Positions 1 to 64,000 of a DNA stretch of 64,000 nt are shown here, piece by piece (within the stretch, counting starts at the first letter, position 1; the number at the start of each line of letters is the position of its first letter). Source of the stretch: Orrella marina. GTDB lineage: Bacteria; Pseudomonadota; Gammaproteobacteria; Burkholderiales; Burkholderiaceae_B. Below the pieces are notes generated by a model. It was not told the DNA's origin. It saw nothing but the letters and a program-made list of their open reading frames with translations, and ran no database searches. The position numbers and the translations under genes were made by a program. The stretch covers positions 1,612,001-1,676,000 of the forward strand of contig NZ_CP028901.1 of assembly GCF_003058465.1 (NCBI RefSeq). The letters are read 5' to 3'.

Positions 1-537
1 GATGATGGCGTCATTCAGATCGATACGACGCTGGGAAAGCAACCACCGGACCGGCTCGGCTCTGTGCCAGACTTGGTCCGTCTCATCAGACTGTGACGGA
101 GCATCCTGATCAGACGCCGGTTCAAGATCGAACCCTGCTACACGGATGACACCTTCCTTGCTGCGCTGAATCGCTAGCGCCAACCCCTCGATACCGATAT
201 AGCTGAAGCTAGGCTCAAATGCCAGGACAGAGCGCCATGAAAAATTTGCGTGTATTCTCGGCACAACTAGCGCTTCGTGTCCCTGGCTGTCATATACAGT
301 CAAACCGTCAAGCTCGAAAGCCGGAGACAGACCTCCCCACTCAGCCTTGATCTTGTCGAGCACCACTTTGGTTCCGAGCGCCTCCGACAAAGATGACTCG
401 ATCGTGGGGCGCCATGAATCGATCCGGGGCATGAACCAGTACTTTGTAGCAAGCAAGAGCCCAGCCACCACAAAGTAGGACACGATGATCAGTAGCAGAA
501 CGACGCGTAAAAATCCTTTGAGCACTCGTAAAGTCAT
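1..537 (-). CDS. YhdP/AsmA-like (TIGR02099/DUF3971) membrane-anchored protein, N-terminal part
   Basis: The frame is open from an ATG at 537 to the window edge, so only the first 179 residues are present. The protein opens with a short basic stretch (MTLRVLKGFLR), one hydrophobic helix (about residues 10-33) and then soluble sequence (FMPRIDSWRPTIESSLSEA) typical of the start of the large YhdP family, which are inner-membrane-anchored, mostly periplasmic beta-rich proteins linked to phospholipid transport to the outer membrane. It is divergent from glnE, an arrangement common in Burkholderiales, and this supports the assignment. The family normally exceeds 1200 residues, so most of the gene lies outside. 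Confidence 0.72.
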   Translation of the reverse strand, partial: MTLRVLKGFLRVVLLLIIVSYFVVAGLLLATKYWFMPRIDSWRPTIESSLSEALGTKVVLDKIKAEWGGLSPAFELDGLTVYDSQGHEALVVPRIHANFSWRSVLAFEPSFSYIGIEGLALAIQRSKEGVIRVAGFDLEPASDQDAPSQSDETDQVWHRAEPVRWLLSQRRIDLNDAII

Positions 538-603
538 GGGGGACTATTCATCAGGTTTCAGATAGCATAAGGTTACCGTGTTTTAACAGTTACCAACATA
601 TGA

Positions 604-620
604 TTGACCTTGTAGGTCAA
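604..620. promoter_or_regulatory. Inverted repeat TTGACCT-TGT-AGGTCAA just before glnE
   Basis: A perfect 7-bp inverted repeat with a 3-bp spacer lies in the intergenic region between the divergent yhdP-like gene and glnE, 24 bp before the glnE ATG, and is followed by GCTTTTTG. It could be an operator or a short leader hairpin. No regulator is identified. Confidence 0.4.
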
Positions 621-644
621 GCTTTTTGTAGCACGTAGAAACTC

Positions 645-3458
645 ATGCAAACACCCCTGCTGCAACCCGCGCTCCAATGGTCTGGAGCGCTTTCGCGCCG
701 AACGCTCAATGACACAGATTTTATGCAATGGCTGCAGATCCATTGCGAAGCGCCTATCACCGACCAGCGAATTCGCACATGGCTAGAAGAGCTTGGGGGA
801 CAGCCCATGAGCGAGCAAGCGCTCGCCACGCCAGACTGTCGCCGGGTTCTCAGAAAGCTCCGGGAGCGAGTTTTCTATGGCGTGATGGTTCGTGATCTCG
901 CCGGTCTGGCTTCGCTTGAAGAAGTGACCCGTGCCATGACCAGTCTGGCAGACCTTGCGATTGCGCAGGCCTATCGATCGGTCATGGCGCAACTGTGCGA
1001 GCGCCATGGGCACCCGGTTGATCCAGACACCGGCAGGCCACAGGAAATGATCATTGTTGGCATGGGCAAGCTCGGTGGACGAGAACTCAATGTCTCTTCA
1101 GATATCGACCTGATCATGCTGTACGGCGAGGAAGGAGAAACCTCTGGCAGCAGGCCAATCTCTCATCATGAGTTCTATGGCAAGCTCACGCGAATGATGA
1201 TGCCCATCCTGTCCGAGCCCGACGAGAACGGACAGGTGTTCAGGACAGACTTGCGTTTAAGGCCAGACGGAGATTCTGGTCCACTGGCCTGGAGTCTGGA
1301 CGCATTCGAGCATTACCTCTTCACGCAAGGCCGCGAGTGGGAACGATATGCATGGTTAAAGGGCAGAGTCATCGAGGCACAGGCATTTGCGGATAGCGAA
1401 TCCACCGTCACGTTGCAGCACGTCGAGAGCATGCGACTGCCCTTTGTCTATCGCAAGTATTTCGACTTCGACGCGCTGTCTGCGCTAAGGGATCTGCGTG
1501 AAAGAATCCGGCAAGACTGGAACCGCAAGGCGAGTGCCCGAACCGGGGTAGATGCCCAGCACAACATCAAACTCGGTGATGGTGGCATCCGGGAGATCGA
1601 GTTTGTTGTCCAGCTCACTCAACTGATACGTGGCGGCAAGATGCCGGCCCTGCAGAAGCGAGGACTATTGTCGGCCCTGAGTGCGCAGGTAAGATCAGGA
1701 GTTCTGCCTGCCCAGATCGCCCACTCACTGAAAAAAGCCTATGTGTTTCTAAGACAGGTCGAGCACGCATTGCAATACCGTGAAGACGGACAGACACATC
1801 TACTGCCGAGCGATGAAATGTCTCGTGCCAGCCTCGCCCAGGCGCTGCGCATGGAGCCCCGTGCGTTCGAAGCCCAGCTTGCCGAGCACCGCAGATTTGT
1901 TGAAGCGACATTCAGGGATGCGTTCCGGCTGGCTGGTTTGACGGGCAGCCACTTCGCCGGGCACCCGTTACCAGATACTGACCCGCTACAGGAGAATGGC
2001 GCAGACCCTGCCCAGGCAGTCAACCAAGTGGCCGAGGATGATTCACTCGAGTCCATGATCCTGCTGTTCGGTGCGAGCAGCGAACAAGTGCAATCCAGGA
2101 TTGATGCGTTTCTGGACGGTCACAGGATACGCAGCCTGTCGGCTCACAGCCGCACCCGGGTCGATGAATTGCTGCCGCTGATCATTAACGCCTCGCTCGG
2201 CACATCGGCCCCGCAAACGACCTGCTTCCGGCTACTGGACCTGATCGAGACAATCGCGCAGCGCAGTGCCTATCTCGCGTTGCTGGTGGAGTTTCCCGCC
2301 ACACTGGTCCGAGTGGCAATGCTGATGGCGGCAAGCCCCTGGGCAGCCCAGTACGTCATCCAGCACCCGGTCGTACTCGACAGCCTGATTGACTGGACTA
2401 GCTTGATGGAGTCGATCGACTTCATCAGATTACGCGAGAACCTGCAAGCCGATCTCGATGCCAGCATGTTGCCCGATGGCCAGCCTGATGTTGAGCGGCA
2501 AATGAATCTGATGCGTGATCTGCAACGTCAGGTTAGCTTTCAGTTGCTGTCACAGGATCTGGCAGGGGTGCTTTCGGTCGAGTCTCTGGCAGACAACCTG
2601 TCTGCACTGGCTGATACCCTGCTGGAGCAGGCGCTGATCCGGACCTGGAAACTGGTCCTTGCACGTGCCAGATTGCCTTACAGGGATCCTCAGTTTGCGA
2701 TCATCGCGTATGGCAAGCTTGGCGGCAAGGAGCTTGGTTACTCGTCAGACCTGGATCTTGTGTTTATCTATGATGATGATAACGAGAATGCCCAGGAGCT
2801 TTACACGAGGCTGGCGGGCCGACTGACGTCATGGCTTTCAACCATGACGTCATCAGGACGATTGTACGAGGTGGACATGCGCCTGCGACCAGACGGCGAT
2901 GCAGGACTGATGGCTGTTTCTGTCGAATCGTTCGAGGCCTATCAACTCAACAACGCGTGGTCGTGGGAACATCAGGCACTGACGCGCGCGCGATTCGCGG
3001 CAGGCGATCCAGTTGTCGGTCAGCAGTTCGAAAAAATCCGGGAAAGAATACTGACGCTTACGCGCGACGCACTGGATCTCGCCACGAAAGTGCGCGAAAT
3101 GCGCCAGAAGATCAGTGCCGGACATCCGAATCGTACCGAGCTCTTTGATCTGAAGCACGACGAAGGAGGCATGGTTGATCTTGAGTTCGTGACCCAGTAT
3201 CTGGTTTTGTTACACGCACATCAGCACCCTGAGCTCGTCCCGAATCTTGGCAACATTGCATTGCTGCGTATCAGTGGCGAACTCGGTCTGATCCAAAGCG
3301 AGACTGCCAGGGAGGCAATCGAGGCTTATCGGGTTCTGCGTAAACGCCAGCACGAACTGCGACTGCAAGGCCAGGAGAAAGCTCGTGTTGCGCCCGAAGA
3401 ACTGGCGAGCGTTCGACTAGCTGTCAGAACCTTGTGGAAAGAGGTTCTAGGCAATTGA
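645..3458 (+). CDS. glnE: Bifunctional glutamine synthetase adenylyltransferase / adenylyl-removing enzyme
   Basis: GlnE adenylylates glutamine synthetase (inactivating it) and removes the AMP again, under control of PII, so it tunes ammonia assimilation. The protein is 937 aa, the normal length. Two nucleotidyltransferase domains are visible: the N-terminal removase with [18 protein letters not shown] (about 139-156, catalytic DID at 153-155) and the C-terminal transferase with [17 protein letters not shown] (about 688-705), each followed by an RLRPDGD block. The start is the first ATG of the frame. Its ribosome binding site is weak, and an inverted repeat lies just upstream. It is followed 27 bp later by a small gene. 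Confidence 0.95.
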
Positions 3459-3485
3459 TTTCACACTAATGAAGGAGAAGCAATC

Positions 3486-3788
3486 ATGCTGTTTCTGGTC
3501 ATCAGCAATCCCAGACCCGAACGTCCCAGCGACGTTGCCGGTTCAAGACGTCACTTCTGGGCCTGGGTACAGCCCTTGCTGGATGCCGGTCATTGTCGCA
3601 GCGTGCATGCACGAGTCGGTCGTGGCGTGGTAGCCATGTTCGATGTCGACTCACATCTGACGCTTCACCGCTATCTGAACGAATGGGCTGACATGATACC
3701 GGCCGAGTTTGATGTTTATCCGTTGCTCGACGCCGATCAGGCGAAAGGACATCTGCAATCATTGCAAAGCGGGCAGATCCAGACCTGA
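3486..3788 (+). CDS. Small muconolactone-isomerase-like (dimeric alpha/beta barrel) protein
   Basis: The protein has 100 aa and a strong ribosome binding site (GAAGGAG) before the ATG. The sequence pattern (MLFLVISNPRPERP, a charged helix, then EWADMIPAEFDVYPLLD) resembles muconolactone delta-isomerase-like proteins of the dimeric alpha-beta barrel fold. No catechol pathway genes are nearby, so the substrate is unknown and an isomerase activity is not claimed. It lies 27 bp behind glnE and could be co-transcribed with it. Confidence 0.6.
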   Translation: MLFLVISNPRPERPSDVAGSRRHFWAWVQPLLDAGHCRSVHARVGRGVVAMFDVDSHLTLHRYLNEWADMIPAEFDVYPLLDADQAKGHLQSLQSGQIQT

Positions 3789-3920
3789 GCGCCGTAATGA
3801 GTCTGGAAACTGGAAGCGAACATCCCCGCTGACACGATATAGTCGGCGCTATTCATCTCACCGAATTTATGATCAGGTACTCGTCACACGATGTCACCAT
3901 GCGTCAAGCACCTGATTTTC

Positions 3921-4286
3921 TCAGGCTCTGGCCGGTCGTGATGCGGTGCGCAATGAACCCAGATAGACCCAGAAGACACCTGCCAGTGCAGCCGGTGCAA
4001 GGGCCATGCCAAAGGCGACGACGTAATCAGCAATGCCCCGCAGATCGCCAATCGGTGCCATAGTCCAGGTCGGTACAAACGGGGTCAGAATCAAGGCGAC
4101 CACCAGCATGACAATCACGCCACGTCGAAACAGACGCCAAGCCCCCAGATTGCGACGCCTTGCCCGCCACAGGGATCGCCACAGCACGACAAGGGCGAAC
4201 AAGCCAGCCAGGGCCCCGATAACAGCAAGCCACCTAAAGGTCTCCCACAGGGTGACCACCACCATCCCGATTGAAAACTCTTCCAT
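3921..4286 (-). CDS. DUF5368-type small inner-membrane protein
   Basis: The protein has 121 aa with three hydrophobic segments (about 16-37, 53-68 and 85-108) and a basic loop WRARRRNLGAWRLFRRG between the first two, so it should be an inner-membrane protein. A good ribosome binding site (GAAGGAG) precedes the ATG. It sits 12 bp downstream of the sulfide:quinone-oxidoreductase-like gene and is almost certainly translated from the same message. The DUF5368 label is from recollection of the family pattern; the function is unknown, and a role as membrane partner of the upstream flavoprotein is inference. Confidence 0.6.
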   Translation of the reverse strand: MEEFSIGMVVVTLWETFRWLAVIGALAGLFALVVLWRSLWRARRRNLGAWRLFRRGVIVMLVVALILTPFVPTWTMAPIGDLRGIADYVVAFGMALAPAALAGVFWVYLGSLRTASRPARA

Positions 4287-4298
4287 TTGTGCTCTCCT

Positions 4299-5585
4299 TC
4301 AGGCGTAACCACGCAACATGGCACGGTACGTACCCAACAATGCTTTCTCTTCAATGAACCACGAGACCCACAATTCTTTCAGGGGATCAATGAACGGGAA
4401 AGAAGGCGTCAGGTTGCCCGCATAATCAAACTCGACCAGCATCGCCTTGCCGAGCCCGGTCACCATCGGGCATGATGTGTAACCGTTGTAGCTCTTGGGA
4501 GAGGTCTCCCCCCGCACCGCCGCAATCATGTGATCCACCGCGACCGGGACTTGCCATTTCACGCTGGCTGCAGTCTTGCCGCGCGGCACACCCGCGACAT
4601 CACCCACAGCAAAAACATTCGGATAGCGCGGGCTGCGAAGCGTATGACGATCCACTTCAATCCAGCCATCTGCGGCATTGGGTCCGCTCTGCCATGCAAG
4701 TGGGCTGTTTCTAACAGCCTGGGGTGCACGCATCGGTGGCACAACGTGGATCATGTCATAGTCGATCGATACCGCGCCTTCAGGGGTGCGGTAAGTAGCC
4801 TTGCGGGCATCCGCATCAATCGCTGTGAGTACGTGATTGAACTGAATGTCAATCCCGCGCTCACCAAACATCTGCTTGACTCGCTCGTTGACCGGTGCAA
4901 TTGCAAACACGCTGTCATTGTGTGCTGCATAAATGATCTTGCAGCTGGAACGTCGCCCCGCCCTGCGCGCCTTGTCATCGGTAATGAAGGTCATTTTCAG
5001 CGGTGCACCTGCACATTTCATCTCGGTCGCAGGTCGTCCGAACAGCGCCACACCGCCTTTGCTCAGATACTGATCAATCACCTTGGCCGACGCACCCGCT
5101 GCCTGCGGACCGTTGTAGATGCTGGCGATACCCTTCTGTCCGATCAGATCCGTGCTCATCCCTTCAATTGCGCCATAGTCCAGCGAGAGCCCGGTTGTGA
5201 CAAACAACCAGTCATACTCATGTTTATCGCCCCCCGCTGTAGTGACGCTGTTGCTTTCAGGATCGAACTCGGCAATAAACTCCTCTACCCACCGGACGCC
5301 ATCAGGTATGTAGCTACGCGTGCTTTCAACAGTCTGGCTTGGCTGCCACCACCCTGCACCGACAAGCGTCCACCCTGGTTGAAAGTAGTGATTCTGGCGC
5401 GAATCAAAGATCGTGATCGTTGCGTTGGGCATTTGCTTTCGAAGTCGGGCCGCAATCGACAGTCCCGCCGCGCCAGCGCCCGCAATCACCACCCTAACCC
5501 TGTTCTGGGCCATGACTGGCGAACCAGCCCCCCATCCAAGCGCCGCCACTGAGGCGGCCCCGGCTAGAAACTGTCTTCTTTGCAT
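4299..5585 (-). CDS. Sulfide:quinone oxidoreductase-like FAD flavoprotein with Tat signal
   Basis: The protein has 428 aa. Residues 1-26 form a twin-arginine signal (MQRRQFLAGAASVAALG). An FAD-binding Rossmann motif follows (VVIAGAGAAGLSIAARL, 32-48), and a second dinucleotide block FAVGDVAGVP lies near 325. Two cysteines, C191 (MKCAGAP) and C372 (TSCPMV), fall where the redox pair of sulfide:quinone oxidoreductases and flavocytochrome c sulfide dehydrogenases is expected, and the C-terminus (FIDPLKELWVSWFIEEK) is SQR-like. Oxidation of sulfide or another reduced sulfur species with electrons passed to quinone or cytochrome is the likely role. Export across the membrane is inferred from the Tat signal. 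It forms a two-gene unit with the DUF5368 gene. Confidence 0.8.
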   Translation of the reverse strand: MQRRQFLAGAASVAALGWGAGSPVMAQNRVRVVIAGAGAAGLSIAARLRKQMPNATITIFDSRQNHYFQPGWTLVGAGWWQPSQTVESTRSYIPDGVRWVEEFIAEFDPESNSVTTAGGDKHEYDWLFVTTGLSLDYGAIEGMSTDLIGQKGIASIYNGPQAAGASAKVIDQYLSKGGVALFGRPATEMKCAGAPLKMTFITDDKARRAGRRSSCKIIYAAHNDSVFAIAPVNERVKQMFGERGIDIQFNHVLTAIDADARKATYRTPEGAVSIDYDMIHVVPPMRAPQAVRNSPLAWQSGPNAADGWIEVDRHTLRSPRYPNVFAVGDVAGVPRGKTAASVKWQVPVAVDHMIAAVRGETSPKSYNGYTSCPMVTGLGKAMLVEFDYAGNLTPSFPFIDPLKELWVSWFIEEKALLGTYRAMLRGYA

Positions 5586-5980
5586 ATGCTCCTCTCGATT
5601 AAAACAGGTCTGACAGGCTTGTTCTCAAGGTCACCTCATTAACCGGGTGAACAGAAATGACACAAGCTTGCTGAGACTCTATCGATTCAGTATGAACATC
5701 TGGCATCTCACGTTCATTCAAGGCAGCACATGCCGCAATCTTGAGTGACGATTCCAAGTCAGCGGTTCTCCGAACCAGGGAATCTGCAAATCGGGTTGTA
5801 ACCTGCAGATCAATACGTTATTGTGCGGGTCATGTTCCGGGGCGACACTTCCATCCTGAGTCCAGACGGCATCCAGTTTGCCAGCGTTCCGGGCACGTCT
5901 GATCCCTACACATTTATTCGACGTTTTTACTATATTAAATTACAAACTGTAATTTTGTAACCTGTTATCACACACACATC
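5586..5980. other. Intergenic region between divergent SQR-like gene and queH
   Basis: No coding frame is convincing here. The last 50 bp before queH are strongly AT-rich and hold a palindrome (separate entry). The rest, 5640-5900, shows nothing recognisable and may be the remains of an older gene. Confidence 0.5.
5937..5955. promoter_or_regulatory. Perfect palindrome AAATTACA-AAC-TGTAATTT before queH
   Basis: An 8-bp inverted repeat with a 3-bp spacer lies 25 bp upstream of the queH ATG, next to a TATATT that could be a -10 box. The size and symmetry fit a dimeric repressor operator. No adjacent regulator gene explains it. Confidence 0.5.
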
Positions 5981-6661
5981 ATGACTGATTCACTCCGCCC
6001 CTCGATGAAGCTTCCTGAAGGCCGCAAAAAGGTGTTGCTGCATTCTTGCTGCGCCCCATGTTCGGGCGAAGTCATGGAGGCCATGGTAGCCAGCGGAATC
6101 GAGTTCGATATCTTCTTCTACAACCCAAACATCCACCCAGTCAAGGAGTATGAGATCCGCAAGCAGGAAAATATCCGCTTTGCCGAGCAACACGGCATCG
6201 GTTTCATTGATGCTGATTACGACATGGACAACTGGTTCGACCGGATCAAGGGACTCGAAAACGAGCCAGAACGCGGTGAGCGCTGTACGGTTTGTTTTGA
6301 TATGCGGTTCGAGCGTACAGCGCTTTACGCCTACGAGCACGGTTATGACACCATCACCAGTTCACTCGGCATTTCGCGCTGGAAAGATATGAACCAGATT
6401 AATGGAAGTGGCGAACGGGCTGCTGCACGCTACGAGGATCTCATTTACTGGACCTACAACTGGCGTAAGCACGGCGGCTCGCAACGTATGATCGAAATCA
6501 GCAAACGAGAGCAGTTCTATCAACAGGAATACTGCGGCTGCGTGTACTCGCTTCGCGACACCAACCGCCATCGTCGCGCACAGGGGCGTGAGCGGATCAA
6601 AATCGGTGTCAAGTATTACGGGCGCGAAGAGTCGTTGACAGATACTGGGTCGAGTACCTGA
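5981..6661 (+). CDS. queH: Epoxyqueuosine reductase QueH
   Basis: QueH carries out the last step of queuosine synthesis in tRNA, reduction of epoxyqueuosine, as a non-homologous replacement of QueG. The 226-aa protein shows the family's cysteine layout: [10 protein letters not shown] (C23, C24, C27), [10 protein letters not shown] (C103, C106) and EYCGCVYS (C186, C188), residues that bind an Fe-S cluster and an extra iron. The motif [12 protein letters not shown] is also family-typical. The 3' end overlaps the convergent deacetylase gene by 46 bp. Another queuosine gene, queF, is found at 27.5 kb. Confidence 0.93.
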
Positions 6662-7473
6662 TCCGGACGAACGAGCGCCAGACTACGCTCTGCAAGCCAC
6701 AGCATAAAGCGCTCGCTGGCGAGCACCTGAAATTCGGTCAGTCGCGCCTGGCCGACAGGATCGCCTGAAAGCAATCCGCGAGACGGATGGGCCATGATGA
6801 GTGACCCCATCTCGCAGGTATCTAGCCAACGCTGCATCAGATCACCATAAGGCATTGCCGGCCGTGTGAAGTCATACACGCCGGCAAACCCGCGGTTACA
6901 GGCAAACCCTCCCGACAAAGCCAGCCGCTCCATGGCTCTGGCACCCAGAGACTCGATCACCAGAGATTTGAACCATTGACGTACACCGGTGGCGAGCAAT
7001 CCCCGTGTTGAGCGGGTACTGCGTATCCACGGTCTGCGCTGGACTGCGTCACAGCGCTTCTGAAGCTCTGCAATCAACGCTGTGCGAACGACCGGAAGCT
7101 GATGCACATGCTGATGCCCGTCCACATAATCAGGCAGGCGCCCAAACAGACGCTCGAAGGCGTCGAACTGTCGAGCGACTGCATGACTGACCCAGGCCGG
7201 GGCGATCTTTCGCGCATAGCACGCCACAATCAGCTTGCCCAGAGACGGTTCGACATCCCCGTCACTGAGGTCACCCACCCGTTCGGTCAGATTCAAATGC
7301 AGACCGACATCCAGATCCAGTCCGTCCAGCCAGCTGGCACGCTCGCGCAACCCATGCGCGTCGACCAGCACGCTGGCTGCACTTAACCGTCCAGCCTTTG
7401 CCAAGTCTACAATGGCGCAATCGACATCCGGGTGCAACCCGTAATCATCCGCACAGATCAAGATGCCTTTCAA
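6616..7473 (-). CDS. hpnK: ChbG/HpnK-family carbohydrate deacetylase
   Basis: The protein has 285 aa. The N-terminal [13 protein letters not shown] holds the metal-binding Asp pair, HLNLTER (about 58-64) and [10 protein letters not shown] (about 118-127) supply the histidines, so this is a YdjC/ChbG-fold metal-dependent deacetylase. The hopanoid-associated member HpnK is the closest label in Burkholderiales, but no hopanoid genes are in the window. With gtrA and the GT2 gene next door, a role in de-acetylating a lipid-linked or surface sugar is equally reasonable and remains inference. It ends inside the 3' end of queH. Confidence 0.75.
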
Positions 7474-7530
7474 ATATACCGTCCTAATTTTCTGGTCTCA
7501 CGCACGAGACATCCCTTACAGGCACACCAG

Positions 7531-7929
7531 ATGAAGCGCCTGATGCGCCAGCTTTTCTGGTTTGTGGTCGTGGGCACGAGTTCTGCACTGGTGCACTGGC
7601 TGGTTGTCGTTGCACTGGTCACGCATTTCACCATGAACCCGCTGCTGGCAAATGTCGCGGGCTGGCTGATAGCGTTTGTCGTATCTTTCACTGGACACTA
7701 TCAACTGACCTTCCGACACCAAAACACTGCAGCGCTATCGGCCGTGAGACGCTTCTTTGCCCTATCAGCCAGTGGGTTTCTGATAAACGAGACATCGTAC
7801 GCCCTGTTGCTGACTTACACCTCCATCAACTATGAGTGGTTATTGGCCGGTGTCCTGATCGGTGTGGCCTTCCTCACCTTTGTGGCGAGCAAACTCTGGG
7901 CTTTTGCGCCGCAACGAGTCACCGGTTGA
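7531..7929 (+). CDS. gtrA: GtrA-family small membrane protein (putative polyprenyl-phosphate-sugar flippase)
   Basis: The 132-aa protein has four hydrophobic helices and the GtrA pattern (FWFVVVGTSSALVHW, NVAGWLIAFVVSFTGHYQLTF, FLTFVASKLWAF). GtrA-type proteins are thought to move bactoprenol-linked sugars across the inner membrane for surface glycan decoration. A longer frame opens at 7432, but that part overlaps the hpnK start and adds an unhydrophobic leader, so the ATG at 7531 is preferred. Its last 90 bp overlap the 3' end of the convergent GT2 gene, the usual partner of GtrA. Confidence 0.8.
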   Translation: MKRLMRQLFWFVVVGTSSALVHWLVVVALVTHFTMNPLLANVAGWLIAFVVSFTGHYQLTFRHQNTAALSAVRRFFALSASGFLINETSYALLLTYTSINYEWLLAGVLIGVAFLTFVASKLWAFAPQRVTG

Positions 7930-8843
7930 ATGGCCACTCGATCTGCGAACAAGATAAAGCGGACGTCCCTTGACCTCATCATATATTCTGGCAATGTACT
8001 CTCCGACCACGCCCAGAGAGAGCAGATTGATCCCGGAAAAGAAGAGCAGGATTGTCACAATGGTTGGCCAGCCAGCGACAGGATTATCGTAGAACATATG
8101 TTCGATCACGATGAACATGCCATAGATGAACGAACAGATCGAAACCAGGAATCCAACGATGCTAACTGCACGCAACGGCCAGGTGGTAAAAGAAGTCAGA
8201 CCGGTGGTTGCCAGACGCCAGAGATTGCCCGCGTTAAACGTACTTTCTCCGCTCATGCGGCTCTGAGGCATATAAACAATGGGTTCTGACCGGAAGCCCA
8301 CCCAGGCATAGAGACCTTTCATGAAACGGTTACGCTCTGGCAAGCGCAACAAAGCCTCAACGACACGTCGATCCATCAACCGAAAATCGCCGGCGTTCGG
8401 AGGCACCTTGACCCGGTTGCCACTGTGCAACATCGAATAAAAAACCCGTGTACCGAGTCGCTTCTTCCATCCCTCGTCCTGACGACTTTCACGAACCGCA
8501 TAGACCATGTCCACGCCACTTTCCCACTTGCTCACCATGGCCCCGAGCAATTCCGGGGAATGCTGAAGATCCGCATCCATCAGTATGACGACCCCCCCGC
8601 CGCCGCCTCTAGTCCAGCAGTCAGAGCGGCCTCCTTCCCGAAGTTGCGGGTGAGTTCGACGTACCGGAAGCCGGGACGACCCGTCCACTTCTGCATCAGA
8701 CTTGAAGTATCGTCCTGGCTGCCATCATCGACCACAACCACTTCCCAGGATCCAGTCAGTGCAGACAGTTCATTTTGCAGCATCGGCAGCAATACGCGCA
8801 GGTTGTCGCGCTCGTTGTAGGCGGGCACAACGCAGGAGATCAT
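7840..8843 (-). pseudogene. GT2 family polyprenyl-phosphate glycosyltransferase (GtrB/DPM-like), broken by a -1 frameshift in a 7-base G run
   Basis: The first part (ATG at 8843; an upstream GTG at 8981 is possible) encodes ISCVVPAYNERDNLRVLLP and VVVDDGSQDDT, the nucleotide-sugar half of a GT-A fold, and reads to a stop at 8580. The rest (VVILMDADLQHSPELLG, NAGDFRLMDRRVVEALL, two C-terminal helices ending LGVVGEYIARIYDEVKGRP) is in another frame down to 7840. Adding one G to the G7 run at 8592-8598 restores LEAAAGGVVILMDADLQ exactly. The family transfers a sugar from a nucleotide donor to undecaprenyl phosphate, the substrate for GtrA. The break may be a sequencing error or slippage; as written the gene is inactive. 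Confidence 0.82.
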
Positions 8844-9139
8844 CGTGACGGCAATATCACGCGACTCCCGGTCCAGGCAGGCATGGACGGGACCGTCGGC
8901 ACCCCTTTCCCCAGAGCTGCCTGAAATGCGTTCTTGATGGAGTTCTTGTTGCGACATCTGCTCTGACATCCGGAAAGACACCCAGGTTCTGATTACGGTT
9001 TACCGCGGGACATGCATCGGCGCGAGCCGGCCTGTTTCGCCCCGCAACGCTAGTCCCGAATCATACCTTGACATCCGAACCCGCCGCAGCTGCCAGGCGC
9101 GCTGAAACGGGCACGGATGCTTTCTGCGAAGTCGGCATC

Positions 9140-11727
9140 CTACTGCAGGGTTCGCTCAAAAACGAACTGACCGTCCTTGAAGTCAACCGGAACCACATCC
9201 TTCGGTCCGAACCGACCTTGCAAAATCAACTTGGCAATCGGATTCTCAAGCTGCTGCTGGATGGCTCGTTTGAGGGGTCTTGCCCCGAACACCGGATCGA
9301 ATCCGCTGCGTGCCAGCTCGGCCAGTGCGGCAGGCGTGATCTCGAGCTGCATTTCCTGAATCTCGAGTCGCCTGGCCAGCCGCTCGATCTGGATCTCGGC
9401 GATCTTTTCGATGTGCCGGTTCTGGAGCGCATGAAAAACCACGACTTCATCAATCCGATTCAGGAACTCGGGCCGGAAGTGAAGCTTGATCTCATCCCAC
9501 ACGACCTCCTTGATCGCGTCATACGGCTTACCAACCATTGACTGGATGTGCTGGGAGCCCAGGTTCGATGTCATGACGATCACGGTATTCCTGAAATCCA
9601 CGGTCCGGCCCTGGCCGTCTGTCAGACGACCGTCATCGAGCACCTGCAACAGCACGTTAAAGACATCCGGGTGAGCTTTTTCGACTTCATCCAGCAGTAT
9701 CACGCTGTACGGCTTGCGGCGAACGGCCTCGGTGAGGTAACCACCTTCCTCGTAACCAACGTATCCTGGCGGAGCACCAATCAGTCTCGCCACAGAGTGC
9801 TTCTCCATGAACTCGCTCATATCGATACGGATCATGTGCTCGTCCGAATCAAACAGAAAGTCGGCCAAGGCACGGGTGAGCTCGGTCTTGCCAACACCGG
9901 TCGGCCCGAGGAACAGGAACGACCCATATGGACGCGACGGATCGGACAGCCCGGCCCGAGAACGGCGAATCGCATCAGCCACCAGACCCACAGCCTCGTC
10001 CTGACCCACAACGCGTCGATGCAGACGCTCTTCCATCTGCAAAAGCTTGTCACGCTCACCTTGCATCATCTTGGCCACGGGAATGCCGGTCGCTCTGGAA
10101 ACCACTTCGGCGATCTCTTCGGCGCCAACCTGGGTGCGCAACAGCGTTGGCTTGGTTGCTTCGTCGCTTTGCGCGCCTTCTGCTGCCTTCAGACGCTCCT
10201 CAAGTTGCGGCAGCTTGCCGTACTGAAGCTCTGCAAGCCTGTCATACTGCCCCTTTCGTTGCAGTTCTGCCATCTCGGCGCGAAGTCGCTCGATTTCTTC
10301 CTTGATCGCCTGAGTACCCTGAACAGCCGCCTTTTCGCTTTTCCAGATTTCTTCGTAGTCGTTGTACTCGCGCTGCAAGCCTTCAAGCTCGTCCTCAAGC
10401 ATCTGCAGACGACGTCTGGAGGACTCATCCGTTTCCTTCTTGACCGCCTCGCGCTCGATCTTGAGCTGAATGATCCGCCGCTCAAGCCGGTCCATGACTT
10501 CAGGTTTGGAATCAATTTCCATCCGTATCCGCGCAGCCGCCTCGTCAATCAGGTCAATCGCCTTGTCCGGAAGAAAACGGTCCGTGATGTACCGATGCGA
10601 AAGTTCAGCTGCTGCAACAATGGCCGGATCGGTGATCTCCACCCCGTGATGGACCTCGTAACGCTCCTGCAGACCACGCAGGATTGCGATGGTAGATTCC
10701 ACGTCCGGTTCGTTAACCAAAACCTTCTGAAAACGCCTCTCGAGCGCAGCGTCCTTCTCAATGTACTTGCGATACTCATCCAGCGTTGTCGCGCCGATAC
10801 AGTGCAGTTCGCCTCGGGCTAGCGCCGGCTTGAGCATGTTGCCCGCATCCATCGCACCCTCGGCCTTGCCAGCGCCGACCATGGTGTGGATCTCGTCAAT
10901 AAAGACGATATTGCTCCCGTCGTCCTGCGCAAGTTCCTTGAGTACTGACTTCAGTCGCTCTTCGAACTCACCTCTGAACTTGGCCCCGGCGAGCAGACTG
11001 GCCAGATCCAGCGAGAGCACACGCTTGCCACGCAATGTCTCAGGCACCTCATCATTGACAATACGCTGAGCCAGGCCTTCGACAATGGCGGTTTTGCCCA
11101 CGCCTGGCTCACCGATGAGCACCGGGTTATTCTTGGTCCGCCGCTGCAGGATCTGTATCGCACGACGAATCTCGTCATCACGTCCGATCACAGGATCGAG
11201 CTTGCCAGCGCGCGCGCGCTCGGTCAGGTCAAGCGTGTACTTTGCCAACGCTTCGCGATTGGACTCACCTTGCTGATCAGTCACTGCTTCACCCCCCGTA
11301 CAGCATCAATCGCTGCCTCCAGAGGCTTACGCTGCAAGCCCGCCTCTGATAGCAGGCGCCCGGCCGGCCCCTTGTCTTCTGTCAAGGACAGCAAGAAAAG
11401 CTCAGTCGGAATATAGGTATCACCGCGTTTGCCAGCCTCCTTGTCGGTGCGCGTAAGCACACCCTGAAGTTCACGACTGATTTGCACATTGCCATCGCCC
11501 CCCTGGACCTTGGGCAAAACATCGATAGCCTGTTGCAAAGCTGGCGCAAGACGGTTGACGGCCACACCGGCGCGCGCCAGCAGGCTACCCGCCCCGCTCT
11601 CACTATCTGCCAGCATGGCCGCGAGCACATGAACCGGCTCGATGTACTGATTATCATTGCGTGCTGCCAGGCTCTGCGCGTCTGCCAGAGCCTGCTGAAA
11701 CCTGGTTGTGAGTTTGTCGAATCGCAT
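9140..11727 (-). pseudogene. clpB: ClpB protein disaggregase, split by a -1 frameshift in a G run
   Basis: ClpB is the hexameric AAA+ disaggregase working with DnaK. Codons 1-148 (11727 to 11281) encode the Clp N domain, ending [11 protein letters not shown] second frame (11284 to 9140, 714 codons) begins with GTG and encodes NBD1 ([15 protein letters not shown]), the coiled-coil M domain, and NBD2 ([15 protein letters not shown]). Adding one G to the G6 run at 11292-11297 restores RGGEAVTDQ, which matches the family and gives about 860 aa. The second frame starts at the same place as the internal start that gives short ClpB in E. coli, with GGGGGGTGA before it as a possible ribosome binding site. 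A sigma-32 promoter lies upstream. Confidence 0.93.
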
Positions 11728-11783
11728 GGTCTGTCCTGTCGTTATCTAATGATCAAGGTGAGTTCACCGTCTGAATGCCAACT

Positions 11784-11810
11784 AGATGGGGATCTTTGCC
11801 AGAATTTCAA
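11784..11810 (-). promoter_or_regulatory. Sigma-32 heat-shock promoter of clpB
   Basis: On the minus strand a -35 TTGAAA (11810-11805) is followed after 13 bp by a -10 CCCCATCT (11791-11784), an almost ideal RpoH promoter (consensus CTTGAAA-N13-CCCCATNT). Transcription would begin near 11777, about 50 nt before the clpB ATG. Confidence 0.85.
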
Positions 11811-11845
11811 TGCAACAGCATCTGCCAGAACGTATCATGCTCCCT

Positions 11846-12751
11846 ATGGACAGGTTTGTTCAACTGGAAGCATTTGTGGCGGCAGCCAGCCTGGGCAGCT
11901 TTTCTGAAGCAGCCCGAGCCGAAGGCGTGAGTCCGACCCTGATTGGCCGGCGTATTGATGCGCTCGAGGCACGGTTAGGCGTGCGCCTTTTTATTCGTTC
12001 CACTCGCAGGCTCTCTCTCACGATGGAAGGTCAGACTTTCCTGGAGGAGGTCCCTTCTCTGCTCGAAGCATTCAGAGAAACAGAGATGCGCATCAGTCAG
12101 TCCAGCGCAACACCATCCGGGCTCCTCAGACTCACAGCTCCGGCAGGATTCGGCAGACGTCACGTAGCCCCGCTGCTGCCGGGCCTGCGTGCACGTCACC
12201 CTGGCCTGAGCTTCTCGCTGGACTTGAGTGATCATTTCGTGGACCTGGTCTCCCAGCGTGTTGACTGTGCAATCCGGATTGGAGAGCTCAGCGACTCCAG
12301 CCTGGTTGGGACTCGTCTGGCGGACAACCAACGCGTAGTCGTGGCATCCCCTCACTACCTGGGCCGTGCCGGCACACCGCAGTCTCCACACGATCTGAAA
12401 CATCATGAGTGCCTGAGTCTGGCCGCGCACAGTGGGCAGAATCGTGGGTGGCTGTTCAGAATCGATGGCCAGACACAGGCGGTGCGGATACAAGGCTCGA
12501 TGGCGTGCAGTGACGGTTCAGTGCTACACGCATGGTGCCTGGAAGGTTTCGGACTGGCATGGAGATCACTCTGGGAAGTGAGACAGGACATCCAGGATAA
12601 ACGCCTGGTGACTGTACTGGACACCTTTCGGGCGCCGCCCAGCGGCATCTTTGCGCTCATGCCTGAACGCCGGCTCACCCCCCCAAAAGTACGCGTTCTC
12701 ATTGACTGGCTGAAATACCACTATCAACGACCCGATTATTGGCTTGCGTGA
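11846..12751 (+). CDS. LysR-family transcriptional regulator
   Basis: From the ATG at 11846 the protein is 301 aa: an N-terminal winged helix (MDRFVQLEAFVAAASLGSF, then TLIGRRIDALEARLGVRLF) and a substrate-binding domain from about residue 90. The frame is open further upstream (11786), but that part overlaps the clpB heat-shock promoter, and MDRF is the usual family start; an ATG at 11837 is also possible. It is divergent from clpB and its ligand cannot be read. The 3' end holds a C7 run that is in frame. Confidence 0.85.
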   Translation: MDRFVQLEAFVAAASLGSFSEAARAEGVSPTLIGRRIDALEARLGVRLFIRSTRRLSLTMEGQTFLEEVPSLLEAFRETEMRISQSSATPSGLLRLTAPAGFGRRHVAPLLPGLRARHPGLSFSLDLSDHFVDLVSQRVDCAIRIGELSDSSLVGTRLADNQRVVVASPHYLGRAGTPQSPHDLKHHECLSLAAHSGQNRGWLFRIDGQTQAVRIQGSMACSDGSVLHAWCLEGFGLAWRSLWEVRQDIQDKRLVTVLDTFRAPPSGIFALMPERRLTPPKVRVLIDWLKYHYQRPDYWLA

Positions 12752-12754
12752 GAC

Positions 12755-12775
12755 ATTGATCGTGTCTCATGAGGT
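12755..12775. other. Small inverted repeat after the lysR stop
   Basis: TGAGACA and TGTCTCA flank a 7-nt loop directly behind the LysR gene stop. There is no T run, so it is at best a weak terminator or a binding site upstream of fnr. Confidence 0.3.
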
Positions 12776-12845
12776 ATGGTGCGTTAATAAGCATTTACTG
12801 ATGGTGTTTCACAACAGTAGTAGATGCCTTGTCTTCTAAAAAGCT

Positions 12846-12870
12846 GTTTAACCCCGGTAAACCGTTAAAC
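12846..12870. promoter_or_regulatory. Inverted repeat GTTTAAC-N11-GTTAAAC before fnr
   Basis: A perfect 7-bp inverted repeat with an 11-bp spacer ends 10 bp before the fnr ATG. It does not fit the FNR consensus, so it may be an operator for another regulator of the fnr gene. Confidence 0.4.
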
Positions 12871-12880
12871 TTATAGTGAT

Positions 12881-13609
12881 ATGACTCAGAAACGCGTTCC
12901 GGTGACCGTGAGCTCACCACACTGTTCAACCTGCATGATGGGCAATGTCTGTCTGCCTGCAGGCATGCCAGAAAGAGAGCTCGAGCAGATTGACTTGTTA
13001 GTCAAGGAGCGAGTTCGTCTCAAAAAGGGCGATTTGCTCTACCGACAGGAGGAGTCACTCGACGCGCTTTTCGGCCTTCGCACTGGCTCTGTCAAAACGC
13101 AACTCGAGGATGCTAGCGGTCAGGTGCAGATCACCGGTTTCTTTCTGCCGGGAGAGGTGATCGGTCTTGACGGCATGCTCGACTCCCTGCACGCGTCCAA
13201 TGCCGTCGCCATGGAAGACTCGGAGGTCTGTGTAGTCAAGCTCGAAGACATTGATGAGGTCAGCCGCTACGCACCCTCCCTGCAGGGGCAGGTCCGCCGC
13301 ATCATGAGCAAGGAGATTTCGCGCTCTCACCAGGTCTTGCTGGCTCTGGGTTCCATGCGTTCAGAAGCCCGGCTAGCCGCCTTTCTGATCAATCTCTCAC
13401 AACGCCTGTCTGCACTGGGATATTCATCCACGGATTTTGTGATGCGCATGAGCAGGGAGGAAATTGGTAATTATCTGGGACTGACGCTTGAGACAGTCAG
13501 CCGCCTGTTCTCTCGCTTTGCCCGCGACGGCCTGATCCGGGTCAGCCAGCGCGAGGTGCGTATCCTTGACCTGGACGCACTCAAACAACTAGCAGGACAA
13601 GTCTCCTGA
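12881..13609 (+). CDS. fnr: Fnr-type oxygen-sensing transcriptional regulator (4Fe-4S)
   Basis: The protein has 242 aa, a CRP/FNR-family regulator. Cysteines C15, C18 and C24 (CX2CX5C) plus C117 match the four cluster ligands of E. coli FNR, so it should bind an oxygen-labile 4Fe-4S cluster. A cyclic-nucleotide-binding-like barrel and dimer helix follow, and the helix-turn-helix MSREEIGNYLGLTLETVSRL has the E-x-x-S-R recognition residues of FNR. The perfect and near-perfect FNR boxes at 25.5 and 24.3 kb make the cbb3 oxidase locus its probable target. A strong hairpin terminates the gene. Confidence 0.93.
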   Translation: MTQKRVPVTVSSPHCSTCMMGNVCLPAGMPERELEQIDLLVKERVRLKKGDLLYRQEESLDALFGLRTGSVKTQLEDASGQVQITGFFLPGEVIGLDGMLDSLHASNAVAMEDSEVCVVKLEDIDEVSRYAPSLQGQVRRIMSKEISRSHQVLLALGSMRSEARLAAFLINLSQRLSALGYSSTDFVMRMSREEIGNYLGLTLETVSRLFSRFARDGLIRVSQREVRILDLDALKQLAGQVS

Positions 13610-13643
13610 CAACCTCCTCTTGCGATCCTGGCCAGGCCGACTG

Positions 13644-13671
13644 ATCGGGTGAGCTGAACGACTCACCCGAT
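13644..13671 (+). terminator. Hairpin after fnr
   Basis: A perfect 10-bp stem ATCGGGTGAG / CTCACCCGAT with an 8-nt loop lies between the convergent fnr and acyl-CoA dehydrogenase genes, followed by a weakly T-rich stretch (CCTCTTACTGTTTGG). It probably ends transcription from one or both sides. Confidence 0.6.
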
Positions 13672-13708
13672 GCCTCTTACTGTTTGGCTACGCCCGGATA
13701 CTACTCTG

Positions 13709-14728
13709 TCAGGAGGCTGGTGGGCTGCCACCGAACATCTTTTCACGTGTGAAGTCAAGTAACTCCTGTTGTGACTCCAAAGCAGAGCGTCCAATCTGAG
13801 CAGCCCAGTACTGTTCTCCACCGCCGGCGCGCGCCCACTCGTACAACTTGCGAGTGTAAATCTGCAGATCGTACTCCTGCGTCACACCGATTGCGCCGTG
13901 CACTGCGTGAGCAATACTGGCCACTCGTGCAGCGCAAGCGCTTGTCTGCGATTTGGCCAAAGCCGCCTGTAAGGAGCAAGGCTGCCAGTTGACACTACGG
14001 GCCCCGATCTGGCTGGCCATGCGCATAGCGTATACGCGCTCGGACATTTCGGTGATCTGCTGCTGCACAGCCTGAAAACGACCAATCGATTTTCCAAACT
14101 GCTGACGCTCATTGGCATAGTTCAGTGTCATGGACAGGACCCTATCAGCCACACCCGCCAACTGAATTGCAAGTACCAGTCCAAGACCACTGGCAATCGT
14201 ACCGACTGGCAAGTTACCAATCGGATCAGGTTGGGTCACCACCACATTGGCATCCAGACAGGCCGGCCCCCCTGTGCGTTCAAGCGTACAGAACGGACTC
14301 GAGGTGGCGATCTGGTAAACAGTCTCGCCCGCCTGCACCAGCAACTCGTCTGCCACTGCAACCGCGTTAACAGACTGCGCGACCAGGCGACCCTGTGAGT
14401 CAATGTGTCCGAAACCACTAACCGCCATTGATTTGTCAGCACTGACCGGCTGCCCCATCTGCTCGAGCACAGCCCGGGCAAAAAGCGTCGACCCGAACGG
14501 AACCACCACAGCATGACGCCCGGCAGCAAACAAAACAGACCAGGCATCGGTCCATCCCAACCCTGCGCCACCGGCTTGCTCGGACAGCATCAAGTCGGCA
14601 AACCCCGAATCGGCAATTGAACCCCAGAGCCGGTGCGAGTCACCGCCTGCCTCGATCTCGCGAATCACGCCTGGCGTGCAAATCTCGGCAAGTTGCCGGT
14701 CCATGGTGTCAAACAGTTCATTCTGCAT
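13709..14728 (-). CDS. Acyl-CoA dehydrogenase family protein, smaller subunit
   Basis: The protein has 339 aa with the acyl-CoA dehydrogenase fold: an N-terminal helical domain (AGGAGLGWTDAW), a shortened beta domain and a C-terminal helical domain (NYANERQQFGKSIGRFQAVQ; VHGAIGVTQEYDLQIYTRKL). The HGAIGVTQEY block is characteristic of one subunit of heteromeric dehydrogenases. It lies 5 bp behind the other dehydrogenase gene, and the two probably form one complex acting on a CoA thioester of unknown structure. Confidence 0.85.
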   Translation of the reverse strand: MQNELFDTMDRQLAEICTPGVIREIEAGGDSHRLWGSIADSGFADLMLSEQAGGAGLGWTDAWSVLFAAGRHAVVVPFGSTLFARAVLEQMGQPVSADKSMAVSGFGHIDSQGRLVAQSVNAVAVADELLVQAGETVYQIATSSPFCTLERTGGPACLDANVVVTQPDPIGNLPVGTIASGLGLVLAIQLAGVADRVLSMTLNYANERQQFGKSIGRFQAVQQQITEMSERVYAMRMASQIGARSVNWQPCSLQAALAKSQTSACAARVASIAHAVHGAIGVTQEYDLQIYTRKLYEWARAGGGEQYWAAQIGRSALESQQELLDFTREKMFGGSPPAS

Positions 14729-14733
14729 GTCGA

Positions 14734-15888
14734 TTACCTCAATCCAAGACCACGGGCGATGATGCCTCGCAGGATCTCACGCGTGCCACCACGCAACGAG
14801 AACGTCACGCCCATCTGTTCCAGATAAGCAAGGGTTCTGATTAGCTCGGCGGATGCTTCAAAGTCAGGGCGTGCAGCCAGCCAGCTTGCGATCTCCCGAA
14901 TGACCTTCTGTTCAAAATCCGTTCCATAGTCCTTGACCAGGGATGCCTGAACAGCCGGGCTCTGACCATTGACCAGCTCTTGCGTGACTGCCAGTGACAT
15001 GCCTCGAAGGACCGCCATCTCACCCAGCAATTGCCCGAGCAGACAATCAGTGCCCGCATCAGAGCGTCGTGCCGCCCTGACTTCGTCAACCCAGAGTCTG
15101 AGTAGCGCCATGCTGGAGTAGATCCGCTCTGGGCCACTACGCTCAAACGCAAGCTCAGCATTGACCTGTTCCCAGCCCTGCCCCTCCGTTCCAATGAGAG
15201 CATCCTCCTGCAACTGGACGTTCTCGAAGAAAACCTCATTGAAATGGGCATCACCTGCCATATCAACAATCGGACGGACCGTCACACCTGGCAGCGACAG
15301 ATCAACGATCATCTGCGAGAGGCCTCTATGCCGATCGGCTGCCTGACCGCTGGTACGCACCAGGGCGATCATGTAATGGCAATGGTGTGCAACTGTGGTC
15401 CAGATCTTGCTACCGTTGAGCAGCCAGCCCTTCTCGTTCCGTTCGGCCCGGGTACGGATACTGGCCAGATCAGAACCCGAATTTGGCTCGCTCATTCCAA
15501 TGCAGAAGAAAGCCTCGCCCCGACAAACTCTGGGGACATAAAAGGACTTTTGATCATCCGTTCCATAGCGCATGACAAGTGGCGCGCTTTGTCGATCGGC
15601 AATCCAGTGTGCAGCCACAGGAGCGCCAGCAACCAGCAACTCCTCGGACAGCACAAAGCGAGAAAAGTAGTCCTTTCCTGCCCCGCCATGGCTCTGTGGA
15701 ATAGTCAGGCCCAGCCAGCCGCGTTCAGCCAGTTTGCGGCTAAAGGACTCATCTGCCCCCATCCACGAGCGTGCCCGCTCGCTTGGCGGCGTGCTCGCCA
15801 TTTGCTCGTCCAGGAACTGGCGCACTTGCACCCGGAACGAGTCGAGCGCCTCAGGCTCGCTAACATAATCCAGCGGTTTTAGCATCAT
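14734..15888 (-). CDS. Acyl-CoA dehydrogenase family protein, larger subunit
   Basis: The protein has 384 aa. FAD-binding and substrate segments are visible: FFCIGMSEPNSGSDLASI (about 130-147), WLLNGSKIWTT (about 154-164), and the C-terminal RGGTREILRGIIARGLGL. It is the upstream gene of a two-gene unit with the smaller dehydrogenase. A divergent CaiB-type CoA-transferase lies 230 bp away. Together they could activate and desaturate a carboxylic acid such as a branched, cyclic or carnitine-like substrate; the substrate is not readable. Confidence 0.88.
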   Translation of the reverse strand: MMLKPLDYVSEPEALDSFRVQVRQFLDEQMASTPPSERARSWMGADESFSRKLAERGWLGLTIPQSHGGAGKDYFSRFVLSEELLVAGAPVAAHWIADRQSAPLVMRYGTDDQKSFYVPRVCRGEAFFCIGMSEPNSGSDLASIRTRAERNEKGWLLNGSKIWTTVAHHCHYMIALVRTSGQAADRHRGLSQMIVDLSLPGVTVRPIVDMAGDAHFNEVFFENVQLQEDALIGTEGQGWEQVNAELAFERSGPERIYSSMALLRLWVDEVRAARRSDAGTDCLLGQLLGEMAVLRGMSLAVTQELVNGQSPAVQASLVKDYGTDFEQKVIREIASWLAARPDFEASAELIRTLAYLEQMGVTFSLRGGTREILRGIIARGLGLR

Positions 15889-16120
15889 CCCAAAAGTCTC
15901 CAGTGATTCACTCAGTTATGATCAGAGCACCCGTATACGGATCTGGGTTTGAAAAACCTGAGCAGTGGTCTGCGATCTGCGCTGACAAAGAGCCCGCAAG
16001 ACAAACCAGCAAGCTGCAAACAAGGGGTCCGTAAACCGGAAGCAGGTTTACTCCTGCCGCCTGCCTTGCCAGATCACTTCGCTGCAACCCCGCTAACGAC
16101 AGCCCAACCAATTGCCACCC

Positions 16121-17353
16121 ATGACAAACGTTTCATCCCCATTTCCCGACAGCACAACAACTCAGACTGCTCTGCAGGGTATTCGTATTGTGGACTTGAC
16201 AGCAGTGGTCTTTGGCCCCATGGCCAGCCAGACGCTGGCTGATTATGGTGCCGAAGTCATCAAGGTTGAATCACCCGCTGGTGACTCAACCCGATACACA
16301 GGACCTTCACACACCCGCGGACTGTCAGCCATCTTTCTTGGCGTCAATCGTAACAAGAAAAGCCTCTGTCTGGATTTGAAGCAAGCGGGCGCCAGAGAAG
16401 CACTTCTGAAGCTGATCGACACGGCTGATGTCCTCATGCACAGTATGCGGCCCCAGAAAATGCAGGCACTTGGTCTGGACGCAAAGGCGCTTTGTGCACG
16501 CAACCCGAAGCTGGTGTATGCCGGACTTTACGGATTTGGTGAAGGAGGCGCCTATGCCGGCAAGCCAGCGTATGACGACCTGATTCAGGGAATGAGTGGC
16601 GTGGTCGATCTGGTTCAGCAACAGTCGGGGCAGGCTCGATACTTCCCGACCATCGCCGCAGACAAGACCTGCGCCATGGCAGCGACCCATGCCATTCTCG
16701 CGGCCTTGTTCCAGCGCGAACGAACTGGCCGCGGACAGTTCATCGAGATCCCGATGTTTGAAACCATGACGTCATATCTGCTGGTAGAGCATCTTTACGG
16801 CCATCAACTGCCAGACACAGGCGCTGGTACCGGCTACCCAAGGGCACTCACTCAATGGAGGCAACCCTACGCCAGTTCGGATGGGCTGGTCTGTGTCATG
16901 CCCTACACTGATCAGCACTGGCAGAAGTTTTTTCTTGCTGCAGGATACCCTGAACACGCCGGGGACCCCCGGTTTGCAAACATAGAAGCACGGACTGAAC
17001 ATATTGCCTATGTTTATGAAACGCTGGGAAAAATCGTGGCCACACAGCCGACAGATTACTGGGTCGAACTGTGCGAGAGAACCCAGATTCCGGCCGCCCC
17101 AGTCAATCGCCTGGACGACCTGGAGTCCGACCCTCACCTGCAAAGCGTCGGGTTCTTCAAGGATGTACCCGGGACGGATGGTCATCCATACCGCTTCGTG
17201 CGCAATCCTGTCAGGATGCAGAATTCTTATGTTGAGCCTGGTCTGGCGCCCCAGCTTGGTCAGCACACGACAGAGGTGCTGGCACAAGCGGGTCTAGGAG
17301 AAGAGGAAATCAAAGCGCTTCTCGAACAGGGATCCGCCAAACAGGCCGAATAA
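16121..17353 (+). CDS. CaiB/BaiF-family (class III) CoA-transferase
   Basis: The protein is 410 aa from the ATG at 16121 (a TTG at 16112 extends it by three residues). Family blocks: GIRIVDLTAVVFGPMASQTL, LADYGAEVIKVE, FLGVNRNKKSLCLDL, and KPAYDDLIQGMSGV, which holds the aspartate that forms the acyl-anhydride intermediate. These enzymes move CoA between carboxylates without ATP. The gene is divergent from the two acyl-CoA dehydrogenases, and the three probably belong to one catabolic pathway. Confidence 0.9.
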   Translation: MTNVSSPFPDSTTTQTALQGIRIVDLTAVVFGPMASQTLADYGAEVIKVESPAGDSTRYTGPSHTRGLSAIFLGVNRNKKSLCLDLKQAGAREALLKLIDTADVLMHSMRPQKMQALGLDAKALCARNPKLVYAGLYGFGEGGAYAGKPAYDDLIQGMSGVVDLVQQQSGQARYFPTIAADKTCAMAATHAILAALFQRERTGRGQFIEIPMFETMTSYLLVEHLYGHQLPDTGAGTGYPRALTQWRQPYASSDGLVCVMPYTDQHWQKFFLAAGYPEHAGDPRFANIEARTEHIAYVYETLGKIVATQPTDYWVELCERTQIPAAPVNRLDDLESDPHLQSVGFFKDVPGTDGHPYRFVRNPVRMQNSYVEPGLAPQLGQHTTEVLAQAGLGEEEIKALLEQGSAKQAE

Positions 17354-17644
17354 AAAATGAGAGAGGATTACTACATCAGGAAGGCCAAACCGCGAGTCGA
17401 CTGACATGGACGTGATCATCTGCGCCTCATGGGAGGCAGGAATGTCCCGGTTGTCGCGCTCAGGGTCAGGATATTCCTTTGGAGAGTGCACCACGACCCG
17501 AAGCCTTGGCCCACGCGCCAAGCCACAGTCATGTAGACCTTTCATACAAAACCCGGGACTTCGTGATAAGAATATGAACCACGATTTGCCTGGTAGAAAG
17601 GGAACGCAAACGCGACCGACGTTCACATTCCCTTTTGTAGGCCA

Positions 17645-18357
17645 TTAATAATAATGGGGATCAGATTGTGCCATCCAGGCACGATAGGGTTCAAGACCCA
17701 GTTCCCGCCCGAAGTTGGGCGTAGCCTTGATTCCTTTTCGGTCTTCCCAGGCAAGCGCAAAGTCTTCGTACTGAAATGCATCGCTAAACCCGATACTACT
17801 GGTGTCTTCAAGGCTGGCAGCAAAAAAGAGCCTGTCAATTCGTGCCCAGTAGATTGCACTCATACACATCGGGCATGGCGCTGCATTCACATAGATTTCA
17901 CAACCGGCAAGCATTTTGGCTCGTTGCTATACCAGATCGGGTGACCCGGGGGAGGAGGAATCCGCTCTAGCAACGTGCCCTCTTCCGTACCGGCTCCAAG
18001 CAAGGCCTTCGGGTTCAAACGTTGGGACGCATCAATAATCGCAGTAACTTCAGCGTGGTAGACCGGCACCCCTGTCAAAAGCACCCGGTTCTGTCCCCTG
18101 CCAATGATTTCCCCATCTTTCACAACAACAGCCCCGAAGGGGCCACCCCAGCCCTTTTCAACCGACTCCATGGCAAGGCGACTAGCCTCCTCCATGAACT
18201 TGAGCCGATCAGGTGGAATAGCGGCAGTTGTTGCGGCAGCGGCAGCAGATGCTGGCATGCCGGCAGCCATTGAAACACCGGCAACGGAAGCAGTCGCATA
18301 ACGACAAAAATCACGTCTGTTATGGTTGTGAGAAGCGTTATGATGATCCATGGTCAT
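17645..18357 (-). pseudogene. Tat-exported nucleoside/cytidine-type deaminase, broken by a -1 frameshift
   Basis: The start (ATG 18357, ribosome binding site AAAGGAC) encodes a twin-arginine signal (NRRDFCRYATASVAGVS), then a deaminase domain with the zinc and catalytic motif YHAEVTAI. This frame stops at 17887. The second zinc motif NAAPCPMCMSAIYWARID lies in another frame (to 17645). Adding one A to the run of four at 17914-17917 joins them as NEPKMLAGCEIYVNAAPC. As written both halves are useless because the zinc ligands are split. The family deaminates cytosine, guanine or nucleosides. Export by Tat is unusual for this fold and is seen directly in the sequence. Confidence 0.75.
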
Positions 18358-18662
18358 ACCTGTCCTTTCTCGTTGCGGAGGGGCTTTCGACGATTGGATG
18401 CTACACGAATTTCTTCTTGCCGTGAATGCTCGATATCGACAATGTGAGGTACGAGTGATGTGCGATGAGTCAAGTTACTGTTCGGTGTCAAAATGACCCA
18501 AAGAATTTCCCGACCCCCAGCAACAGTACGCCGCAACTTGATTCGCTCTCATGATGCAGATTATCTGCAAGCGCCAGACATAAGAATTACCTTACAGGCA
18601 TATTAAGAACGAAGTTACCTTTCTGATCGACATGAGCTCTTCCACCATTGCTAAACTCCTTG

Positions 18663-18773
18663 CGTCGTTGTAGCGGGGGTTTCACGGGTCACAGACTTTT
18701 ACTTGGCGCGTTGCCGCGCCAGCGGTTCTGGTCTCGCCGCCACGCCTGTTCCTGGCGTGTGCGCATCGATGAG
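18663..18773 (+). mobile_element. IS200/IS605-like end relic, copy 1
   Basis: Positions 18703-18773 match 51925-51995 at 64 of 71 bases with no gap. The block contains hairpins TGGCGCG-TTGC-CGCGCCA (18704-18721) and CACGCC-N7-GGCGTG (18741-18759); both stems are fully kept in the other copy while the loop of the second differs. In front lies GCGGGGGTTTCA, similar to the GGGGTGGTTCA that ends the hairpin of copy 2. The second copy abuts a tnpA fragment, which is why I call this an IS200/IS605-like relic. Confidence 0.55.
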
Positions 18774-18786
18774 ACCCCCCATGCGC

Positions 18787-18858
18787 TGTTTTGATCGCGC
18801 TGCATCGTATGCCCGCATTGCGGCCCTGGGATGCAGCGGGACTTGCACCCGCAAAACA
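18787..18858. ncRNA. Candidate structured RNA, three-way-junction-like
   Basis: An outer stem TGTTTTG / CAAAACA (18787-18793 with 18852-18858) encloses a 9-bp stem CGCTGCATC / GATGCAGCG (18798-18806 with 18830-18838), which itself holds CCGC / GCGG, and a GGG / CCC stem (18838-18840 with 18848-18850). It directly follows the relic of copy 1. It may be a relic of a guide-like RNA of an IS605-type element, or an unrelated RNA; the strand is not determined. Confidence 0.3.
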
Positions 18859-18914
18859 TCGGTCAATAGACAATGAGTGTCACTGACGCATCATTGAAAG
18901 GCCTTGCACAAACA

Positions 18915-19163
18915 TCAGAAATCAATGTCGGAATCCGTCTGCGCTGACTTGTCCGGCAACATCAGCACCGTAAGCAGACTCGACAGCGCTGTCATCCCCC
19001 AGAAGGCAAAAAATCCCATGGCATATAGCCACTCCCGCGAGGGACGGATATGACCAAATATGGCCACATCAAGCGGATCGATAAAAGCAAATACAACCGC
19101 ACTGCCAACTCCGGCCAGCAGAAAGGAGGGCCAGAGAATCAGCATGATGGAGCGAGCGTTCAT
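18915..19163 (-). CDS. Small two-helix membrane protein at the end of the cbb3 oxidase cluster
   Basis: The 82-aa protein has two hydrophobic helices (about 6-26 and 44-66) and a short acidic tail, with an ATG 11 bp behind the fixH-like gene. I do not recognise the family. Its position at the end of the cco gene run suggests a role in cbb3 oxidase assembly or simple co-transcription. Confidence 0.55.
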   Translation of the reverse strand: MNARSIMLILWPSFLLAGVGSAVVFAFIDPLDVAIFGHIRPSREWLYAMGFFAFWGMTALSSLLTVLMLPDKSAQTDSDIDF

Positions 19164-19174
19164 GGACGCACTCC

Positions 19175-19399
19175 TTATTCAGCGATCGCAGAGGAGGAAG
19201 GACTCTTGTTCGAGGGTTTCTCGACCAGCAATCCTCGCTTGACGCCACCATCATAGATAGGCTGATCAGAGAAGTTCTGAAGCGCCAGCGTGATCGTGAT
19301 CGCACATCCGACGATGGCGACTGCAGGGCCAAGCATCAACAGCCATGGCCACCGCTCACGATACCAGGGTGTCGGGGCACGGTTGTCACGATCGGTCAT
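19175..19399 (-). CDS. Short FixH/CcoH-like membrane protein
   Basis: The 74-aa protein begins with a charged stretch and PWYRERWPWLLMLGPAVAI, the start of FixH/CcoH proteins, then one membrane helix (about 19-40) and a short periplasmic tail (YDGGVKRGLLVEKP). FixH/CcoH usually has about 150 residues, so the periplasmic domain is missing here. CcoH helps assemble cbb3 oxidase. The position right after ccoG is the usual place for this gene. Confidence 0.7.
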   Translation of the reverse strand: MTDRDNRAPTPWYRERWPWLLMLGPAVAIVGCAITITLALQNFSDQPIYDGGVKRGLLVEKPSNKSPSSSAIAE

Positions 19400-19414
19400 T
19401 GTGGTCTCCTTCTA

Positions 19415-20938
19415 TTATCTGGGAAAGATGAAACTCGAGGCTTCACGTACTTCGGTGACCGCATCGCTGGAGCCATCAGCTAAGCGAGACGTGGTCACAA
19501 ACTCGATCGGATACGAGCCTGGCTCAACCTGGCTATCGTAGGGAGTCTGAACAACGACCGGCAATAGATAGTTGGCTGCCGCAGGCACTTCGATCCCTTG
19601 CGCTGGCCCCTCTCCACCGCGCCCGACCCCCACAGTCATGTCGGGCAGACCAACGGCAGATATGTCAAGTACCAGCGGAGATTCAGACGAATTCAGAATT
19701 TGAAGTCGATAAACGTTCTCGATCAGTCCACCTGGAACCTCTCGCCCAAGTGAACCCCGGTCACGAATCACATCGACACGTAAAGTCGTACGGGTCGCCA
19801 GCGATCCAAAAAACACGGCAATAATGATAATCATCAGCGTGGAGTAAATCAGGATACGCGGCCTGAACAAGCGCTTTCGCACCTGTTGGTCGCTCATTCC
19901 CTCTTCGATCCCCCGCTCACTCGTGTAGCGAATCAGCCCTTTCGGATAATCGACCTTTTCCATCACCTGGTTACAGGCGTCGATACAGGCTCCGCAACCG
20001 ATGCACATGTACTGCAAACCCTTGCGAATATCGATGCCGGTCGGACAGACCTGCACGCATATGCTGCAATCCACGCAGTCGCCCAGGCCCGCAGCCTTGT
20101 GGTCGACTTTGCGCGAGCGCGCACCACGGGGCTCTCCCCGCTTGTGATCGTAGGTAACCACATAGGTGTCATGGTCCACCATGACACTCTGAAATCTTGC
20201 GTACGGACACATGTACTTGCAGACCTGCTCACGCAGAAATCCCGCATTGCCCCAAGTCGCGAAGCTGTAGAAAAACAGCCAGAACCACTGCCAGGGACCG
20301 AGCGACAGCGCGACCAGATCCGCCCCAAGCGAACGGATCGGTGCAAAGTATCCGATAAATGTAAAACCCGTCCAGAACGCCACCACAATCCAGAGCAGGT
20401 GTTTGGTGGCCTTGATACGTAATTTCCTGACACCCAGGGGCGACTCGTCAAGGCGGATCCGGGCAACGCGATCGCCCTCCACCTTGCGTTCGATCCACAT
20501 GAAAATCTCGGTATATACGGTCTGCGGACAGGCATACCCACAGAAGAGCCGGCCAGCGACTGCTGTGAAGAGAAAGAGTGCGAGCGCCGAGATGATCAAC
20601 AACAAGGTCAGATAGATCACATCCTGTGGCCAAAGAACCATGCCGAAGATGTAGAACTTACGCGCCCCAAGATCAAACAGGACTGCCTGGCGGTCGTTCC
20701 ACTGCAACCAGGGCAGACCGTAATACAGTAACTGTGTCAGAACAACCAGAACAATCCGCCACTGCGCAAACCATCCGGTTACCGATCGCGGATAAATCTT
20801 GCGGCGAACATCCCTGAGCGTTTCCTCAAGCGACTCCGAGCCGGGGCGCACTTTCTTGGCGCCCGGGGGCCGCCATGGCGGCGGCTGCTCGGATTCTGCC
20901 TGAGGAGCCGGGTGCTCGGGTTGACCTGACGTGGACAT
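19415..20938 (-). CDS. ccoG: Cytochrome c oxidase accessory protein CcoG (polyferredoxin)
   Basis: CcoG is a membrane iron-sulfur protein involved in copper handling for cbb3 oxidase. The protein has 507 aa with five or so membrane helices (for example IVLVVLTQLLYYGLPWL), a CGYACPQTVY motif near residue 145, and two 4Fe-4S clusters in CVDCSICVQVCP and CIGCGACIDAC (about 290-325). The C-terminal third is a periplasmic immunoglobulin-like domain. It lies 17 bp behind ccoP. Confidence 0.94.
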   Translation of the reverse strand: MSTSGQPEHPAPQAESEQPPPWRPPGAKKVRPGSESLEETLRDVRRKIYPRSVTGWFAQWRIVLVVLTQLLYYGLPWLQWNDRQAVLFDLGARKFYIFGMVLWPQDVIYLTLLLIISALALFLFTAVAGRLFCGYACPQTVYTEIFMWIERKVEGDRVARIRLDESPLGVRKLRIKATKHLLWIVVAFWTGFTFIGYFAPIRSLGADLVALSLGPWQWFWLFFYSFATWGNAGFLREQVCKYMCPYARFQSVMVDHDTYVVTYDHKRGEPRGARSRKVDHKAAGLGDCVDCSICVQVCPTGIDIRKGLQYMCIGCGACIDACNQVMEKVDYPKGLIRYTSERGIEEGMSDQQVRKRLFRPRILIYSTLMIIIIAVFFGSLATRTTLRVDVIRDRGSLGREVPGGLIENVYRLQILNSSESPLVLDISAVGLPDMTVGVGRGGEGPAQGIEVPAAANYLLPVVVQTPYDSQVEPGSYPIEFVTTSRLADGSSDAVTEVREASSFIFPR

Positions 20939-20955
20939 ACGCTTCTGACTCCAGC

Positions 20956-21891
20956 TTACTGTGCGGTGCTGACAACTGCCGCACCATCACGGTGCGTCAG
21001 TCCCCAGACCCAGGCGGTCAACATGCGGATCTGCTCGGGTGACAGAATGGCTTCCTGAGCGGGCATCCGGTTATTCAGGCCGTTCATGATGGCCTCCACA
21101 ATCCTGCGCTCGGAACTACCATAAAGCCAGACACCATCAGTCAGATTGGGTGCACCGAGCATCTTATTACCCTTGCCGTCAACCCCGTGGCAGGCCACGC
21201 AGTTTGTGTCAAAGGCTCTCTTGCCACGAATGGCTGCCAGCTGGTTATGAGCCAGTCCAGAGAGCGAGCGCACATACTGGGCGATGTCGGTTGCGGTTGC
21301 GCCATCAATCACACCGTTAAACGAAGGCATGATGCCGTTGCGACCCTTGGAGATTGTCTCCGTAATCGCTTCTGGCGTGCGCGGGTAGAGTGAGTCGCCG
21401 TCAACCAGATTCGGGAAGCTTGCACTGCCCCGCGCATCCGATCCGTGGCACTGCGCACAGTAGTTCAGAAACAGGCGTTGACCAATTTGCTGGGCTTCCG
21501 GATTCTTTGCAAGCTGCTCGACCGAGATGCCGTCAAACTTGGCGTAAGTCGGACGGACAGACTCGGCATAAGCCTGGGATCGCTGTTCAAGTTCCTGCTC
21601 AGTCGTGTAACCGAGCACACCGGAGTAACTACCCAGACCGGGGAACAGAAACAGATAGCCCAGACCAAACACGCACATCAGGATGTACATGATGGTCCAC
21701 CAGCGAGGCACCGGATTGTTCAACTCACGCAGGTCGCCATCCCACACGTGACCGGTGTCACCCACATCACCTTCCTTGGTGATCTTGAGCCACTTTCTCT
21801 GTGAAACCAGCAGCCACAGACACCAGGCAATACCCAGCAAGGTGACTGCGGCAATGAATATGCCCCAGAATCCACTCGTAAAGTCGTTCAT
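20956..21891 (-). CDS. ccoP: cbb3-type cytochrome c oxidase diheme subunit CcoP
   Basis: CcoP is the diheme c subunit that passes electrons to the catalytic subunit. The protein has 311 aa with two helices near the N-terminus (FWGIFIAAVTLLGIAWCLW; WTIMYILMCVFGLGYLFLF) and two heme c motifs, CAQCH and CVACH, in the two cytochrome domains. The start codon overlaps the end of ccoQ by 4 bp (ATGA), a sign of translational coupling. Confidence 0.96.
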   Translation of the reverse strand: MNDFTSGFWGIFIAAVTLLGIAWCLWLLVSQRKWLKITKEGDVGDTGHVWDGDLRELNNPVPRWWTIMYILMCVFGLGYLFLFPGLGSYSGVLGYTTEQELEQRSQAYAESVRPTYAKFDGISVEQLAKNPEAQQIGQRLFLNYCAQCHGSDARGSASFPNLVDGDSLYPRTPEAITETISKGRNGIMPSFNGVIDGATATDIAQYVRSLSGLAHNQLAAIRGKRAFDTNCVACHGVDGKGNKMLGAPNLTDGVWLYGSSERRIVEAIMNGLNNRMPAQEAILSPEQIRMLTAWVWGLTHRDGAAVVSTAQ

Positions 21892-22070
21892 GGCTTCTTT
21901 ACCTCATCGTCTTTTGTCTGTTTTGCCTGGGTCGCCTCGTCGGGCAGATCAAAAGGCAAATTCGCAGCCTGTTCGTTGTCCTTCTTGCGACGGGCAGAAA
22001 ACGCCCACCACACGATTCCAAAGAACAGGACCATGGCGAGAATGGTCGCTATCGCGTTCAGAATCGCCAT
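21888..22070 (-). CDS. ccoQ: cbb3-type oxidase small subunit CcoQ
   Basis: The 60-aa protein has one N-terminal helix (LNAIATILAMVLFFGIVWWAF) followed by a basic and then acidic tail, the normal CcoQ layout. It stabilises the oxidase complex. It lies 2 bp behind ccoO and overlaps ccoP by 4 bp. Confidence 0.92.
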   Translation of the reverse strand: MAILNAIATILAMVLFFGIVWWAFSARRKKDNEQAANLPFDLPDEATQAKQTKDDEVKKP

Positions 22071-22072
22071 GG

Positions 22073-22750
22073 TCAGTTAGCCTTCTGCTGCGCTGCGCGT
22101 TCCTCAGCCTGACGCTGCAGCATGGCTTCCCGCACACCTGCACCCAGACTTTGCAGATAAGCCACGACGGCGTCTTCCTCCGTCTTGCCTACGAGCGCTT
22201 CAGGCGCCTGACTGATCTGCTCATCTGAATACGGCACACCCATGACGCGCAGAACTTCCATGCGCCGTGCGACATCCATGTTCTCAACCGACCTGCGTGC
22301 CAGCCACGGGTAGTTCGGCATGTTGGACTCAGGCACCACATCACGAGGATTGCGCAGGTGAATGCGATGCCACTCGTCCGAATAGCGTCCGCCAATACGG
22401 GCAAGATCCGGACCAGTGCGCTTCGAGCCCCACAAGAAGGGGTGGTCGTACACCGACTCACCCGCTATGGAGTAATCACCATAACGCTGGACTTCGGCGC
22501 GCAACATGCGAACCTGTTGCGAGTGGCAGCCCACACACCCTTCACGGATGTAGATGTCACGCCCGACGAGCTCGAGCGGCTCATAAGGCTTGACACCGGG
22601 CGCAGCCTGAGTCGTCGAGTACTGGAAGAACAGCGGAACGATCTGAACCAGACCCGCGAACACCACTACGGTGAAGCTCGCGATAATCATCCAGCCGATA
22701 TTCTTCTCGAGCGTCTCGTGAGAAAAGAAAGGAGTTTTCTGATCACTCAT
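22073..22750 (-). CDS. ccoO: cbb3-type cytochrome c oxidase monoheme subunit CcoO
   Basis: The 225-aa protein has an N-terminal membrane helix (about 15-37) and the heme c motif CVGCH in [13 protein letters not shown], together with [16 protein letters not shown], a typical CcoO block. It lies 8 bp behind ccoN in the ccoNOQP operon. Confidence 0.96.
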
Positions 22751-22758
22751 TGTTCACC

Positions 22759-24228
22759 TCAAGCTTTGGCCAGCGACGCCGCCGGGCGGATTGGATCCGC
22801 CGTCTGGGTTGGAACCGGCGGATTGATCGCTTTCTCACCTACGACAGTTTTGAATACGTTGTAGGCCATCAAGAACACACCAGCCAGGTAGAGCGTGCCA
22901 CCGGCCAGACGAATCGCGTAGAACGGATAGGTTGCTTTTACTGATTCGACGAAGCTGTAGGTGAGTGTTCCATCCAGTTCGGTTGCACGCCACATCAGAC
23001 CCTGCATCACGCCGGCAATCCACATTGACGCGATATACAGAACTACACCGATGGTTGCGATCCAGAAGTGAACCTCAATCAGACGGGTGCTCCACATCTT
23101 GTCCTTGCCCCACAGGCGCGGAATCAGGTAGTAAAGCGAGCCGAAGGTGATCATGGCAACCCAGCCCAGTGCACCAGAGTGCACGTGACCAATGGTCCAG
23201 TCCGTATAGTGCGACAGGGCATTCACGGTGCGGATAGACATCATGGAGCCTTCAAAAGTCGACATGCCATAGAACGACAGCGACACCACCATGAATTTCA
23301 GAATCGGATCCGTACGCAGTTTGTACCAGGCACCTGACAGTGTCATGATGCCGTTAATCATGCCACCCCATGACGGTGCAAGCAGAATCAGTGAGAACAC
23401 CATACCAAGAGACTGGGTCCAGTCAGGCAGCGAGGTGTAAATCAAGTGGTGCGGACCTGCCCACATGTAGGTGAAGGCAAGCGCCCAGAAATGGACGATG
23501 GAAAGGCGATACGAATAAATCGGACGGCCAGCCTGCTTGGGAATGAAGTAATACATCATGCCCAGAAAGCTGGTGGTCAGAAAGAATCCCACCGCATTGT
23601 GTCCGTACCACCACTGCACCATGGCGTCATGCACGCCGGCATACAGCGAGTACGACTTCATGAAGTAAACCGGCAGTTCCAGGTTGTTCACCACGTGGAG
23701 CATCGCGATCGTCAGGATGTACGAACCAAAGAACCAGTTGGCCACATAAATGTGCTTGACCCGACGCTTGACAATGGTGCCAAAGAAAACGAATGCATAC
23801 GCCACCCAGACCACGGTAATCAGGATGTCGATCGGCCATTCGAGTTCGGCATACTCTTTGGACGAGGTAAACCCCATTGGCAGTGAAATCGCGGCAGCCA
23901 CGATCACGGCTTGCCAGCCCCAGAAGGTGAAGGCGGCGAGCTTGTCACTGAACAGGCGAACCTGACAGGTACGCTGTACCACGTAATAAGAGGTCGCAAA
24001 GAGCGCACTGCCCCCAAACGCAAAAATCACAGCGTTGGTGTGCAGTGGACGAAGACGGCCATACGTCAGCCAGGGAATGTCAAAGTTGAGCGAGGGCCAC
24101 AGAAGCTGAGCAGCAATCAGGACCCCTACGAGCATTCCGACAATCCCCCAGACTACGGTCATGATGGCAAATTGCCTGACGACCTTGTAGTTGAAGGACT
24201 CGGCAGTTGCTGTGGGCAAACTAGCCAT
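22759..24228 (-). CDS. ccoN: cbb3-type cytochrome c oxidase catalytic subunit CcoN
   Basis: CcoN is the heme-copper oxidase core that reduces oxygen at high affinity and pumps protons. The 489-aa protein has about 12 helices. Histidines that bind hemes and CuB are visible in [42 protein letters not shown] and [15 protein letters not shown] good ribosome binding site (AAGGAAA) precedes the ATG. A 9/10 FNR box lies 73 bp upstream. Confidence 0.97.
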
Positions 24229-24300
24229 GGTGAGTTTCCTTAAACGTGGTGATACAAAATGTTACGGATAGCATGATGCCACCTATTTTGTCGAGATGCC

Positions 24301-24314
24301 TTGATATTCCTCAA
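24301..24314 (-). promoter_or_regulatory. FNR box upstream of ccoN (9/10 match)
   Basis: The minus strand reads TTGAG-GAAT-ATCAA, one mismatch to TTGAT-N4-ATCAA. It lies in the short gap between ccoS and ccoN. The likely regulator is the Fnr protein encoded at 12.9 kb. Confidence 0.7.
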
Positions 24315-24344
24315 CCGAATCCGCTTTGGCAGCCTGCAAACCGA

Positions 24345-24518
24345 TCAATCACGCCGACTGTCGTTTTCCTGCCCCGGGGTGTCGTCGTCATCCAGAATGG
24401 CATGACCACTCTGTTCAGGGTCGTCATACTGGCCAGAGAACACAGCCCACCACAGTACTGCGGCGATCATCAAAACGAACAGCAATGAAACCGGCAATAA
24501 CAGATAGAGGATTTCCAT
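24345..24518 (-). CDS. ccoS: cbb3-type oxidase assembly protein CcoS
   Basis: A 57-residue frame reads MEILYLLLPVSLLFVLMIAA, then WWAVFSGQYDDPE, the CcoS signature (one helix followed by W-x-SGQ-[FY]-DD-x-E). CcoS is needed for cofactor insertion into cbb3 oxidase. It lies 6 bp behind the ccoI-like gene. The start is at 24518, and a TGA ends it at 24345. Confidence 0.9.
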   Translation of the reverse strand: MEILYLLLPVSLLFVLMIAAVLWWAVFSGQYDDPEQSGHAILDDDDTPGQENDSRRD

Positions 24519-24524
24519 GATCCC

Positions 24525-25481
24525 TTACCCAGCCATCGCGGGCGCAGAACGCGATGGACGAGTAGCCGGTATGCGATAAAGGCGCCATGCATTGGCTGCG
24601 ACAGCAACCGATGAAACAAACATTGCCAGCGCAGCCAGCCACGGAGTCACCAGCCCCACAGCAGCTAACGGCGTCGTGATCAGGTGAAAAACAAGCGATC
24701 CGTAGAGATTCTGTGAGGTGATACGACGTGTTTTCGCAAACAGCGCACGTGACTGCTCAGGATTCAGTTCTGGACAAGCTGCAAGGGTAGAGTTGGTAGC
24801 TGCCAGTGAAGACGGGGCTGCGAGCGCCAGTGCACATGGGCAACTCATGACCAGCAGAGAAACCATCACGGGAATCGCGAATACAGGCTCAACCATCCAC
24901 CAATACAGCGCAACCAGACCTGCAATGGCCAGTTGAACTACGATGAACCACATGGCAACTTTGTCGGCGCGTGCCATCAGGGGCGTGCGCAAGGCATCCA
25001 TCTCGCGCGCAAAACGCGCATTGTCCACCGACATTCTGGCCCGTTCTTCAAAAAAGCGCGCCGTCAGCAGAAAAGCGACAAACATCGTCACAGAATCAAA
25101 ATAGACTTCACCATGTCCTGAAATGGTGGCGTATACGCTCGGCACGAAGGCCGCGATCATGCTAATGGAAACAGGAACGTCCATTGTGACGTGCAAGGTG
25201 CGGATCGCTTTGAGCGTTCCCTTCCAGACGGGCCAGGCCGCATACAGGATCACAGGAATCGTCATGACCAGACTGATCCAGTTCATGAGCGTGATCGCCC
25301 AGTCCAGCACTTCAAGGTTGTCGTGACCGTAGGAGTCCCGGCGAAGGTAGCCGGGCAACGCAAACATCATGACCTGCATCATGGCAAGCCAGGCCAGCCC
25401 GAGACGCACCAGCGAACGACGACGCGCGCGCGTTTCTTCTGGCGTGAGAGTTCGGTTGAATGCGAGGATAGATTTTGCCAT
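24525..25481 (-). CDS. CcoI-like copper P-type ATPase core lacking the actuator and ATP-binding domains
   Basis: From the ATG at 25481 the protein has 318 aa, against about 750-850 for CcoI. Eight helices of a P1B ATPase are recognisable: 27-45, 60-83, 100-120, 128-143, 174-196, 200-222 with the metal motif SCPCALALA (CPC 214-216), 258-275 and 276-300 with PWLAALAMFVSSVAVAANAWRL. Missing are the N-terminal metal-binding domain, the actuator domain (between 146 and 172 only 25 residues) and the whole P/N domain with DKTGT (replaced by about 20 residues after 235). The reading frame is intact. It precedes ccoS and has a perfect FNR box. Active ATP-driven transport is not expected; a passive or scaffold role is inference. 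Confidence 0.85.
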   Translation of the reverse strand: MAKSILAFNRTLTPEETRARRRSLVRLGLAWLAMMQVMMFALPGYLRRDSYGHDNLEVLDWAITLMNWISLVMTIPVILYAAWPVWKGTLKAIRTLHVTMDVPVSISMIAAFVPSVYATISGHGEVYFDSVTMFVAFLLTARFFEERARMSVDNARFAREMDALRTPLMARADKVAMWFIVVQLAIAGLVALYWWMVEPVFAIPVMVSLLVMSCPCALALAAPSSLAATNSTLAACPELNPEQSRALFAKTRRITSQNLYGSLVFHLITTPLAAVGLVTPWLAALAMFVSSVAVAANAWRLYRIPATRPSRSAPAMAG

Positions 25482-25487
25482 GCCGCG

Positions 25488-25529
25488 ATAATAGTTCTGT
25501 CGCTGGCAACGTGCATTGATGTAAATCAA
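25488..25529 (-). promoter_or_regulatory. FNR-dependent promoter of the ccoI-like gene
   Basis: A perfect FNR box TTGAT-TTAC-ATCAA (25529-25516) is centred 41.5 bp from position 25481, the A of the ATG. A -10 TATTAT (25493-25488) lies 7 bp before it. This is the geometry of a class II FNR promoter with transcription starting at or next to the start codon, that is a leaderless message. The box overlaps the tail of the aceA terminator. Confidence 0.75.
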
Positions 25530-25553
25530 AGACCGGCCCGCAGGCCGGTCTTT
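25528..25553 (-). terminator. aceA terminator
   Basis: AAAGACCGGCC-CGCA-GGCCGGTCTTT forms an 11-bp stem between aceA and the ccoI-like gene, in the orientation to stop aceA transcription; it is symmetric and could act both ways. Confidence 0.8.
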
Positions 25554-25628
25554 GCTGTCAGTGACAGACGAACAATCGCGTCTGTCTCGACAGTCTCATT
25601 TCAAGGTCGACACATCCTGGCGCATGGC

Positions 25629-26936
25629 TCAGGCGTGGCTTTCCTCGAACTGGGCTTCCTCGGTAGAGCCCGTCAGTGCGGTAGTTGACGCCTGGCCCCC
25701 TTCAATGGTCTGAGTCACGGCATCAAAGTATCCGGTACCCACTTCGCGCTGGTGCTTGACCGCAGTGAAGCCACGGTCAGCTGCTGCAAACTCCTTCTGC
25801 TGCAGTTCAACAAAAGCACTCATGTGGTTACGAGCATAACCGTAGGCCAGGTCGAACATGCCGTAGTTAAGCGAATGGAATCCAGCCAGCGTGATGAACT
25901 GGAACTTGTATCCCATTGCACCGAGTTCGCGCTGGAACTTGGAGATTGTTGCGTCATCCAGGTTCTTCTTCCAGTTGAACGACGGCGAACAGTTGTAAGC
26001 AAGTAACTTGCCAGGGAACTGGCGGTGAATGGCTTCTGCAAACTTGCGAGCATATTCCAGATTGGGCGTTGCAGTCTCACACCAGATCAAATCTGCATAG
26101 GGCGCGTAGGCCAGACCCCGGCTGATGCCCTGCTCGATGCCGGCACGTGTCCGGAAGAACCCTTCGACAGTGCGCTCACCGGTCAGGAACGGATGATCGT
26201 TCTCGTCAACGTCACTGGTAACCAGATCGGCCGCGTCTGCATCCGTACGTGCCAACACAATGGTCGGAGTACCTGCCACGTCAGCAGCCAGTCGGGCAGC
26301 AACAAGCTTGCTCACGGCTTCGCGGGTTGGAACCAGAACCTTGCCGCCCATGTGTCCACACTTTTTGACGGAGGCCAACTGGTCCTCGAAGTGAACGCCA
26401 CTTGCACCGGCGTCAATCATTGCCTTCATCAATTCGTAAGCGTTGAGCACGCCGCCAAATCCGGCTTCGGCATCAGCAATGATCGGTGCCAGAAAATCCA
26501 CGTATCCGTCATCCCCCGGATTCTTGCCTTCCATCCACTGGATCTGGTCGCTACGCAACAAGGCGTTGTTGATGCGACGAACAACCTGAGGTACCGAGTT
26601 GGCTGGATACAGAGACTGGTCGGGATACATGTCACCCGCCAGGTTGGCGTCACCCGCAACCTGCCAGCCGGACAGATAGATGGCTTTGAGACCGGCCTTG
26701 ATCTGCTGCATGGCCTGGTTGCCAGTCAGTGCGCCCAAGGTGTTGATGAAGGGCTCTTCATTGAGCAGCTTCCAGAGCTTCTCGGAGCCTTGGCGGGCAA
26801 GGGTGTGTTCGACAGCAACCGAACCGCGCAGGCGGATGACTTCCTCGGCACTGTAGTCGCGCCGGATACCTTGCCAGCGGGGGTTTTCTGCCCAGTCTTT
26901 TTGAAGGGCACGGATAGCTGCTTCGCGGTTGCTCAT
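25629..26936 (-). CDS. aceA: Isocitrate lyase
   Basis: Isocitrate lyase splits isocitrate to succinate and glyoxylate, the first step of the glyoxylate shunt. The 435-aa protein shows the active-site [10 protein letters not shown] (catalytic C193), [27 protein letters not shown] and [11 protein letters not shown], all standard. Malate synthase is not in the window. The upstream region has repeated TTATGAAA / TTTCA elements (separate entry) that may be regulator sites. Confidence 0.97.
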
Positions 26937-27499
26937 GATGATGACTCCTGTCTGTAAACAAAGTAAGAAAACAAAAACTGGAAACCCTGGTACTGGTCAA
27001 ACTGAACTCACTCTCTGGACCGCATCATCCCGCCCCAACTGCCGGGCTACTGCGTCTGGACCTCCCGGTGCATCTACCATCTGCTTGGTAGAACAGAGAA
27101 CAAAGTTCGTTTGCTGTTGTAAACAGTTTATTCCTATGCTGCGTTGCAACCAGGTCTTTTGTCTTATATAAGATATATTTTTTTATTGTTATTTATCAAT
27201 TTGTTATATTTTTTATTTTGCATTATGAAATACAATTCTCAGTTATGAAATGAACCATTCTGGCATTGCACAATCAAATTTCACAAGATGCACCCTATGT
27301 TTCACATTATGAAAATTGAGTCACTGCAAACAACGGTCGACAGAGCACTATCGATCCAGGCAGGCTATTGCAGACAAGGTCATCAAGATAGCGCCCAGTG
27401 AACCCGTACGCGATTGATGGACAATCATGCCTGGTGCCCTTGCTCGATACACAACCCGTCTGCAATGAAGTCCCATCATTCCGTCTTACAATTGCGCGC
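26937..27499. other. Intergenic control region between aceA and queF
   Basis: No coding frame is convincing. A hairpin TCTACCA-N6-TGGTAGA lies at 27073-27092. The stretch 27165-27320 is very AT-rich against the rest of the window and holds the repeats described separately. The last 100 bp lead into queF. Confidence 0.5.
27222..27314. promoter_or_regulatory. Repeated TTATGAAA / TTTCA elements upstream of aceA
   Basis: TTATGAAA occurs at 27223-27230 and 27243-27250 (20 bp apart, two helical turns) and again at 27307-27314. The last is part of a perfect TTTCA-CATTA-TGAAA palindrome at 27300-27314. AATTTCACA at 27278-27286 adds another half site. All lie within an AT-rich tract, the normal look of a multi-site operator of a glyoxylate-shunt regulator; the regulator is not identified. 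Confidence 0.55.
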
Positions 27500-28357
27500 A
27501 TGTCTACTCACACGCTAGAAATCCACCACCCCACCATCGCTTTGGGCAAGGAAGTGGCATATCCAACCCGATATGATCCCGACCTGCTGCTTCCGATCAG
27601 TCGATCGCTAGGCAGGGCGCTGCTCGCAGGACTGACGCAGAATCCCGAGGCACAGATTGCCTTCACCGGTTGGGACATGTGGCGCGGATATGAACTGTCC
27701 TGGTTCGACCCTCGAGGACTACCAAAGATTGGCATACTCAAGGCATGGGTGCCTTGCACCAGTACCCACATCATCGAGTCCAAGTCGTTCAAGCTGTATC
27801 TGAACAGTCTGAACAATGAAAGAATGGACGACATTGAATCCGTTAAGAAGCGGATCAAGTCTGACCTCTCCTCCCGGGTTGGTGCAGAAGTGAAGGTTCA
27901 AGTAGTGACACCGCAAGAGTTTGCGAGCGAAGTGATCAGCGAACCACTTGAAGGCTGCCTCGATGACCAGGCCATCGAGATCGGCCACTACCAGCCGGAT
28001 CCGGACCTGCTAGCATGCGATCCGGAACGAATCGTATCTGAGAGTGTTTTTTCCAGACTATTAAAATCGAATTGTCCAGTCACCGGACAGCCCGACTGGG
28101 CCAGTGTGCATATCGAGTACGAAGGTGCGGCGATCGACCACGAGGCGCTGCTGCGATACATCGTCTCGTATCGTCAACACGAAGGATTTCACGAACAATG
28201 TGTCGAACAGATATTTTGTGACCTGATGCAACGCTGTCAGCCACAGCGTCTGAGTGTCTACGCTCGCTACACCCGTCGCGGAGGAATGGACATCAATCCA
28301 TGGCGTGCAACCCAAGGGCTCCCGGAACCAGTCACAAGTCGAAGCGCTCAACAATAA
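27500..28357 (+). CDS. queF: NADPH-dependent 7-cyano-7-deazaguanine reductase
   Basis: QueF reduces preQ0 to preQ1, a middle step of queuosine synthesis. The frame is open from 27398, but homology begins at the ATG at 27500, giving 285 aa, the length of the long bimodular type. Visible motifs: GYELSWFDPRGLPKIGI, ESKSFKLYLNSLNNERM (QueF signature), and SNCPVTGQPDW with the catalytic C192 that forms the thioimide. It shares the pathway with queH at 6 kb. Confidence 0.94.
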   Translation: MSTHTLEIHHPTIALGKEVAYPTRYDPDLLLPISRSLGRALLAGLTQNPEAQIAFTGWDMWRGYELSWFDPRGLPKIGILKAWVPCTSTHIIESKSFKLYLNSLNNERMDDIESVKKRIKSDLSSRVGAEVKVQVVTPQEFASEVISEPLEGCLDDQAIEIGHYQPDPDLLACDPERIVSESVFSRLLKSNCPVTGQPDWASVHIEYEGAAIDHEALLRYIVSYRQHEGFHEQCVEQIFCDLMQRCQPQRLSVYARYTRRGGMDINPWRATQGLPEPVTSRSAQQ

Positions 28358-28398
28358 ATGATTGCAGCGAGCCTGCCCAGCCACTTCCGACGAGGCTG

Positions 28399-29715
28399 TC
28401 AGGCTGTGGCGGCACTCGGGCTCATCCTGCTATAGCGCCCGATATGCGCTGCCAGCATTGCACCGACAACAAACGCCAGGGCCGCCCCCATCCAGGGCCC
28501 CCTCTCCCATCCCCAGTCCATCACGATACCGAACATCAACGGTCCCAGAGCGGACCCCACATCCATTCCGGAATACACAAGCCCGTAGACTGAACCCACC
28601 GAACGCTTGGGCGTCACCTTACGAACCATCATGTCGCGCGACGGTGCCGAAGCACCAGAGAAAAACCCGGCCATGGACATGATGAACATGGCCATATAGC
28701 CAGGCACCACACCGGAGGCAAGCAACACGAACATGGTGGCAGACAGTAGCAATGATGCCAGCACCACCAACTCGGTGCGCGGCGTTGCATTGACCAGAAA
28801 ACCACCTGCCAGCATGCCGACAATCTGGCCGACCATGTACGCCGTGATGACCGAACCCGCTGCGACAGCCGCCATGCCATACAGACTACCCATCAGCGGA
28901 ATGGTGTAATTTTGAACTGCAGACAGGGCAACTGTGGCGCAGCAGAAAAACAGAAACGCCCCCCACAGTGCGGGAGAAGCAAGCAACTGACGCAGCGTAG
29001 CCAGCACGCCGGGCGACTTCAACCTGTGCTCCTCATCACGCACATCGCCAAACACTTCGCTGCTCTTTTCACCTTCCGATGCACGCCGGTTCAATTCTCG
29101 TGTTCCTGGCACCTCAAGCGACTCACGTCCTAGCACAATCAGCACCAGCACCAACGCCATCAGTAATGCGACCGCCAGTGCAGCGCTGCGCCAGCCAAAC
29201 AGCGCTGTGAGACCCACAACAAAAACCGGAGAGAGCGCCCATCCCAGCGTGCCGGTGACATTATGAATGCTGAACGCATGCCCGAGACGACTGGGCTGAA
29301 CGCGGTGGTTCAGGATGGAGAAATCTGCGGGATGAAAGACGGCATTACCTATCCCACCAATCAATGCAGCGAGCATCAACGTTCCATACCCCGTTGCAGC
29401 ATAGAGAACCAGAGCAGCCACCAGAAAACAGGCTACACCAAACCACAGCACGGGTCGCGCACCGATCCGGTCCACAACAAATCCGCTGGCTGCCTGCCCG
29501 AATCCAGACACCACAAAGAACAGTGTCATCAGAAATCCGAGCTGCACAAAATCAAGCGCAAACGCCTGCCCGAGTGGCACAAACAGACTGGGAATCACCA
29601 GTTGAAAAAAATGTGAACTGGCATGCGCAGCCCCTACCAGACCAATGGTTGTCCAGTCGCCTTGCTCAGGTCGCCCTGGAAGCATAGACGAATCCAGCCC
29701 GGCAGTTTGCGCCAT
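28399..29715 (-). CDS. Major facilitator superfamily transporter
   Basis: The 438-aa protein has 12 predicted helices and a long charged loop (about 205-240, RRASEGEKSSEVFGDVRDEE) between helices 6 and 7. The start has an AGGAG ribosome binding site. The sequence FLTMLFFVVSGFGQAASGFVVDRIGARPV holds the MFS motif A region (DRIGARP). The substrate cannot be inferred. It is convergent with queF, with only 41 bp between them. Confidence 0.85.
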   Translation of the reverse strand: MAQTAGLDSSMLPGRPEQGDWTTIGLVGAAHASSHFFQLVIPSLFVPLGQAFALDFVQLGFLMTLFFVVSGFGQAASGFVVDRIGARPVLWFGVACFLVAALVLYAATGYGTLMLAALIGGIGNAVFHPADFSILNHRVQPSRLGHAFSIHNVTGTLGWALSPVFVVGLTALFGWRSAALAVALLMALVLVLIVLGRESLEVPGTRELNRRASEGEKSSEVFGDVRDEEHRLKSPGVLATLRQLLASPALWGAFLFFCCATVALSAVQNYTIPLMGSLYGMAAVAAGSVITAYMVGQIVGMLAGGFLVNATPRTELVVLASLLLSATMFVLLASGVVPGYMAMFIMSMAGFFSGASAPSRDMMVRKVTPKRSVGSVYGLVYSGMDVGSALGPLMFGIVMDWGWERGPWMGAALAFVVGAMLAAHIGRYSRMSPSAATA

Positions 29716-29841
29716 GCCTATCTCCTAACAGGTAGCACTTAGTAGTAATAGTTGAGAGCTGGCCTGATGAGGTGTTGCCCTTTATTACAGTGTCATCTCG
29801 ATCGTGACAAGGTCAATCAGCCCGGGCGCGAGTACACCCTC

Positions 29842-30411
29842 TCAGGTCCTGGCCCGTATCTCAGGCCATGCTTTTTTGAGATAGTAGAACATCGACCAGA
29901 CAGTCAACAAGGCTGCCACCACGATCAGGATCTGCCCGATCAACTGGGCTGGCAGATCGAACCAGTCTTCGTGATGCAACAGACAGGGAATCGCAATCAT
30001 CTGCGCTGCCGTCTTGAACTTGCCAAGCCAGTGAACGGCCACACTCCCGCTTGCTCCAATCTTCGCCATCCACTCCCTGAGTGCAGAAATCGCGATCTCT
30101 CGCCCGATAATCACCAGTGCAATCAGGCTGTCAACACGATCCAGATTCAGTAGCACCAGCAATGCTGCACTAACCATCAACTTGTCGGCCACCGGGTCAA
30201 GAAATGCACCAAACGATGAAGTCTGATTCCAGCGTCTTGCAAGCCAGCCGTCTAGCCAGTCGGTCAACGCGGCAATGACAAACATCCAGGCTGCAATCGC
30301 ATCGCGCAATGCGGTCGGCAACAAGATTTCCGGAACATAGAACAGCCCCACGAACAACGGAATGATCGCAATGCGAAGCCAGGTCAGGGCGATGGGAATA
30401 TTGAAAGGCAT
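29842..30411 (-). CDS. pgsA: CDP-diacylglycerol-glycerol-3-phosphate 3-phosphatidyltransferase
   Basis: PgsA makes phosphatidylglycerophosphate, the committed step to phosphatidylglycerol. The 189-aa protein has five or so helices and the CDP-alcohol phosphotransferase motif DGWLARRWNQTSSFGAFLDP followed by VADK, with the conserved D-G-A-R-G-D-D residues. It follows uvrC on the same strand, the order seen in many proteobacteria. Confidence 0.93.
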   Translation of the reverse strand: MPFNIPIALTWLRIAIIPLFVGLFYVPEILLPTALRDAIAAWMFVIAALTDWLDGWLARRWNQTSSFGAFLDPVADKLMVSAALLVLLNLDRVDSLIALVIIGREIAISALREWMAKIGASGSVAVHWLGKFKTAAQMIAIPCLLHHEDWFDLPAQLIGQILIVVAALLTVWSMFYYLKKAWPEIRART

Positions 30412-30478
30412 GATGTTGTCTATGCTAACCGAAATTGATCCTTAATTGACGCACCGCTCGAGACAGGATCGCGAGGCG

Positions 30479-32317
30479 TCAACCGTTATGAAAAGCGTCA
30501 TAGATCCGCCGGGCAAGCTCCAGCGAGATGCCATCAACGCAGGCAAGTTGCTCCACACTGGCGTCTCCCACTCCCCGCAAACCACCAAACCTGGCCAGCA
30601 GCTTCTGGCGACGCCTGGCGCCAACGCCCTCGATGTCTTCCAGGCGCGATGTCTGCCGGGCCCTGGATCGTTTTGCACGCATGCCGGTAATCGCAAACCG
30701 GTGAGCCTCATCCCGAATCTGCGCAATCAGCATCAGTGCAGCCGACATCTGCCCGAGAACCAGCGATTGACGCCCATCCGCAAACACCAGTGTTTCAAGA
30801 CCGGTCTTGCGGTTCTCGCCCTTGGCTACACCCACTAAAACTGAAACATCCAGGCCATATTCCTCGAAAACCTGCCGTGCAACCTCTACCTGCCCTTTGC
30901 CGCCGTCAATCAGGACCAGATCCGGCAGCAAGGACTGTCCATCGGCTACCTTTCCATAGCGACGCGTCAGCACCTGACGCATGGCTGCGTAATCATCTCC
31001 AGGCGTGATACCCACAATGTTGTAGCGTCGATATAGTGAAGGCTGCATCTCGTGATTCTGAAATACCACGCATGAGGCCTGGGTGGCTTCACCTGCGGTA
31101 TGACTGATATCAAAACACTCGACTCGCAACTGCTGAAGCGACTGCTCGTCCGTTTCAAGACTCAGTTGCTGAGCCAGCGCGAGCGTTCGAGCATGGCGTG
31201 CCCCGCCTTCAGTCAAAGCTCGCGAGAGCGCCAGTTGCGCGTTTTGAATCGCCTGATCCAGCCAGGCTCGACGCATTCCTTGCGGACGGACAAGCAGCTT
31301 GGCGCGCGTTCCGCGAGCGCTGGCCAATAGTCTGATAATGTCCGGATCATTGGGTGGCGGGCTTACTGTGACGACAGCCGGTATTGGCTGTTCCAGATAG
31401 TGCTGCACCAGAAAAGCCTCCAGAACATCCGCCTCACTGTCCCCGTCGACATGTGTAGGAAAGAATGCCCGGTCACCGAGGTGACGTCCCGAACGAATCA
31501 TAGCCAGGTTGACACAGGCCTTGCCAGACTGCAGCGTGACTGCCACGACATCGGTATCACTGCCATCCACATCTTCCATCGTCTGCTGCTGAAGAACACG
31601 CGACAATGCGGACATCTGATCACGCAGCTGCGCGGCCTGCTCAAACTCGAGAGCCTGAGCGGCCTCATTCATACGCTGCTCGATGTCTTCCAGGATCTCG
31701 TGGGTGTTCCCCTTCAGAAACTGGCTTGCCTGGTGAACATCCTGCTGGTAATCCTCTATGGAAATATGCCCGACACAGGGTCCCGAACAACGCTGGATCT
31801 GATAAAGAAGGCACGGCCTTGAGCGATTGGCGTACACCGTATCTTCGCAGGTGCGCAGCCGGAACACTCTTTGCAGGATCTGCATGGTTTCGCGCACTGC
31901 CCAGGCATTAGGATACGGCCCGAAGAACTGTCCCGGACGCTGCGTCGATCCGCGGTAGTAGGCCATCCTCGGCGCATCGTGCCCACTCAGCCAGAGGTAT
32001 GGATACGACTTGTCGTCACGAAAGAGAATGTTATAGCGTGGCTTGAGTTGCTTGATAAGATTGTTCTCAAGCAGCAGCGCCTCGGCCTCTGACGGTGTGA
32101 CCGTGACATCTACCCGGGCAACCCGGGCAACCATGTGTGCAATCCGGGGACTGTGACCGGTCTTCTGAAAGTAGGAACTGACCCGCTTCTTGAGATCTCT
32201 TGCCTTGCCAACATACAGGACCTGGCCCTGCTCATCAATGTGGCGGTACACACCCGGCAAATGCGGCAGACTAGCCAGAAACGACTTGACGTCAAAGACG
32301 GGCTCAGACTGACTCAT
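30479..32317 (-). CDS. uvrC: Excinuclease ABC subunit C
   Basis: UvrC makes both incisions in nucleotide excision repair. From the ATG at 32317 ([18 protein letters not shown]) the protein has 612 aa: GIY-YIG domain ([18 protein letters not shown]), UVR domain (about 205-240), RNase-H-like domain ([28 protein letters not shown]), and C-terminal helix-hairpin-helix. A longer frame to 32344 is less likely. Its start overlaps the nagZ end by 14 bp. Confidence 0.95.
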
Positions 32318-33416
32318 TGATACTGCGCACCTGCTCAAGTGCACGCTGGTAGATCGGCATGGTCACGAGTGCAGGCCAGCGCACTGCCTTGCCACTGGGC
32401 ATGAGGCGCCTGATGCGAGCCTGACTCGCTACATCGCTGGTGTGAACCAGACTCTCAAGTAACTGATCTGCCATATCCAGGTGGTTACATACAAGCACCA
32501 TATCACAACCAGCCTCAAGCGCCGCCTTGGCACGGTCGACAATGTCACCCGCCACAGCGGCACCTTCCATTGTCAAATCATCCGAGAACACAACGCCGTC
32601 GTAACCCATGCGACCCCTCAGAATCTCGCGAATCCACTTCGGCGAGAATCCTGCAGGCAACCGATCAACCTTGGGATAAATCACGTGAGCGGGCATCACG
32701 GCCGGTATCACCATGTCACCGAGCCACTCGTAGGGTGCGCCATCCTCTTTGAGGATTCGAGTCAGGCTCCGCTGATCGACAGGAATCTCATGGTGCGAAT
32801 CCGCACTGACAGCACCGTGACCCGGAAAGTGCTTACCGCAGGCACCCATGCCCATCATGGACATGCCCTGGACCAGTGCGCGCGCAAGCATTGAAACTAC
32901 TCTGGGGTCCCGGTGAAACGACCGGTCTCCAATTACGCTGCTCACGCCATAATCAAGATCAAGCACCGGGGTAAAACTGAGATCAACACCGCAAGCACGA
33001 AGCTCTGCGGCCAGGACCAGACCCACACTGGTCGCAAGCGACATGGCGCGCATCGGATCTCTCATCCAGATCTGACCGAGGCGAGCCATGCTGGGCAGTT
33101 GCGTGAAGCCGTCCTCTCTGAACCGCTGAACACGCCCACCTTCGTGGTCGACTGCAATCAGCAGCCTGGGTTTGCGAAGCCGGTGAATCTGTCGGGTCAG
33201 ACGCGTCAGTTGCTCACGGCTCTCGAAGTGTCTCGTAAACAGGATCACACCGCCCACCACCGGGTGCTGCAACCGCCTGATATCCTGCACGGTGAGGCTG
33301 GGGCCTTCAATATCCAGCATGACAGGGCCACGAGCCAGTCGCACTGGCTTGAAACCAGACTTGAACAGTGCCTTGAACCCTGTTTTGCCGGGGGACTTTT
33401 GATCAGACTTGCTCAA
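32304..33416 (-). CDS. nagZ: Beta-N-acetylhexosaminidase NagZ (GH3)
   Basis: NagZ removes N-acetylglucosamine from recycled anhydromuropeptides in the cytoplasm. The 370-aa protein has GH3 motifs: [12 protein letters not shown] (about 101-112), [18 protein letters not shown] with the catalytic His loop, and [12 protein letters not shown] with the nucleophile Asp. It starts 3 bp behind the pdxJ stop. An N-terminal basic extension of about 20 residues ([18 protein letters not shown]) is unusual for NagZ. Confidence 0.93.
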
Positions 33417-33419
33417 TGT

Positions 33420-34181
33420 TCAGGCTCCCAGCGTGAAGGACTCATCACGCAATCCAGCAAGTCGTCCCTGCACCATCAAACCCTTCATCTCGCGTACCGC
33501 CTCTTGCCACCCCGAAAAAATGGCTTGAGCCACAATGGCGTGACCGATATTCAACTCCGCAATCCCATCGAGCGCAGCAATCGGCTGCACATTACTGTAA
33601 TGCAACCCATGACCGGCATTGACCCGCATACCATGCGTCTTGGCGTGCGCAACCGCGATCTTGAGCCGCTCGATCTCGGCCTGGATTTGCACAGCTTGCT
33701 TCGCCTCTGCGTACGCACCTGTGTGCAGCTCGATCACCCGAGCCCCGGCACGTGCCGCCGCCTCAATCTGGGCAGGCTCCGGGTCAACAAACAGAGACAC
33801 CCGGATGGATGCATCATGCAGGCGAGATACAGCATCTGCCACCGCAGCAAACCCGCCTACGACATCCAGCCCACCTTCAGTCGTGAGTTCAGTGCGCTTT
33901 TCCGGGACGAGACACACATCATCTGGCTTGACTTTGAGTGCGATATCGAGCATCTCCTGCGTGACCGCACACTCAAGGTTCATCCTCGTCATCAACTGAG
34001 GACGTAATGCCCAGACATCAGCATCCTGAATATGACGCCGATCCTCCCTCAAATGTAGCGTGATGAGGTCTGCGCCAGCCTGTTCGGCCAGCAACGCGGC
34101 CCTGATCGGATCAGGGTAAGTCGTGTGCCGCTGCTGTCGCAAAGTGGCCACGTGATCGATGTTCACACCCAAGTCAATCAT
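33420..34181 (-). CDS. pdxJ: Pyridoxine 5'-phosphate synthase
   Basis: PdxJ condenses 1-deoxyxylulose 5-phosphate and 3-amino-2-oxopropyl phosphate to pyridoxine 5'-phosphate. The 253-aa TIM-barrel protein starts [17 protein letters not shown] and contains [15 protein letters not shown] and [14 protein letters not shown], all typical. It overlaps the end of the efflux OMP gene by 4 bp, so it is probably also translated from the efflux message. The usual acpS gene between pdxJ and nagZ is absent here. Confidence 0.96.
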
Positions 34182-35805
34182 TTTTTGGAGGGTACCGGTT
34201 CTTCAGTTGTCAAAACAATGGTTTCTACCACAGTTTCAGCTGTTTCGCCTTGATCCCCCGCAGATCTATGCTCAAGAGACTCACTTGCACCGTTCCCGCG
34301 CGTGTAAGGTGACTGAATCAAAGTCGCACCTGGCACTGACTCGTCCCAGCCGCCACCGAGCGCTTTATACAAATTCACCCTGTTGGCAAGCAGCTCAAAT
34401 CCAGTCTGAACTTCCTGCAGACGCGAATTGAACAATTCGACCTGCGCCACCTGGACGTCAAGAAAGCTGTCGATCCCATTAAAGAATCTGGCGTTGCTCA
34501 GATCATAGTAACGCTGCGCGGACTTGCTTTGAGCGCTACGTGCATCCAGTTGAGACGAGAACGTCGCTTCGCCGGCAAGCGCGTCAGACACCTCCCTGAA
34601 CGCCTGCTCAACACTCTGCTGGTAAGTGGCAACAGCTTCGCGCTGAGCTGCACTGGCCTGTTCGAGACTGGCCTGCAGGGCCCCCCACTGAAGATCGGCA
34701 GCGATACGGATGGTGTGAACGCCCATGCACCTGTTCCACTGCTGAACAGGTCGCCAAGTGACGTGCTCGCTGTGCCCACGCTTCCTGTCAGGCTGATGTT
34801 CGGAAAGAACGCGGCTCGTGCCGCCCCAATGTTGGCATTGGCTGCCATGAGCACATTCTCGGCTGCCCTGATGTCCGGACGACGCTCCAGCAACTCCGAA
34901 GGCAGCCCTACCGGGATGTCCCTGACTTGATCAATCGCCGCAAACGGCAAAGAATCGGGCAGGTTCGCAGGCAGAGGCTGACCTGTCAGGATGGCCAGCG
35001 CATTGCGCGCCTGCTCCCTTTCACGCGTAAAACGCGCCATATCGGCAGCAGACGCATCGACCAGGGCCTTAGCCTGTACAGCATCACGCTCTGATGCAAC
35101 GCCGCTTCTGAACCGGGCGTTCACAAGGTCGTAAGTCCGCTTGCGGGTCTTGTAGGTCTCGCTGGTGAGTTCATGCATCACCTGTGCCATCCGGTACCGG
35201 TAATACTGCACGGCAGTGTCCGCCACCAGCGCAATCTGGACCGCGCGCGCACCCTCTGCCGAAGCCAGGAACTGCTGATAAGCGGCTTCTGACAGATTGC
35301 GCAAGCGACCAAACAGGTCAAGCTCGAATGCAGTGACAGCAATTCCAGCACTGTACTGACTCGAGATCACGTTGCTTCCAGTGGGGCTGGCTGGACTCGG
35401 TGTTGCCTGACGGGATCCAGAAAACGCGCCACCCAGTTGCGGAAACATCTGCCCCCGCTGAATGCCCCAGACCGCCTCGGCCTGCTCCATCCGGGAGACT
35501 GCAATCTGCAGATTCCGGTTTCCTGCAAGCGCCAGCTCGATCAGCGCAATGAGTTGCGGATCCTTGAAAAAGTCTTGCCATGGCGTCTGTGCATTCTCCA
35601 CCGAGTCGACCCCAAAGCTTGCGGCATCAACGGCCTGCTCGGTAAACCCGCCAGTTCTTGCATCGTAGCTGGTCCGAAACTGCTGACCGTACATGGAAGG
35701 AACTGTCGAATCCGGCTGTTCGTACTTCGGAGCCATGCTGCACGCAGCCAGCGCCAGCGAGAGCGCGGACAGTACGAATGCCCGGGGCAATGTTCGCTTA
35801 TTCAT
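34178..35805 (-). pseudogene. RND efflux outer-membrane lipoprotein (NodT/OprM-like), broken by a -1 frameshift
   Basis: The gene starts at 35805 (AGGAGG ribosome binding site) with a lipoprotein signal (LSLALAACSMAPKYEQP) and continues as a TolC-type channel (NRNLQIAVSRMEQAEAVWGI; RAAENVLMAANANIGAARAA). After WAFTPSVSLPIFSGG the frame is lost; the rest (ALQASLEQASAAQREAVATY to the end at 34178) is in another frame. Adding one G to the G6 run at 34681-34686 restores SGGALQASLEQAS. Intact length would be about 542 aa, with a Pro/Thr-rich tail. It overlaps the RND gene by 8 bp and pdxJ by 4 bp. Confidence 0.9.
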
Positions 35806-38800
35806 GCTTGCCTCCTGCAGCAGTCGTGCCATGTTTGTCAAACAACTTGACCTTTGTCTTGAAGAACCGCAACACGACAACGAAGAATACTGGTACAAAA
35901 ATGACCGAGAAAGGCGTGGCAGCCAGCATACCGCCAAGCACCCCAAAACCCACCGCTTTCTGGCTGGCCGCACCAGCACCGCTGGACAGGGTGAGCGGAA
36001 CCACGCCAAGAATGAAGGCAAATGACGTCATCAGAATCGGACGAAACCGTAGACGCGCCGCCTCAATCGTTGCCTCGTAAAGTCCCATGCCGCGACCGTA
36101 AAGATCCTTGGCAAACTCCACAATCAGAATCGCGTTCTTGGCTGCAAGCCCGATCACGGTCACCATACCAACCTGGAAGTAAACATCGTTGTTCATGCCC
36201 AGCGCCGTTACGAGTCCGACCGCACCAAGCATGCCCAGCGGCACGATGAGCAGCACCGACAAGGGTATCGCCCAGCTCTCGTAAAGCGCTGACAGAACCA
36301 GGAACACGACCAGAATCGCCAGCCCCATCAGAATCGGCGCTTGCGAACCTGCCTGGACTTCCTGATAGGACAGACCAGTCCATTCAAAACCAAACCCACC
36401 GGGCAACTCCCCGATCAGCGCCTGCATTGCCTGCATCGCATCACCGGATGAATACCCTGGCGCGGCCGCTCCGCTGATACGAACCGAGTCATAGCTGTTG
36501 TAACGCACGACCTGAGTGGGTCCCTGGGTCCACGAGGTCTCGACAAACGAAGACAGCGGCACCATCTGGCCATCCTTGTTACGGGCATTAAGCTTGAGCA
36601 GATCCTCGACGTTCATCCTGAAATCAGCCTCAGCCTGCACCCAGACATTCTGCATGCGTCCCATGTTCGGGAACTTGCCCAGATACTGCCCCCCGATTGC
36701 CGCCGACAGCACACCTGCCGCTTCAGAGAACTCAACGCCCTGCGCTGCGAGCCTTTCGCGGTCGATGCGAACCTCAAGTTTGGGTCCAGGAGCAAGACCC
36801 GTGATCCGGACTTGGGAAAGCACCGGATTCTGTGCAGCCTTGGCAAGCAACTCGTTTGCACCAGCCATCAGTGCGTCGTACCCCATGCCGCCGCGATCCT
36901 GGAGACGCAGTTCGAAACCACTGGAATTACCCAGAGATGAAATTGCGGGAGGAATCACAGAGAACACCAGCGCATCCGGGATAGTACTGATCAGATAACC
37001 CGTCGCCTTGCCGGCAATGGCCTGGGCGGATTGCCCAGGTCCAGTGCGTTCCGTAAAATCTTTAAGTGGAACAAACGCGAGCGCCGCGTTCAAGCCATTA
37101 CCGTTGAAACTGAATCCCCGGATTGCAACGATGTTCTGCGTCTCAGGCTGATCCAGAAAGTAATCCTCGACCGTGTTGATCACTTCCATGGTACGACTGG
37201 ACGACGAACCTGACGGCAGCTCCATATTGACGACCACATACCCCTGGTCCTCCTCGGGCAGGAAGGCACTTGGCATGCGCAGGTACATCCATCCCATCAC
37301 GGCAACCAGGATCAGATAGATGACCATATAACGGCCACCTCTGTGGACCAGATGACTGACTCCTTTCTCGTACTTGTGGGTCGTGCTGGTAAACACCCGG
37401 TTGAACCATCCGAAGAACCCTTTCTTCTCTTCATGGTGGCCTTTCGGAATGGGTTTGAGGATGGTCGCACACAAGGCAGGTGTAAAAGACAACGCAAGGA
37501 ACCCGGAGAACATGATCGAGATCGCCATGGCAACGGCGAACTGCTGATAGATCACACCCACGGAGCCCGACATGAAGGCCAGTGGAAGGAACACCACGGT
37601 CAGCACTGCCGTGATCCCCACAATCGCTCCCGAGATCTGCGGCATGGCTTTCTTGGTCGCCTCCAGCGGTGACACCCCATCTTCCACCATGATCCGTTCG
37701 ACGTTCTCGACTACCACGATCGCATCGTCCACAAGAATACCGATGGCCAGCACCATGGCGAACATGGTGAGCACGTTAACCGAGAATCCGAGCATATTCA
37801 TGACGGCAAATGCTCCCATCATCGCAACCGGAACGACCAGAGACGGGATGATGGTGTAACGGACATTCTGCAGAAACAGGTACATCACCAGGAACACCAG
37901 AACCATCGCTTCAAGCAGTGTGTAAACCACCTGGGTGATGGACACTTCCACGTAAGGCGCGGTGTTATAGGGAATGGTGTACTCAATGTCAGCAGGAAAG
38001 AACGCCGCCAGCTCCTCCATGCGCTGCTGAACCCCCTCAGCTGTCTCGAGCGCGTTGGCTCCCGGAGCGAGCACAACAGCAAAAGCAGCCGTTGGTGCAG
38101 CATTCAAACGGGCACCAAACTGATAGTTGTCTGCACCTACCTCAACTCTGGCAACGTCACCGAGCCGGATCGAGGAACCGCCGCCACGAGAACGCACGAT
38201 CACGCTCTCGAAATCCTCAACAGTCGTCAGCTGACCATTGGTTGACAGGTTGGCAGTGATCCGCTGGCTGTCCGGATTGGGTGGTGCACCCAGAACCCCG
38301 GCTGGAATCAGCAGATTCTGGGATTGCAGGGCAGCCGTGATCTCCTGCGTGCTAACGCCAAGTCCGACAAGCTTGTCGGGATCGATCCAGATGCGCATAG
38401 CGCGCGGAGCCGCAAAGAGCTGGAATCGCCCGACACCAGGAACCCGGGAGATGGGGTTCTGGATGTTGCGGGTAATGTAGTCAGCGAGCGCAGTCTGGTC
38501 CTGAGTTCCGTCCACCGAAGACAGCGCCACCACCATCAGGAAGCCGGCACTGGTCTGCTCGAAACGCACACCCTGCTGGGAGACGGCACCGGGCAATTGT
38601 GCCATGACGTTCGAAACCCGGTTCTGCACATCGACCTGGGCATCATCAGGATTGGTTCCAGGGGCAAAGGTGGCCGTGATCTGCGCCGAGCCGTTGGAGT
38701 CACTGACCGACTCGTAGTAGAGCAAGCCCTTGGCACCGTTAAGCTCGTTCTCGATGATACTTGTGACCGATTCGGAAACCTCCTCGGCTGACGCACCCGG

Positions 38801-38947
38801 ATAAGTGGCACGAATATCGATGGCAGGTGGCGCAACATCGGGATATTGTGAAACCGGCATGGACTGTAGCGACAGCACCCCGACCAAGGTGATCAGGATC
38901 GCGACAACCCAGGCAAAGATTGGACGTTCAGTAAAAAACAGGGGCAT
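35798..38947 (-). CDS. RND multidrug efflux pump, inner-membrane transporter (AcrB/MexB-type, HAE1)
   Basis: The 1049-aa proton-driven pump is full length. The proton relay is visible: ILVDDAIVVVENVER with the Asp pair near 405, and VTVIGLAAKNAILIVEFAKD with the Lys near 940. The N-terminus MPLFFTERPIFAWVVAILIT and the long periplasmic loops are as in AcrB/MexB. It lies between the adaptor and the outer-membrane channel genes, so the pump is a complete tripartite set apart from the frameshift in the channel. Confidence 0.95.
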   Translation of the reverse strand: MPLFFTERPIFAWVVAILITLVGVLSLQSMPVSQYPDVAPPAIDIRATYPGASAEEVSESVTSIIENELNGAKGLLYYESVSDSNGSAQITATFAPGTNPDDAQVDVQNRVSNVMAQLPGAVSQQGVRFEQTSAGFLMVVALSSVDGTQDQTALADYITRNIQNPISRVPGVGRFQLFAAPRAMRIWIDPDKLVGLGVSTQEITAALQSQNLLIPAGVLGAPPNPDSQRITANLSTNGQLTTVEDFESVIVRSRGGGSSIRLGDVARVEVGADNYQFGARLNAAPTAAFAVVLAPGANALETAEGVQQRMEELAAFFPADIEYTIPYNTAPYVEVSITQVVYTLLEAMVLVFLVMYLFLQNVRYTIIPSLVVPVAMMGAFAVMNMLGFSVNVLTMFAMVLAIGILVDDAIVVVENVERIMVEDGVSPLEATKKAMPQISGAIVGITAVLTVVFLPLAFMSGSVGVIYQQFAVAMAISIMFSGFLALSFTPALCATILKPIPKGHHEEKKGFFGWFNRVFTSTTHKYEKGVSHLVHRGGRYMVIYLILVAVMGWMYLRMPSAFLPEEDQGYVVVNMELPSGSSSSRTMEVINTVEDYFLDQPETQNIVAIRGFSFNGNGLNAALAFVPLKDFTERTGPGQSAQAIAGKATGYLISTIPDALVFSVIPPAISSLGNSSGFELRLQDRGGMGYDALMAGANELLAKAAQNPVLSQVRITGLAPGPKLEVRIDRERLAAQGVEFSEAAGVLSAAIGGQYLGKFPNMGRMQNVWVQAEADFRMNVEDLLKLNARNKDGQMVPLSSFVETSWTQGPTQVVRYNSYDSVRISGAAAPGYSSGDAMQAMQALIGELPGGFGFEWTGLSYQEVQAGSQAPILMGLAILVVFLVLSALYESWAIPLSVLLIVPLGMLGAVGLVTALGMNNDVYFQVGMVTVIGLAAKNAILIVEFAKDLYGRGMGLYEATIEAARLRFRPILMTSFAFILGVVPLTLSSGAGAASQKAVGFGVLGGMLAATPFSVIFVPVFFVVVLRFFKTKVKLFDKHGTTAAGGKHE

Positions 38948-38968
38948 TTGATAACCGTATCAGACAGT

Positions 38969-40114
38969 TCAGGCAGGTGACTGCCAAGGCTTGGTTGTAA
39001 CGGGCGCACCCGGACGGATCTTCTGAAATCCTTCAACGACCACTTCATCATTCGGCTCGAGGCCTTCGGTGATCAGGATCTTGCCGTCGTAATTGTTTCC
39101 GGTCTTGACTGGCACCATGACTGCAGCACCATCTCGCACGACATACAGATTGCTTAATCCGTTGGGAGCACGCTGAATGGCCTGGGGCGGAACCGCAAGC
39201 GCCCTGTCATTCACACCTTGCTCCACCCGGACCCGGACAAACATTCCCGGCAGCAACACATCATCGGGATTGTCGACCTCTGTGCGCAAGACGACCTGAC
39301 CGGTGCCAGGGTCAACTGTCGCCCCGGTAAAAAGCAGACGAGCTGACTCCGGGTAAATGGTGCCGTCGTCAAGGACCACCTTGACTTGTGCAGCATCGTC
39401 TGCGACTTGCACAAGCTGCCCATCCCGAAATGCCTGACGCAACCTCGAGAGATCAGAGGTCGACTGGTGAACATCGATGTAGACCGGATCGAGTTGCTGG
39501 ACCAGTGCCATACGTGTCGCAGTCGACCCTTCCACCAGAGCGCCTTCAGTCACCAGGGCCTGCCCGATACGACCGTCAATCGGTGCGGTTACACGCGTGT
39601 AATCCAGGTTGATACGGGCATTCTCAAGCGCTGCCTTGACTGCCAGCACATTGGCCTCAGTCTGCTGGGAACGCGCCACTGCATCGTCATACTCCTGGCG
39701 GCTGACAGCGTTGATCTTGACCAGCGGCTCGTAGCGCGTGGCCAGCAGACTCGCTGCCCGTGCATCGGCCCGGGCTCTCTCCAGGTCTGCCGCAGCTGCC
39801 TGATAAGCTGCTTCGTAGGGTGCCGGGTCAATCTCGAACAGCAAATCACCCGCCTTGACGTCTCCACCCTGTCTGAAAAGAACGCGTTTAACGATCCCGG
39901 TCACACGGGCACGAACCTCCGCGTCCCTGACTGCGCTGACCCGCCCAGGCAGGTCCGACGTGATGACCGCTCTTTCAGGGACAACCGTGACGGTGCTCAC
40001 GAGTGGCGGTGGTGGCTGTTGCCCTTGTTGTTGTGAGGGTTCACAGGCTGCAAGCAGCACGGCAACAGAACCGACTGCAACCAAACGAATAACCTTGTGT
40101 GAGGCAGAGCTCAT
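38969..40114 (-). CDS. RND efflux periplasmic adaptor (AcrA/MexA-type lipoprotein)
   Basis: The ATG at 40114 gives 381 aa with a lipoprotein signal (VAVGSVAVLLAACEPSQQQ). Adaptor features follow: PGRVSAVRDAEVRARVTGIV (barrel-sandwich), an alpha hairpin, the second half of the lipoyl domain (TAPIDGRIGQALVTEGALV) and a beta-barrel region (LPGMFVRVRVEQG). A longer frame to 40210 only adds non-signal sequence. It is the first gene of the pump operon; no repressor gene is adjacent. Confidence 0.93.
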   Translation of the reverse strand: MSSASHKVIRLVAVGSVAVLLAACEPSQQQGQQPPPPLVSTVTVVPERAVITSDLPGRVSAVRDAEVRARVTGIVKRVLFRQGGDVKAGDLLFEIDPAPYEAAYQAAAADLERARADARAASLLATRYEPLVKINAVSRQEYDDAVARSQQTEANVLAVKAALENARINLDYTRVTAPIDGRIGQALVTEGALVEGSTATRMALVQQLDPVYIDVHQSTSDLSRLRQAFRDGQLVQVADDAAQVKVVLDDGTIYPESARLLFTGATVDPGTGQVVLRTEVDNPDDVLLPGMFVRVRVEQGVNDRALAVPPQAIQRAPNGLSNLYVVRDGAAVMVPVKTGNNYDGKILITEGLEPNDEVVVEGFQKIRPGAPVTTKPWQSPA

Positions 40115-40268
40115 TGAGTGTATCCAACTGTCCGAGTATGAAATTGAAATCAGCAACAGCTCTCCCCGAAGCCTGTCGGTCAGGGAAGATCTGTCAATTT
40201 GAAACGGCAATCATTCTCAAATCCGAGAAATGACTGCCCAACCGAGCCCGCAGAGCAGAGCATCCGCA

Positions 40269-40862
40269 TTACTTCTGCGTAGCTGGCACTCCGGAACCCG
40301 CGAGAAACGGGTACTTCCTAAAAATGTCCGCAACCAGCGGATCAATGTACACAGCCGAAGAGGCCTGCTGCGCATTATCGAGCACAGCAGTTGCGATGCC
40401 CTCCCAGACCATCTGCTTCTTGCGCGCATCAATCAGGTCAATGTTCAGCACACCCTCCGTGTACTGAATCAAGTCCGGACCAAAATCGTAACCAGGCCAG
40501 GGTCCGTACCATCCCATCCGGTATCCATAGTAGTTAGGCCCCCACGGCATGGGAGGTGGGGGCACGTACTCCGTACGCTCACGCACCTGTACCTGAAAGT
40601 TCAACAGCAAGTTCGGGTCCGCCGGATCATAGACGTACCCTTTCTGCTCCATCTGCAACCGGGTCGCCGTCTTCAATCGCTCCGTAACGAGTGTCGAATA
40701 GCCTGCGCGGTCAGTGCCTAACGTGCTCATGAAACCGAAGGTGCGGTAAGAAGCGAAGTCAGCTGACCGATCATAGTCACTGACAATGCTCGGTCCTGAT
40801 GCGCACGCACTCACGCCCAGGGATATCGAGAGGATCAGACCTAGCTTTAGAAACGTACGCAT
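40269..40862 (-). CDS. DUF4136-type lipoprotein
   Basis: From the ATG at 40862 (ribosome binding site AGAGGTGG) the protein has 197 aa. A lipoprotein signal (LGLILSISLGVSACASGPS) is followed by YDRSADFASYRTFGF, the DUF4136 opening, and a proline/tyrosine/tryptophan-rich middle (PPPPMPWGPNYYGYRMGWY). Function unknown; the protein should be anchored in the outer membrane. It follows the ligase gene on the same strand by 31 bp. Confidence 0.75.
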   Translation of the reverse strand: MRTFLKLGLILSISLGVSACASGPSIVSDYDRSADFASYRTFGFMSTLGTDRAGYSTLVTERLKTATRLQMEQKGYVYDPADPNLLLNFQVQVRERTEYVPPPPMPWGPNYYGYRMGWYGPWPGYDFGPDLIQYTEGVLNIDLIDARKKQMVWEGIATAVLDNAQQASSAVYIDPLVADIFRKYPFLAGSGVPATQK

Positions 40863-40893
40863 ACTGCCACCTCTGGTTAACCCGAATAATTTA

Positions 40894-42435
40894 TCACGAT
40901 GCAGTTGCAAAGCGCTCGCGCAAAATGTTTTTCTGAACCTTTCCCATGGCGTTTCTAGGCAACTCCGGGACTTGACAAATCCGTTTTGGAATCTTGTAGT
41001 TCGCCAGTCGAGTCTTCAGATCAGCAATCATGGCCACGTCATCAAGCTCATGGCCCTCGCGCGCGACCACAACAGCCATCACAGCCTCGCCGAAATCAGG
41101 ATGAGGCACACCAATCACGGCCGACTCCAGCACTCCCTGCATGGCGTCTATCACCAGTTCGATTTCCTTGGGATAGACGTTATAACCGCCAGAGATGATC
41201 AGATCCTTGCTTCGCCCCACAATCGACAGGTAATCGTCAGGAATGGGCTGTCCTTCGGACGTTTCGCCACCCCAGCGCCCCATATCTCCCGTCCTGAACC
41301 AGCCATCAACGGTAAACTCCTCGCGGGTCTTGTCGGGCATTTGCCAGTAGCCAGCGAACACATTCGGACCGGTGACCTGGATATGACCAACTGCGTGCAC
41401 ACCGCACACCTGCCCGTCGTCGCCAACCACCCGGACCTGAACGCCAGGCAACGCCTTGCCGACCGTGCCACCGATACGATCTCCTTCGGCAGAAAGATAT
41501 GGATTGGATGTCAGCATGCCGGTCTCGCTCATACCGTATCGCTCAAGGATGGTATGACCCGTTTGACGCTGAAATGATTCAAACGTTTCAAGCAACAATG
41601 GTGCCGATCCTGAGACAAAGAGTCTCATTTTTGGAATAATGGATTCATTGAATCGTCGGTCAGCCAGTAAACGGACATAATATGTAGGCACGCCCATCAT
41701 CAATGTACATTCAGGTAGCCACTGCAGTGCCTGATCCACATCGAGCTTAGGCAGCCAGACCATGCGAGCGCCTGCCAGCAAGGCTCCGTGGCATGCAACA
41801 AACAGTCCGTGAATGTGAAAGATCGGCAGCATGTGCAACAACACATCATCGGAGGTCCAGCCCCAGTACACATTCAGCGTCTCGGCGTTGGCGATCAGGT
41901 TGCGATGACTCAGCATGGCCCCTTTACTTCGCCCTGTCGTGCCCGAAGTGTACAGAATGGCTGCAAGGTCCGAGTCTTCAGTCGCCACATCCACAAAATC
42001 CGCACTGTGCTTGCCGGACTCATCCATCAGAGAACCCGCACCTGCGGCATCCAGGGTCACGACTTGAAACACCCCTTTGTTTCGTGCGAGCGGATCAAGG
42101 GCCGCAAAGCTGGCAGGATCGCACACAAATACAGCAGGAGCCGAGTTCTCCAGAAAGTACTCAATTTCTGCTGGGCGATACGCAGTATTGAGTGGAACAT
42201 AAGTCAACCCGGCTCGCAAAGTTGCCAGATAGAGCGCAAGCGCCTCGGGGGACTTCTCCACCTGCGCGGCAAGTCTGGATCCACGAGGCAAACCCATTGC
42301 CGCAAGCCAGCTGGCGATCTGACCCGTGAGCGTGTGCAGCTGCTGGTAAGTCCAGCACTGATCGCCCGTGTCGAGAGCAATATGCCCGGGCTGTTCGAGA
42401 AATCGTTTACTGAGGACGCTATACAAGTTGGCCAT
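40894..42435 (-). CDS. Acyl-CoA synthetase, malonyl-CoA synthetase (MatB)-like
   Basis: The 513-aa ANL-family ligase has the P-loop YTSGTTGRSKGAMLSHRNL (about 166-184), ERYGMSETGMLTSNPY (about 300-315), WFRTGDMG and the C-terminal KIPKRICQVPELPRNAMGKV with the catalytic Lys. The ERYGMSETGM and TVGKALPGV blocks are those of malonyl-CoA synthetases, so malonate is the best substrate guess, not certain. No malonate decarboxylase genes are near. Confidence 0.8.
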   Translation of the reverse strand: MANLYSVLSKRFLEQPGHIALDTGDQCWTYQQLHTLTGQIASWLAAMGLPRGSRLAAQVEKSPEALALYLATLRAGLTYVPLNTAYRPAEIEYFLENSAPAVFVCDPASFAALDPLARNKGVFQVVTLDAAGAGSLMDESGKHSADFVDVATEDSDLAAILYTSGTTGRSKGAMLSHRNLIANAETLNVYWGWTSDDVLLHMLPIFHIHGLFVACHGALLAGARMVWLPKLDVDQALQWLPECTLMMGVPTYYVRLLADRRFNESIIPKMRLFVSGSAPLLLETFESFQRQTGHTILERYGMSETGMLTSNPYLSAEGDRIGGTVGKALPGVQVRVVGDDGQVCGVHAVGHIQVTGPNVFAGYWQMPDKTREEFTVDGWFRTGDMGRWGGETSEGQPIPDDYLSIVGRSKDLIISGGYNVYPKEIELVIDAMQGVLESAVIGVPHPDFGEAVMAVVVAREGHELDDVAMIADLKTRLANYKIPKRICQVPELPRNAMGKVQKNILRERFATAS

Positions 42436-42588
42436 AAAAGGGAGCTCCAGATCTGCATTCAGGCTTTCAGAGAAAATCGGGAAATTCGAAATAACGGTCG
42501 GATAAAAACCGCCCCCCAGTAGCCACTAAAGACCGGTCCATCTGGAGGTGACGCCAGCAATCGTCGACGCACAATCGTCTCGTACCCG

Positions 42589-43359
42589 TCAAATGGACGT
42601 GATCTTACCGAGACTGCGCACCCAGCGGCGAGCCGGCAGCCGGGTCGCCGTCTCGAGCATCTCGGCACGTTCCATGAGCGCGGGTCGATTCCATTCGAGA
42701 ATTGGCCCCTTGAATGCGAGCACGATCTGGTTACCCTCTTCCGCCTGCGGCATCAACAAGAGACGATTGTCGAACGCCTTGGCCAGTCGTTCAAGATTGC
42801 GTTCATAACTTTGATGGTGACCGAACAGGTTGACGCTGAGAATACCTTCAGGCTCTAGTACGCGTTGGCAATGTCGATAAAACTGAAGGGAATCACAGAC
42901 CGGCCCCTGTGCCTGCGCGTCGTACAGATCAACCATCAACACACTTGCGCTTGCACGGTTCTCTGACGCGAGGACCCATTGAGCGGCATCATCAAGCACC
43001 ACTTGGGTCCGATCGTCATCAGGAAGCTTGAAGTATTGCCGGCAAATAGACACGACTGCAGGATTTCGCTCAACAACAACCAGCGGGTTTGGCAGAAACT
43101 TATGGCAAAAACGGGTGATTGACGCCGCACCCAGGCCGAGCTGGGTAATGACCCGGTCGGACTCAGGCTCAAGAAACAGCAACCATGCCATCATTTGTTG
43201 AGTGTAGGCCAGATAGAGTCGCTCGGGTTTGCGAACCTGCATGGCACCCTGAACCCAGGGACTTCCGAAATGGAGGTAGCGCACTCCGACAGACTCTGAC
43301 AAAGTCGGCTCGTCACCTATATATGACTGTTCGCTGGAAGGATCTCGGGCGCGAGTCAT
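42589..43359 (-). CDS. Spermidine synthase-like (class I SAM-fold aminopropyltransferase family) protein
   Basis: The ATG at 43359 gives 256 aa (the frame extends to 43434). The fold is a Rossmann SAM-type domain: ITQLGLGAASITRFCHKFLP, VVERNPAVVSICRQYFKLP, VVLDDAAQWV, VLMVDLYDAQAQGP. It resembles spermidine synthase homologs, but the N-terminal domain is short and polyamine synthesis is not proven. It stands alone between the ligase and rpmE2. Confidence 0.7.
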   Translation of the reverse strand: MTRARDPSSEQSYIGDEPTLSESVGVRYLHFGSPWVQGAMQVRKPERLYLAYTQQMMAWLLFLEPESDRVITQLGLGAASITRFCHKFLPNPLVVVERNPAVVSICRQYFKLPDDDRTQVVLDDAAQWVLASENRASASVLMVDLYDAQAQGPVCDSLQFYRHCQRVLEPEGILSVNLFGHHQSYERNLERLAKAFDNRLLLMPQAEEGNQIVLAFKGPILEWNRPALMERAEMLETATRLPARRWVRSLGKITSI

Positions 43360-43781
43360 GCGAGCATCGCCAGACTGATGAGAACGGGTACGTTGAAGCA
43401 ATTGGACATAATCAAGAACAGAACAAGCGGACAACAGATGGAATGTGATGGAATGTCATGACGGGACGCCATGACAAGGCATAGAGACAGGACGACATTG
43501 GAACCTGTCAGATCGATACAGGTGTGGATGCAGATGGCAACACGGCCCCTTTGGCAGGGTGCCAGACCCACGTATGGGCATCTATTAAACCCCATATTGC
43601 CAGAAATCGACACAAACGTTAAACTAGAGGGCTTAATAGATTTCCAGCTGCCTGCGTTCGTCGGTCTGCGCCCTGCTAGACCCGGACGTGATGAATCAAA
43701 AGATTCGCAATACACGCGTCATGTGATCGATCAGATGGCGAGATTGTGCGGGCACTACAGACGACTTATCAAGGACATCAA
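43360..43781. other. Intergenic region before rpmE2
   Basis: A 104-codon frame (43471-43785) exists but has no ribosome binding site and no family features, so it is not called. The stretch 43590-43650 (AAACGTTAAACTAGAGGGC) may hold the rpmE2 promoter; nothing else is recognised. Confidence 0.4.
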
Positions 43782-44051
43782 GTGAAAGAAGGCATCCACC
43801 CAGCATACCGTGAAGTCGTGTTTCTGGACCAGCAGACTGGCAACACGTTCATTTCCCGTTCGACCCTCAACTCTCGCGAAACCATCGAGATTGACGGCAC
43901 GACTTACCCACTGTTCAAGTGCGATGTGACCTCTGAGTCACATCCGTTCTACACCGGGGCTCAAACCCGTATCGTTGAAACCGGTCGCGTCGAGAAATTC
44001 CGCCAGCGTTTTGCTCGTACCGCCGGCACACGCAGCAAGCCAACTGCCTGA
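43782..44051 (+). CDS. rpmE2: Ribosomal protein L31, type B
   Basis: The 89-aa protein begins with GTG at 43782 after an AAGGA ribosome binding site (KEGIHPAYREVVFLDQQTG). The earlier ATG at 43746 would add unrelated residues. It has one cysteine (FKCDVTS) and lacks the CxxC zinc pair, so this is the zinc-free type B form. A strong terminator follows. Confidence 0.93.
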   Translation: MKEGIHPAYREVVFLDQQTGNTFISRSTLNSRETIEIDGTTYPLFKCDVTSESHPFYTGAQTRIVETGRVEKFRQRFARTAGTRSKPTA

Positions 44052-44072
44052 TCCAGGCGATACAGGCATTCA

Positions 44073-44103
44073 AAAATGGGCAGCCCTGTGCTGCCCATTT
44101 TTG
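44073..44103 (+). terminator. rpmE2 terminator
   Basis: ATGGGCAG-CCCTGTG-CTGCCCAT forms an 8-bp stem preceded by AAAA and followed by TTTTTG, a classic intrinsic terminator. Confidence 0.9.
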
Positions 44104-44534
44104 TTGGCGCACAAGTACCTGACAGCCGCCTGTCATGAGGAGCGCCCGGGGAGCCCGGGTTCAGTCATTCATTGCTGCCTCTTGCATCCGGACTGGTCAA
44201 ATGTGCCGATCTGCAACTTGAGAAAGCTGTCTCTGCAATAAGCTGGCAATGCGTACATATGAAAACACACAACTCACTGCCGTAGACACCCGACTGAGCC
44301 GCTGAACTGCGACAATGGCCTGTTTTTTTAGTTCGCTGCCTTCACTCGTTGATTACTCAACAGGTAATCCGGGCTTGCCGGCTATCGTTCATTGGGCGAT
44401 CATCGGGGCACCGGCTGCGCTGTGACGGCGGTCTCCAGGCTGACACTCACCACGATACAAGCCGAGATCCCTGCCAGAACGCGTGCCACCAACCCTCTGT
44501 TTGCGTTTAATCCTCGCTGAATTTCACTGAGACT
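44104..44534. other. Intergenic region between rpmE2 and the GT39 gene
   Basis: No gene is seen. GCCCGGGGAGCCCGGG (44145-44160) can fold into a small hairpin. A T7 run occurs at 44320. No RNA gene was recognised. Confidence 0.4.
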
Positions 44535-46271
44535 GTGCTGCCATTCACCTCCGCTACACCTGCACGACTGACTGCACTGGCCACCACACGACTGCCCAGG
44601 CTGGTGCTGATCGCCATTGCTACGCTGTATATTCTGATCGGGCTGTTTGAGCGAGACCCCTGGAAGACCGATGACGTCGTGGCGCTGGCTTCGATGATGA
44701 CGGCAGTGGAGACCGGTGGCCTCACAAGACTGTTTCCACACATTGGCACAGCCGCCCTGGCCAGTATCGGTCCCCTTACAAACTGGGTCGGCGAAGTTTT
44801 TATCCGGATCCTGGGACCTCTGCTCGGAGATATCGCCGCCGCCAGATTTGCAACGTTATTCTGGTATGTCCTGTGCCTGGCATGCCTCTGGTACGCCACC
44901 TACCTGGCAGGACGTCGAAGCGAAGCCCAGCCGCTGGCGCTACCTTTTGGGGGGGAGCCCAAGGAAGCCCAGTATGGACGCCTGTTGGCCGACATCAGCG
45001 TCCTGTTTCTGATTGCAACTGTAGGGATCGTTCTGCGCACCCATGAAACGTCAGTCGCACCGGCTCTAATGGCCTTTCAGGCGCTCGCCCTGCTCGGTGT
45101 CCTGCGCCTGCTGGACAAGCCGTTACAAGCGTGGGCAATTCTTGCCACCGCCATTGCTGCAGCGGGACTGACCTTTGGTTTGACGGCTGCACTACCACTC
45201 GCAGCAGCGACCCTTCTGGCCAGCGTGAGCGAGCCGATAAGAAAGAGAATCGTGCAGATTATTCTCGCCGTTCTCGCTGGCCTGTTGCCGATCGCAATCT
45301 GGCTCTACTTTGTGCACTTGGTCAACCCTGAATGGGCGCAGGCCTGGTGGTTTTACAATGGCGTGCACCTGCAGCCCGGAGCCATCTCCGAGCATCTCAA
45401 TCCAATCAGGGATCTACCGTGGTTCATCTGGCCAACCTGGCCCCTGGCGCTGATAGCTGTCTGGAACTGGCGCAAAAGTCTTCTGGCCCCACACATATGG
45501 GTTCCGACAGTCTTCATTGTGACCCAGTCCATCGCTATCTTGCTGGAGCGTCATGCCGGTGAGCTGGAATACATTTCACTGACCGTGCCATGTGCAATGA
45601 TGGCAGCCTTTTCGGTGCCCACCCTGCGACGTGCCGCGGTCAACGCGCTGGACTGGTTTGCACTGATGTACTTCTCCGTAACTGCGGTATCGGTCTGGCT
45701 GGGATGGATTACCCAGCAGACGGGCTGGCCCACAGCGCTGGCATCAAACATCTCCAGGCAGACCGTCGGGTACACCGGGAGCGTATCCACTGGCGCGATC
45801 GCCATGGCGATTGTGATTTCACTGGCTTGGATTGCGACCGTGATATGGCGAATCCACCTGAACCCCAAAGCCGCCTGGCGCGGCGCGTTGCTGTGCGCTG
45901 CAGGGCTGACCAGCAGCTGGATCCTGCTGGTCCTGCTCTGGATGCCAACCGTCGATTACGTCAGAAGCTACCGGACCATGTCGGCCGACCTTCACCAGGC
46001 AATTGAACGTGTGCAGACTGTGGCAGGGCGGCCTTTGTGCATCAGTGCAGTGGGGCTGAGCCAAGGCGCACAGGCTTCACTTTTCGTGTTCAACAGGATT
46101 GAAGTCACAGACGACATGAGTTGCCCGCTGCTTTTACAACAGACGACAGCTGAACGGCTACGCCAGGGGATTGCAGGGTTTGACCGCAACACTGCCACGC
46201 TGTGGAGTGGATCACGAGGTGCTGACCGGTTTGACCGGTATCGACTCTTGCAAATCAAGCCCCAGCAATGA
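44535..46271 (+). CDS. GT39/ArnT-like integral membrane glycosyltransferase
   Basis: The 578-aa protein starts with GTG and has a signal-anchor helix, about 12 further helices and a soluble C-terminal domain. The first periplasmic loop has ERDPWKTDDVVALASMMT, the acidic D-x-D region (about 38-50) typical of GT-C enzymes that use undecaprenyl-phosphate sugars. Members modify lipid A (ArnT) or other surface molecules. It overlaps the MATE gene by 4 bp. It contains an in-frame G7 run at 44949, useful as a comparison to the broken runs. Confidence 0.75.
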   Translation: MLPFTSATPARLTALATTRLPRLVLIAIATLYILIGLFERDPWKTDDVVALASMMTAVETGGLTRLFPHIGTAALASIGPLTNWVGEVFIRILGPLLGDIAAARFATLFWYVLCLACLWYATYLAGRRSEAQPLALPFGGEPKEAQYGRLLADISVLFLIATVGIVLRTHETSVAPALMAFQALALLGVLRLLDKPLQAWAILATAIAAAGLTFGLTAALPLAAATLLASVSEPIRKRIVQIILAVLAGLLPIAIWLYFVHLVNPEWAQAWWFYNGVHLQPGAISEHLNPIRDLPWFIWPTWPLALIAVWNWRKSLLAPHIWVPTVFIVTQSIAILLERHAGELEYISLTVPCAMMAAFSVPTLRRAAVNALDWFALMYFSVTAVSVWLGWITQQTGWPTALASNISRQTVGYTGSVSTGAIAMAIVISLAWIATVIWRIHLNPKAAWRGALLCAAGLTSSWILLVLLWMPTVDYVRSYRTMSADLHQAIERVQTVAGRPLCISAVGLSQGAQASLFVFNRIEVTDDMSCPLLLQQTTAERLRQGIAGFDRNTATLWSGSRGADRFDRYRLLQIKPQQ

Positions 46272-47719
46272 CATCATCACGTCCCATGCCGACCACGCCA
46301 GGCGTGTCGGCTCACCCACTGCGATCCATTCTCAAGCAGGCCTGGCCCATACTCATCAGTCAATGGGCCAGTATCGCTTTCGGAGTGCTTGACACAGCCA
46401 TGACCGGCCACGCCAGTCCGACTGACCTGGCAGCACTAGCCCTCGGAATCTCGATTTATATCACCGTGTTCATTGGCCTGATGGGAGTGATGCATGCCCT
46501 GATTCCCATCCAGGCACAGTCCTTCGGAGGCAAGCGATTTGACGAGATAGGCCAGTTCTGGAGTCAGGGTGTCTGGGTGTCCCTGCTGCTCTCGATCATG
46601 GGTGCGATGGTATTGAGTTTTCCGGACATCTGGTTGTCTGTTTCAGGTGACATCTCGCCTGCTGTGCGTGAACGCCTCGCAGAGTACCTGTTTGCGCTGA
46701 CGCTGGGACTGCCCGCCGCGCTACTATTCCGAACGGTGTATTCTCTTGCTAACGCTGTGTCACGGCCCAAGATGATCATGGTGATCAATCTGGTGGGTGT
46801 CGGGCTAAAAGCATTTTTAAACTGGGTTTTCATCTTCGGCAATTTCGGCATGCCGGCAATGGGCGCTGCTGGTGCAGGCCTGGCATCCTCAATTGTTTTC
46901 TGGGTCAATCTGTCACTTGCGCTCTGGTGGGTCTACCGCACACCCTACTTCAAGCAGTTCTCTCTGACCATCAGGATGCCGGTCTGGTCGCAGATGTGGG
47001 AAATCCTGCGACTTGGACTTCCCATGGGCGCCTCTTACATGATCGAAGTCGGCGCCTTCACATTCATGGCCTTGCTAGTTGCTCGCGAAGGAACCTCCGT
47101 GACCGGTGGCCATCAGATCACATCGAATCTGGCGGCTCTGAGCTACATGATGCCCCTCGCAATCGGCATTGCAACCGCATCACTGACCGCACAGGCCATC
47201 GGTGCGCAGCAACATGAGCTCGCCCACAAAACGGGGATGACGGGATTGAAAGTTGTATTCGTGGGCGCCCTGCTGACCGCTTGCGGACTTTATTTTGGAC
47301 GCAGCTGGATCGTTGCCGCCTACACCAGTGACCCGGTCGTGGCATCCATTGCGATGTCACTGCTTGTGATCTTGCCGTGGTTTCATGTCATCGATGCACT
47401 GCATTGTGCGAATGCGTACCTTCTGCGCGCCCACAAGGTAGCCATGGCCCCGCTTGTCATCCAAGGCTTCGCGCTAACTTTTGTGGGTTTGCTGGGTGGC
47501 TGGTACCTGGGATTTGGTCCGGGAGTTCAGTACATGGCGCCTTTGCGTCAGACCCTGCTCGCAGACGCACCGCCCGGTGCGGGTACCATGTGGGTCATGT
47601 CCAGCGTCGGCCTTGGTCTGTCCGGCCTGATGCTGCACATCTGGTACCGCCGCCTCATCGCCAGGAAAAACAGGGTCAGGTTGCCACTGAATCCGACTCT
47701 GGTCGATCGTGACGAATAA
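46268..47719 (+). CDS. MATE-family efflux transporter (NorM-like)
   Basis: The 483-aa protein has 12 helices and the MATE pattern ([20 protein letters not shown] near the N-terminus; [20 protein letters not shown] in the second half). MATE carriers export cationic compounds in exchange for sodium or protons. Its ATG overlaps the previous stop, and its 3' end overlaps orn by 44 bp on the opposite strand. Confidence 0.88.
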
Positions 47720-48284
47720 AGTGCTCCCGGTAGTACTGCAACTCCTGAATCGACTCGTGGATATCGGCTAACGCTTCGTGCTTGCTATGCTTGACGAACC
47801 CCTTGAGCAACTCAGGACGCCAGCGGCGGGCGAGTTCCTTGATCGTGCTGACGTCGATCGTGCGGTAGTGAAAGAATTTCTCAAGCTCGGGCATGTAGAG
47901 GTACATGAAACGACGATCCTGGCTTACTGTGTTGCCGCACAAGGGAGACTTGCCGGGCGGTACGTACCGGGACAGGAACTCGATCAGCGTCTTCTCAGCC
48001 TGTACTTCCGTCACAGTCGATGCCTTGACGCGATCAACCAGACCAGACTTTCCATGGGTTGACTGATTCCATTTATCCATGGCATCCAGAATGGTGTCAG
48101 GTTGATGAATTGCAAGAACCGGCCCTTCGGCAACCACTGTCAGATCCGGCTCGGTCACCACGACGGCGACTTCGATGATTCGTTCCTTCTCAGGCTCAAG
48201 CCCGGTCATTTCCATATCCAGCCAGACCAGGCGGTACTCGTTCAATGGCCCTGTTGAAGATTGTTGTTGCTGCGTTTGCGACAT
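47676..48284 (-). CDS. orn: Oligoribonuclease
   Basis: Orn is the DEDDh exonuclease that degrades di- to penta-nucleotides including pGpG. The 202-aa protein has [20 protein letters not shown] (the D and E of exoI), [19 protein letters not shown] (exoII) and [20 protein letters not shown] (exoIII with His and Asp). The N-terminus carries an extra Gln-rich stretch of about 15 residues. Confidence 0.95.
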
Positions 48285-48383
48285 CGGTTCACCCTATAAT
48301 CCATCAATATATCCGCGCACACCCTGCAACGGATGTGCAGACTGTCTCTAAATCAACTCAACCAGACTCATTCTCTCATATCG

Positions 48384-49637
48384 ATGCAATTGCTGACCTC
48401 GCTGTTTCTAACCTTGCTCGCTCTCGAAGTGATGACCCGACTATGGCTGGCCAGACGCCAGATGCAGCACGTAAAGCAGCATCGAGAACAGGTTCCTGCA
48501 GAGTTCAGCGCAAGGATTCGCTTGCGAAGTCATCAGCGGGCGGCTGATTACACGGTCGACCGGACCCGGCTCGGAATGGTGGAAACGGTATTTGATGCTG
48601 CCGTGTTACTTGCACTCACTCTCGGCGGTGGTCTTCACTGGATTGCCTCATCGCTTGAGAGTCTGTTGGGTTCGGGCATGACGGCCGATATCGCCCTGGT
48701 TGGTGCCATCCTGCTACTGATTGCTGTTTTGCACCTGCCATTCACGCTTTATCGGCAGTTCGGGCTGGAGGCACGATATGGTTTTAACCGCATGACGCTA
48801 AAGCTCTTTATCACCGACAGTATCAAAGGTCTGCTGGTTGCGCTAGCTCTGGGGACGCCTGTTGTGGCGTTGATTCTCTGGCTGATGCAAGTCGCCGGAC
48901 AAAGCTGGTGGTTCTGGGCCTGGTTCGTCTGGGCTGGCTTCAACCTGGTGATGATGCTGATTTTTCCGACATGGATTGCACCGCTTTTCAACAAGTTCAC
49001 TGCCCTGGAAGACGACGATCTACGTGGACGAATCGAGGCACTCGCCAGGCGTTGCGGATTTTCGATCAACGGTCTGTTCGTGATGGATGGCTCCAGGCGA
49101 TCTGCGCACGGCAATGCCTACTTCACCGGGTTCGGACGATCCAGGCGGATTGTCTTCTTTGACACGCTGCTGTCCAAGCTGACCGCGGACGAGATCGAGG
49201 CCGTTCTGGCGCATGAGCTCGGACACTTCAAACACCGTCACATCACAAAAAGAATCACCATGAGCCTGCTGACTGCCCTGATGATGTTTGCCCTGCTGGG
49301 CTGGCTGGGCATGCAAGCCTGGTTTTACACGGATCTCGGTGTTGCTGCACCAGACACATCGATTGTGGGTGCAACAGGACTCATCCTGTTCTTCATGGTG
49401 GTACCTGTATTCACCTTCTGGTTCACTCCTCTCTTGAACATGCTGTCACGCAAAGATGAATTCGAGGCTGATCGCTTTGCGGCCCACCAGAGTGACCCGG
49501 AACAGTTGGTATCCGCGCTTGTGAAGCTGTTTGATGACAATGCCGCCACCCTGACACCAGACCCGGTGCATTCAGCCTTTTATGACACGCACCCTCCGGC
49601 TGCCATCCGGATTCGCCAACTCACTGCTCCAACATGA
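48384..49637 (+). CDS. M48 Ste24-type membrane metalloprotease (CAAX prenyl protease 1-like)
   Basis: From the ATG at 48384 the protein has 417 aa with about seven helices. Zinc motif AHELGHFKHRHITKR (HExxH) near residue 275 and the third ligand in DEFEADRFAAHQ near 358 are visible, with TLNRMTLK-type membrane segments as in Ste24 homologs. Such proteases act in membrane-protein quality control. The start is a choice; a longer frame opens at 48333. It overlaps rsgA by 4 bp. Confidence 0.87.
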   Translation: MQLLTSLFLTLLALEVMTRLWLARRQMQHVKQHREQVPAEFSARIRLRSHQRAADYTVDRTRLGMVETVFDAAVLLALTLGGGLHWIASSLESLLGSGMTADIALVGAILLLIAVLHLPFTLYRQFGLEARYGFNRMTLKLFITDSIKGLLVALALGTPVVALILWLMQVAGQSWWFWAWFVWAGFNLVMMLIFPTWIAPLFNKFTALEDDDLRGRIEALARRCGFSINGLFVMDGSRRSAHGNAYFTGFGRSRRIVFFDTLLSKLTADEIEAVLAHELGHFKHRHITKRITMSLLTALMMFALLGWLGMQAWFYTDLGVAAPDTSIVGATGLILFFMVVPVFTFWFTPLLNMLSRKDEFEADRFAAHQSDPEQLVSALVKLFDDNAATLTPDPVHSAFYDTHPPAAIRIRQLTAPT

Positions 49638-50533
49638 ATGCCCCCACCCTGTCAGGACGAGTCATCAGCGCACATGGCCGCCACTATATGGTTGAGCTTC
49701 AGAATGGAGACGTCCTGCTTTGCTACCCGAGAGGCAAGCGCAAGGACGCATGCGTGGGCGACTGGGTCGACATCGCCCGACAGGGTGAAACGGAAGCGTC
49801 TCTAACTGGCATCCAGACCCGAAAAAACCTGCTCCATCGATCTGATGATCAACGCACCAAACAGTTCGCGGCCAATGTCGATCAACTGATGGTTGTAGTC
49901 GCGGGCAACCCAATGTTTTCTGAGGACTTGCTCGGTCGTGCCTTGACGGGCGCGTGGGCAGCCAGCGTTGACCCCATTATTGTGCTCAACAAGACTGATG
50001 AGCAAAAAGGACTCGCCCAGGCACACCGCAAATTAGAACCCTATCGAGTGCTCGGAGTGGATGTCATCGAGATTTCAGCACTTGACGTGAAACAGGCCAG
50101 GCAACGGGTTCTGCCACGACTGGAGGGCAAGACAACCCTTCTGCTCGGACAGAGCGCCATGGGCAAGAGCACACTTTTAAACGCCCTGGTACCTCAGGCT
50201 CAGGCGGCCACTCAGACTCATTCGGTCGCACTGGGGGCCGGACGGCACACGACAACGGCGACTCGTTTATACCACCTGCCAGAAGGCACTGGTGACCTGA
50301 TCGATTCGCCAGGAGTGCAAACATTTGGATTGGCGCACCTGAACGCGGAAGATCTGGAACACGGATTTCCTGAATTCGAACACGGAAGGCAGAGTTGCCG
50401 GTTCTACAACTGCACTCACCTGCATGAACCTGGATGTGGCGTGCTTGCCGACCTGAAGGCAGGTCTGGTTCACCCCGACCGCCACGCCCTCTATCAGCGC
50501 TTGTTTTCGGAAAAAGCTTTCGCAAGAACCTGA
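49634..50533 (+). CDS. rsgA: Small ribosomal subunit biogenesis GTPase RsgA
   Basis: RsgA is a circularly permuted GTPase that proof-reads late 30S assembly. The 299-aa protein has an OB domain, NKTDEQKG (G4) before GQSAMGKSTLLNALVP (G1), DSPGVQTFGL (G3) and a zinc domain CRFYNCTHLHEPGC. It starts inside the end of the protease gene (ATGA) and its 3' end overlaps the NUDIX gene by 40 bp. Confidence 0.95.
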   Translation: MNAPTLSGRVISAHGRHYMVELQNGDVLLCYPRGKRKDACVGDWVDIARQGETEASLTGIQTRKNLLHRSDDQRTKQFAANVDQLMVVVAGNPMFSEDLLGRALTGAWAASVDPIIVLNKTDEQKGLAQAHRKLEPYRVLGVDVIEISALDVKQARQRVLPRLEGKTTLLLGQSAMGKSTLLNALVPQAQAATQTHSVALGAGRHTTTATRLYHLPEGTGDLIDSPGVQTFGLAHLNAEDLEHGFPEFEHGRQSCRFYNCTHLHEPGCGVLADLKAGLVHPDRHALYQRLFSEKAFART

Positions 50534-51261
50534 TACATCCCCCTCAACATCGCGGCGGTGGCGCCCCAGATGAAGAACTGCTGCCATGGAACAGAAAAGT
50601 AACGACGCACGCCGCCGTCCGGCAGCCGAGCCAAATGGATTCTGTAGTTACCAGGATCGGTGAGAAACGCCAGCGGAACCTCAAACACTTCAGCCACCTC
50701 AAAAGCGTCTGGTGCGAGCTCAAAACCGGGCCGTACCAGAGCAGTCACTGGTGTAATGGAAAAACCAGTTCCAGTGAAATACTGGGGCAGACGTCCCACC
50801 ACATCGACATGGTGGTGAGCCAGACCGGTTTCTTCCATGGTTTCCCTGAGCGCAGTTGCGACCGGATTGGGGTCCTCGGGTTCGACTCGCCCCCCCGGAA
50901 AGCTAACCTGTCCAGCATGATCATGTAGATGAGCTGTGCGCTGCGTCAACAGCACCGTCAATCCTTGCTCTCGCATGACCATCGGTACCAGTACGGCAGC
51001 TGGAACGGGAGATGTCCGACTTTCGTATCCGGCGACTGGCATCTCGCGAGGAATCTCCAGTGGAACAGGGGTAATCGGACGCCCAAGCACCGCTCTGATG
51101 AAATCCGGGCTCAGGACCTCGGCCGGTACAGCACCAAACCGGGCATCTGCCGGTTCCCATGGCTGCATCATGGGATCAAACTGCGGTCCCCTGCGAGGTC
51201 TTTCCTTAACCCGATCACCACTCAATGGTGTTGAAGACATGATTCCACTTCCTGCACTCAA
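50494..51261 (-). CDS. NUDIX hydrolase, coenzyme A pyrophosphatase-like (NudL)
   Basis: The 255-aa protein has LTQRTAHLHDHAGQVSFPGG, the CoA-pyrophosphatase signature, and GGRVEPEDPNPVATALRET followed by MEETGL, the NUDIX box. It should hydrolyse CoA or related dinucleoside pyrophosphates. An in-frame run of seven Gs (50890-50896) is intact here. Confidence 0.88.
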   Translation of the reverse strand: MSAGSGIMSSTPLSGDRVKERPRRGPQFDPMMQPWEPADARFGAVPAEVLSPDFIRAVLGRPITPVPLEIPREMPVAGYESRTSPVPAAVLVPMVMREQGLTVLLTQRTAHLHDHAGQVSFPGGRVEPEDPNPVATALRETMEETGLAHHHVDVVGRLPQYFTGTGFSITPVTALVRPGFELAPDAFEVAEVFEVPLAFLTDPGNYRIHLARLPDGGVRRYFSVPWQQFFIWGATAAMLRGMYQVLAKAFSENKR

Positions 51262-51574
51262 CGCTGCTTTTTTCGGTTACGCGTATGTAATATAAACGGA
51301 TATGATATTTGACGAATACAGAGACCCGAACTTCGAGGAGTCACTTGCGTCAATACAAATTGCCTATGCTGAATCCAAGCATACACGCTGGCGTCAACTC
51401 CTTGACGACGGGCCTCCCCGATCTATTGAACACGTTTTGCCACAACTGACATGCAAAGTGCCTGAAAGACAAAGTTCACCCACTCCTGGACTCACAAGCT
51501 ACTCAGTGAAATCTGAGAATCGCGAGCCCCTATCGTTTGACGTAGACGCGATTGTGTTCCGACATTCTTCTGAA
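51262..51574. other. Intergenic region with an unassigned frame
   Basis: A 110-codon frame (51302-51634) begins MIFDEYRDPNFEESLASI but has no ribosome binding site and runs into the broken motB/ompA fragment on the other strand. It may be a real small gene or a leftover; no family is recognised. Confidence 0.35.
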
Positions 51575-51870
51575 TCACCGACTGACCTCACTCGATCCTC
51601 CAGGCGGAAGTGCCAGCGTAATCTCTACACGTAGGTTGATGGCTCGTGTTTCTGGCGTCAGGTCAGCCACAATGGGCCGCGTGTCAGCATAGCCGACTGT
51701 TCTCAGACGTTTGCTATCGATTCCGTTGGATTGCAGATACCAGACAACACTGCCCGCTCGTGCACTCGAAAGCTCCCAGTTAGAAGGGAAGCGCGAGCTT
51801 CGAATTGCTACCGAGTCGGTATGGCCCCCAATGGTGATCGTGTGCGGCCCATTCCTGACCAACTGTGAGC
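51575..51870 (-). pseudogene. C-terminal fragment of an OmpA/MotB-type peptidoglycan-binding protein
   Basis: The remaining 99 residues (LRSQLVRNGPHTITIGGHTDS, then FPSNWELSSARAGSVVWYL, then GYADTRPIVADLTPETRAIN) are the OmpA-like domain with the peptidoglycan-binding D and R. The spacing of SNWELSSARA resembles MotB. Upstream coding sequence is gone and replaced at about 51870 by the IS200/IS605-like relic. No motB or flagellar partner is in the window. Confidence 0.75.
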
Positions 51871-51871
51871 G

Positions 51872-51995
51872 TAAGCCCCTGACTTTAGTCATGGGGTGGT
51901 TCAGGGCCGAAACCAGAGTTTGAGTTGGCGCGTTGCCGCGCCAGCGGTTTGGGCCTCGCCACCACGCCCGTCCCAGGCGTGTGCGCATCGATGAG
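51872..51995 (+). mobile_element. IS200/IS605-like end relic, copy 2
   Basis: A hairpin CCCCTGAC-TTTA-GTCATGGGG (51876-51896, one bulged base), with the TTTAG loop typical for IS200/IS605 ends, is followed by GGTTCA and by the 71-bp block (51925-51995) shared with copy 1. The hairpin joins the motB/ompA fragment directly, so the element was inserted there. Confidence 0.65.
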
Positions 51996-52398
51996 GACCA
52001 CCAATGCGCTGGATATCTCGGTACTGATCAACAACATCAAGACGGCCAGTACCCGCCGTGCCAGAAACCGCCGAGCCAGAAACCCCTATGCCGAACACAT
52101 TGCGGCTTTCTACAAGAAACCGCAGTTCTGGCACCGCGCCTGTTTTGTCGGCAGTGTCGGCGGCGTAACGTTTGAGACAGTGCGTGCCTGTGTCGACGCT
52201 CGGGGAACCGAAGAGCATGCCCGCAAAGCAGTCACCAACGCCAAGGCAAATGGCCCAGGACCACCCAGAACCAGACCGCCCGCTTGCCCCCCTCCTGTCA
52301 GGTCGGCGTCGCCTAAGGGTTCGCACGCAAACCAGACGGACCAGCAAGGGGAATACGCGGGCAAGTGTTCAAATTCGCTTACAGAACCAACGGCGTAA
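51991..52398 (+). pseudogene. IS200/IS605-family TnpA transposase, C-terminal fragment
   Basis: After about 52006 the frame matches the second half of Y1 transposases: LDISVLINNIKTASTRRARN, HIAAFYKKPQFWHRACFVGS, and VGGVTFETVRACVDARGT. The N-terminal half with the HUH metal site is missing. At the catalytic position (normally VRRYVxxQGT) the tyrosine is a cysteine (TGT for TAT). Homology fades after about 52240. The piece cannot be active. Confidence 0.7.
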
Positions 52399-52687
52399 AG
52401 TTTAGATGCTCGAGCGCCAGACCAAGATAGTGTAAAAATGGGGCTCCCCTTGGCAGCGGGTTGCCTGAGCGTTAGTCTTAGGCGTTCGTTCTATGCTGCG
52501 CCTCAAGGCCCAGTCCATCTTGCCGTTATGGTGACATCCCGCAGGGGCAAGTCAGTCCTCAGAGATGGAGACATAAACTAGCTAAAGAAGCGCATTGCGC
52601 CCAGCATTCCAGGATCGCGATGCTCATGTCCAAAGTTCCTGCACACCTGTATTCAAACTGACTCATTGAACACCTCGCGAGTTGACC
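52399..52687. other. Region between the IS relic and the SHMT-like gene
   Basis: No gene. GCCTGA / TTAGGC around 52465-52485 could be a degraded right-end hairpin of the same element. The rest holds short GC-rich stems and the presumed promoter region of the next gene; nothing else is recognised. Confidence 0.35.
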
Positions 52688-54067
52688 ATGACCCAGAACT
52701 ATCTTCATACGATCAGCCTCCAACAACGAACCTGGCTTGCCTCACCCACTCAGACACGTGAGCAACGGATACTTTTGAGTATTGACGGGCTTTCATGCGA
52801 CGGTATCGAGAACAGGATCCGCTCGCTTGTGGAGGAAAACAGGAGCATTCACGATGAGCAGTGCTTCAATCTTGACCCAGCCTCCAACATCATGAATCCG
52901 CAAGCAGAAGCGATGTTAAGTGCAGGACTGAGCACCCGACCGTCGCTTGGCTACCCAGGTGCCAAATATGAGACCGGACTCGAAGCCATCGAACAGATTG
53001 AAGTGATCGCATCAAGCCTGGCCTCGCAGGTCTTTGACGCAAGACACGTCGAACTGCGCGTTGCTTCTGGTGCCATGGCCAATCTTTATGCATTCATGGC
53101 AACTTGCTCACACGGTGATGACATCATTGCACCAGCCAGCGCGATCGCGGGGCATGTCACGCATCATGAAGCGGGATGTGCCGGACTGTATGGTCTCAGA
53201 ACGCATGACGCTCCGATCGACCGCGACCGATACACTGTGGATCTGGATGCGCTACGAAAACTCGCCCACGAAACACGCCCTAAACTGATCACAATTGGAG
53301 GCAGCCTGAATTTGCTGCCCCACCCAGTTGCCGACATTCGCGAGATTGCTGACGAAGTCGGGGCGAAGCTACTATTCGATGCCGCGCACCAATGTGGCCT
53401 GATTGCAGGAGGTGTCTGGGAGAACCCCCTCTCACAGGGTGCGCATATCATGACGATGAGCACCTATAAGAGTCTCGGTGGCCCCCCTTCCGGAATGATT
53501 CTTACACAGGACGAGGAACTCGCACAGCGAATCGAAGCAATTGCGTTTCCCGGCATGACAGCGAACTTCGATGCCGGCAAGACAGCAGCACTGGCAATCA
53601 CGTTGCTAGACTGGATCACATACGGACGCGACTATGCCCGCACAATGGTAGATGTCGCCCAGTCACTTGCGATGGAGCTACACAACCGAGGACTACCGGT
53701 CTACCAACCTGAAGACTTGCGGGACACCGCCACCCTGTCGCACCAGTTTGCCCTGCACGCACACCCGTGGGGCGGAGGTCAGAACGCGGCAGCCCACCTG
53801 CGACGCGCCGGATTTCTCGCGTGCGGTATTGGATTGCCGGAGTCGTCGCTCGGTTGCGATGAGGGCGAGCCGAACGGGGTGCGATTCGGCACACCCGAAA
53901 TTGTCCGCAGAGGACTAAGGGTTCAGGACACGCGCGAACTGGGACAACTCATTACGCATGCACTACAGACTGATGCCCCTGAGACGGTTGCCGCGGACAC
54001 AGCACGATTCAGGATGCAGTTTCAGGGACTGCATTTCATGCGCAATACACCGGTGCCCAAACCCTGA
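52688..54067 (+). CDS. Serine hydroxymethyltransferase-family PLP enzyme (GlyA-like paralog)
   Basis: The protein is 459 aa from the ATG at 52688 (a TTG at 52682 adds two). SHMT-like blocks are LDPASNIMNPQAEAMLSAGL, GYPGAKYETG, and KLLFDAAHQCGLIAGG; the PLP lysine is in MSTYKSLGGPPSGMIL, where housekeeping GlyA has THKTLRGPRGG. The altered lysine block and about 40 extra residues make it a paralog with a different amino-acid substrate, such as an alpha-methylserine or beta-hydroxy amino acid aldolase; this is inference. It is convergent with rplS over a shared terminator. Confidence 0.72.
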   Translation: MTQNYLHTISLQQRTWLASPTQTREQRILLSIDGLSCDGIENRIRSLVEENRSIHDEQCFNLDPASNIMNPQAEAMLSAGLSTRPSLGYPGAKYETGLEAIEQIEVIASSLASQVFDARHVELRVASGAMANLYAFMATCSHGDDIIAPASAIAGHVTHHEAGCAGLYGLRTHDAPIDRDRYTVDLDALRKLAHETRPKLITIGGSLNLLPHPVADIREIADEVGAKLLFDAAHQCGLIAGGVWENPLSQGAHIMTMSTYKSLGGPPSGMILTQDEELAQRIEAIAFPGMTANFDAGKTAALAITLLDWITYGRDYARTMVDVAQSLAMELHNRGLPVYQPEDLRDTATLSHQFALHAHPWGGGQNAAAHLRRAGFLACGIGLPESSLGCDEGEPNGVRFGTPEIVRRGLRVQDTRELGQLITHALQTDAPETVAADTARFRMQFQGLHFMRNTPVPKP

Positions 54068-54096
54068 CTGAAACCGCCAGCACCAGACAGGAAGAC

Positions 54097-54133
54097 GAAA
54101 AAAAACACCCCGTAAAAACGCTGGGGTGTTCTT
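54097..54133. terminator. Bidirectional terminator between the SHMT-like gene and rplS
   Basis: AAAAAACACCCC and GGGGTGTTCTT form a GC-rich 8-bp stem flanked by an A run on one side. On the minus strand it reads as a hairpin followed by eight Ts, a strong rplS terminator. Confidence 0.85.
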
Positions 54134-54193
54134 GACTCGAAATCGACTTCAAGCTGAACGACAGCATGAGCCGCCGTGTCCAGCTAATGAAAA

Positions 54194-54583
54194 TCAGGAA
54201 GCAGTCGCCTTTGAGACCGAGCGACGGACCAGCTTTTCCTTGATACGGGCCGACTTGCCGGAGCGTTGACGCAGATAGTAGAGCTTGGCGCGACGGACAT
54301 CACCACGACGCTTGACTTCGATCGAAGCGATCTGGGGCGAATACAACTGGAAGGTCCGCTCAACGGCCTCACCAGAGGAAATCTTGCGAACGATGAACGC
54401 GGAATTCAAGCCACGCTTGCGTTTGGCAATCACCACACCCTCGTAGGCCTGGACGCGCTTGCGTGTACCTTCAACCACGTTGACGTTCACCACAACGGTG
54501 TCACCCGGGCCGAACTCGGGCAATTGTTTCCCTTCTGTCAGACGAGCAATTTCTTCTTGCTCAAGAATAGCGATCAAATTCAT
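54194..54583 (-). CDS. rplS: Ribosomal protein L19
   Basis: The 129-aa protein has the L19 features: [39 protein letters not shown], and [15 protein letters not shown] sequence near the end. It sits at the subunit interface of the 50S subunit. Here it stands alone; rpsP, rimM and trmD, its usual upstream neighbours, are not next to it. Confidence 0.96.
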
Positions 54584-55266
54584 TTAAGGCTCCATACGCA
54601 TCTTGTTCGCAGCGAATGCGGTCTGCACGAGACCGGCTTGTGAAATTGTTAAATATCCGCTGGACAGAGGATGCAAACAAGTTAGCCCGCAATTATATCG
54701 GTTTCTGCGAGTCTGTGCTTTGAACCGATGCCCCCCTATCCTGAAAACATACGCCAGTCCTGGCGAGTCGCAAAGATGCCAACCGCCACCAGCATCAATA
54801 ACCGAGATACGACCCCATCCACATCAGACCAGGAATCATTGCTGCCCAGAAGAGAACCAGCATGACATCGGACTTGAATGAAGCAGACTGTTTTTCTCGT
54901 AATGCTTCGTTGGCCCTGGCATATGAAGAAGCGTGCACGCTGGTGGCAGAAAGACTTGTCATCGTTCATCTCCGGAAGTTTCTGTTTCGGACTGCCAGTC
55001 TGAGGTTGACTGATCAAAAAACTGATTTCTTAAACAGTACTGTACACAACATCACTGCTGATTGCAATAACAGATAACTTGTGTTCTGTAGGCCCGTTCT
55101 ACCGGATAGAGACAGGTGGCGAGCTTCGCAAGTAATTCTGAGATCTTGCCGGCAGGTTCGCCTCTACGCAAAATACGGGTCGAATCGTACTCACGGTGAC
55201 CAGACAGCCACACGCGTGTTCGCCCAGTCACCACCGAGTCCCCTATTTTTCTGTGGAGTCCAGCCA
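54584..55266. other. Long intergenic region between rplS and the ThDP enzyme
   Basis: About 680 bp with no supported gene. Frames exist on both strands (for example 54736-55017 minus, 54862-55077 plus) but lack ribosome binding sites and family features. The rplS promoter must lie near 54620-54720 (AAATTGTTAAATATCC is AT-rich). Confidence 0.4.
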
Positions 55267-56910
55267 ATGCATTCTCGTTACACCAGCAGCCACGCCTTGT
55301 TTGACGTCCTGTCTCAAGCGGGCGTCGATCGAGTATTCCTGGTACCAGGAGAAAGCTATCTGGGTCTGCTCGACGCGCTGGTTGACTTTGCGCAGATTGA
55401 CACCGTGACCTGCCGTCATGAGGGCGGAGCAGGTTTCATGGCGGTCACAGATGGTCGACTAACCCGACGTCCCGGCGTGGCACTGGTCAGTCGCGGACCA
55501 GGTGCCTCAAACGCAACCATTGCGGTTCACACGGCACAGCAAGATGCTGTTCCCATGATTCTCCTGATCGGACAGATCGCCGAGAAAGATCTGCGCAGAG
55601 AGGCATTCCAGGAGATCGACTACCAGCAGATGTTCGGATCAATCGCGAAATGGGTATTTGAGTGCAGACACCCGGAACAGCTAGGTGAAGCGGCGGCCAA
55701 GGCGGTCCGGGTGGCGACGTCAGGTGTACCCGGACCAGTCATTCTGGTCGTGCCGGAGGATATCCAGCAGCAGGAGGTCGAGCCAGCCATCACGTCGGCT
55801 CAACTGCAGATTGCCGGCATCCCGGATCATCGCACCCGCCAGTCGATCACCGACGCAATCAATCAGGCACAACGCCCACTCATCATGGCTGGCGGCGCAT
55901 TTGATGTTCCCGGCGGTCGCGAAGCTCTGCAAGCCTTTGCCGAACATTTCCAGATACCCGTGATCTTGTCATTTCGGCGTCACGACATCCTGGCTCACGA
56001 TCATCCGCTATTTATTGGCACGATGGGACTGGCCAATCCTGCACGCCAAATGGCGTTACTCGAACAGTGTGACTTCCTGCTCGCGCTCGGCACCCGGCTT
56101 GGAGACATCACCACACAGAACTATGTGTTTCCCCGATACGGCCGGGCTCGACAGAAGCTATTGCACTGTTATCCCGACAGTCGGCTGATCGGGTGGGACA
56201 CCGAGGCCGATTTTCCGCTGGTAGCTGACCCTGTCGGCTTCGCCAGAGCCATGACAGGACACGATGCCAGCTGCGAAATGCGCGACCAGAGCTGGCGCGA
56301 GGCACTTCGAGCTTTCCACACCGAATATGTCCAGTGGCCCGCGCCACGCACACTTGATGATGGGCTGGACTTTACACAGGTCGTGCGTGCCGTCATGGAC
56401 CATGCCACACCCGACGCCATGATCTGTCTGGATGCAGGAACCTTCGCTGCACCTGTCTACCGCTATGCATCTTTTATACAGGAGCGTCGATTGATGGCTC
56501 CACTGGCAGGTGCAATGGGGTACGGCACTCCCGCAGCGCTGGCCTGCGCATTGCGTTATCCAAAGCGCCAGGTCATCTGCATCGCAGGTGACGGCGGAAT
56601 ACTGATGACCGGTCAGGAGATGATTCTTGCAGTCGAGAGGCAATTACCAATCGTGATGATTGTTTCGTGTAACGGAACCTATGGATCGATCCGGCTGCAT
56701 CAGGAAGTTCACTATCCTGGCCGAGTCAGTGGCACAAGCCTGCATAACCCGGATTTCGCGGCGATGGCAGAAAGTTTCGGTATGCGCTCACTGAGACTTG
56801 AACACAGCCGTGACATCAACCAGACCATCGCTCAGGCGGTACGTGAGCAGGGTCCGGTTCTGATTCAAGTCCAGAGCAGTCTGCGCGCCATTCTGCCGCA
56901 CACCCCCTGA
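55267..56910 (+). CDS. Thiamine-diphosphate-dependent enzyme, acetolactate synthase-like
   Basis: The ATG at 55267 has a GGAG ribosome binding site, giving 547 aa; the frame extends upstream to 55081 without homology. The N-terminal PYR domain (LVPGESYLGLLDALVDF, CRHEGGAGFMAVTDGRL with the catalytic Glu) and C-terminal PP domain (AGDGGILMTGQEMILA, then SCNGTYGSI with the metal Asn) are visible. Such IlvB-like single-subunit enzymes include acetolactate synthases, oxalyl-CoA or sulfopyruvate decarboxylases and benzoylformate decarboxylases; the substrate is not readable. No ilvH partner is near. Confidence 0.85.
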   Translation: MHSRYTSSHALFDVLSQAGVDRVFLVPGESYLGLLDALVDFAQIDTVTCRHEGGAGFMAVTDGRLTRRPGVALVSRGPGASNATIAVHTAQQDAVPMILLIGQIAEKDLRREAFQEIDYQQMFGSIAKWVFECRHPEQLGEAAAKAVRVATSGVPGPVILVVPEDIQQQEVEPAITSAQLQIAGIPDHRTRQSITDAINQAQRPLIMAGGAFDVPGGREALQAFAEHFQIPVILSFRRHDILAHDHPLFIGTMGLANPARQMALLEQCDFLLALGTRLGDITTQNYVFPRYGRARQKLLHCYPDSRLIGWDTEADFPLVADPVGFARAMTGHDASCEMRDQSWREALRAFHTEYVQWPAPRTLDDGLDFTQVVRAVMDHATPDAMICLDAGTFAAPVYRYASFIQERRLMAPLAGAMGYGTPAALACALRYPKRQVICIAGDGGILMTGQEMILAVERQLPIVMIVSCNGTYGSIRLHQEVHYPGRVSGTSLHNPDFAAMAESFGMRSLRLEHSRDINQTIAQAVREQGPVLIQVQSSLRAILPHTP

Positions 56911-57004
56911 GCACATCACTCAGAACACGGCACCATGTAGAAAAATGGCAATGGATCCACCGTCACGACCGTCCAGGACGGGATGAGGAGCAAAAGAGGT
57001 AGTC

Positions 57005-57041
57005 AACAAAAAAGCCAGACGTCAGTCTGGCTTTTTTGTTG
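57005..57041. terminator. Bidirectional terminator between the ThDP enzyme and the TRAP operon
   Basis: AAAAAAGCCAGAC-GTCA-GTCTGGCTTTTTT is a near-perfect palindromic terminator with A and T runs on both sides, between two convergent genes. Confidence 0.93.
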
Positions 57042-57145
57042 CTGGCTAACCTGATTCAACCTTTAACGACGACTCGCAGACAAGACTCAGCGTGTGAAAA
57101 AGGCGGGACCACCCACACGAGGACAACCCGCCCAGACCATCATGA

Positions 57146-59377
57146 TCAGACAGTCTGCACCTGCGGTTGAACATCATCGTGATTGTCGCGGTTACGCCAC
57201 AACCACATCATGATCAACACCACAATCGGCGCAGCTACGGCCGTCACTACCGGATTGCCAAAGACCAGCGAGATGCACAAGACATTCAGAACAATAAAGA
57301 TCGGCCAGGAAATCTTGCGTCCGAAATACCCCGTGTAGGCGGCGGCAAGTCCAGTCAGCGCCACAACCATGCCAAAGAACGCCACCAGGAAAGCACTCCA
57401 GGTGAAGTCAACGAACAGCAGCGCTGGTGTGTACACGAATGCAAACGGCACCAGTGCCTTGCCCATTGACAAACGGAACGCAGTCATGCCTGTTCGCATC
57501 GGTTCAGAACGGGCAATCCCCGCGGCCGCGAAGGCTGCCAGCGCAACAGGCGGTGTGACATCGGCTAGCACCCCGAAATAAAACACGAACAGGTGTGTCG
57601 AAAGCTGCGGCACGTCCAGTTGAGCCAGCGTGGGTGCAACAATCGAAGCCAGAATGATGTAAGTCGGAGTCGTGGGAACACCAGCTCCCATCACGATGCA
57701 CGCGACAGCAGTGAACAGCAGACCAAAGAAAATGGTGAGCTGCTTCATGTCCAGCAGATTGAGGAAGTCAAATCCCTTCACCCCCAACGCAACTGTTTCC
57801 GAGAGGTTCAAGACAAATGACGAGAATTTGAACCCCATGCCGGTGAGCGTCATGATGCCCAGTACAAAGCCCACGCAAGCGCACGCCGCACCAATGCCCA
57901 AAGCCGTCTTGGCACCCATTTCGAAACCGATGATCAGACCCCGCGGGGTGATAGGCGTTCCTGCCATCGTTCGACCATATTGACCTAGAAACTTCGGAAT
58001 CCATGAGCAGACGATGCAAAGAATAATGCCCCAGAAGGCGGCCAGGAACGGTGTGTACTGCATCAGCAGCAGCGTGACCATGACAAGCAGCGGAATGAAC
58101 AGGTGCCAAGAAGCCTTGAGAACCTTCCAGGCGTCCGGAATATCGGCAGGATCCATCCCCTTCAAGCGCAGACGTCTGGCTTCGAAATGCACCATCAGCA
58201 AGATGGCAAGGTAATGCATGGCAGCCGGAATAATTGCAATCAACACCAGCGTCGAATACGGAATACCAAGGGTTTCAGCCATGATGAATGAGGCGGCGCC
58301 CATGATCGGCGGCGTAACCTGGCCTCCGCAGGATGCCGCAGCCTCAACGCCGCCAGAAAAACGCGCTGGGAAACCGACCCGCTTCATCATCGGGATGGTC
58401 ATCACCCCTGTCGTGACGGTGTTGGCAATCGGTGATCCGGAAATCATGCCGAACAATCCGGAAGAAACCACTGAAACCTTGGCCGGGCCACCTGAGAAGC
58501 GGCCTGCAGCAATTGTTGCAAGATCGACAAACAATTGTCCCAGACCGGTCAGTTGCGCCATGATGCCGAACAGCACAAAGTGAAACACGAAAGTGGCAAC
58601 CACACCGACAGGGATGCCGTAGATGCCTTCGGTACCTTTGTAAAGGTGTGCCACCACTCGTGGAACACTGTACCCACGGTGAGCGAGATCGCCTGGCAGA
58701 TAAGGGCCAAAAATGCCGTAAAGGACAACCGCAACGGCGAGTAGAGGCAGGAACACGCCCATCGTGCGCCGGGTCACTTCCACGACCATGATGATCGCCA
58801 GTACACCGATCATGAGATCGATCGACGTATGGTCTCCCGGACGGTCAATGAAAATGTCCTGAAAAAAGACAATCAGATACAGCGAGAAACCACTTGCCAC
58901 GACAGCAAAGAACCAGTCTCGCAGGGGAATGTGTGTATGGCTGCCATCTAGAGCCTTGAACGGCATGGCTAGCACACTGATCAAAAGCACCACACCCATG
59001 AAGATCCAGCTCGTAACTGGATCAAGATCAGAACCAAGCTCGTCGACCAGCCACCAGGCAAGCAGCATGTAAAAAACGCCTAGCAGCGTCGGCACAATCC
59101 ATTCCCAAATGCCAGGCAAGGCCTTCTGGCGCGGAAAGACGAGAAAGCAAAGGCCGAGCACAACTGACAGATGGATTGCCCTGTGCTCAATCTCGTTATG
59201 CAGACCGAAGCCTGCGGTGTAAAGGTGCCAGCCCGAGAGCGAGACAGACACGATGGTCACAAACATCGCAGCCATGCCGGCCAGATTCCGGAAATTCGAC
59301 TCCGGATCGTATTGCTCGATCAACTGGTCGACGTTGGGCGCAGCGCCCTCATCTGGTTTATTGTTTTCTGATTTCAC
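57146..59377 (-). CDS. TRAP transporter fused permease (4TM/12TM)
   Basis: A GTG at 59377 with a GAGGT ribosome binding site gives 743 aa; a TTG at 59389 is less likely. The N-terminal part has 4-5 helices (DctQ-like) and the C-terminal part 12 or more (DctM-like), typical of TAXI-type TRAP systems. The gene follows DUF1850 and TAXI solute-binding genes, so it is the permease of that sodium-driven uptake system. Confidence 0.92.
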   Translation of the reverse strand: MKSENNKPDEGAAPNVDQLIEQYDPESNFRNLAGMAAMFVTIVSVSLSGWHLYTAGFGLHNEIEHRAIHLSVVLGLCFLVFPRQKALPGIWEWIVPTLLGVFYMLLAWWLVDELGSDLDPVTSWIFMGVVLLISVLAMPFKALDGSHTHIPLRDWFFAVVASGFSLYLIVFFQDIFIDRPGDHTSIDLMIGVLAIIMVVEVTRRTMGVFLPLLAVAVVLYGIFGPYLPGDLAHRGYSVPRVVAHLYKGTEGIYGIPVGVVATFVFHFVLFGIMAQLTGLGQLFVDLATIAAGRFSGGPAKVSVVSSGLFGMISGSPIANTVTTGVMTIPMMKRVGFPARFSGGVEAAASCGGQVTPPIMGAASFIMAETLGIPYSTLVLIAIIPAAMHYLAILLMVHFEARRLRLKGMDPADIPDAWKVLKASWHLFIPLLVMVTLLLMQYTPFLAAFWGIILCIVCSWIPKFLGQYGRTMAGTPITPRGLIIGFEMGAKTALGIGAACACVGFVLGIMTLTGMGFKFSSFVLNLSETVALGVKGFDFLNLLDMKQLTIFFGLLFTAVACIVMGAGVPTTPTYIILASIVAPTLAQLDVPQLSTHLFVFYFGVLADVTPPVALAAFAAAGIARSEPMRTGMTAFRLSMGKALVPFAFVYTPALLFVDFTWSAFLVAFFGMVVALTGLAAAYTGYFGRKISWPIFIVLNVLCISLVFGNPVVTAVAAPIVVLIMMWLWRNRDNHDDVQPQVQTV

Positions 59378-59406
59378 TGCATACCTCAAATGAATCGGAT
59401 TGACTG

Positions 59407-59922
59407 TCAGTCAGGCGGACAACCTTCAAGGGTGATGCGCACTGAGGACTCGCTCAGGCTTGCGATCCGGATACGGCCGATCGGCCAGACCAGATCAATT
59501 TCTTGCTGCGGCAGAGGCAACTGGACCAGTGGATCGATGACTCGATTCAGGGTCAGTCGCCAACCATCACCGACTCGCTCATACCGCTCGCCGGGTGCTG
59601 TGGCACCATAGGGCAGACCATAGCCCTGCCCTTCAAATGTTTCCTCGATCAGGAAAGCCCGCCACTGCTTGCCATCTGATCGCATCTCGTACAAGTCGCT
59701 GACCCTTGTACCGAGCACTGAATGAATAAACTCGACCGAGAACTGCACCGGCCGTTGCTGCATCAGGATACTGGCCAGCGGCAGGCCAGTCCGATGCTGC
59801 GTTAATGTCAGGTAGCACGCTTTCTCCGGGGGTGACTGGGCCGCAACTGGCGTCCCGCCCACCCCCAGAGAAAGCGCCACCAGAAGTGGTGGCGCGAGAC
59901 TGAAACACCGTCTCCTGAACAA
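59407..59922 (-). CDS. DUF1850-domain protein of the TRAP operon
   Basis: The 171-aa protein has a signal peptide (about 1-28) and the DUF1850 features FIHSVLGTRVSDLYEM and GQGYGLPYGATAPGER. DUF1850 genes usually sit between TAXI solute-binding and fused permease genes, as here. The role is unknown, probably periplasmic support of the transporter. Confidence 0.8.
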   Translation of the reverse strand: MFRRRCFSLAPPLLVALSLGVGGTPVAAQSPPEKACYLTLTQHRTGLPLASILMQQRPVQFSVEFIHSVLGTRVSDLYEMRSDGKQWRAFLIEETFEGQGYGLPYGATAPGERYERVGDGWRLTLNRVIDPLVQLPLPQQEIDLVWPIGRIRIASLSESSVRITLEGCPPD

Positions 59923-59925
59923 GGC

Positions 59926-60897
59926 TTACTTCACCAGGCCTTTTTCTTTAAAGTAACGCAGCGCACCGGGATGCACAGGTACCGAACCAACCTCCAGTGC
60001 AGTATCAGTCGTGATGTTCTTGCCCTGCACGTGGACCTTGCCCATCGTGTCGAGGTTCTCGAACAGAGCCTTGGTGACCTCATAAGCAGCATCGTCACTC
60101 AGGTTCTCGTTGGTGGCCCAGACGGCAAGTACAGCGATGGTGTCGACCGGTTCTGTCTGTCCCTTGTAGGTGTTAGCCGGTAGCGTGACTTTCGCGTAGT
60201 AAGGCTGCGTTTCACGAAGCTTCTCGACCAGCGCGCCAGCAATTGGCACAACCTTCAGATCATGAGCCTGGGCAAAGTCGGTCACAGCAGCGGTCGGCAC
60301 TCCTGCGGTGATCAGCGTTGCATCGAGGTTACCGTCTTTAATCTTGTCAACAGCCTGCGTGAACGAGGAAGAATCCTCACTTACATCCGAGCGAGACAAT
60401 CCACTGATCTCAAGCAGATCGGTCAGCAACTGGTACTGACCCGATCCTGGCGATCCGGATGAAATGCTCTTGCCCTTCAGGTCAGCGATGCTGTTGATTC
60501 CGGAGTCGGCACGGGTGATCAGCTGAACCGTCTCAGGATACAGCGCAGCCAGTGCACGCAGTTGCGGCAATGCGTTGCCTTCGAACTGTGCACGACCGTT
60601 GTAAGCCGCATCAAGAATGTCAGCAGCAACAAATGCAGACTCGATGTCATCGTTGGCAAGCAACTTGGCATTGGCGACCGAGGCGCCTGCCGACTCGGCA
60701 GTTGCCGATACTTTCTTGCCATTGATCGTGGCCTTGTTCGAGATCAGTTGAGCCAGCATGCCACCGAGAGGGTAGTAGGTACCACCAGTGCCGCCCGTTG
60801 CGATACCAAAAAATTCGCGGCTTTGCGACATAGCGCTGGTTGAAACCAGTGACAGAGCGAGCGCAGCGCCCGCAACAGTTTTCCAAGAGATCTTCAT
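59926..60897 (-). CDS. TAXI-family TRAP transporter solute-binding protein
   Basis: The ATG at 60897 has an AAGGAG ribosome binding site; the protein has 323 aa. Signal peptide MKISWKTVAGAALALSLVST; then FFGIATGGTGGTYYPLGGML, the TAXI opening, and SISSGSPGSGQYQLLTDLLE, the ligand-binding block. The ligand is unknown; glutamate or other dicarboxylates are typical. It begins the transporter part of the operon after the FAD oxidase gene. Confidence 0.93.
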   Translation of the reverse strand: MKISWKTVAGAALALSLVSTSAMSQSREFFGIATGGTGGTYYPLGGMLAQLISNKATINGKKVSATAESAGASVANAKLLANDDIESAFVAADILDAAYNGRAQFEGNALPQLRALAALYPETVQLITRADSGINSIADLKGKSISSGSPGSGQYQLLTDLLEISGLSRSDVSEDSSSFTQAVDKIKDGNLDATLITAGVPTAAVTDFAQAHDLKVVPIAGALVEKLRETQPYYAKVTLPANTYKGQTEPVDTIAVLAVWATNENLSDDAAYEVTKALFENLDTMGKVHVQGKNITTDTALEVGSVPVHPGALRYFKEKGLVK

Positions 60898-60951
60898 GCA
60901 ACTTCTCCTTATTAAAATTATCCAAGTCATCGGATGTCCGTCGACTTGTTC

Positions 60952-62160
60952 TTACGATACGGCGCCGGCGCCGTATTTTCCAGTGAGCAACTGCCCGCTG
61001 GCGAATCGACCGATGTGATACGGACTGATTTCGATTTGCGTTGGCATTCCCAGCGCATGCTGAGCAAGAACCAGGCCAACTCCGGGTGAGAGCTTGAAGC
61101 CGTGCCCGGAAAACCCGAAACCGACAGTCAATCCATCGATACCAGGCAGTCCACCCAGAACAGGGTTCCAGTCAGGGGTGACATCATAAACCCCTGTCCA
61201 GGAAGATGCCAGCTGAGCGCAATCATAATCCGGAAAGCGCTCAGCCACCTGCTCTCCAATCGAGACCATGGTATCGAGTGGCACGTCACCCTGTTCGTTC
61301 ATGCACTGCTCCAGTACCTCGCCCTGCACGCCTTCACTCACCAGCATCTGGCGTGCACCATAACTGCGCAGATACAGCATACCCGGAGAAACCATGTCTT
61401 TAAAGACCGGCATCTCCTGGGTGTAGGCCCGCTCGGCTTCAAGTGCCAGCACAATGTGTCGTTCGGCCTTGAGCGGGATATCGACGTTCAGCCAGTTAGC
61501 GAGCTGGTGCGCCCAGATATTCTGGGTACTGACGACATGTCCAGCATAAAAGTCACCCGCTGAAGTCTGCACACCCGTGACTCGGCTGCCATCACGAATC
61601 AGACCGAGCGCCCGTGTGCCCTGCAGGATCTTCGCGCCCAGACGGCGCGCTGCCTTCGCAAACGATGTATTGGTCATGTAGGGATCGGCAAACCCTGCCT
61701 CTGGCTCGTAGGCAATCAGTTCTGATTCGCCAAACCTGGCGATCGGCAACAGCTTGCGCGCCTGCGAGGCGTTGAGCACCTCGATCGGAATACCCATACA
61801 CTTTTGCTGCTCAATGGTGTCGTGGAGTGCCTGAGCCCGCTGGCCCTCGCCCGCTGCAATCAGATAACCGCACCTGACCAGGCCGCACTGGGCATCCTCA
61901 TCACCAAGATACCGGCTGAAATCGGTGAACGCATCCCAGGAAAGACGCGCCAGCTTGGCATTGGACTCAACTGAATAATGAGTTCTCAAAATTCCGGAAG
62001 ATTGTGCTCCAGTTCCATCGCCTATCTGGCTCTGCTCGAGAACAAGTACCCGACCAGCACCAAGCCGGGCGAGATGAAAGGCCACAGAGGCGCCGATGAC
62101 CCCGGCACCAATCACAATCACATCAAATGTCTGCTCTGTCGACACGGTCTTGCTTTCCAT
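60952..62160 (-). CDS. DadA/SoxB-like FAD-dependent oxidoreductase (amine or amino-acid oxidase type)
   Basis: The ATG at 62160 gives 402 aa; the open frame extends to 62313 without homology. The FAD motif is VIVIGAGVIGASVAFHLARL near residue 15, and the C-terminal block LTVGFGFSGHGFKLSPGVG is typical of the DAO superfamily (sarcosine oxidase beta, glycine oxidase, DadA). The likely substrate is a secondary amine or D-amino acid brought in by the TAXI-TRAP system transcribed right after it. It is divergent from a LysR regulator. Confidence 0.88.
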   Translation of the reverse strand: MESKTVSTEQTFDVIVIGAGVIGASVAFHLARLGAGRVLVLEQSQIGDGTGAQSSGILRTHYSVESNAKLARLSWDAFTDFSRYLGDEDAQCGLVRCGYLIAAGEGQRAQALHDTIEQQKCMGIPIEVLNASQARKLLPIARFGESELIAYEPEAGFADPYMTNTSFAKAARRLGAKILQGTRALGLIRDGSRVTGVQTSAGDFYAGHVVSTQNIWAHQLANWLNVDIPLKAERHIVLALEAERAYTQEMPVFKDMVSPGMLYLRSYGARQMLVSEGVQGEVLEQCMNEQGDVPLDTMVSIGEQVAERFPDYDCAQLASSWTGVYDVTPDWNPVLGGLPGIDGLTVGFGFSGHGFKLSPGVGLVLAQHALGMPTQIEISPYHIGRFASGQLLTGKYGAGAVS

Positions 62161-62325
62161 TGAGTAGTAAAGAAGGGGATCAACCTGCCAGCCTTTCAGG
62201 CAAACGTCGAACTGGCGCGATCCCGATGACTCACCGGTGCCTGTCAGCAACAACTGCATGACACCGGATATCGCAGTTACAAGCGTAGTGACATGCCATG
62301 AAACCCACGACAAGTTCAGTTATAT

Positions 62326-62340
62326 TTCATTTGTTGTGAA
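62326..62340. promoter_or_regulatory. TTCA-N7-TGAA element between the oxidase and lysR
   Basis: A short inverted repeat in the 205-bp divergent region, next to an AT-rich stretch (ATATTTCATTT), could be the LysR operator. Weak evidence from symmetry and place alone. Confidence 0.4.
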
Positions 62341-62365
62341 GAAAATCTAAATTTATGAATCACTC

Positions 62366-63352
62366 ATGCCCAGACACGACGATCACCTGGACCTGCGCGC
62401 ACTAAGCGCATTCACCCGGATTGCCCGGACTGGCTCGTTTCATGAAACAGCCAGACAGTTAAACGTCAGCGCAAGTGCACTGAGCCAGGTCATCAGGAAC
62501 CTGGAAAGCGACCTTGGGCAGCCATTGTTTGACCGCTCAAGCCGGCCTGTCAGCCTGACGCGATTTGGTGAACAGTCGCTGCCCGCCATACAGCGACTGG
62601 TTGACGAAGCCAGCGCCTTACGCAAGCGACTGCTGGCTACTGGTCATCACACACCCCGGAATCTTCGCCTTGGCTGTGTCGACTCTTTCGCTGCGACAGT
62701 CGGACCATCGCTCATCAGGGGTCTAGACACACACGAGAACTCCCTGCAACTCTATTCAGGACTGGCACCAGATATCTCGAGGCAGATCATGGAGCGTTAC
62801 ATTGACTTTGCCGTGTCAACTGACCCTATGACCGAGCAGGAATCGGTTCGTTGCGTACCGCTGTTCAGAGAGAGCTGGCTGGCAATCTATCCTCAGGGAC
62901 AAAGCCCTGAGAACATTGGTGCCAGCGCAAACCTTCAGGCGGCGACCAGGAATAAGGACTTCATCCGGTACAGCCTGCGATCCCGCATCGGTGTCCAGAT
63001 CGAGCGATTCGTGGTTCATCATGGGGTGCGGGCGAACAGGCGCTTCGAGTTTGATGAGACCGAGACCCTGTTATCACTGGTCGCTGCAGGAATGGGATGG
63101 GCAATCTCGTCAGCACTCTGTCTACTGCAGTCAAGACACAGTCTTGACAGAGTGGACGTCAGGGAACTCGCCGGCAATCTGCAAGGAGGCCGGGAGTTTT
63201 ATCTGCTGTGGCGAGATGACGCCGATGAGAGACTGGCAAGATTGCTGATACAGATGATCCGGCAGATCATCGCGCACACTATCCTGCCAGGCATCAGACA
63301 GGCCTTGCCAGGCCTGTCTGATCAAGCTTTGGTGCTAACCCTGAACGAGTAA
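62366..63352 (+). CDS. LysR-family transcriptional regulator
   Basis: The 328-aa protein has a winged helix (LDLRALSAFTRIARTGSFHE, TARQLNVSASALSQVIRNLE) and a substrate-binding domain. It is divergent from the FAD oxidase/TRAP operon and is its probable regulator. Near the end, codons for GIRQALPGLSDQ form a perfect 12-bp hairpin. Confidence 0.9.
   Translation: MPRHDDHLDLRALSAFTRIARTGSFHETARQLNVSASALSQVIRNLESDLGQPLFDRSSRPVSLTRFGEQSLPAIQRLVDEASALRKRLLATGHHTPRNLRLGCVDSFAATVGPSLIRGLDTHENSLQLYSGLAPDISRQIMERYIDFAVSTDPMTEQESVRCVPLFRESWLAIYPQGQSPENIGASANLQAATRNKDFIRYSLRSRIGVQIERFVVHHGVRANRRFEFDETETLLSLVAAGMGWAISSALCLLQSRHSLDRVDVRELAGNLQGGREFYLLWRDDADERLARLLIQMIRQIIAHTILPGIRQALPGLSDQALVLTLNE
63293..63322. 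terminator. Perfect 12-bp hairpin inside the lysR 3' end
   Basis: ATCAGACAGGCC-TTGCCA-GGCCTGTCTGAT lies within the last codons of lysR and before the convergent TRAP permease gene. Without a long T run it is an uncertain terminator; it may stop the opposing transcript. Confidence 0.4.
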
Positions 63353-63378
63353 CTGTGCAGTCCGTTCAGCGCAACTGA

Positions 63379-64000
63379 TCACCAGGCAAACGGCAACCAC
63401 ATCACGATCTGCGGGAAAAAGTACACCAGCAGCACAGATAGCATCATCAGCAAGATGAACGGGAACACACCTCTGGAGATGACACCTAGCGATGTACTCG
63501 AGATAGCCTGAATGACAAAGAGGTTCAACCCCACTGGCGGTGTGATGAGCGCGACTTCGATCAGGATTACAAAGAAGATACCGAACCAGATTGGATCAAC
63601 ACCCAGTGCCATGACTGTCGGAAACAAGACCGGCACCATAATTAACAGCATCGACAGGCTTTCCAGAAAAAGCCCGAGAATCAGCAAGATGATCGTGACG
63701 ATCACCATGAACCCATCAACCGACGACAAGTGCAGATCGACCAGATCCGAGATCATTCCGGGTACCTGGTAGATCGTAATGGCCTTGCCGAAGATCTTGG
63801 CACCCACCACAATCAGAAACAACACAATGGTCGTCGAGGTTGAGTGACGCACCGCTTCATAAAAGGTACGCCATGTAAGCGTGCGTAAAAAGAACATGGT
63901 CAGGACAAATGACGCCGCAGCGCCAACGGCTGATGCTTCTGTTGGCGTGAATGCACCGCTGTAAATGCCGCCCAGAATCAGCATCGCCAGACCGACTGTC
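63379..64000 (-). CDS. TRAP transporter large permease (DctM-type), C-terminal part
   Basis: The frame is open from the window edge and ends at 63379 (207 residues). GAFTPTEASAVGA, IGLGLFLESLSMLLI-like sequence and LITPPVGLNLFVIQAIS are DctM family blocks with several helices. It is a second TRAP system, distinct from the fused permease at 57 kb. The small permease and solute-binding genes must lie beyond the window. Confidence 0.9.
   Translation of the reverse strand, partial: TVGLAMLILGGIYSGAFTPTEASAVGAAASFVLTMFFLRTLTWRTFYEAVRHSTSTTIVLFLIVVGAKIFGKAITIYQVPGMISDLVDLHLSSVDGFMVIVTIILLILGLFLESLSMLLIMVPVLFPTVMALGVDPIWFGIFFVILIEVALITPPVGLNLFVIQAISSTSLGVISRGVFPFILLMMLSVLLVYFFPQIVMWLPFAW

Follow-up and report, generated by a model that had tools for sequence, protein, structure and literature searches.

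A CcoI copper ATPase stripped to its membrane core is maintained beside the cbb3 oxidase genes of a bacterial clade

The window, that is, the whole stretch of 64,000 nucleotides from Orrella marina that was analysed, carries a cco gene cluster on its minus strand. The slot of ccoI, ahead of ccoS-ccoNOQP-ccoG, is occupied by a short gene, mini-ccoI (24525..25481, minus strand), which encodes an eight-helix CcoI membrane core of 318 aa without the N-terminal metal-binding, actuator, P and N domains. Its frame is intact and runs over 318 codons from an ATG at 25481 to a TAA at 24527-24525 on the minus strand; the plus strand read from 24525 is interrupted by stops. The 318-residue gene that the initial annotation had placed here, before ccoS, is thus confirmed, its strand being the minus one. 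The genes that follow lie on the same strand. Six bases separate the mini-ccoI stop from ccoS (24345..24518; 57 aa, FixS with 67.8 bits), which is followed by ccoN (22759..24228), the gene of the catalytic subunit of the cbb3 oxidase. Sequence and gene order give the names of ccoO (22073..22750), ccoQ (21888..22070), ccoP (20956..21891) and ccoG (19415..20938), the last encoding a cupric-reductase-type assembly factor. The cluster continues with a ccoH stub of 74 aa (19175..19399, minus strand), which covers positions 1-36 of the 150 of FixH and scores 22.7 bits against a cut-off of 23 bits. Stubs similar to it are found 3' of ccoG in many loci with the short ccoI. An 82-aa frame 3' of ccoH (18915-19163, minus strand) has no Pfam match at E ≤ 1. 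A tie between a short CcoI and a short CcoH was considered and rejected, since CcoH stubs of 62-63 residues, as counted from the motif, also follow full-length ccoI (L169 and L173); CcoH has 156 and 160 residues in loci L170 and L171.

The order ccoI-ccoS-ccoN-ccoO-ccoQ-ccoP-ccoG was recovered by tblastn in 58 of 100 loci with short or full forms, and a further 22 have the same cco order plus an isocitrate lyase upstream. The other 20 are mostly cut by the ends of the loci, and a few are without a match or reordered. A single locus of the 100 (L128, from G104) has ccoN-ccoO-ccoQ-ccoP-ccoG divergent from mini-ccoI-ccoS. The full-length CcoI of Cupriavidus and Ralstonia has exactly the same slot and neighbours as the short form.

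The short form is homologous to the CcoI/FixI/CtpA proteins, CopA2-type P1B ATPases such as CcoI of Rhodobacter capsulatus, and has in common with them eight predicted helices, a CPC in M4, and a Met and a Ser in M6. Alignment with full-length CcoI shows that all eight helices are kept, whereas the N-terminal metal-binding region, the actuator domain and the P/N domain are missing, each cut near the membrane border. In an alignment of 14 short and 27 full-length rows, where a few full-length ones are truncated at the ends of their loci, the stretch between M2 and M3 has 26 residues in the short form against a median of 131 in full-length CcoI, that between M4 and M5 has 34 against a median of 293, and a median of 21 residues precedes the first helix, against 212. 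The initial annotation had described eight helices, a CPC at 214-216 and a C-terminal PWLAALAMFVSSVAVAANAWRL, all of which are present, as well as short stretches in place of the actuator and P/N domains, whose borders near the membrane are borne out by the alignment. Its list of losses was right for these domains and overlooked that of the N-terminal copper-binding region. Four features of the CcoI family are absent from the short form: the DKTGT P domain, the N domain, the TGES actuator and the N-terminal CxxC domains. Judged from its sequence, the protein cannot be an ATPase, as the ATP site is absent.

The only Pfam match of the window protein is to the C-terminal membrane part of E1-E2_ATPase (positions 99-179 of 181). 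It scores 74.6 bits with the NCBIfam family of copper-translocating P-type ATPases (TIGR01511), below the curated cut-off of 397 bits, and 50 of 50 members match at E ≤ 0.001. An AlphaFold2 model, built from an alignment of 50 short forms only, is all-helical (mean pLDDT 83.7, pTM 0.77). When this model was compared to the PDB with Foldseek, each of the best 13 matches was a P1B ATPase (two with E ≤ 0.001), with TM-scores of 0.34-0.53 over the query and probabilities of 0.98-1.00; the top matches are CopA, HMA4 and ATP7B.

The residues of the copper sites are invariant in the short forms that reach them, apart from the change of Asn to His described here. The CPC (TM-MBS1), codons 214-216 in helix M4 (24834..24842, minus strand, position taken from the reading frame), is found in 77 of the 77 aligned short forms, which comprise the window's and 76 distinct others, two being partial. 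The Met of TM-MBS2 is codon 287 in helix M6 (24621..24623, minus strand), followed by Ser290-Ser291, and codon 266 in helix M5 (24684..24686, minus strand) is a His at the position of the TM-MBS2 Asn of full-length CcoI. Met287, Ser290 and His266 are each present in 76 of the 76 short forms that reach these positions. Full-length CcoI has an Asn at the position of His266 in 34 of 34 rows (33 YN, 1 WN), one further row (L097), cut by a contig end, being left out of this count. Excerpts of PMC8475189 give the second transmembrane copper site of CcoI as the TM5 Asn together with Met and Ser; by the alignment, the short form carries a derived, fixed His in this known copper site. Binding of Cu(I) by the CPC, His and Met of the short form is predicted from residues alone. 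Further along the copper path, M100 is found in 77/77 short forms, E145 in 70/77 and Asp129 (or Glu) in 76/76, and the Asp173 of M3 is replaced by Asn in 24/77. We take M100, E145 and Asp129 to be those assigned to the entry and exit sites of CopA.

The distribution of the short form was studied in 151 genomes of the window's family, counting its own, an even sample of a larger group with a requested completeness of at least 90%; the family appears to be the Alcaligenaceae. The initial annotation had suggested looking for homologues of this length beside ccoS, and 104 of the 151 genomes indeed hold the short form in one piece. Named loci with it come from Achromobacter, Bordetella, Pusillimonas, Candidimonas, Sheuella, Zwartia and Paenalcaligenes. 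An assembly error, a strain-specific deletion and chance were considered and rejected in view of these 104 one-piece copies. ccoN passes the cut-off in 113 genomes, 102 of which also have the short form (Fisher p = 1.3e-22, kinship ignored). The short form occurs without ccoN over the cut-off in G122 and G126, the latter with a ccoN in pieces and a stop. Eleven genomes have ccoN without the short form: 9 with a full-length ccoI near ccoN, and two drafts with neither form of ccoI (G130 and G174, 240 and 550 contigs). The remaining 36 have neither the short form nor ccoN at the thresholds used, including G117 and G090, which have pieces of the short form. The case raised in the initial annotation, that relatives might carry a full-length ccoI here, concerns only 9 of the 151 sampled genomes. 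In most sampled Alcaligenaceae with cbb3, the presumed copper-loading pump is without any ATP-using parts.

Profile searches covered 399 genomes of the order and 397 of the phylum, two partly overlapping sets in which at most five candidates were scored per genome. No short-form-like score was found outside the family among the matches listed for these genomes, and the one-piece matches among those listed come from the window's family only (9/15 and 2/3 family genomes). The best E-value outside the family among the matches listed is 7.0e-51, for a piece of 145 positions, and the short forms reach 4.6e-126 or better. Of 246 plasmid records with a match, 0 cover 80% of the protein. In a quick ccoI tree, made without bootstrap from 67 short and 35 full rows, the short forms make up one side of one branch (support 100), with a stem of 0.95; in a ccoN tree of the same kind (65 and 28 rows), the short-form side also lies on one branch (support 97). 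Partial rows and the broken genes of G117 were left out of these trees. Since the short forms lie on one side of one branch, a single loss of the soluble domains, retained since, is the simplest history.

The dN/dS of mini-ccoI (NG86, 104 pairs of 33 genes) has a median of 0.13 and a range of 0.045-0.30, with 0.07 in the membrane core and 0.27 in the joints, pairs with an identity outside 80-98.5%, fewer than 280 codons or a dS outside 0.1-1.2 being left out. ccoN is more constrained, with a median of about 0.05 over 41 pairs that differ from those of mini-ccoI. Mini-ccoI is under purifying selection, the lack of which had been named at the outset as a reason to doubt the gene. The earlier idea of a maintained CcoI core unable to hydrolyse ATP agrees with the clade-wide conservation, the purifying selection, the synteny and the co-occurrence with cbb3. 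The short form is a real, clade-wide, domain-stripped CcoI, whose mechanism we infer below.

Upstream of mini-ccoI lies an FNR-type box, TTGATTTACATCAA (25516..25529, minus strand), 34 bases 5' of the ATG and centred at -41.5. Such boxes, with at most 1 mismatch and within 200 bases upstream, are found in 74 of 82 short-form loci, near-copies included, against 8 of 1640 shuffles, and mostly end 34-38 bases 5' of the ATG, so that the expression under Fnr suggested in the initial annotation fits a conserved feature. FNR-like boxes are also present 5' of most of the full-length ccoI genes examined, in many cases some 50 bases away from the closest start codon, and FNR control is therefore not peculiar to the short form. 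Six bases 5' of the ATG of mini-ccoI is a -10-like hexamer, TATTAT (25488..25493, minus strand), with no Shine-Dalgarno-like motif. Among 76 distinct upstream stretches, 43 have such a hexamer (4 or more of 6 matches) whose first base lies 12 or 13 bases 5' of the ATG, and only 1 has a Shine-Dalgarno-like motif; these features predict a leaderless operon mRNA.

Whether the cbb3 oxidase works with the short form was approached through twelve short-form genomes, picked for small size or few oxidase matches, in which the COX1 family (PF00115) and cytochrome bd (PF01654) were searched. In G031 (one contig) and G088 (50 contigs), each with a completeness score of 100%, ccoN is the sole PF00115 gene and PF01654 is absent. 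Besides the short form, each has one P-type ATPase, of the CopA type (HMA, CPC, YN, MxxSS). With ccoN as the sole COX1-family oxidase gene, no bd and one CopA-type ATPase, cbb3 very probably assembles and works in these two genomes without a CcoI ATPase. Both look like Taylorella, whose genomes are described in parts of PMC3250509 as having one terminal oxidase, of the cbb3 type. Cytochrome bd is also absent from G022 and G111, each of which has, besides ccoN, one COX1-family frame of about 755 aa that probably encodes a nitric oxide reductase; in the other eight genomes there is cytochrome bd, another COX1-family oxidase, or both. In L129 (from G117, a single-contig genome of 4.04 Mb), about 1.1 kb of DNA interrupts the short gene, and a stop lies within ccoN. 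G117 resembles Bordetella pertussis, in which ccoN is a pseudogene according to excerpts of PMC13038864.

The full P1B ATPase that the initial annotation had proposed to look for elsewhere in the genome is present, as a CopA-type enzyme, in 10 of the 12 genomes; in the other two, the candidate of G142 is cut off and the draft G172 (92% complete) has only a non-Cu-type ATPase. CopA, the CopA1-type Cu(I) export ATPase, has its membrane-domain fold and CPC site in common with the short form but is a separate full-length ATPase. SenC was found in 10 of the 10 short-form genomes tested. In the two small genomes of L174 and L175, the CopA gene is convergent with a gene adjacent to that of a SenC-like protein with a thioredoxin-like C-terminus, beyond which L175 has the apparent end of a copper nitrite reductase (names partly by inspection of the sequence). 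A split ATPase, with the A or P/N domains encoded elsewhere, was considered and found no support: no orphan actuator domain was detected with PF00122 in the 12 genomes, where it matched only frames of at least 599 aa and the short form, and TIGR01494 revealed no convincing orphan P/N-domain gene in six genomes, only full-length frames and the short form. One TIGR01494 match of 38 positions in a 291-aa frame of G007 (E 2.4e-5) was read as an ordinary HAD hydrolase.

Several scenarios may explain the retention of such a core. The most likely one, to which we give about even chances, is that mini-CcoI is an ATP-independent membrane Cu(I) relay and cbb3 assembly factor rather than a pump, pumping being left to CopA. 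In that case, Cu(I) would be taken up at the CPC and His/Met within the membrane core and passed on by falling affinity, not ATP, to SenC, to the CuB site of CcoN or to both; CcoS and CcoG would act beside the core in this hand-over, and the ATP-driven step, Cu(I) export, would fall to the separate CopA. The initial annotation had listed a passive route, a scaffold and a partner of another ATPase as roles; a copper relay or scaffold is favored by the retention of the CPC and Met and by the new invariant His, and the conduit and the pairing with CopA keep the smaller probabilities given below. The relay fits what PMC8475189 reports for R. capsulatus, since there the CPC of CcoI is essential for cbb3, a CcoI-SenC fusion is functional, and neither copper nor extra CopA replaces a lost CcoI. 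Against it, the same paper reports ATP-driven Cu(I) transport by R. capsulatus CcoI. Copper partly rescues the loss of ccoI in C. jejuni, so that the pump's supply of copper counts in that species (excerpts of PMC8267372). The draft G172, in which no Cu-type CopA was seen, speaks against a hand-over of export to CopA. In B. bronchiseptica, attempts to make a strain with cco only failed in spite of a high level of ccoN transcript, and the authors suspect deficient translation, assembly or provision of cofactors (PMC11257404, in part). A conversion of the P-type ATPase to an ATP-independent Cu(I) insertase for CuB, in which the CPC/His/Met site would hand Cu(I) to CcoN, is a tentative proposal that we regard as somewhat doubtful. 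The conserved core suggests that copper can reach cbb3 without a pump at that step.

Pseudo-enzymes that keep an enzyme fold after the loss of catalysis are known to be retained as scaffolds or ligand binders; the short form differs from them in that its catalytic domains were deleted outright and the substrate path was kept. The residues of the whole path (M100, E145, CPC, M287, Asp129 or Glu) and the CopA-like predicted fold could indicate a passive conduit, in which Cu(I) would cross from the cytosol into the periplasm along the former transport path, following an affinity gradient towards SenC/CuB. This seems unlikely, as the Asp173 of M3 is lost to Asn in the 24 sequences mentioned, there is no known switch of the core between its two faces without the actuator and P domains, and an unregulated copper leak would presumably be costly. 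The very low amount of CcoN in R. capsulatus without CcoI (parts of PMC8475189) and the purifying selection would also suit a pure scaffold for CcoN, CcoS and CcoG with no part in copper handling. Yet such a scaffold has no need of a CPC, His, Met and Ser kept in every sequence that reaches them, which makes it improbable.

A role in trans, in which full-length CopA would pair with the core and drive or load it, is supported by the frequency of CopA in the genomes examined and by the dimer-compatible size at which R. capsulatus CcoI runs (parts of PMC8475189). We consider it just as improbable as the scaffold, given that a long distance separates copA from the cco genes in G000, G007, G022 and G031 and that the evidence for CopA in G142 and G172 is respectively truncated and limited to a non-Cu-type ATPase. 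Lastly, the branches of mini-ccoI are longer than those of ccoN (stem of 0.95 changes per column) and the gene is interrupted in one genome (G117), as might be expected of a decaying relic without function. The low dN/dS, the single origin kept through the clade, the invariant residues and the FNR box render this hardly credible, and the interrupted copy of G117 adjoins a ccoN that itself has an internal stop.

No description of the short form was found in searches of the open-licence PMC literature. By its own account, PMC6769254 did not cover the class of ATPases that supplies respiratory complexes, which may be a reason why the short form went unseen. The dependence of cbb3 assembly on CcoI is called puzzling in a passage of PMC7558416: copper enters CuB from the periplasmic side, but in R. 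capsulatus a loss of CcoI is made good neither by copper nor by additional CopA (PMC8475189, in part). The Alcaligenaceae provide a natural experiment, as 102 of the 151 genomes pair ccoN with an ATPase-less CcoI, and the membrane-site and pumping roles of CcoI are therefore separable by direct tests. If the insertase reading is true, the ATP cycle of CcoI would be dispensable for cbb3 assembly in these bacteria, and its membrane copper site would not.
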